DNA from: a virus
Reading direction: 5' to 3' (one strand)
IMG/VR virus record: IMGVR_UViG_3300042288_000193
Coordinates: 1-24,318 of that record
DNA: 24,318 nt
Shown: positions 1-24,318 of the stretch, piece after piece
How the letters are laid out: every line of letters begins with the position of its first letter
Position numbering within the stretch: position 1 is the stretch's first letter
Program-made: the position numbers and the translations under genes
The notes under the pieces: generated by a model
Told to the model about the DNA's origin: nothing
What the model saw: only the letters and a program-made list of their open reading frames with translations
Databases searched by the model: none

Positions 1-810
1 ATCAATTATTGTCGCGTACTGGTTATAAAAATAACCTGAAGTATCGCAGTACCCACCGACTGCGTACGTGTAAGCAAGATTGGCATCGGGAAAAACATAC
101 GCCAGTCTGTTGTTTGTGGGGTCGTACAGAAACGACCCCACCTGCCTGTTTGGCAACCAGTAATTGTTGCCGGCAGATATACTATTTCCTGGCTGAATAA
201 CGTTAACCGCGCCAGTAGAGCTAATCCTGACAGAGTGATAGAAAAACTCACCGCTAGTACTATTTGTAAAATACATGTGCGCGTCTGCTGTAGACGCGTA
301 AACACTAGTAGATAACCTGTTTGGAGAAACATTCCCATACGAATAGACCACTGTCGGTGTACCCCAAGTGATAGTTGATCCACTAGGGGTGCCGACCACA
401 ACCATTGGATAACCAATGGAGTTACCATAAAAAAGAACCACAAACCCCTTTGGGTCATATGTTGCCGATTGCTGAATTACTGTTCCGGCCGGAGCATATG
501 AACTGGAGTTATTGCCAAGATTGGACAAACTGCTCGTGTAAGTAGCGGCGGCACTGCTCACTGTCCCGTCTGAATTGATGACGACAGGATTGCCCGCACT
601 GATCGCACCAGACGCAGTCGCTGTAATCGCGCCCGCAGACGCCGGAGCCGCAGCACTCGTCCAGGTCGTGCCGTTGCTAGTCAGCACGTTGCCCGCAGTG
701 CCAGGCGACGTTAGGCCAGTGCCACCCTGAGCAGCAGTAATCGCGCTCCCCAGATTCGTTAGGTTGCGACTGTCGTCGATGACGGTTGTGCCGCCGATTT
801 TGATTGCCAT
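1..810 (-). CDS. Tail fibre / receptor-binding-like protein, partial (C-terminus beyond left edge)
   Basis: An open frame of exactly 270 codons runs from ATG at 810 to position 1 without a stop, so the gene is cut by the window edge. The start has an AAGGAG ribosome site at 819-824 that overlaps the stop of the upstream fibre gene. The N-terminal ~55 residues (GGTTVIDDSRNLTNLGS, then GGTGLTSPGTAGNVLTSNGT) match the collar-type linkers often seen at the start of phage tail fibre proteins. From about residue 90 the protein is beta-rich, with repeated patterns such as VVVGTPSG.TITWG, SPNRLSTSV and RQVGSFLYD, like repeats in beta-propeller or beta-structured fibre tips. Base composition changes within the gene: about 67% GC near 600-660 but about 40-48% in the stretches I counted below 300. 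I infer a receptor-binding or accessory fibre acquired partly by mosaic exchange. The exact fold is unknown. Confidence 0.8.
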   Translation of the reverse strand, partial: MAIKIGGTTVIDDSRNLTNLGSAITAAQGGTGLTSPGTAGNVLTSNGTTWTSAAAPASAGAITATASGAISAGNPVVINSDGTVSSAAATYTSSLSNLGNNSSSYAPAGTVIQQSATYDPKGFVVLFYGNSIGYPMVVVGTPSGSTITWGTPTVVYSYGNVSPNRLSTSVYASTADAHMYFTNSTSGEFFYHSVRISSTGAVNVIQPGNSISAGNNYWLPNRQVGSFLYDPTNNRLAYVFPDANLAYTYAVGGYCDTSGYFYNQYATIID

Positions 811-822
811 CTTCGTATCTCC

Positions 823-3447
823 TTACTCGGCAAGTGAATCAATCTTTGACCTGAGCTTGTCGATGACCGTCTGCTGCTCCTTAATGGCCTGGATCAAGAG
901 GCCAACCAAGTTGCCGTAGCTGACGGTTTTGTTCCCCTCGTCGCCTTGAACGGCCGACGGGATAACTTCCTCGACTTCCTGCGCGATTACGCCGATGCAA
1001 TGTTTGCCATCAGCGATCCAGTCGAATTCAACACCGCGCAGACGCTTAACCTTTTCCACCGCCGACTCAATCGTGGTGATGTTGGTTTTCTTGTTGCGGT
1101 CTGAGGTGCTGTTGAAGTCGGTCGCGGCGGCTGTTCCAGAAACCTCAAGGCGATATGTGCCGCTTGGGGCCAATCCGATGCCAACATTTCCAGCGGCACT
1201 AATCCGCATCCGCTCAGACGGGCCAGACCCGCCGTCAGGGGTCGTGCCAAATATCAGGTCGGCAGGCATGTCGTTGGCGCCAGGCGCCGCACTGACCACT
1301 GCGTTGATGAACGCGCCCTGCAGGTACTGCGTGCCGTCGAATCCCCGGAACACCAGGTTGCCCAGCACGTCGCCGTTCTGCACCACCGCGCCGTTGCGGT
1401 TCTTCTCCAGCACCACGTAGGACGCATTCCCGTCCGCGGTTGTGTTCCGCTGCACCAACTGCGGATAGAAACCGCTGTTGGACACCAGCGCGATGCCGGC
1501 CGACGTCACGTTGTCGGGCGTTGTCGTGCCGATACCCAGCACGCCGGTGGACGACACCACAAACGGCGTAGCGTCAGACGCCACGTCCTCAATGTAGAGC
1601 GCGTTGCCAGAGCCGTTCTGCGTGATCTTCAGCGCGTCGTTTGACGTGTTGGCCGTGATCGTCTGATTGGCCGTGAACACGTTGGCCGAGGCCAGCGCAG
1701 CAAATCCTGCAGTCGGCACATAGGCCGCCACCCAGGCGCTGCCGTTGTAGACGCGCACCTCGTTGGCCACCGTGTTGAAGTACAGGTCGCCCGCGGTCAC
1801 CGGGTTGCCGTTGCCGTCGACCGTCGGGTCAGACGCCAGCGGGCCCAGGTACTGAGCGCGGAAGTTGAACAGCGCCGTTGATGCAGTGCTGGCCGAGCTG
1901 GATGCGCTCGACGCGCTCGACGACGCACTCGACGCGCTCGAGCTGGCCGACGAAGCACTAGACGCAGCAGCTGCGGCAGACGCTGCAGCCGACGTCGTCG
2001 AGCCAAATATCGTGTCGATGTAGTTCTTGGTCGCGCCGTCCTGGGCGTTGACCGGGTCAGCCATGCCGGTGATGCGGTTGCTGCCCATGGCCAGCGCGCC
2101 CGACATCGTGCCGCCGGTCAGCGAGAGCTTGCCAGCCAGCAGGCTGTCGGTGGCCGTCGTGGTGTAGGCGTCGGTGATGCCGTAACCGGCCAGCGTCGTC
2201 GGGTTGGTGCCCGTTGTGACGCGGCCCCACTGGTCGACCGTGACCGAGCGGTAGGTGCCGGCACTCACGCCCGTGGTGGCCAGGTCGATCTCGTCAGCAC
2301 CCACGACGATGCGCGAGCTCGAGGCCGTGTTCACGTTCAGCGTGTTGCCGGTCTTGGTCATGCCGGTGCCGGCCTGAATCTGGCCCGCGCCGGAGAACTG
2401 CTCAAAGGTGACAGCAGTCACGCCTAGCGTGCCACCAGGCGCCACCGCACACACCCAGCCGCTGTTGTCGTTCGTCGACCCGTCCTCAACAAACGTAAAC
2501 GCGCCGACCAGCTCGTCCCAGGTGTTGGCGTCAGCCGCACGCGACCAGGCGCCGGCAGCCGCCACGTAGATGCCGTTCTCGGCGGCGCTGGACTGGTTCT
2601 TCACCAGCACGCGGTCGCCGGCGATCACGGCCACGCCGTCGATCGTCTGCGCGCCCGACAGCGTGATGTTGGCCGTGGTGGCCGCGCGGCAGGATGCCTT
2701 GATGTCCAGGCCCTGCGCCACGCCGTCGACGTAGGCCTTGGTGGCCGCGTCCTGGTCCGCAGTTGGCGTACCCAGGCCGGTGATCTTGTTGGACCCCATG
2801 GCGATCGCGCCAGACATCGTGCCGCCCGACAGCGCCAGGCGAGTGGCCACCTGCATGTCCACGTAGCCCTTGTTGGCCGCGTCGCTGGCGTTGGTCGGGG
2901 TGCTCAGGCCGGTGATGGTGGCCGAGCTGCCCACCGCCATGTCCAGCGCGCCGTTGATCACGACGTCGTTGAACGTCGAGGTGCCGCTGGCCGCCGTGAC
3001 GTTGCCAGTAACTCCACCCGTTGCGGTAAGAGCACCAGTCACGGCAAGGGTAGACGCAAAGGTGGCCGCGCCGGTGACGCCGAACGTGCCGGCCACCAGG
3101 GCGTTGCCCAACGCATTCAGGGTGCGCGTCGCAGGAACGGTCACCGACGTCGTGTTCATCTGCAGCGTGTTCACGCCCAGGATGGAAAACGCGACCGAGC
3201 CGGCGCCCACACGGTAGTAGCCGGTGTTCGTTTCGTTCAGGAACGACAGGCCCGGGCCGGTGACGTTGCCGTCAGCAATTCGGAACGGTGCCAACATGCC
3301 GCCAGCGCCCGTGCGGCTCAACGAGTTTGTCAGCTCGTTGGAGATGTCCTCTAGCGTCGAGTTGGCCCAGGCCGCGTCGATTGTGGTGCCAGGCACCACA
3401 GGGTTGCCTGCGGGCAGGGTGTAGACGCCGGATAGGTTGCGGGGCAT
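823..3447 (-). CDS. Tail fibre protein with C-terminal S74 intramolecular chaperone
   Basis: 874 residues, ATG start with an AGAGGAG ribosome site. Modules in order: an N-terminal anchor (about 1-60); three copies of a GGTMSGA.AMGSN.ITG...P..A.DAA.K.Y.D type repeat around 178-200, 206-242 and 444-480, the first lacking the GGTMSG part; a conserved fibre domain (about 247-352, with IDGVAV.AGDRVLVKNQ and NGIYV); an Ala/Ser-rich segment (485-525) expected to form a coiled coil or flexible trimer stalk; a GDLYFNT..NEVRVYNG.AW domain (533-575); beta-rich repeats including GVLGIGTTTP; and a Peptidase_S74 chaperone from about 781 (SDRNKKTNI, GVIAQEVEEVIP, VSYGNLVGLLIQAIKEQ). In S74 proteins the chaperone drives trimerisation and cleaves itself off before a serine; Ser782 is the candidate. 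It is the last large gene of the structural array and probably forms the main host-recognition fibre. Confidence 0.93.
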   Translation of the reverse strand: MPRNLSGVYTLPAGNPVVPGTTIDAAWANSTLEDISNELTNSLSRTGAGGMLAPFRIADGNVTGPGLSFLNETNTGYYRVGAGSVAFSILGVNTLQMNTTSVTVPATRTLNALGNALVAGTFGVTGAATFASTLAVTGALTATGGVTGNVTAASGTSTFNDVVINGALDMAVGSSATITGLSTPTNASDAANKGYVDMQVATRLALSGGTMSGAIAMGSNKITGLGTPTADQDAATKAYVDGVAQGLDIKASCRAATTANITLSGAQTIDGVAVIAGDRVLVKNQSSAAENGIYVAAAGAWSRAADANTWDELVGAFTFVEDGSTNDNSGWVCAVAPGGTLGVTAVTFEQFSGAGQIQAGTGMTKTGNTLNVNTASSSRIVVGADEIDLATTGVSAGTYRSVTVDQWGRVTTGTNPTTLAGYGITDAYTTTATDSLLAGKLSLTGGTMSGALAMGSNRITGMADPVNAQDGATKNYIDTIFGSTTSAAASAAAAASSASSASSSASSASSSASSASSSASTASTALFNFRAQYLGPLASDPTVDGNGNPVTAGDLYFNTVANEVRVYNGSAWVAAYVPTAGFAALASANVFTANQTITANTSNDALKITQNGSGNALYIEDVASDATPFVVSSTGVLGIGTTTPDNVTSAGIALVSNSGFYPQLVQRNTTADGNASYVVLEKNRNGAVVQNGDVLGNLVFRGFDGTQYLQGAFINAVVSAAPGANDMPADLIFGTTPDGGSGPSERMRISAAGNVGIGLAPSGTYRLEVSGTAAATDFNSTSDRNKKTNITTIESAVEKVKRLRGVEFDWIADGKHCIGVIAQEVEEVIPSAVQGDEGNKTVSYGNLVGLLIQAIKEQQTVIDKLRSKIDSLAE
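1873..1995 (-). repeat. Ala/Ser-coding low-complexity repeat inside the tail fibre gene
   Basis: About 41 codons reading almost only Ala and Ser, in SSAS/SSSA units with a Thr variant at the end. The DNA shows short imperfect tandem repeats of GCTCGACGC and GACGCACTC type. Such tracts are common in phage fibres, form long slender helical or disordered linkers, and can change length by recombination or polymerase slippage. Confidence 0.8.
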
Positions 3448-3459
3448 GGTTCGCTCCTC

Positions 3460-5307
3460 TTACTGAGTGTCTGCTTGAATTGCCGCCTGAGCCATGAAAG
3501 GCTGCAGCAATTCTGCGATGGTGCGGGGATCTCTTGCTGCCATGATTTTCGCAGCAGTCTGCGGGTCGCTCAGGGCCCGCGCCAGCAGTTGCTCGGTCTT
3601 GCTCTGCGTCCAGCGGAACGGCGTACCCATCAGGCCAGCCGCCACCCGGCCGGCCATCGAATCAAGCGCCGACTCCGGCATCCCGAGCGGCCCCATAACC
3701 TGGCGCAGGATGTTTTGCGCGCCCAGGTATTGCGCGGTGGGCGAGCCCGGCACCCGGCCGATCTCTTGCGCCGCGGTGTAGCGCGCCATATCCTGACCGA
3801 TGTTCTCCACCGTCTGACGCTGCGCCTGGTCGAGCGTGTTCTCCAGCGTGGCGCTGCGCAGGCCGGTGGCACTGCTGGCCATACCGGGGTCGCGCAGAGC
3901 CCGCGCATACGACTCGGCGTTGACGCGGGGGATGTTGGGGTCGAACTCGGTAATGGCCGGGAACGCACGATCGCGCAGCCGCTGGCCGACCGCCATCTGG
4001 TTTACGGGGCGCGACATTTCTTGGAACGTGCGGCGAGCCTCGCCATACGCGGGCGCGGCCACATCCAGGAACGAGCGCAGCTCGTCTTGCGTGTCCTTCA
4101 GGGCGCCCGCCATCTTATCTTTGCCAGACCGCATGGCCTCGCCGATCTTGTCGCTCAGCACATCATCCACTGCCATCAGGCCTGCGGCGCTGCCCTTGGG
4201 GTCGGCGATGCTGGTGCCCTTCTCTTGCGCCAACTGGCGAGCTTCACGCATGGCCGACTTGATCGAGGGCTTCTGCAGCAGCGCATTTACTTGAGCCTGC
4301 AGGGCGTCGTCCATCTGCAGGCCGCCGGCGCGCGCCTGGCCGTACAGTTGATCGCCGGCTGCCTTGCGCGACGCCTCAAAGAACTCCCGACGCCCATCAG
4401 TGCCGGCCAGGTCGTCCAGCGCAGCGCGATAGGCGCCCACCTGGCGTGCGCGGGACTCTGCCAAGGCGCTGGCCACGTCGGGCGAGCTAGCGGCAGCACC
4501 TCGCTGCAGTTGGGCGATGCCGGGGTCCATCGTGGCCTCGGCAAGCGTGGGCGTTGATCCTGGCACAAGAACCTTGGGGCTCTGTGCGGCCGCGCGCACG
4601 GCGTCAGGATTGGTCGCAAAACGGTCTAGGGTGCGCTTGAGAATGCGCTCGCGGCCCGCCTCGTAGAGCGGCTCCACGACGGCCTTGGCGCCGCCGTATC
4701 CAGCCGCTAGCAGTCGGCCGCCAGCCTCACCGCCGACGCCCGCCAACGCGCCCATGGTGGCGCCACCTGACATATCGTCTGGCGTCACGGCGGCCCCGAT
4801 AAGAGCGCCTGATCCTGCGGCGCCAACGTAGGGGGCGGCCGCGCTGGCGGTGCGGGCCGCTGCTTGGGGCAGCATCCGGCCGCCTGCTTGCACCGCGCGG
4901 CTGATGCCCTGCTGCGCACGGTAACCCGGCACCGCAGTCAGCGCGATGTCGCCGGCCACCTTGCCTACAGTGCCGGCAGTCGTGTTCATCAGGGGCTTGT
5001 CGAGCTCCTCGTCACGCTTGGCGGCGGCCTGGTCATAGTCGCCGATGCCGACCATGTTGCCGATGCGCTTGGCCGTGCGGCCAAGATCGACAAATGACTT
5101 GCCAACTCCTGCCAAGACTTTTTCGGTCGTGCTCATGCCAGCAGTCGGGTCCATGCGCTGCGTGTCGAAGTCGATGCGGTCGTAGAACTTGGCTGGCGGG
5201 ATGTCGGAATAGAACTTCTTGCGCAGCCCCATCAGAAGCTGCTCGTCGCTCATTTCCCCATACATCGGGAACTGGGCGCGAATCTGAGAGAGCTTGATCT
5301 TTTCCAT
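3460..5307 (-). CDS. Internal virion / DNA-ejection protein, large (615 aa)
   Basis: ATG at 5307 is favoured: it follows GGAG by six bases and sits just past the TAG stop of the upstream gene; a GTG at 5310 is the alternative. The N-terminal ~55 residues have the pattern IRAQFP.Y..MSDEQLL.GLRKKFYSD, then a phenylalanine and RIDF. I recognise this short N-terminal module from several phage internal virion proteins. A Gly/Ala-rich stretch follows (about 110-205: AGDIALTAVPGYR, AAPYVGAAGSGALIGAAV) with weakly hydrophobic helices. The rest is a long charged Ala/Arg/Gln-rich helical region. No catalytic motif is evident. The position between tail hub and fibre, the length and the helix content fit a podovirus ejection protein that leaves the virion and helps DNA cross the cell envelope. 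That role is inferred. Confidence 0.72.
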   Translation of the reverse strand: MEKIKLSQIRAQFPMYGEMSDEQLLMGLRKKFYSDIPPAKFYDRIDFDTQRMDPTAGMSTTEKVLAGVGKSFVDLGRTAKRIGNMVGIGDYDQAAAKRDEELDKPLMNTTAGTVGKVAGDIALTAVPGYRAQQGISRAVQAGGRMLPQAAARTASAAAPYVGAAGSGALIGAAVTPDDMSGGATMGALAGVGGEAGGRLLAAGYGGAKAVVEPLYEAGRERILKRTLDRFATNPDAVRAAAQSPKVLVPGSTPTLAEATMDPGIAQLQRGAAASSPDVASALAESRARQVGAYRAALDDLAGTDGRREFFEASRKAAGDQLYGQARAGGLQMDDALQAQVNALLQKPSIKSAMREARQLAQEKGTSIADPKGSAAGLMAVDDVLSDKIGEAMRSGKDKMAGALKDTQDELRSFLDVAAPAYGEARRTFQEMSRPVNQMAVGQRLRDRAFPAITEFDPNIPRVNAESYARALRDPGMASSATGLRSATLENTLDQAQRQTVENIGQDMARYTAAQEIGRVPGSPTAQYLGAQNILRQVMGPLGMPESALDSMAGRVAAGLMGTPFRWTQSKTEQLLARALSDPQTAAKIMAARDPRTIAELLQPFMAQAAIQADTQ

Positions 5308-5309
5308 CA

Positions 5310-6473
5310 CTATCTCCGCAACCCCAGCGGGTCATCAGGTGAAGCCGCCGAAGCGCCGGGGGCGCCTGCCTGCATGTTCTGCGGCAGTGACTTACCAGCT
5401 CGGATTTTGGCCGTCTGAATGATGTCGGCCATACGCGCACGCTTCTCGGCGATCGTCGGCGGGCTGTCGCCGTACTGCGGGAAGTACGACTTGGAAAGCC
5501 CCTGCAATTGCTCGCGGGTGTACGCGGCGCCCGTGGCCAAGGTCAACGCAGCGTCAAGGGCATCAAGCTGCGCGGCCTCGACACGCTGCCGGTCCGACGC
5601 GGTCAAGACGTTGGCCGCCGTGTCGCCGACCAAGGGAACCTTGGACGCCAACGCCGGCACCAAGCCCGGCTTTTCAGCCGCCGGGTTGTCGCCGGTGATG
5701 TTGGTGATCGTGCGCAGCGCGCTGTCCAGTCTGAACGCATAGCCGGCCGACTTGCGCATGTCCTCAGTCTCGCCTGCCTTGGCAGTGACGACTTTTGGAT
5801 CCGCAGGGCCGCCAGGGATGAACGCCAGCGTCGGAGATCCGTCAGGCGCGGTGGCCCACTGGTAACCGGCCGGGGCTTTGTTTGCGTTGCTGCTGGCGTT
5901 GTTGGCGCCCATGCGGGCCGTCTGAGCGTTGAACCAGCCAAGCTGACTCATCTCCTGCTGACGCTGCAGCCGGTCCTGCCGATCGCGCTCGTCACGCGTC
6001 TGCGCCTCAATCTGGCGCTCTAGGCCCAACGCTTGACGCTCAACCGCCGCGCGCCGAGCTTCACGAGCCGCGATCGGGTCTTTGATGAATTGGCCATCAG
6101 GTGTGAGAACGCCGGCGCCCATCTTCATCGGTTCCGCAGCAGCAGCCGCTCGCCTCAAGAATTGCGCCTGCACCGGCTGGAAGCTGTCGCCGGCGTACTG
6201 CGCGGCCAGCGCGTTGAGCATGGCCTGCTCGCCCGCCTGACCTTGCTGACGCGCAAAAGCTTGCAGCCCCGACATGTCGACATCCTTTGTGTCCATGTCG
6301 TCCATTTCTTGGTACAGCTTCCCCAAGCGCTGGCGCGTCGTAAGGGGCAGCGCCTGACCAGGCTGCACGCTGTTGGACAGCGTCCCGCCAGGCGACACTA
6401 GCGAGCTCATGGCCATCGGCAGCATCGAGCGCTTGCGCAGCTCGACGTCATCTGCAAAGGTCAGCGGATCCAT
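5310..6473 (-). CDS. Internal virion protein with conserved phage C-terminal domain (387 aa)
   Basis: 387 residues. The central third (about 125-180) is rich in Arg, Gln and Glu (for example ERQIEAQTRDERDRQDRLQ) and should form a long coiled coil. The C-terminal third (about 240-365) carries a pattern I recognise from phage internal proteins: YAFRLDSALRTI, then DRQRVEAAQLDALDAAL, then ATGAAYTREQL, then FPQYGDSPPTIAEKRARM. The spacing of TGAA and FPQ.GD is the key signature. The gene starts next to the stop of the 120-residue gene and ends at the start of the 615-residue gene, so the three are likely co-translated. I infer a DNA-ejection or capsid-internal role. No enzyme motif was seen. The very end is Gly/Ala/Ser/Pro-rich and probably flexible. 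Confidence 0.68.
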   Translation of the reverse strand: MDPLTFADDVELRKRSMLPMAMSSLVSPGGTLSNSVQPGQALPLTTRQRLGKLYQEMDDMDTKDVDMSGLQAFARQQGQAGEQAMLNALAAQYAGDSFQPVQAQFLRRAAAAAEPMKMGAGVLTPDGQFIKDPIAAREARRAAVERQALGLERQIEAQTRDERDRQDRLQRQQEMSQLGWFNAQTARMGANNASSNANKAPAGYQWATAPDGSPTLAFIPGGPADPKVVTAKAGETEDMRKSAGYAFRLDSALRTITNITGDNPAAEKPGLVPALASKVPLVGDTAANVLTASDRQRVEAAQLDALDAALTLATGAAYTREQLQGLSKSYFPQYGDSPPTIAEKRARMADIIQTAKIRAGKSLPQNMQAGAPGASAASPDDPLGLRR

Positions 6474-6474
6474 T

Positions 6475-6837
6475 TCACATACCCCCGCCGTAGTCGCCCG
6501 TGTCCATCTCGCCGGTGATGTTGGTCAGGCCCAAGCGCTTTCGGCGCTGCATCTCCTGCATGCGACGCAGCGTCGAGCCCTGGCGCTCGTTCATGCCGGC
6601 CATGGCTGAGTCCACGCCCTTCTGCTGCTGCCCGGCCATGTAGGCCGTGCCCATCTGCGCGATCGCGTTGGCGATGCCGGGCGCGACGTAGTGCTTGCCC
6701 ACCATCTGGCCCTGCATGGGCTCCATGGCGCGGCCACGCAGTGCGTCGACCATCGCCTGCTTGCGGCGCAACTCGTCCTGCTCGGGGCGCATGGCGCCCA
6801 TCTCCAGCAGGTAGTCGAACATCAGGTTGTCGTTCAT
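6475..6837 (-). CDS. Small virion-associated protein, unknown function (120 aa)
   Basis: The ATG at 6837 overlaps the TAA of the preceding gene in a TAATG arrangement, a usual coupling signal. The 120-residue product is Met/Gln/Arg-rich and mostly helical. It has an N-terminal helix (FDYLLEMGAM), a charged middle, a Gly/Ala-rich stretch (VAPGIANAIAQMGTAYMAGQ, about 50-69), a basic helix (STLRRMQEMQRRKRLG) and a Gly-rich tail. I do not recognise a named family. The Gly/Ala patch looks weakly membrane-seeking, as in other small internal virion proteins. Its place inside the internal-protein block suggests a structural or ejection accessory role. Confidence 0.6.
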   Translation of the reverse strand: MNDNLMFDYLLEMGAMRPEQDELRRKQAMVDALRGRAMEPMQGQMVGKHYVAPGIANAIAQMGTAYMAGQQQKGVDSAMAGMNERQGSTLRRMQEMQRRKRLGLTNITGEMDTGDYGGGM

Positions 6838-8297
6838 TACAGGCCTCCGTAGTTCACCATCAGGTAGCCGTTGGCGTGGCGCTTGACCAGGTCAGGGCGC
6901 ACGCGCTCCACCTCTTGCGCGATCACACCGCGTTGCGGCATTCCCATCATCGTGTAGTCGTAAATGCCAACACCGATCGAATGAGTGCCAACCCGCTTGA
7001 GGTTGGACTTTAGGCGACGGTCGGAGAACATGAACGCGGCCGAGCCGAGCTGCGCACCAGCGCCCAGCAAGTTGCCGAATGCGGCGTTCTGCGCGTTGAC
7101 AGCGCCCAGCGCGGCGTCGTAGCCCATCTGCGTGGCGCCCAGGATGTTGGGCGTCTCGGAGCGCTGCGCAGCCGCGAACGACGGCATGTTGGGCATGCTC
7201 ACCTGCTGGCCCGACAGCAGCGCGTTCATCTCGTTCAGCGACATGCCACGACGCTGCATCTGCTCGGCGATTGCCTGCTGGCGCAGACGATTCTGCGCGT
7301 CGGCGAACTGCTGGTTCAGCCCGTACTGCTGACCAATAGCCTGGTTCTGCGCCTGCATGCGCGCCAGATCCAGAGCCTGGGCCTGACCCAGCGCTTGGTT
7401 CTGGAACTGCGCGGAGCCCAGCCCCTGGCTGTAGTCCTGGCCGATGGCCTGGTTGCGGAACTGACCGGCCTGCAGGCCTTGGTTGAACGCCTGGTTGGCG
7501 GCCTGGTTATAGAAGTTGCCGCCGGTGACGTCCTCGTTGAACGCCTGCTGGCGCGCACCCATCTGCATGCCGAACAGCCGCTGGGCCTCGTTGCCGGCTT
7601 GGTCTAGCGCGTTGAATCGCTCGTTGGCCTGGCGCTGCTGCAACTCGGTCAGCGCGCGGTTGTAGGCCTCAGACCCCTGCGTGAAGCCTTGATTGGCCAG
7701 GCGCGTCTCGAGCTGTTGCTGCTGGTAGTTGTGCACCGGCTGCATGCGCTGCATGAGCTGATCAGCCACCCGGTCGCGGTAACCTGAATCCACCTGCGGC
7801 AGCATCGGATTGTCACCCGTGTCCAGGCCGCGCTGCAGCGACTCGGTCTGCACGTTGCCCTGCGGACGGCCAAAGCCGAACGCGGTCGTGATGCCCGGCG
7901 TGTAGTCGGTCGTGCGCGTCTGCAGCGGCTGCGCCATGTTGGCCTGGGCCATCTGCGGCAGCGACTGGTAGTCGAACGGGCGCGAGTATTCGCCGGCCAC
8001 GCGGTCCATGAAGCTGCCGGCTAACTGCGAGCGCTCGTTCTGCAGGCCGATTTGCGCGTTCAGCGCATCCTGCAGGCCAGGCGCAAGCGTGTTGTTCTGC
8101 GTCCAGGACGTGACCGTTTGACCCGTTGCCGGGTCAGTCGTCGCCGACGTGTTCCAAGACTGCGAACCGAACGGCGTGTTGATCGTCGGCCGGTTGGCAA
8201 AGTTCTGGATGTTGGTCAGCTCCTTAGAAGCTGCCGCCTGCGTGTTCGCCGCGCCGATGTAATCAGGCGGCGGCGGTGCTGATCCTTTTCCGCCCAT
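6837..8297 (-). CDS. Internal virion protein with 18-residue repeats and C-terminal S74 domain (486 aa)
   Basis: The start is set at ATG 8297, which has AAGGAG seven bases upstream; an earlier in-frame start at 8342 lies deeper inside the upstream gene. The N-terminus is Gly/Pro-rich (GGKGSAPPPPDY), followed by NTPFGSQSWNTSA and ALNAQIGLQNERS. From about 225 to 353 the protein is a Gln/Asn/Ala-rich helix built from 18-residue repeats. A conserved phage motif follows: RRGMSLNEMNALLSGQQV (about 349-366). The last 62 residues are a short S74-type domain (FSDRRLKSNLKRVG, RGVIAQEVERVRPDLV, GYLMVNYGGL), with Ser425 as the possible cleavage residue. Proteins of this build are recurrent in podovirus virion cassettes near internal or tail proteins. 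The short S74 form lacks the C-terminal coiled coil seen in the fibre protein. Confidence 0.8.
   Translation of the reverse strand: MGGKGSAPPPPDYIGAANTQAAASKELTNIQNFANRPTINTPFGSQSWNTSATTDPATGQTVTSWTQNNTLAPGLQDALNAQIGLQNERSQLAGSFMDRVAGEYSRPFDYQSLPQMAQANMAQPLQTRTTDYTPGITTAFGFGRPQGNVQTESLQRGLDTGDNPMLPQVDSGYRDRVADQLMQRMQPVHNYQQQQLETRLANQGFTQGSEAYNRALTELQQRQANERFNALDQAGNEAQRLFGMQMGARQQAFNEDVTGGNFYNQAANQAFNQGLQAGQFRNQAIGQDYSQGLGSAQFQNQALGQAQALDLARMQAQNQAIGQQYGLNQQFADAQNRLRQQAIAEQMQRRGMSLNEMNALLSGQQVSMPNMPSFAAAQRSETPNILGATQMGYDAALGAVNAQNAAFGNLLGAGAQLGSAAFMFSDRRLKSNLKRVGTHSIGVGIYDYTMMGMPQRGVIAQEVERVRPDLVKRHANGYLMVNYGGL
7239..7508 (-). repeat. Five 54-bp units coding an 18-residue helical repeat
   Basis: Residues 264-353 of the 486-residue virion protein fall into consecutive blocks of exactly 18 residues. 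Four blocks open with NQA (NQAANQAF, NQAIGQDY, NQALGQAQ, NQAIGQQY) and the fifth opens with NRL. Each ends in a Q/R-rich half such as AQFQ or ADAQ. Eighteen residues make five alpha-helical turns, so one face repeats exactly. Confidence 0.75.
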
Positions 8298-8703
8298 GAG
8301 CGTTCTCCTTGATCCAACGGCACTCGTCGTGCCGCATTTCAAACATCACACAATCGACTGTCTCGGCGATCCTGCGGAAGCCCAGCTTCTCGTTCATGTG
8401 CAGGGCCTCGTCCAAATTCTTCGGGGTCAGGCCGTACACAGCTTCCATGCCGCATTTTATGAAGGGATACTCAAACGCAGCGCGCCAGAGCTTGCGAGAC
8501 AGCGCGTGCTGCCCGTCAAACGCAACGTGCATCCAGCATGAGGACATCGTCCAAGCGTTGTACGCGACCGCGCACGCGATCGTCCCGTCGTCTCGCATGC
8601 ACCCGATCGTGCGCACGTCGGTGCTCCACGGTAGACGCGTGCGCTTGTTGATCCACTCCCAAACGAGCGGATACTGACCGGGTTGATCGGTGACGAGGTT
8701 CAC
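8263..8703 (-). CDS. GNAT-like acetyltransferase in virion gene cluster (146 aa)
   Basis: Starts at GTG 8703, overlapping the upstream stop as GTGA. The 146 residues show a GNAT-like layout: beta strands around 31-60 (RTIGCMRDDG then ACAVAYNAW), a helix following LSRKLWRAAFEYPF, a strand VYGLTPK, and the characteristic C-terminal N..A..MNEKLGFRR segment (about 97-111) where GNAT proteins bind acetyl-CoA and close the fold. The usual R/Q-x-x-G-x-G/A loop is not obvious (FDGQHALSR occupies that place), so activity is uncertain. Similar short GNAT-like proteins are found among podovirus late genes. The substrate is unknown; virion or host protein modification is a guess. The 3' end overlaps the next gene by 35 bases. 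Confidence 0.72.
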   Translation of the reverse strand: MNLVTDQPGQYPLVWEWINKRTRLPWSTDVRTIGCMRDDGTIACAVAYNAWTMSSCWMHVAFDGQHALSRKLWRAAFEYPFIKCGMEAVYGLTPKNLDEALHMNEKLGFRRIAETVDCVMFEMRHDECRWIKENAHGRKRISTAAA

Positions 8704-9470
8704 ACCAGTCCCGCGTTGTAAAGGGCCAAGGCCCGATCGAAGTCGGCGTCGCTGACGCCCAGCTTGGTGGTCGCGCCCTGCCGCGTCTGGTCGACATTGA
8801 AGCCCTGGCCGATCGACTCGGAGATCGCTGTGGCTAGTCTTTTATCCAGCGCACTGTTGAACTGCGCCTCAGTCGCGCCCAGCTTCTCCATCGAGCCCTG
8901 CTTGGTCAGCGGGATGTTGAACCCCTGCTGATACGACTCATAGATCGCCTGGCCAAGCCGGTCGTCTAACGCTTCGTTGAACTGTTCCGGTGTGACCTTG
9001 TATTGAGACTGCAGGCCAGCCTGGATCTGCGGCAGCCTGTAGCCCTGTTGGTACGACTCAAAAATGGACTGTCCGACTTGGTCGTTGGTAAACGGCTTGA
9101 GCGGCGGCGCCGTCATGGACGGCATCTGCGACAGCGTCGGATTAAACAGGTTGTTGCCGAACTGCATGCGCCGGCCCATCCCCTGTCCGTTGGGCGCGTT
9201 CTCAAACATCGTCACGCCGGGGTTGTCGCCGCCCGCGGGTGAAGAATTGCGCAGCGTTTGAATCAGGTTTGACTGGTACTGCGCGGGAAACCGCACGCCG
9301 CGGCCCATGAACTCGTTGACGCCAGCCTGGTTGATGTCAGGAAACGCGCTCATCAGGTCGCCCTGCGTGACGTTGTAGTTGGCCAGCAGACTGTTGAACG
9401 GCGCGAAGTCGCCGCTTTGCTGAGACGCCAAGAAAGTGTTGCCAAGCTGGCTGCGAACGCTGTCGTCCAT
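8700..9470 (-). CDS. Virion protein with three 40-residue tandem repeats (256 aa)
   Basis: ATG at 9470 shares TGATG with the stop of the upstream hub gene and has GGAG seven bases before it; GTG at 9473 is an alternative. The second half holds three tandem repeats of exactly 40 residues (about 132-171, 172-211, 212-251). The shared pattern is Q.I.ES.QQG.......Q......K.....FN.ALD.R, for example IFESYQQGYRLPQ and IYESYQQGFNIPLT. A degenerate copy seems present near the N-terminus (about 9-47, FLASQQSGDFAPFNSLL then VTQGDLMSAF). The middle (about 75-130) is Gly/Asn/Pro/Met-rich and probably disordered. I recognise no named family. The location between hub and internal proteins suggests a tail or internal virion component. 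Confidence 0.7.
   Translation of the reverse strand: MDDSVRSQLGNTFLASQQSGDFAPFNSLLANYNVTQGDLMSAFPDINQAGVNEFMGRGVRFPAQYQSNLIQTLRNSSPAGGDNPGVTMFENAPNGQGMGRRMQFGNNLFNPTLSQMPSMTAPPLKPFTNDQVGQSIFESYQQGYRLPQIQAGLQSQYKVTPEQFNEALDDRLGQAIYESYQQGFNIPLTKQGSMEKLGATEAQFNSALDKRLATAISESIGQGFNVDQTRQGATTKLGVSDADFDRALALYNAGLV
8718..9077 (-). repeat. Three tandem 120-bp units (40-residue protein repeat)
   Basis: Each unit encodes a predicted helix-turn-helix-sized module beginning with a hydrophobic residue plus a small residue before E-S-Y-Q-Q-G or its variant E-S-I-G-Q-G, and ending at A-L-D-x-R or A-L-A-L-Y. The DNA copies are diverged, so the duplication is old. Confidence 0.75.
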
Positions 9471-11083
9471 CACATCACTCCACCAGTTTCAAATAGGACA
9501 TGCGAGCTGGTGAACACCGTCTGCGGCACGCCGCGCACCTTCATGCGCAGCGAACCGTAGTAGCCCAGGCCGTTGGTGCCGGCCCAGCCTTGGTACGTGT
9601 TCTGCCCCGCCCACGTCGCCACGTTCCACACCGCCGCATCCCACACGCCGCTGTCGTCAGACAGGTAGAACGGCGAACCGCCCACCGGCGACAGCTGGAA
9701 CTGCGTGTTGATCACGAGCTTGACAGAGGGCGCCGACAGCGCAATGAAGATCGGCCGCACCATGCTGAACTTTTTGTTCTGCGCCGGCGTGCCAAAGTGC
9801 GAGAACGCGGTCTGCACGTCACCCTCGACGTAGTTGCCGCCCGCGCCCACGGTATCCACACCGTCGCGGTCGCCGAACAGGCCCTTACACGTCACGCCGT
9901 CGTCGGTGCCGAAATAGAGCTGGCCGCCGATCACTGTCGCGCAGCGCATCGGCATGCCAACAAATTCGCACCAGGCGCCCGTGGTGACGTTCATGGCGAA
10001 CTGCCGGAACGTGCCGCCGTCGTTTGGCAGCTTGATCACCAGCACCTCGGACGACGGCACCACGAACACGTTGAAGTAGCGGTTGTTGCGCAGCTTGCGC
10101 ACCAGGGGTGCGAACACCGACTGGATCTTTGACGCCGGGCCGCCGGCCTGCACATCCTGCGAATACTGCCCCGTGATAAGGCGCGACATTGGCACCAGGC
10201 CAAGCTCGCTGACGATCATCACGTCGCCGCCGAACGGGGTGAAGTAGCTGCCGTACTTGGGCACCGGGCCAACGTACCAAACGCCCTTCAGGTTGAACGT
10301 AGCCGCGCTGGTCGGGTCAGTCCCCTCCCACACGGCCACGTCGCCTTCGGTGCCTACAGCGATCAGGAAGTCATCCACCGAGAATCCGGCGTCGATCGTC
10401 CAGTTAAACAGAGCAGACACCGAGCCACCATTGCGCAGGATCGAGCCCATGGGGAACGACGTCACGGTGCCCGTGATCGCGTCCACGGTGTCCATGTAGC
10501 CGACGTTGGGGCTGCCCTCAAACGTGAACCAGACGCGACGCTTCCACACGGCGACCGTGCGCACCGCCGTCGTCATGCCGGTAACGGTGCCGGTGCGGTT
10601 GACCCAGCCGGAGGAGGTGCTGTAGGTCCAGTACCCGGCGCCAGGCGAGACAGCCAACAGAAACGTGTCCGCGGCCGTCGAGAACTGCGTCGTCCACCAG
10701 TCGTCGTTGGTGCTGCCGGTGCCCGTCACGGCGACAACAGGCGCGCCGCCTGCGGTCACGTCGTAGATGTTGCCGTTGGCGGCCATGAACACCTTGTTGT
10801 TGGCCGAGTTGGGCGCGGTGTACGCAAACACCGAGTCGACGGCCTGCGGCACGCTGGCCACGGTCACCGCGGTTGCGTGCACCTGGTAACCCTTGCGCAG
10901 CTCCACGCCCTGCTGGCGCGGAATCATGTTGCTCAGCACCAGCGCGTCGCTCGGCTGCATCGCCGATATGGGGTCGCGGTAGTTCAGCCCGCCAGTCGGC
11001 GCCGGGATGACAACTGGCTGCGCAGTTTGTGCGGCGGCCGCCCTTCGCGGAGTCTTGAAGGGCTTGACGGGGACCAACGGCAT
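9470..11083 (-). CDS. Tail hub / packaged-DNA stabilisation protein, P22 gp10-like (537 aa)
   Basis: The 537-residue product opens with a basic, proline-rich segment and then GGLNYRDPISAMQPSDALVLSNMIPRQQGVELRKGY (about 32-67, read as two adjoining motifs), a hallmark of the P22 gp10 type hub and related podovirus stabilisation proteins. The rest is beta-rich with propeller-like strands (KVFMAANGNIYDVTAGG, RTVAVWKRRVWFTFEGS, GDVMIVSELGLVPMS). In P22, gp10 closes the portal-gp4 channel and anchors tail components; length here is somewhat above that of P22 gp10. The gene follows the adaptor gene by three bases and shares TGATG with the next gene. The hub assignment is by motif and gene order. 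Confidence 0.82.
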   Translation of the reverse strand: MPLVPVKPFKTPRRAAAAQTAQPVVIPAPTGGLNYRDPISAMQPSDALVLSNMIPRQQGVELRKGYQVHATAVTVASVPQAVDSVFAYTAPNSANNKVFMAANGNIYDVTAGGAPVVAVTGTGSTNDDWWTTQFSTAADTFLLAVSPGAGYWTYSTSSGWVNRTGTVTGMTTAVRTVAVWKRRVWFTFEGSPNVGYMDTVDAITGTVTSFPMGSILRNGGSVSALFNWTIDAGFSVDDFLIAVGTEGDVAVWEGTDPTSAATFNLKGVWYVGPVPKYGSYFTPFGGDVMIVSELGLVPMSRLITGQYSQDVQAGGPASKIQSVFAPLVRKLRNNRYFNVFVVPSSEVLVIKLPNDGGTFRQFAMNVTTGAWCEFVGMPMRCATVIGGQLYFGTDDGVTCKGLFGDRDGVDTVGAGGNYVEGDVQTAFSHFGTPAQNKKFSMVRPIFIALSAPSVKLVINTQFQLSPVGGSPFYLSDDSGVWDAAVWNVATWAGQNTYQGWAGTNGLGYYGSLRMKVRGVPQTVFTSSHVLFETGGVM

Positions 11084-11086
11084 GGT

Positions 11087-11836
11087 TTACGCCCCCATGC
11101 CCGTGTCGGGCGTATTGATCAGCGGCTGGATGTACGGGAAGCGGAAGTCGCGCGCCATGGTCAACACCGGCGCGCCCTTCTCGGAATTCTTGCGGTTGTC
11201 GAACGCGATGTTGAAGTCGCGCATCGCGGCACTGCTGTCCAGGCCCTTCATCTCGAGCCACTTCACGCGTGTGTACAACGTGATGACAGTTGCATCAAGC
11301 AGCGACACGTCGCCGTTCTGCGTCATCCGGTTTTTGTACAGGTCGGGGTCGTTCTGATCGCGCACCCAGCCGGCAGAAACGTAGAACACGTTCATCGTCT
11401 GCGGCGAGTTGGGCGGCGCCAGCACGTAGATCTTGTTGTCGCGGACCTGCCAGTAAAACGACAGCGTCGGCAGCGTCGTGCGAATGAGCAGCTGCTGCCA
11501 CATCTGCGCCGACACCGGGCCCAGCGACGGGAACTGCGTTGTCGCGTTCCAGTTGGTTTGGTCTATCCAGCGGTACAGGTCCTGCGGCAGGGCGAAGCCC
11601 TTTTCCTTCTGGCCGTTGGTGTCCGACTGGATGGGGATCTGATAGTTCTTGATCAGCTCCTGCCACTCAAACATCGACAGCAGCTCGTTGCCGGCCATGT
11701 TGGCCGCCTGAACCAACTGCTGGACCGCGGGATCCTCAGAGCCCGCAGGGTCGGTCGGGACGGGGTAGGCCACCATCCCGGCCACGTTTTGCACGATGGC
11801 CGAGAGGGTCGATTCGTTGACGATCTGGAAGGCCAT
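11087..11836 (-). CDS. Head-to-tail adaptor, P22 gp4 / T7 gp11-like (249 aa)
   Basis: Start ATG 11836 has a strong GGAGG site six bases upstream. Features match podovirus adaptor proteins that bind below the portal: a short N-terminal helix (ESTLSAIVQNVAGMVA), a second helix with MAGNELLSMFEWQELIK (about 47-63), a beta segment with LPQDLYRWIDQTNW, and a C-terminal helical arm containing VKWLEMKGLDSSAAMRDFNIAFD (split as VKWLEMKGLD and RDFNIAFD). The NEL...FEWQ.L pattern followed by F.LP.D..R is the signature I relied on. It sits immediately before the gp10-like hub gene, as in P22-type tail cassettes. No other function seems likely. Confidence 0.8.
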   Translation of the reverse strand: MAFQIVNESTLSAIVQNVAGMVAYPVPTDPAGSEDPAVQQLVQAANMAGNELLSMFEWQELIKNYQIPIQSDTNGQKEKGFALPQDLYRWIDQTNWNATTQFPSLGPVSAQMWQQLLIRTTLPTLSFYWQVRDNKIYVLAPPNSPQTMNVFYVSAGWVRDQNDPDLYKNRMTQNGDVSLLDATVITLYTRVKWLEMKGLDSSAAMRDFNIAFDNRKNSEKGAPVLTMARDFRFPYIQPLINTPDTGMGA

Positions 11837-11850
11837 CCCCGTCCTCCGGT

Positions 11851-12456
11851 TTACTCAGCGTCGGCCGTGGCTGCGACCTGGCGCTTGGGCTTGATCTGCG
11901 CCTTGAGCGCCTCGAGCTGAGCCTGCATGTCCTCAATCATCTGGTCACGCTTCTGCAGCTCTTCGTTCATCTTCTCGATCGGGGCATTGTTGGCCGCGAC
12001 CTGCATGAACGCCCGGGCGCGGCTCTTGTCCTGCTGGAAGGACATGAACTTCTGGCCGACGTTGTCAGGCGCCTCGGCGAGCTGCTCGACCGTGAAGATC
12101 TTGAAGAAGCGGTACTCCTCAGCCTTGGCCGGCGTCATGCCAGGCAGCACCGTGATCGGCGTGCCCGTGATGGCCTGTTCCTGGCCAGCCTTCCACTTGC
12201 TGTAGCGGTCGGCAAAGCGCTGCTCGTCAAGCACGTTGACGGGGCGCTCGATCACGCTGGACTTGTCGCCAGGCGTGTAGATGCGCAGGTAGTCTACTTC
12301 CTCGTAGATGGCGCGGCCAGCCTCTCGGCTCTTGGCCTCCATGTGCACGGGCTTGCGGAAAAACTCGACCACTAGGCGCGAGTCGTGCGCGTAGCGGTTC
12401 TCGTCGGGCTGAGGGATTGGAATCTCAGGAAATACGGTAGGTGTCGTGGGTTGCAT
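11851..12456 (-). CDS. Conserved phage head protein with C-terminal coiled coil (201 aa)
   Basis: The 201-residue protein has a proline-rich N-terminus (PTVFPEIPIPQPDENRYA), then a conserved-looking region with VDYLRIYTPGDKS, RFADRYSKWKAG, GTPITVLPGMTPAKAEEYR and IFTVEQLAEAPD. This sequence order is familiar from unnamed phage proteins found between the capsid and connector genes. Residues about 160-192 (IEKMNEELQKRDQMIEDMQ and on) form an obvious heptad coiled coil, followed by a basic patch KPKRQ. The ribosome site is weak (AGAAAG). Likely a minor head or capsid-completion protein; the precise role is not known to me. Confidence 0.72.
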   Translation of the reverse strand: MQPTTPTVFPEIPIPQPDENRYAHDSRLVVEFFRKPVHMEAKSREAGRAIYEEVDYLRIYTPGDKSSVIERPVNVLDEQRFADRYSKWKAGQEQAITGTPITVLPGMTPAKAEEYRFFKIFTVEQLAEAPDNVGQKFMSFQQDKSRARAFMQVAANNAPIEKMNEELQKRDQMIEDMQAQLEALKAQIKPKRQVAATADAE

Positions 12457-12485
12457 GGTTTTTTCTTTCTAGTGGTGGTTGATGA

Positions 12486-12686
12486 TCAAACGCCCGGGCC
12501 GTCGCCGGTGTCGATCTTGAGATCGGTCGTCGTTGCAGACGCGCCGATGCGCCAGCCGCTGATAGACGCCTCGTCGGCGCCAGTCAGGCCGATGCCTTCA
12601 CAGACAGCGCCGGTGTCTTGCGACGCCGCGGTGTCAACGATTGCGGGAGCTGCAGCAGAAACCGCTGCGCCAAATGTTGCTGCCAT
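12486..12686 (-). CDS. Small protein of unknown function after capsid gene (66 aa)
   Basis: The ATG at 12686 has a good TAGGAG site, which is why I accept this short gene. The product is Ala/Gly/Thr/Ser-rich with few charged residues other than Asp and Glu. It has an Ala-rich N-terminus (TFGAAVSAAAPAIV) and a beta-looking second half (ISGWRIGASATTTDLKID). It is the first gene after the capsid terminator. Candidates are a head decoration protein or a small head subunit, but I recognise no family, so the function is open. Confidence 0.6.
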   Translation of the reverse strand: MAATFGAAVSAAAPAIVDTAASQDTGAVCEGIGLTGADEASISGWRIGASATTTDLKIDTGDGPGV

Positions 12687-12703
12687 GGTGATCTCCTATT
12701 GGC

Positions 12704-12755
12704 AAAAAACCCAAGGGGTGTGGGTCACCCCAACCCCTTGGGAAGGGTGACCCAC
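12704..12755 (-). terminator. Rho-independent terminator with competing anti-terminator-like stem after the capsid gene
   Basis: On the minus strand a perfect 10-bp stem (CCCAAGGGGT at 12742-12733 pairing with ACCCCTTGGG at 12719-12710) is followed directly by six T residues (12709-12704), a textbook intrinsic terminator. A second perfect 11-bp stem (GTGGGTCACCC at 12755-12745 with GGGTGACCCAC at 12730-12720) interleaves with it: each uses the loop of the other, so both cannot form easily. It lies 15 bases past the capsid stop. It probably lowers read-through so that capsid is made in excess over tail proteins. Confidence 0.85.
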
Positions 12756-12769
12756 GACAGGCCCACCAA

Positions 12770-13744
12770 TTAGTTCTGCATGCGGCCCTGGAACTGGGCG
12801 CCGGAAGCAGTCAAATTGCCAGCCCAAGCCAGGATTTGCACTTCGGCGTCCTGGTTGATGGCATAGCGACGGTTGGGCGACAGCGGCACCATGTTGCGAT
12901 CCTTGTGGGGACGCCACTTGATGAACTTGGTGTTCAAGAAGAAACCAGTGTTCGCCGGGCAGAAACCGCCGATACCGCCGTCCAACACCACGTCTGCGTC
13001 CATGAACTTGATGGACGGGAAGCCGAGGTTGCCGGTTTCGGGGCTGGTGAAACGCTGCTGAGCCTGCAGGCTAGCCATGTACAGCGACCAGTAGTTCGTG
13101 TCCATGACGATCAGGTCAACACGATCAGCGCCGCGGGTCGTCTGAGCCCACAGGTTGTTCATGCCAGCCTGAATGTTGGCCGCAGTAGCGTTGCCGCCGG
13201 TGGAGGTGCTGAAGTCGTACAGCTTGGAGCGCCAAAACGACCAGGTCGCACGGTTGATGCCACCATAGGTGCCGGTGGTGGGGTCAGAAGGCACAGCGGC
13301 GTTCAAGCCGGTGACTTCCTTGCCGCCAGAGCCGGTGCCGTCCGAGTAGATCGACTGCGACAGCTGGTTCATCATCGTGCTTTCGGCCACGTTCAGGCGG
13401 CCTTCCAGCAGGTCAATGAACTGTTCCTTGCCGCTGTTCTGCAGCATCTCCAGGCCGCTCATAACGACCGGGACAGCGTACTGCTTGATCTGGAACTCGG
13501 CAGCGCTGATGACGTCCTGAGCGGCAACCGGCAGCAGGTCGTAACCAGAGTAGAAACCGCCGTTCGCGTTCTCAGCGAAAGACAGTTCTTCAAAGATCAC
13601 GTTACCGCCAGAAATCGTCTTGACGTTTCCGCGCTGGTTCAGACGCGACAGGATCGCGTTGTTCTTGGTGACGTTGTCCGCGATCTGACGCGAACGGTTT
13701 TGAATCGTCGTTGCGACGATGTCTGAGACATTTGGGAATGCCAT
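12770..13744 (-). CDS. Major capsid protein (324 aa)
   Basis: The 324-residue product starts MAFPNVSDIVATTIQNRSR and has a single domain of the size and layout of HK97-fold major capsid proteins: an N-terminal helical arm (1-45), a beta-hairpin with GNVKTISGGNVIFEELSF, a long central helix (SGKEQFIDLLEGRLNVAE, about 105-122), a P-domain/A-domain pattern with GADRVDLIVMDTNYWSLYM, and a C-terminal strand region. It directly follows the scaffold gene, as in most podoviruses. The ribosome site is strong (GAGGAG). There is a 188-bp leader upstream and a terminator just downstream, which together single it out as a highly expressed unit. Confidence 0.9.
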   Translation of the reverse strand: MAFPNVSDIVATTIQNRSRQIADNVTKNNAILSRLNQRGNVKTISGGNVIFEELSFAENANGGFYSGYDLLPVAAQDVISAAEFQIKQYAVPVVMSGLEMLQNSGKEQFIDLLEGRLNVAESTMMNQLSQSIYSDGTGSGGKEVTGLNAAVPSDPTTGTYGGINRATWSFWRSKLYDFSTSTGGNATAANIQAGMNNLWAQTTRGADRVDLIVMDTNYWSLYMASLQAQQRFTSPETGNLGFPSIKFMDADVVLDGGIGGFCPANTGFFLNTKFIKWRPHKDRNMVPLSPNRRYAINQDAEVQILAWAGNLTASGAQFQGRMQN

Positions 13745-13932
13745 GATTTAACTCCTCATCTGAGTTGGGTTGTTACGGGCTTTCGCCCACCAGTTCAGAT
13801 GCGCCGACGCGAACCGATCTCAGTCCGTCTATGTCGTGGGTGGGACGCGGCGCGTCTCCCAGGAGCTGCGGTGGCTGGGGTGCTTGGGCACACCAAGAGA
13901 AGGTTGCCCCTCCCTGTGGTGTGAATTATCCA
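13745..13932 (-). promoter_or_regulatory. Capsid mRNA leader with several small hairpins; no clear promoter seen
   Basis: This is the longest intergenic stretch of the head region. It holds a GC-rich hairpin (arms CGCGTCCC and GGGAGACGCG, 13842-13860, with a two-base bulge), a GGGC-GAAA-GCCC hairpin with a GNRA-type loop (13782-13793), and a short CTTGG/CCAAG stem further upstream. None has a T tract, so they are not intrinsic terminators. I found no good -35/-10 pair on the minus strand. The region may stabilise or regulate the capsid message, or hold a promoter with non-sigma70 sequence. Confidence 0.4.
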
Positions 13933-15072
13933 TTACCGTGCGGACTGCACAATGGCCGCCTCAATCGCAGACCGGACGTCGGTGGACGGTTGCTGCAGGG
14001 CACCCACCGGCGCCGAGCCGGAAACGCTCACCGCCGCAGCGCGCGCCCTTTGCGCGGCGCTCGTCTGTTGCTGGGCGCCCTTGGCCTGCAAGCGGCCCTG
14101 CAGCACCGTGCGCACGCGGTCGTTGAGCAGGCAGGCCTTGTGATAGGCCTCGGGCAGGGTCAGGTTCTGGCCGCGCCTCGAGGCCGACTCCATCAGGTCG
14201 GCCATTTCCTCGCGGACGTCGTTGCCGAACTCAGCGCGATCCAGGAACGTCTCGACCTCCGACTGGGCCGCCTGGGCGATGCGCTCCTGCTGCGCGACCT
14301 GCGCCTGCTGAAACTGCGTCAGCATCTGCTGCACCGGCGCCAGGCGCTGGTTGAGCACCTGCTCCATCGCGGCCTGCTGGGGGTCGACGACGGGCGCCTG
14401 GCCAGCCAGGGCGCTGTCTAGGGCCTGGATGAACCCGTTACCGAAACGGCCGATGCCGAACTGATTGACGATGCCGGCCACCATCGTGGCCAGCTCGGGC
14501 GCGGTGCCCGTGCGCAGCTTGGCTGCGGTGGCCATCAGGTTGTCGATGGCCTGGATGGGGTTGGAGCCCTCAGCGCGGATGAACGCCTCGTAGGGCGCCA
14601 CCGTGCGCATCACCGCGTCGTAGTTCTTGCGGGCCTCGGCCGACTCCTGCAGCGTGCGCTGCACCTCAACCTCGCGGCGCTGGATCTCAGCGCGCACAGG
14701 CTCCGGCAGCTGACCCCAGTGCTCCCTTACATCAGGACGCCAAGAGGCCGGGGCACGCTCCCCAGCGCTCTGCCGCGGTCCTGACTTTGGGCCGGGCTGA
14801 ATGCCCTCCTCTTTTGCCTTGAACCGGCCGTTTTCATCTCGCTGCTGTTGAGCAAGGTCTTGCGCATCTGCGGGGCTTTCGCCCTCTGCGAGCGCGTCTA
14901 GGTTCTGCGCAGGTTCTGCAGATTCGGCAGCAGATTCGGCAACAGGTTCTGCAGCCGGTGCAGCCTCAGCTGGTGCTGCAGGTTCCGGTGCCGGCGCAGC
15001 AGCTTGCGCAGGCGCCTCGGTTTCTTCGATCGCTGCTTCGATCTCGTCGCGGAGTGTCGTGGGTCCGTTCAT
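13933..15072 (-). CDS. Capsid scaffolding protein (379 aa)
   Basis: The product has an acidic, Ala/Pro/Glu-rich N-terminal third (about 10-75, with EETEAPAQAAAPAPEPA), a GRFKAKEEG turn, then a conserved-looking ASWRPDVREHWGQLP segment (about 108-122) followed by long charged helices (VRAEIQRREVEVQRTLQES). The second half is Gln-rich helical (LNQRLAPVQQMLTQFQQAQ). Acidic, low-complexity, coiled-coil proteins directly upstream of the major capsid gene are scaffolds in many tailed phages, and the W.PDVREHW.QLP...R..I..RE pattern recurs in such proteins. A scaffold assembles with capsid protein and leaves before or during DNA packaging. It starts three bases after the stop of the 108-residue gene. 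Confidence 0.82.
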   Translation of the reverse strand: MNGPTTLRDEIEAAIEETEAPAQAAAPAPEPAAPAEAAPAAEPVAESAAESAEPAQNLDALAEGESPADAQDLAQQQRDENGRFKAKEEGIQPGPKSGPRQSAGERAPASWRPDVREHWGQLPEPVRAEIQRREVEVQRTLQESAEARKNYDAVMRTVAPYEAFIRAEGSNPIQAIDNLMATAAKLRTGTAPELATMVAGIVNQFGIGRFGNGFIQALDSALAGQAPVVDPQQAAMEQVLNQRLAPVQQMLTQFQQAQVAQQERIAQAAQSEVETFLDRAEFGNDVREEMADLMESASRRGQNLTLPEAYHKACLLNDRVRTVLQGRLQAKGAQQQTSAAQRARAAAVSVSGSAPVGALQQPSTDVRSAIEAAIVQSAR

Positions 15073-15075
15073 TGG

Positions 15076-15402
15076 TTATCGCCTGTTTTGAAGTTGCTGA
15101 ATCGCGCGCTCTACGTCGCGTCGAGAGAACGTGCCACCGTTCTGTCGGTAGTGGTCACGCTGTTCCCGAGCCTTGGCCCAGGTGTTCTTGAAATCGTCGG
15201 CCGTGGCCAGGCCGTTGGCCTTCATGTACTCGCGGTGCTTAGTCCGCGAGCTGATGTCGGTGCCGTCAGTGGCGCGCAGCCCGTCATAGCTGCGATCGCC
15301 CCACAGCGCGCCAGAGTCGGTGCGCAGCTCGGCCTGGTGGTCGGGCGTGACCTCGATCAATTCGCCCGTGATGCGGTCTTGAATCCAACGACGTCTAGTC
15401 AT
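15076..15402 (-). CDS. Conserved small phage protein, unknown function (108 aa)
   Basis: 108 residues, very polar. The N-terminus RRWIQDRITGELIEV, followed by a GDRSYDGLRATDGTDISSRTKHREYMKANGL stretch (about 35-65), resembles small proteins found beside the scaffold or capsid genes of podoviruses: a basic (K/R)W..D..TG.LIE start, then IS(S/D)R...REH/YMK.N. The C-terminus is basic and helical (DVERAIQQLQNRR). It lacks cysteines, so no zinc site. The ribosome site is poor. Function is unknown; its neighbours suggest a head-assembly or late-expression role. It starts close to the oppositely directed small gene at 15443. Confidence 0.65.
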   Translation of the reverse strand: MTRRRWIQDRITGELIEVTPDHQAELRTDSGALWGDRSYDGLRATDGTDISSRTKHREYMKANGLATADDFKNTWAKAREQRDHYRQNGGTFSRRDVERAIQQLQNRR

Positions 15403-15442
15403 GTTGTGGTATTCTCAACGATATGCAGAAAAGGAGATGGCC

Positions 15443-15646
15443 ATGGATGACGTCATCATCGTCATAGGCACGCGCGTCGTGCGAGCGCCAAGAAAGACTT
15501 GGTCTGCCCTGCTCGAGGCCGCGTCGCTGATGATCGACACCGGGGACATGTACCCGCACCTAGAGCGCAAGCTCGGCACCGAGCTGCTTGATGCGGCAAA
15601 ACAGCTCAAGATTGACCTGGACGATCAAAACTCGTCCTCCTCTTGA
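15443..15646 (+). CDS. Lone plus-strand small gene, unknown function (67 aa)
   Basis: This is the only convincing gene on the plus strand. ATG 15443 is preceded by AAGGAG with six bases between; an ATG at 15437 is too close to that site. The 67-residue product has a beta-like start (DDVIIVIGTRVVRAPRKTW), an amphipathic helix (SALLEAASLMIDTG), a second helix (HLERKLGTELLDAAKQLKID) and a short Ser tail. It fills a 222-base gap between two minus-strand genes: its start region faces the 108-residue gene (divergent) and its last 22 bases overlap the end of the 463-residue gene (convergent). I see no good sigma70 promoter. Candidates are a moron-type gene or a small antisense-strand regulator. No family recognised. 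Confidence 0.6.
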   Translation: MDDVIIVIGTRVVRAPRKTWSALLEAASLMIDTGDMYPHLERKLGTELLDAAKQLKIDLDDQNSSSS

Positions 15647-17016
15647 TTGCGCAGCGCGGCTGCCAGAGCGGCGGTGCCGAGGCCGGCAGCTCCCAGGCTA
15701 TACAGCGGATGCGTGCCACGCACCAGGCTGTCGCGCACCACGTCCTGGGGCTTTTTGCCTGTCACGCGGGCGGTGCGCTCGATCGCTTCGTTGACGTGCT
15801 GAATCATCGGCTTGCCAGGCACTCCCTTCAGGCCCTTCCAGGCCACGTCCTGGAAGTTGGCCGGCTGCACGCCCTCGGCCTTGGCCAAGTCGTGCACCAC
15901 CTTCTCAAACACGCCGTAGGAATCACCAGGCGGCACTAGCAGGCCTGGCCTAAAACCGCCACTCATCTGCTCGTCGATCGTGGCGCGATCGCGGTGCCCC
16001 ATGAAGTTGGCCGAGAAGTCAAAGCGCTTTGGCGTCTTTGCAGCCTGCAGGCCAGCGCCCTGGTTGATGACCTTGTCGTACATGGCCATGTTTCCAGACG
16101 CGAAGCGGCCGCCGATCGGATATGGGAACTCATACGCGGCGCTCGGCTGCGGCACGCCCTTTTGGCGCAGGAAGTTGCCGTAGGCTGACATCAGCAAGTT
16201 GGCGGTCGGGTCAGCGCCGCCAGTGGTCGCGGACATCGCATCGGCGAACCGCTCCTTGAACATCTCGCGGCCCTTCTTGTCGCCGAACTCCTTGATGAAC
16301 TCGGCCTCGAGCTGGCCCATCGCGTACCAGTCCTTTGCGTTGGGGTCCTTGCTGCCCTCGCGGAAGGCTGTTGTCAGGCGCTCGCGCGCCTCCGGCGTGT
16401 CGAACTCTGCGGTGTACTTGTCGATCGTGGCCTGCTTCTTGGGCAGCGCGTCAGTTACGGTGCGGCCCTGCAGCGGGTACTTGCTGGCGTCAGCGTAGAA
16501 ACGGTCCTCGACCTTGAAATAGGGTGTGTAGTTGCCCTTGTCGATGTCCTTCTGCGCGGCCTTGCGCGCCTTTTCGACGGCCAGAGCCTCGTCAGAGTTT
16601 TGCTTCTGCAGGAACTCCTTGCCGGTCTTAGGGTCCTTGGCCAACACCGGGGGCGCGGTGTCGGGATAGTCGGCCGCGATCTTGGCGCGGTCGTACCCGA
16701 CATCGTCGGCCTTCTTGCGCAAAGCCTTGACCGTCTCCTCGGTCGCCTTGCCACCCTTGCGCGCCTTGTTGGCCGCACCGGCCACACCGCCGACCACCGG
16801 CACCATGCCGGCCGCCGACAGAACCATGCCCAGCTTGTCGCCCTCGCGGCGCGCGCGCTCAAAGTCGCGGCCGCTGGTGGCCGTGCCGACGACAGGCAGG
16901 AAGCCGGCGCCGATGTCGATGGCCAGGTCGCCCAGGTCGCCGTCCTCGGGGTTGTCCAGCGAGACGAACTTGCGTGCGCGGTCGCGCAGGGCGTTGATCA
17001 GGTCCTGTGGTTGCAT
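15625..17016 (-). CDS. Large virion-region protein with hydrophobic N-terminus and conserved C-terminal domain, unknown function (463 aa)
   Basis: The start has GAGGA six bases upstream. Residues about 33-82 hold two Gly/Ala/Val-rich segments (AIDIGAGFLPVVGTAT and VLSAAGMVPVVGGVAGAA) resembling the linker or membrane-active segments found before effector domains and in ejection proteins. A charged helical region follows (83-160). The C-terminal ~240 residues look like a globular domain with strongly patterned motifs: WYAMGQLEAEFIKEFG (230-245), NLLMSAYGNFL (273-283), FPYPIGGRFA (297-306), KTPKRFDFSANFMG (327-340), ATIDEQMSGG (345-354) and FQDVAWKGLKG (388-398). I have seen similar motif order in unnamed phage proteins but cannot give a function. 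It lies between portal-linked genes and the scaffold. Confidence 0.7.
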   Translation of the reverse strand: MQPQDLINALRDRARKFVSLDNPEDGDLGDLAIDIGAGFLPVVGTATSGRDFERARREGDKLGMVLSAAGMVPVVGGVAGAANKARKGGKATEETVKALRKKADDVGYDRAKIAADYPDTAPPVLAKDPKTGKEFLQKQNSDEALAVEKARKAAQKDIDKGNYTPYFKVEDRFYADASKYPLQGRTVTDALPKKQATIDKYTAEFDTPEARERLTTAFREGSKDPNAKDWYAMGQLEAEFIKEFGDKKGREMFKERFADAMSATTGGADPTANLLMSAYGNFLRQKGVPQPSAAYEFPYPIGGRFASGNMAMYDKVINQGAGLQAAKTPKRFDFSANFMGHRDRATIDEQMSGGFRPGLLVPPGDSYGVFEKVVHDLAKAEGVQPANFQDVAWKGLKGVPGKPMIQHVNEAIERTARVTGKKPQDVVRDSLVRGTHPLYSLGAAGLGTAALAAALRNQEEDEF

Positions 17017-17023
17017 TGCGTCC

Positions 17024-17392
17024 TCACTTGAGCATGCGCAGCTTGTAGAGCGTGGTCTGGTACAGGCGCAGGATTTCGTCGATCGTGTTCTGCAGCGACG
17101 TGTCCTCGCGGTCGCAGACCTTGTAGCGGTTCATTTCGATCCACTCGCACGACAGCTCTAGCGAGTCGTCGATCTCCTGCGTGTCCACAGACACCGCCAC
17201 GACCCTGGGCTCCATGCGCCTGGCGTAATAACCCTGGTACTGCTCCACAAAACCATCGGTCAGGTCGGCAAGCGAGTCGTAGAACTCGCCCAGCGCGACG
17301 TGCGCCGAGTAGCTGCCGGTGCGCCAGTGAGCCACGTGCGCGGCCGACCGATCGGCCAGCAGCTTGGTGACCAACTCGTTTGCTTTTTCCAT
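17024..17392 (-). CDS. DUF5856 / Dps-like helical protein (122 aa)
   Basis: The start has a GAGGTG site five bases upstream, just after the portal stop. The 122-residue, all-helical product carries AAHVAHWRTGSYSAHVALGEFYD (positions 17-39, two adjoining motifs), followed by LADLTDGFVEQYQGYYARR. The HW......H....E..D...D pattern resembles the first helix pair of Dps and other ferritin-like proteins, where His, Asp and Glu bind metal, and this family is known in phages as DUF5856 from memory. A second helical pair (SLELSCEWIEMNR, then TIDEILRLYQTTLYKL) completes a possible four-helix bundle. Whether metal is bound is unknown. It sits between portal and head genes, so a structural role is also possible. 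Confidence 0.7.
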   Translation of the reverse strand: MEKANELVTKLLADRSAAHVAHWRTGSYSAHVALGEFYDSLADLTDGFVEQYQGYYARRMEPRVVAVSVDTQEIDDSLELSCEWIEMNRYKVCDREDTSLQNTIDEILRLYQTTLYKLRMLK

Positions 17393-17400
17393 GCGTCACC

Positions 17401-19332
17401 TCACTGCATTGCGCCGCCCACGGGCGGCATCTGCGGGCCCGCCGGCGGCAGGTTGGGCTGCGGCTGCAGCATCCCCATCTGCAGCGCCTTCATGCGCGCG
17501 TCCATCTCGGTGTCGGTCGCCTCGGCCATGCGCTTGCGGGCGCCGGCCTGCTTCTCGGCCACCTCGGCCTCCTGCAGCGGGTTGGGCTGATTCGGTTGCG
17601 GCAGCCCCTGCTGCTTGAGCGCGCCGATTGCCTGGTCCAGAACGCCCTCGATCTGCTGCGACACGCGGAACTTGGACACGCTCCACTGCAGCAGCGACAG
17701 CAGCACAGGCGCGGCCTGCGGCACCGACTGCGCCATCGGCGCCACCTGGGAGATGAATGCGCCCAGGCCCTGCATGAACTGCACCGCAGCGTCGCGCTCG
17801 GCGGCCCAGTCGAGTGCGGCCATCGAGTCGGCCTCGACGTTCACCCGGTACTGCGCCATGTGCTCGTCCTTGAGCAGCTCGATGGCGGCCATGGCCATCG
17901 GCGCATCGGGCGTGCGCTCGATGTTCGACCGCTTAATGATCGTCTCAGGCTGCCAGTGCTTGCAGATGATCTCGGCCTTGATGCGCAGCGACTGCGAGAT
18001 CCAGTCGGCTATGTAGAACTGCATCAGCTGGATGCGGGTCGATCCGAACTGCGCCTTGATCTGCTGCGCCGTGGCCGTCTCGCTAGCGCGGCTCGAGCCC
18101 CGCATCACGTCGGAGATGCCCAGGACCTCGTAGATCTGCATCACCTTGTCCTGCCGGTACTGGCGCAGGCGCTCGATGCAGTTCACCACCATGTCAATGG
18201 GAGCCCAGTCGACTTGGCCCTTGATGCCGCCCTTCTCCGCAAACAAGGCCCAGTTGTCGACCGGGATCATCTGGTTTTCAGCGCCCTGCTGGAACATGCG
18301 CTGCACGCCGTCGGCCGTCTTGTCGTACACGCCCACGACCTTGGCCGCACGCGTCAGCCAGGTAATGCGGGTATTGATCTCGTCGAGCTCGTTGAACTGG
18401 TCCTGCGCGAAGATGTAGTCGGCGCGCGGCATGAAGTTGGAGCTGGTGACGTTCGCGGCTAGGGGCTTGGGGCACGGGAAGAAACCGTCGAGCTGCAGCG
18501 GGTCGTCCTTCACGTCCAGGATGACGTCGGCACCCTTGGCGTACCAGTAGACCTTCTTGTTCTCCTTGCACCAGATCTCAAACACCTCAGCCTTCGACCA
18601 CGGGTCGTGCTTGGGTGACTGGTCGTTGACGTCGGCCTTACGCACCTGCACGCCCAGGGGCACGATCTTGGCGATCTCCTCACCAAACCGCTCGACCAGC
18701 TGGTCCTTGGTCATCCATACGCGGCGGGCGACCCACCGCACCTCGGGCCAGGTCCGCGCCGGCGAGTAGAAGAAGTCCTCCCAGTAGATGTAGTCAACCG
18801 GGGCGTCCTCGTCGACAATGCGTTCGGCTTCCGTCTCGGGCTGCAGCTCCACTCCGAACTCGTCGAACACGGCCGGGATTACATAGGGCTCGGTCTTGAC
18901 CTCGTAGCGCAGCCAGATCTGGCCCATGCCCACGATCAGCCAGTCCTCGATGCCCTGCCGCACCGCCGCGTCCCACACCGAGACGTTTTCGTCGAAGCCG
19001 CGGTTCAGGATCCGCTGCAGCATCAACCCGGCCACGCGGGCCTGGTCGTCCTCAAAGTCCTGAAACGTGCGCGACACGTCGGCCTTGGGCGGCCGCGCGT
19101 ACAGCATCGACAGCAGGACCTTCATCGTCGACCAGAACAGGTTGACCTTGCTCTCGTCCTTGGCATACGCGTCGCGGCGGTCCAGGTACCGCTGTGTGAT
19201 GCGGTTGGCGTCCGTGTGGAACTTCATCAGCTCCTGCTGCGACGCCTGAATCTCAGTCGACCAACGCTGCGCCAGCCCCGCCGGGGTGCTTTGGAAATCG
19301 CTTGCGCTGGTGATCTTGGCGTTGGTTTCCAT
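17401..19332 (-). CDS. Portal protein (643 aa)
   Basis: ATG 19332 overlaps the terminase stop (TGATG) and has AAGGA seven bases upstream; a GTG three bases earlier is less likely. The length is in the usual podovirus portal range. Typical elements: an N-terminal helical start (AQRWSTEIQASQQELMKF), a long region with WEDFFYSPARTWPEVRWVARR (about 190-210), a hinge, then YRQDKVMQIYEVLGISDVMRG, SETATAQQIKAQFGSTRI and MQFYIADWISQSLRIKAEI, which match the stem and clip helices of portals. The C-terminus (about 560-643) is Gln/Pro/Met-rich. The portal forms the dodecameric DNA gate at one head vertex and docks the terminase encoded just upstream. Confidence 0.9.
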   Translation of the reverse strand: METNAKITSASDFQSTPAGLAQRWSTEIQASQQELMKFHTDANRITQRYLDRRDAYAKDESKVNLFWSTMKVLLSMLYARPPKADVSRTFQDFEDDQARVAGLMLQRILNRGFDENVSVWDAAVRQGIEDWLIVGMGQIWLRYEVKTEPYVIPAVFDEFGVELQPETEAERIVDEDAPVDYIYWEDFFYSPARTWPEVRWVARRVWMTKDQLVERFGEEIAKIVPLGVQVRKADVNDQSPKHDPWSKAEVFEIWCKENKKVYWYAKGADVILDVKDDPLQLDGFFPCPKPLAANVTSSNFMPRADYIFAQDQFNELDEINTRITWLTRAAKVVGVYDKTADGVQRMFQQGAENQMIPVDNWALFAEKGGIKGQVDWAPIDMVVNCIERLRQYRQDKVMQIYEVLGISDVMRGSSRASETATAQQIKAQFGSTRIQLMQFYIADWISQSLRIKAEIICKHWQPETIIKRSNIERTPDAPMAMAAIELLKDEHMAQYRVNVEADSMAALDWAAERDAAVQFMQGLGAFISQVAPMAQSVPQAAPVLLSLLQWSVSKFRVSQQIEGVLDQAIGALKQQGLPQPNQPNPLQEAEVAEKQAGARKRMAEATDTEMDARMKALQMGMLQPQPNLPPAGPQMPPVGGAMQ

Positions 19333-20675
19333 CACCCGATCCTTGTGCTCTGTTGGGGACCACAGTCCCAGATGTCGTCAAGGGCGAACGAATAGTTCAT
19401 GCTCTTGGCCACAGGTGTCGAGATTTTAGGACCGGGGTGCGATTTCGCCATCACCGGGCGCGCAGCAAGCGCGAGATACCGAAACGAGTCCGACGCGTGA
19501 GAGTGTTGGTCGTGCTTGGGCCGGTTGCGGTAGGTCTGGGTCTTCTCGTCCCACTCCCGCATGTAGGCCCGCAGGTGGTCGACGCCGTCGTAAGTGACCT
19601 CCTCGTCGAACCAGCACTTGGGCAGCACCAGGCGCGCGGCCTCGATCCCGTCCTGCAGCGACATCTCAGGCACCAATCGCGGCCGGATGCCGTTGGCCAG
19701 GAACTGCTCAATGATCGATTTGCCCGTCTGCAAAGACTTGGCCCGGGCATCGTGAGGCAAAAAGACCCCCTCCGCGTTGACCCGGTACGGGCGTGACTTT
19801 ACCCAGTCGATGTAGTGCTGGATCGGCTGGTTGTCGGCCTCATAGAAGTCGACGATCCGATACCCGTCACGCGTCTCCTGCCAGCCCCACCAGCTGCAGC
19901 TGTCGGTGTAGCCCAGGTCGGCCACCAGGTTGACCGGAAACGCCGGGTCGACAGGGAACTTCCCAACGCGGCCCTGCTCATACGCGTCGCCGATCTGCTT
20001 GGCGTAGTAGGCGCCCGGCACCGCCGCGTCGAATGAGCACTCGTACTCGACCTCAAACGCCTCGGGCGTCATCTGCGCCTTGGCGTCGCGCAGCTCGTCG
20101 GGGTGGATGATGTTGGTCTTGGACGCGGGCAGCTCTAGCAGCATGTGCGTGGCCGGGTTCAGCCGCGCCTCCTCGCGTAGGTTCCAGAACAGGTTCTTGC
20201 CGCGGGGCGTGCCGGCGAAGATGGCCCACCCGCGGCGGTCTGACAGCGCCGGCCGGATCACCGTGTACCAGGCCGAGGGCCGCATGTCGCCCACCTCGTC
20301 CAGCACCGCCCCGTCAAAGTACATGCCGCGCAGCGCGTCGTAGTTGTCAGCGCCGGCGACGTAGATCGTCGACTCGCCCTTGTGGCCGTTGCTGAGGGTG
20401 ATCTTCAGCTCCGACTCATTTGGCGGCTTAGACCAGAACGGCCGCGTCAGATCCTTGAGGTATCCCCACGCCACCCGCTTGGCCTGGTCGCGCTGCGGCG
20501 CCAGGTAGGCAAACTGCGGCTTAGGCAGCGCCGTCTCGAGCGCTCCGAGCACCAGGTCAGCGCACATGGCCACCGTCTTGCCACAGCGCCGGTGCGCGAC
20601 GACGACCGTCCAGCGCCGGTCGCGGTTGTGCAGCGGCAGGAACACCTGGCGCGGTTGGTATTCCTGCAAATTCAT
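19332..20675 (-). CDS. terL: Terminase large subunit (447 aa)
   Basis: A complete packaging motor and nuclease. Walker A is AHRRCGKT (27-34), Walker B with catalytic Glu is GAVLDE (122-127), and the coupling motif is AGTPRGKN (154-161). The C-terminal nuclease has VADLGYTD (251-258, first acidic residue D253) and HASDSFRY (393-400, D396), with LPHDARAKS (306-314) between. These fit the RNase H-like terminase nuclease. The protein pumps DNA into the prohead and cuts concatemers. It lacks a normal ribosome site; its ATG overlaps the stop of a seven-codon reading frame, suggesting coupled translation from the DUF3310 gene. It leads into the portal gene with a TGATG overlap. Confidence 0.95.
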   Translation of the reverse strand: MNLQEYQPRQVFLPLHNRDRRWTVVVAHRRCGKTVAMCADLVLGALETALPKPQFAYLAPQRDQAKRVAWGYLKDLTRPFWSKPPNESELKITLSNGHKGESTIYVAGADNYDALRGMYFDGAVLDEVGDMRPSAWYTVIRPALSDRRGWAIFAGTPRGKNLFWNLREEARLNPATHMLLELPASKTNIIHPDELRDAKAQMTPEAFEVEYECSFDAAVPGAYYAKQIGDAYEQGRVGKFPVDPAFPVNLVADLGYTDSCSWWGWQETRDGYRIVDFYEADNQPIQHYIDWVKSRPYRVNAEGVFLPHDARAKSLQTGKSIIEQFLANGIRPRLVPEMSLQDGIEAARLVLPKCWFDEEVTYDGVDHLRAYMREWDEKTQTYRNRPKHDQHSHASDSFRYLALAARPVMAKSHPGPKISTPVAKSMNYSFALDDIWDCGPQQSTRIG

Positions 20676-20695
20676 GCGGCAGGGTTGATGTTCAT
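20672..20695 (-). other. Seven-codon micro-ORF linking DUF3310 and terL
   Basis: ATG at 20695 overlaps the DUF3310 stop (ATGA), and its own stop (TGA, 20674-20672) overlaps the terminase ATG (ATGA). It encodes MNINPAA. Such a chain of overlapping stop and start codons would let ribosomes pass from one gene to the next where no Shine-Dalgarno sequence is present. It may simply be chance. Confidence 0.4.
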
Positions 20696-20913
20696 GTGGT
20701 TGTCAAACGCTGGATCTCGCGGTCGATGTACCAGCGCGCCTTGCGCAGGTCCTCGATCGGGCTGTCGGATTTCAGCCCCGCGCGCCAGACGTACTTGATC
20801 GCGTTGCCCAGGTTGAAGTTGTAGTGCTCCGTGACCTGGATGCACTCGACGCCGCTTGGGTGCTGCGTGTAGTGGGCCGGGCGGTTGACGGGGTCGTGTT
20901 GAGGTTGGCTCAT
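20692..20913 (-). CDS. DUF3310 family protein (73 aa)
   Basis: The start is placed at ATG 20913 because the conserved domain begins at DPVNRPAHYT (7-16). The frame stays open upstream to a GTG at 21090, but that extension is only Pro/Gly/Arg-rich translation of the GC-rich hairpin region. The rest is typical of DUF3310: GVECIQVTEHYNFNLGNAIK then YVWRAGLK, and EDLRKARWYIDREI. These small proteins are widespread in phages and are often labelled nucleotide kinase by likeness to T7 gp1.7, a link I give from memory. No ATP-binding P-loop is visible. No Shine-Dalgarno precedes the start; the upstream sequence is C-rich. Confidence 0.85.
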   Translation of the reverse strand: MSQPQHDPVNRPAHYTQHPSGVECIQVTEHYNFNLGNAIKYVWRAGLKSDSPIEDLRKARWYIDREIQRLTTT

Positions 20914-20933
20914 CGGGTTGGTGGGGGGTAGGG

Positions 20934-20998
20934 AAAAATGGGCGGGGGCCCCAGCCTCGGCACCCCCTCCCCCACCGGCTCGACGGGGGGGGTGGGGG
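20934..20998 (-). terminator. GC-rich hairpins with a short T tract, possible terminator
   Basis: Two structures occur between the small terminase and DUF3310 genes. The first is a 15-bp stem with two mismatches (CCCCCTCCCCCACCG at 20963-20977 against CGGGGGGGGTGGGGG at 20984-20998, loop of six). The second is a smaller stem around GGGGCCCC (20941-20956), followed on the minus strand by CA and five T residues (20938-20934). The second has the form of a weak intrinsic terminator. The G runs could also form a quadruplex on the plus strand. Confidence 0.4.
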
Positions 20999-21091
20999 TC
21001 AGGAATCGCCCGCGGCCGGCAGTGCCCCGCGCAGGGGCCCAGCAGGGCGCAGGAGGCCCGATCGCGCAGCAGGTCAGGCCAGGGCCCCACC

Positions 21092-21619
21092 TCAGCCCTC
21101 CGAGCGCCCTGGCGGGCCGCTATTCGCGTCGCCCCCTACTGCCGCCGGCGTGGCCGGCACCCCCTCGGCGCCTGTTGCCGGATCAATGATCCGGTATGTG
21201 CCGTCGTTTTCCCGTTGCAGATCAAGAACTTGCGCGGGCTGCTGCTCGATTTGTGCCGCAGGCGTGCCCACTTGCCGCTGCGACAACCAGCCCAGCTCAA
21301 GCCGGATGCCGCCGTCCACGTTCGTGTTGACCTGCAGGGGCAGCGCCTTGTTGACCATGGCCGCGAAGATCTGCCGGTCGCCCAGCGAGCCCTGCGCGCG
21401 CTCCACCAGCCAGGCCGCCAGGCCCTTGGTGCCCTTGCTGTCGGTCACCTGGCTGGCTGCCATCTCGACGGCCTCGCGGATGGTGCGCGTGACCTTGTTG
21501 GGCACGCCCTTGACGCGGCCCGCCGGCAGCTCCCGCCCGTCCGGCGTCCGCATCACCGGCCTCTTGACCGGCTCCACTTTCGAGCGCGCCTCCTCAGCCT
21601 GATGTTGCGTTTCCATCAT
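21092..21619 (-). CDS. terS: Putative terminase small subunit (175 aa)
   Basis: The 175-residue product has a polar N-terminus, then GRVKGVPNKVTRTIREAVEMAA (34-55, two adjoining parts), a motif found near the DNA-binding end of many phage small-terminase-like proteins. It continues with a helix (KGLAAWLVERAQG), GDRQIFAAMVNKALPLQV (80-97) and a low-complexity C-terminus (Pro/Ala/Gly). The FAAMVNKALPLQV part resembles the segment just after the DNA-binding helices in related proteins. Small terminase recognises the packaging site and loads the motor. Its position two genes before terL supports this. Two tandem ATG codons compete (21619 and 21616), and the ribosome site is weak. Confidence 0.6.
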   Translation of the reverse strand: MMETQHQAEEARSKVEPVKRPVMRTPDGRELPAGRVKGVPNKVTRTIREAVEMAASQVTDSKGTKGLAAWLVERAQGSLGDRQIFAAMVNKALPLQVNTNVDGGIRLELGWLSQRQVGTPAAQIEQQPAQVLDLQRENDGTYRIIDPATGAEGVPATPAAVGGDANSGPPGRSEG

Positions 21620-21634
21620 GGCCAGATTCTCGCA

Positions 21635-21922
21635 TCAGTCAGCCCAAGAGCAGCTTGCCGGCAGGATCCTGCGGAGCTCCTCGACGGCCCGCAGGGCCTT
21701 CCGCATCTTGACCCCGTCGATGCCATCTAGCGCGACTGCATCAATCGCGGCCGTCATCAGCCACAAAGCCTTCGCGGTTGTCGGCAGCTCGTTAAACGCC
21801 GCATCACCAGCGCATGCGGTGCACGTGAACTTGGCGGCCATCCGCGGCGTCATGGGGTGCTTGAGCACCGCCACCTCACCGCTGTCCGGATTCCAAGCCA
21901 GCACTGCTTCACTCATCTTCAT
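21635..21922 (-). CDS. Small protein of unknown function (95 aa)
   Basis: ATG 21922 is chosen because GGAG lies six bases upstream; a GTG at 21949 would add nine residues. The 95-residue product begins with a beta-like segment (EAVLAWNPDSGEVAVLKHP), has a pair of cysteines (FTCTACAGDAAF, about 32-43) that could bind metal only with other ligands, and ends in helices (TAKALWLMTAAIDAVAL and KMRKALRAVEELRRIL). I recognise no family. It lies between the repeat cluster and the small terminase, so it is the first gene after the candidate origin and may be controlled by it. Confidence 0.6.
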   Translation of the reverse strand: MKMSEAVLAWNPDSGEVAVLKHPMTPRMAAKFTCTACAGDAAFNELPTTAKALWLMTAAIDAVALDGIDGVKMRKALRAVEELRRILPASCSWAD

Positions 21923-21953
21923 CTCAATCTCCAACAAGTTAGTCGCCACTGAC

Positions 21954-22115
21954 CGGGACAGGACATTTACCGGGACATTCGGGACACCCTATAGGGTGTG
22001 TCCCGTTCTGTCCCGCCAAATTGATGTCCCGACGTCCCGCTATGTCACGCCATGTCCCGGTCATGTCCCGCCTGATGTCCCGCTCGTGTCTCGTCCTCCA
22101 AGCACGATGTCACGA
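21954..22115. repeat. Cluster of TGTCCCG / CGGGACA repeats, candidate replication origin or operator array
   Basis: Six exact TGTCCCG copies (21999, 22009, 22025, 22053, 22064, 22076) and near-copies (22033, 22043, 22087, 22109) face three exact CGGGACA copies (21954, 21971, 21980). Many neighbours are 10-12 bases apart, close to one helical turn. The two orientations meet at a palindrome. The cluster overlaps the last codons of the primase-helicase gene, and one further TGTCCCG lies at 24100-24106 near that gene's start. This is how iteron origins or cooperative operators look. Confidence 0.65.
21984..21999. promoter_or_regulatory. 16-bp perfect palindrome in the repeat cluster
   Basis: ACACCCTATAGGGTGT is its own reverse complement. 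Flanking GGG on the left and GTCCC on the right extend the symmetry with a two-base offset. It sits where the two opposed repeat series meet, so it is a likely binding site for a dimeric protein such as the nearby helix-turn-helix regulator. Confidence 0.6.
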
Positions 22116-24114
22116 TGCCGGACGCATTCAGGACCACCATTCCCTTGTCCCGCAGGCTGGCGTAGGCCCGCAGGTAGGCCTTCCTGGCCGTGTCCTGGTT
22201 GTACTGCTTGCCACCAGCCACGGCCTCAGCGCCCAGCCGGTTGTAGAAGGCAAACCGCAGGTCACGGTCAAGGATCTGCCCGCCGGCTTGGGTCAGCAGG
22301 TGCATGACCAACTGCTCATGCCCGGCCAGCTTGGCCATGCCGTTGGCCATGATCTGGGCACCCATGTCGTGGTGCTCGCTGACCAGTGACGACAGCTCCT
22401 CGCCGTCCTCGTCGTGGCCCAGCACGACGCGGTTGAGCCGGAACGTCAGGTTGGCCAGGCGGTCGCCGTCCTTCTGCTTGATCACGTCCAGGCGCGCCAT
22501 CTGGGCCGTGCCCTCGGGCTTGTAGACGCCGACCAAGAAGTCGACGTTGGCGGTGATGGCGCTCGAGCCCCGCGGGCGCTCGCTGGCTGCGTGCCCTGAG
22601 TGGTGGATCACGACGACGGTGCAGTCGAACCTTGCCCGGATCTTGGCGTTGATCAGGCGCAGGTAGGCACTGATGTCGGTGGCGCTGTTCTCGTCGCCCT
22701 CAAAGGTCTGGCTGAGGGTGTCGATGTAGACCAGGCGCGCCGGCGTGGGCAGCTGCTCGAGCGCTGATGCCAAGGCGTCAACGTGCTGGTCAATGCTCAA
22801 CACCATCGGCGTGATGCAGACGTGGAAATCAGGCGTCAGCGGCTTGCCGTGGTGCTGATGCCAGGCCTGCACGCGGCGGTAGATACCGGCGCCACCCTCA
22901 GCGGCCAGGTAGACCACCCGGCCCTGCTTGGTGCGCTTGCCCATCCACTGCATGCCGTGGGCCACGTGCAGCCCGTGGTCCAGCGCCACGAAGGACTTGT
23001 AGGTGCCCGAGGCGCCGAAGAACATGCCCAGGCTGTTGTCCGGGATCATGTGCTTGACCTGCCACTTGACCTGGCCCGCCTTGGCCTGCAGCTGGTCCAG
23101 CGTCATCAGCAGGGCGCTGGTGTCGTCTTGGCCATCCTCGCGCTTGGGCAGGCCCAAGCTGACGCTGATGTTGACCCGGCGCTCCTCCGGCGCGAACTTC
23201 TCGGCACTGCGCACCGCCCGCTCGATCTCGTCGTACCGCGACTGCCAGCGCCGGATCTCCTCCTCGGGCCCCGTGGGCTTGACCTGGTGCATTAGGTCGC
23301 GCAGGAATTCGACCGCGGCGCCTGGGAACATGCCGTTGGACACGAGCGAAGCGGCCAGGCGCGTGATCGACTCGTGATAGACCCGCTCGCCCACTGGCGC
23401 AGTCAGCCCCGCGATCATCTCGCCGGCGTGCACGCCCTGCCCTGGCGTTGATGCAGATTTCGTTGTCTGAGCATCAGACGCCGCGCGCAGGTTGTCCAAG
23501 TCGATCCCGATCGCGTGGCATGCATCCTCGAGGGACCAGCGCACGCTCGGGCGCCAGGTGTCCAGCTGCACCGCCCACTCGCCGGCAGCCCGCGGCTTGG
23601 TGTTCTGCCCGACTGGCAGCCGGACATAACGCACCGCGTTATTACCGCTGCGGTCGGCCTTGATAAACCCCCGCGTGGCCAATGCCTGCATAAGTAGGTC
23701 TACCAACTGCCTATTCCGGGCATCGGGATCATCTAGGTCTATCAGGATGCCGACCTGGAACTTGCCCGGACTGGTCTGGATCGCGTAGCTGTACCCCTGC
23801 AGATCCTGCAGCTGCACGTCGTCCAGCACCAGCACCGCAAGCCGAACGAATGAATCCTTGCGTCTGACGATCTCGCCATATTCAGTGGCCTTGAGAACGG
23901 CAGTGCAGAAATACGTGTTGTCTTGCCCGCTGCGATCAATGAGAGCCGCCTGCTGCGGCGTCCCTTTGTAGAGTCGCCCGGCCCATACGGCCGGCGGTGC
24001 GTTGCTGGGGTCTGCGCGAAATGTGCACACCCAGCCGTGCGTGCCCTGCGCGAACTCGCCGTAGATCTCGGCCAGGAAGTCGCTGTTGGTCATGGTTGGT
24101 GTCCCGACAACCAT
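22045..24114 (-). CDS. Primase-helicase: RepB-type primase domain fused to RepA/DnaB-like ATPase (689 aa)
   Basis: ATG 24114 has GAGG seven bases upstream and starts two bases after the regulator's stop. The N-terminal ~210 residues resemble the RepB-type (archaeo-eukaryotic primase) domain of phages and plasmids: NTYFCTAVLKA (66-76), LAVLVLDDVQL (92-102, acidic pair D98-D99), IQTSPGKFQVGILIDL (112-127) and NNAVRYVRLPVGQNTKP (158-174). The ATPase domain has Walker A GASGTYKS (367-374), VVYLAAEGGAGIYRR (400-414), Walker B LVYIDT (461-466) and VVIHHSGH (501-508), as in RepA/RecA-like hexameric helicases. The C-terminus (595-672) looks like a winged helix. It likely unwinds and primes at an origin. 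The last ~15 codons (GHQAGHDRDM) are shaped by the TGTCCCG repeats. Confidence 0.87.
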   Translation of the reverse strand: MVVGTPTMTNSDFLAEIYGEFAQGTHGWVCTFRADPSNAPPAVWAGRLYKGTPQQAALIDRSGQDNTYFCTAVLKATEYGEIVRRKDSFVRLAVLVLDDVQLQDLQGYSYAIQTSPGKFQVGILIDLDDPDARNRQLVDLLMQALATRGFIKADRSGNNAVRYVRLPVGQNTKPRAAGEWAVQLDTWRPSVRWSLEDACHAIGIDLDNLRAASDAQTTKSASTPGQGVHAGEMIAGLTAPVGERVYHESITRLAASLVSNGMFPGAAVEFLRDLMHQVKPTGPEEEIRRWQSRYDEIERAVRSAEKFAPEERRVNISVSLGLPKREDGQDDTSALLMTLDQLQAKAGQVKWQVKHMIPDNSLGMFFGASGTYKSFVALDHGLHVAHGMQWMGKRTKQGRVVYLAAEGGAGIYRRVQAWHQHHGKPLTPDFHVCITPMVLSIDQHVDALASALEQLPTPARLVYIDTLSQTFEGDENSATDISAYLRLINAKIRARFDCTVVVIHHSGHAASERPRGSSAITANVDFLVGVYKPEGTAQMARLDVIKQKDGDRLANLTFRLNRVVLGHDEDGEELSSLVSEHHDMGAQIMANGMAKLAGHEQLVMHLLTQAGGQILDRDLRFAFYNRLGAEAVAGGKQYNQDTARKAYLRAYASLRDKGMVVLNASGIVTSCLEDETRAGHQAGHDRDMA

Positions 24115-24116
24115 GG

Positions 24117-24318
24117 CTACACCTCAACGGCCACCAGCTCCTCGATCTTGATGCGCACTTTCTTGTCGCGCGCAATCTTCATCAGCTCCGGCCAGTGCCG
24201 CTGCGGGATCTGGCCCCCAGTGCCCTCGGGCCGCGGCTGGCACCAGCGGCTGAGGGTGCTCTTGTCCAGGTTCAAGCGCTCGGCGACCTCGGTCTTGCCG
24301 CCCAAGCGCTGGATGACC
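24117..24318 (-). CDS. Helix-turn-helix DNA-binding regulator, partial (N-terminus beyond right edge)
   Basis: The frame is open to the right edge, so the true start lies outside. A TTG at 24305 is unlikely to be the start because the preceding codons read VIQRL and complete the usual VIQRLGGKTEVAERLNLDKS helix-turn-helix opening. The second helix STLSRWCQP is the recognition helix. It is followed by GQIPQRHWPELMKIARDKKV (about 36-55), which matches the C-terminal part of small Cro/YdaS-like phage repressor relatives. The visible part is 66 residues. It probably controls the early region and may bind the palindrome or repeats at 21954-22115. It is transcribed with the primase-helicase; only two bases separate them. 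Confidence 0.8.
   Translation of the reverse strand, partial: VIQRLGGKTEVAERLNLDKSTLSRWCQPRPEGTGGQIPQRHWPELMKIARDKKVRIKIEELVAVEV

Follow-up and report, generated by a model that had tools for sequence, protein, structure and literature searches.

What function does a dense cluster of short, opposed DNA repeats serve at the 3' end of a phage primase-helicase gene, and which protein reads it? We addressed these questions in a 24,318-base virus record (the whole stretch analysed, hereafter the window), whose genes are read on the minus strand. A sequence-only reading of the window had proposed an origin or an operator array, bound either by the C-terminus of the primase-helicase or by the neighbouring helix-turn-helix (HTH) protein. 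Comparative evidence strongly supports an origin bound by the helicase, and we put the probability that the array is the phage replication origin, with iterons bound by the helicase's own C-terminus, at about 0.82.

Structure of the repeat array

The primase-helicase gene (22045-24093) has the cluster at its 3' end. Recounting returned nine exact 7-mers within 129 bases (21954-22082), three as CGGGACA and six as TGTCCCG, just as first reported. Copies with one mismatch are also present, at 21959, 22033, 22043, 22087 and 22108, which makes five instead of the four given earlier. Across the window there are 13 exact copies of the 7-mer against 4.57 expected, and the copies away from the cluster lie at 562, 13469, 22146 and 24100; the first and last of these had been listed correctly, and the other two had been overlooked. 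In 60 dinucleotide-shuffled windows the densest cluster of any 7-mer per 130 bp held three copies (49 shuffles) or four (11 shuffles), compared with the nine observed, so the array is not a product of chance. As delimited here, this candidate replication origin extends over 21954-22093 with no strand assigned and consists of two opposed blocks, in which the nine exact copies are joined by those with one mismatch at 21959, 22033, 22043 and 22087, the last copies overlapping the final codons of the primase-helicase gene; its position is kept in relatives. Among the best literature matches, no description of CGGGACA/TGTCCCG as a phage origin repeat was found.

The opposed blocks meet at the 16-bp palindrome ACACCCTATAGGGTGT, which was confirmed at 21984-21999. 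Around it, two iterons inverted 12 bp apart form a core (21980-22005, no strand assigned), which was delimited by constant spacing in relatives, covariation of the arms and enrichment of a CC-TA-GG hairpin. The inverted central pair is common to the array-bearing close relatives, 18 bp apart (19 in L028), and is the constant feature among the array spacings, the copies next to it standing at near-constant distances across relatives. The base pair just inside the core pair is complementary in all nine distinct sequences, with three pair types, although this is a sample of only nine, and of sequences related to one another. Of 30 array regions (8 kb), 10 contain a perfect hairpin with the CC-TA-GG core, which is found only twice in 214 kb outside them. 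The description of the repeats as helically phased finds weak support: the pooled spacings of relatives are most often 8-13 bp, and the neighbouring periods of 11-13 bp fit them at least as well as one of 10.5 bp. No pronounced AT-rich unwinding stretch lies beside the array.

Domains of the primase-helicase

The primase-helicase has 682 amino acids (22045-24093, minus strand) and starts at MTNSDFLA, from which the homologues align, so that the ATG at 24114 is the less likely start. Its Pfam scan gave a single domain, AAA_25 (3.3e-36; residues 331-575, 22369-23103, minus strand), with no primase domain at E of 0.001 or below and no Toprim domain. A single-sequence search of the PDB with this protein found nothing, and a profile built from its relatives reached RSF1010 RepA among solved structures (1g8y, 3e-5). 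The AlphaFold model has a mean pLDDT of 76. In this model, residues 1-200 (23494-24093, minus strand) take up an archaeo-eukaryotic primase (AEP) fold like that of RSF1010 RepB' (3h20, Foldseek E 2e-8; 3h25, Z 12.9, rmsd 3.1 over 171), and residues 361-588 match the RecA-fold hexameric helicase RSF1010 RepA (1olo, Z 12.4, rmsd 3.8 over 180). Residues 577-665 (22099-22365, minus strand) are predicted to form a C-terminal winged helix (pLDDT about 90), which was also obtained when that part was folded alone; residues 633-649 are its probable recognition helix, and we propose this domain as the iteron reader. Its structural neighbours include the winged helices of E2F-DP, Rpa2, ORC and cullin, so the predicted fold is clear, but the matches name no function. 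No RepC-type initiator was noticed near the helicase in this incomplete genome.

Elsewhere in the window, two different structural-protein ORFs (823-3447 and 6837-8342, minus strand) end in a DRxxK(S/T)N segment, which, read by eye, we take to resemble the S74 intramolecular chaperone of tail-fibre proteins. The listed start of the DUF3310 protein (20692-21090, minus strand) adds about 58 R/P/G-rich residues before the domain, and its real start is probably internal.

Arrays in close relatives

Helicase relatives of at least about 54% identity carried 7-12 words right after the stop codon in all cases examined (shuffle p = 0.005, the floor of the test), and none of the control windows within the same locus reached the array score. 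This is the comparison named earlier as a possible refutation: relatives at or above this identity retain the repeats along with the protein, and where the C-terminus is different the repeats are different or are absent from that place. In L042/L023 the array lies 760 bp further on, behind small genes, and in L032 and L035 CCGGACA replaces CGGGACA in most copies of both blocks. At the tested place, L040 and L119 had weak arrays only and L015, L041, L115, L118 and L120 had none, while the CTCGCA arrays of L024 and L020 failed the strict exact-6-mer test at 150 bp. L045-L068, a more distant group whose winged helix is shorter, had no array at the helicase stop; three of its members have similar arrays 2.6-3.4 kb downstream. 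These are GGACA/CGACA-type arrays with a central palindrome, at +2606 to +2735 (L057), +2665 to +2813 (L058) and +3340 to +3476 (L062) from the helicase stop. L060 has, 2068-2218 after the helicase stop, one-direction tandem repeats of the CGCGACC/CCCGACC type, unlike the inverted iteron arrays.

A GC-skew switch at the array, suggested as a check on the origin, was looked for in three relatives with near-whole records (G011, G012, G013), and no inflection was present there. In G013, the record behind L023/L042, the helicase gene spans the record ends and about 135 bases are repeated at both ends; the 36.4-kb record is therefore probably a complete circular map.

Exchange of the helicase module together with the array

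A set of natural hybrids (L008, L010, L012-L014, L018, L024 and L025) share 82-94% nucleotide identity with the window over both flanks. One flank covers the HTH gene and the primase part, the other the terminase region; between them, from about 21632 to 23180, there is zero detectable similarity. This exchange cassette, with no strand assigned, holds the helicase domain, the winged helix, the array and a small ORF, and is swapped as a block in the hybrids. The exchange of about 1.55 kb between the window and L008, L010, L024, L014 and L025 is a modular exchange inside a gene. Within the cassette, the hybrids carry another helicase module and another array, and the CGGGACA array is missing. 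CGTGCA arrays occur at seven loci that share the C-terminus ...FPRIERRDFFSM..., and CTCGCA arrays at ten loci with another shared C-terminus, ...FPAGFDRGELFSM.... A gene inserted between the helicase stop and the array was observed in L007, L008, L009, L013, L021 and L022, shifting the array by about 787 bp; read by eye, it resembles genes for enzymes of the phosphoadenosine (PAPS) reductase family. In the hybrids with this insert, the array beyond it keeps the word that matches the C-terminus. The 7-mer copy at 24100 is kept in L010 and gone from L008 and L024, and since hybrids that have lost the array either keep or lose it, this copy looks incidental.

In these sequence comparisons, the iteron word changes together with the helicase C-terminus. 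The word and the C-terminus are physically adjacent, so that part of this pattern is explained by their being inherited together, and such linkage of neighbours is the main caveat on their joint change. A residue code leading from the recognition helix to the iteron word was sought by eye in the alignments and was not established.

Wider distribution

Arrays at the helicase 3' end were also found in prophage relatives (L071-L079, 31-36% identity) and in cultured phages of about 27-34% identity, namely Idiomarinaceae 1N2-2, Salicola CGphi29, Alteromonas PB15, Rhizobium RHph_N65 and Vibrio 1.076.O. The words in these prophages and cultured phages are CGGACA, CGGTACA, GTCCGA, GGTACA, GGTTCA, GGGACA, TGGGAC and CTCCGC, and in L071 and L077-L079 the array lies within the helicase gene, 40-157 bp before the stop. 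The primase domains of the wider relatives are Toprim (L112, L114, L116), Prim-Pol (L113, L117) or DnaB-N (L121). Because the primase domain differs among array-bearing relatives, what they have in common is the AAA_25 helicase and the tail at its C-terminus.

We also searched in reverse, with the DNA core alone and no protein, through 2.9 million viral contigs, and found 31 contigs with the core. The locus encodes a helicase relative in 22 of the 31, with matches down to 28-34% identity, and in a 23rd (L128) an AAA_25 protein is present in the record about 1 kb from the array. Three of the 31 have the core in or beside other replication initiators, which are phrog_2447 initiation proteins in L134 and L138 and a VapE-type primase-helicase in L145; the remaining five are L133, in which the copies overlap a head maturation protease gene, L131, L146, L148 and L124. 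The CGGGACA arrays by other initiators were located at 517-1437 in L138, 7281-8741 in L134 and near 3275 in L145, so this word is not confined to RepA-type helicases.

Alternative explanations

An origin with a different reader, which would be the upstream HTH protein, the small ORF at 21635-21949 or a host factor, is unlikely. In its favour, the helicase gene is preceded by the HTH gene (24117-24318, minus strand, cut by the window end), and the small ORF is part of the block that was exchanged. However, hybrids with three different words have almost the same HTH protein, and as both it and the terminase stay while the words differ, both are disfavoured as readers; the HTH protein had been the alternative named earlier. 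The small ORF was found in the closest relatives only (L003/L026, L019) and not in the other array-bearing loci searched, and one host factor would not account for many words.

There is a slimmer chance that the array is an operator, bound by the helicase or a regulator and controlling the downstream genes as a late switch. In the window it stands between replication and packaging genes, and iteron arrays often autoregulate too, but the downstream genes differ between relatives, the array of L071 and L077-L079 sits inside the helicase gene, and simple scans found no sigma-70 promoter or intrinsic terminator pattern at the array. That the small terminase subunit binds the array as a packaging (pac/cos) site is very improbable. 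In the window the array is followed by probable terS (21092-21619) and by terL (19332-20675), but the hybrids retain 85-92% nucleotide identity over the terS/terL region and have other arrays, and in many relatives the array is not close to terminase genes and stays with the helicase. The reading of the palindrome as an RNA-level element, either a transcript end or a regulator, would suit the covarying arms, but is hardly credible, as Rfam gave zero matches in the window, the terminator scans found none, and the opposed 7-mers around the palindrome would be left unaccounted for.

Discussion

The primase-helicase had at first been called P4-like. P4 alpha is a primase-helicase with a C-terminal origin-binding domain, and its helicase is of the AAA+ type. 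Its primase is a Toprim primase (PMC4234260). Unlike P4 alpha, the window protein has neither a Toprim primase nor an AAA+ helicase, and its predicted folds are instead those of the RSF1010 RepB' primase and RepA helicase. The resemblance to RSF1010 (IncQ) extends to both predicted folds and to iterons at the origin, which in the window is a proposed one. The RSF1010 origin also has hairpin elements. In RSF1010, however, there are three separate polypeptides, of which RepC reads the iterons (PMC4234260), whereas in the window primase and helicase form one chain and the winged helix is the candidate reader.

The layout is like that of SaPI and SCCmec, where the gene of a helicase with a fused or separate primase is immediately followed by short iterons, as described for the initiator helicases SaPI Rep and SCCmec Cch2 (PMC7581432). 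Their C-terminal domain recognises the iterons, and the predicted winged helix of the window helicase is a candidate for the same role. Unlike these systems (DUF927, D5-type/Primase_Cterm, MCM-like), the window has a RecA-fold RepA/AAA_25 motor, a RepB'-like primase, and iterons opposed around a conserved palindrome. In the replication proteins of pRN1 (ORF904) and phage BIP-1, too, a single chain carries a primase, a helicase and a C-terminal winged helix, and their origin, including a stem-loop, lies just downstream of the replication-protein gene (PMC4234260); there, however, the helicase belongs to SF3 and a large stem-loop stands without iterons, whereas the window has a RecA-fold helicase and iterons. 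AEP-RepA fusions such as the InversePrim and All3500 families also combine an AEP primase with a RepA-type helicase, and the parts of that source compared here do not describe cognate iteron origins for them (PMC5862659). Judged from sequence and predicted folds, the window system is an RSF1010-type primase-helicase in a SaPI-like layout.

If the array is an origin read by its helicase, the winged helices of several helicase subunits would bind the two opposed iteron blocks, and helicase rings would assemble to the left and right of the central palindrome, where they would open the DNA. SaPI Rep appears to bind as two hexamers (PMC7581432), and by analogy the two blocks suggest a pair of helicase assemblies that face one another with the palindrome between them. 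The fused primase would then start synthesis, and with winged-helix binding, self-assembly of the helicase and a fused primase, no separate initiator or helicase loader would be needed. Most speculatively, and by analogy with RSF1010, the palindrome might form a hairpin on each strand, as an ssi-like priming site for the RepB'-like domain. Further, we tentatively put forward, at somewhat below even odds, a widespread class of phage origins at which a RecA-fold RepA-type helicase with its own origin-recognition domain self-loads at two opposed iteron blocks; the conserved palindrome would act as a two-stranded hairpin at which the fused primase, be it RepB'-like, Prim-Pol or Toprim, starts priming, and the helicase C-terminus and origin would be swapped as one cassette, giving rise to many iteron words.

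That an initiator helicase gene is followed by its iterons (SaPI, SCCmec), or with a stem-loop (pRN1, BIP-1), is already known (PMC7581432, PMC4234260). As far as the compared literature shows, what appears new is that a RecA-fold RepA-type helicase serves as the initiator, that the pattern is so broad and that swaps occur naturally. For most environmental phages the replication origin is not known, and looking for an array of short words where an AAA_25 helicase gene ends (3') offers a rule for finding it; the rule held in relatives with identity as low as about 30% and with several types of primase. Since the natural hybrids keep the scaffold and swap C-terminus and word together, protein-DNA specificity and self-loading of a RecA-fold helicase become directly testable, and the same layout with differently spelled words in many related phages provides a natural test bed for the matching of helicases to origins.
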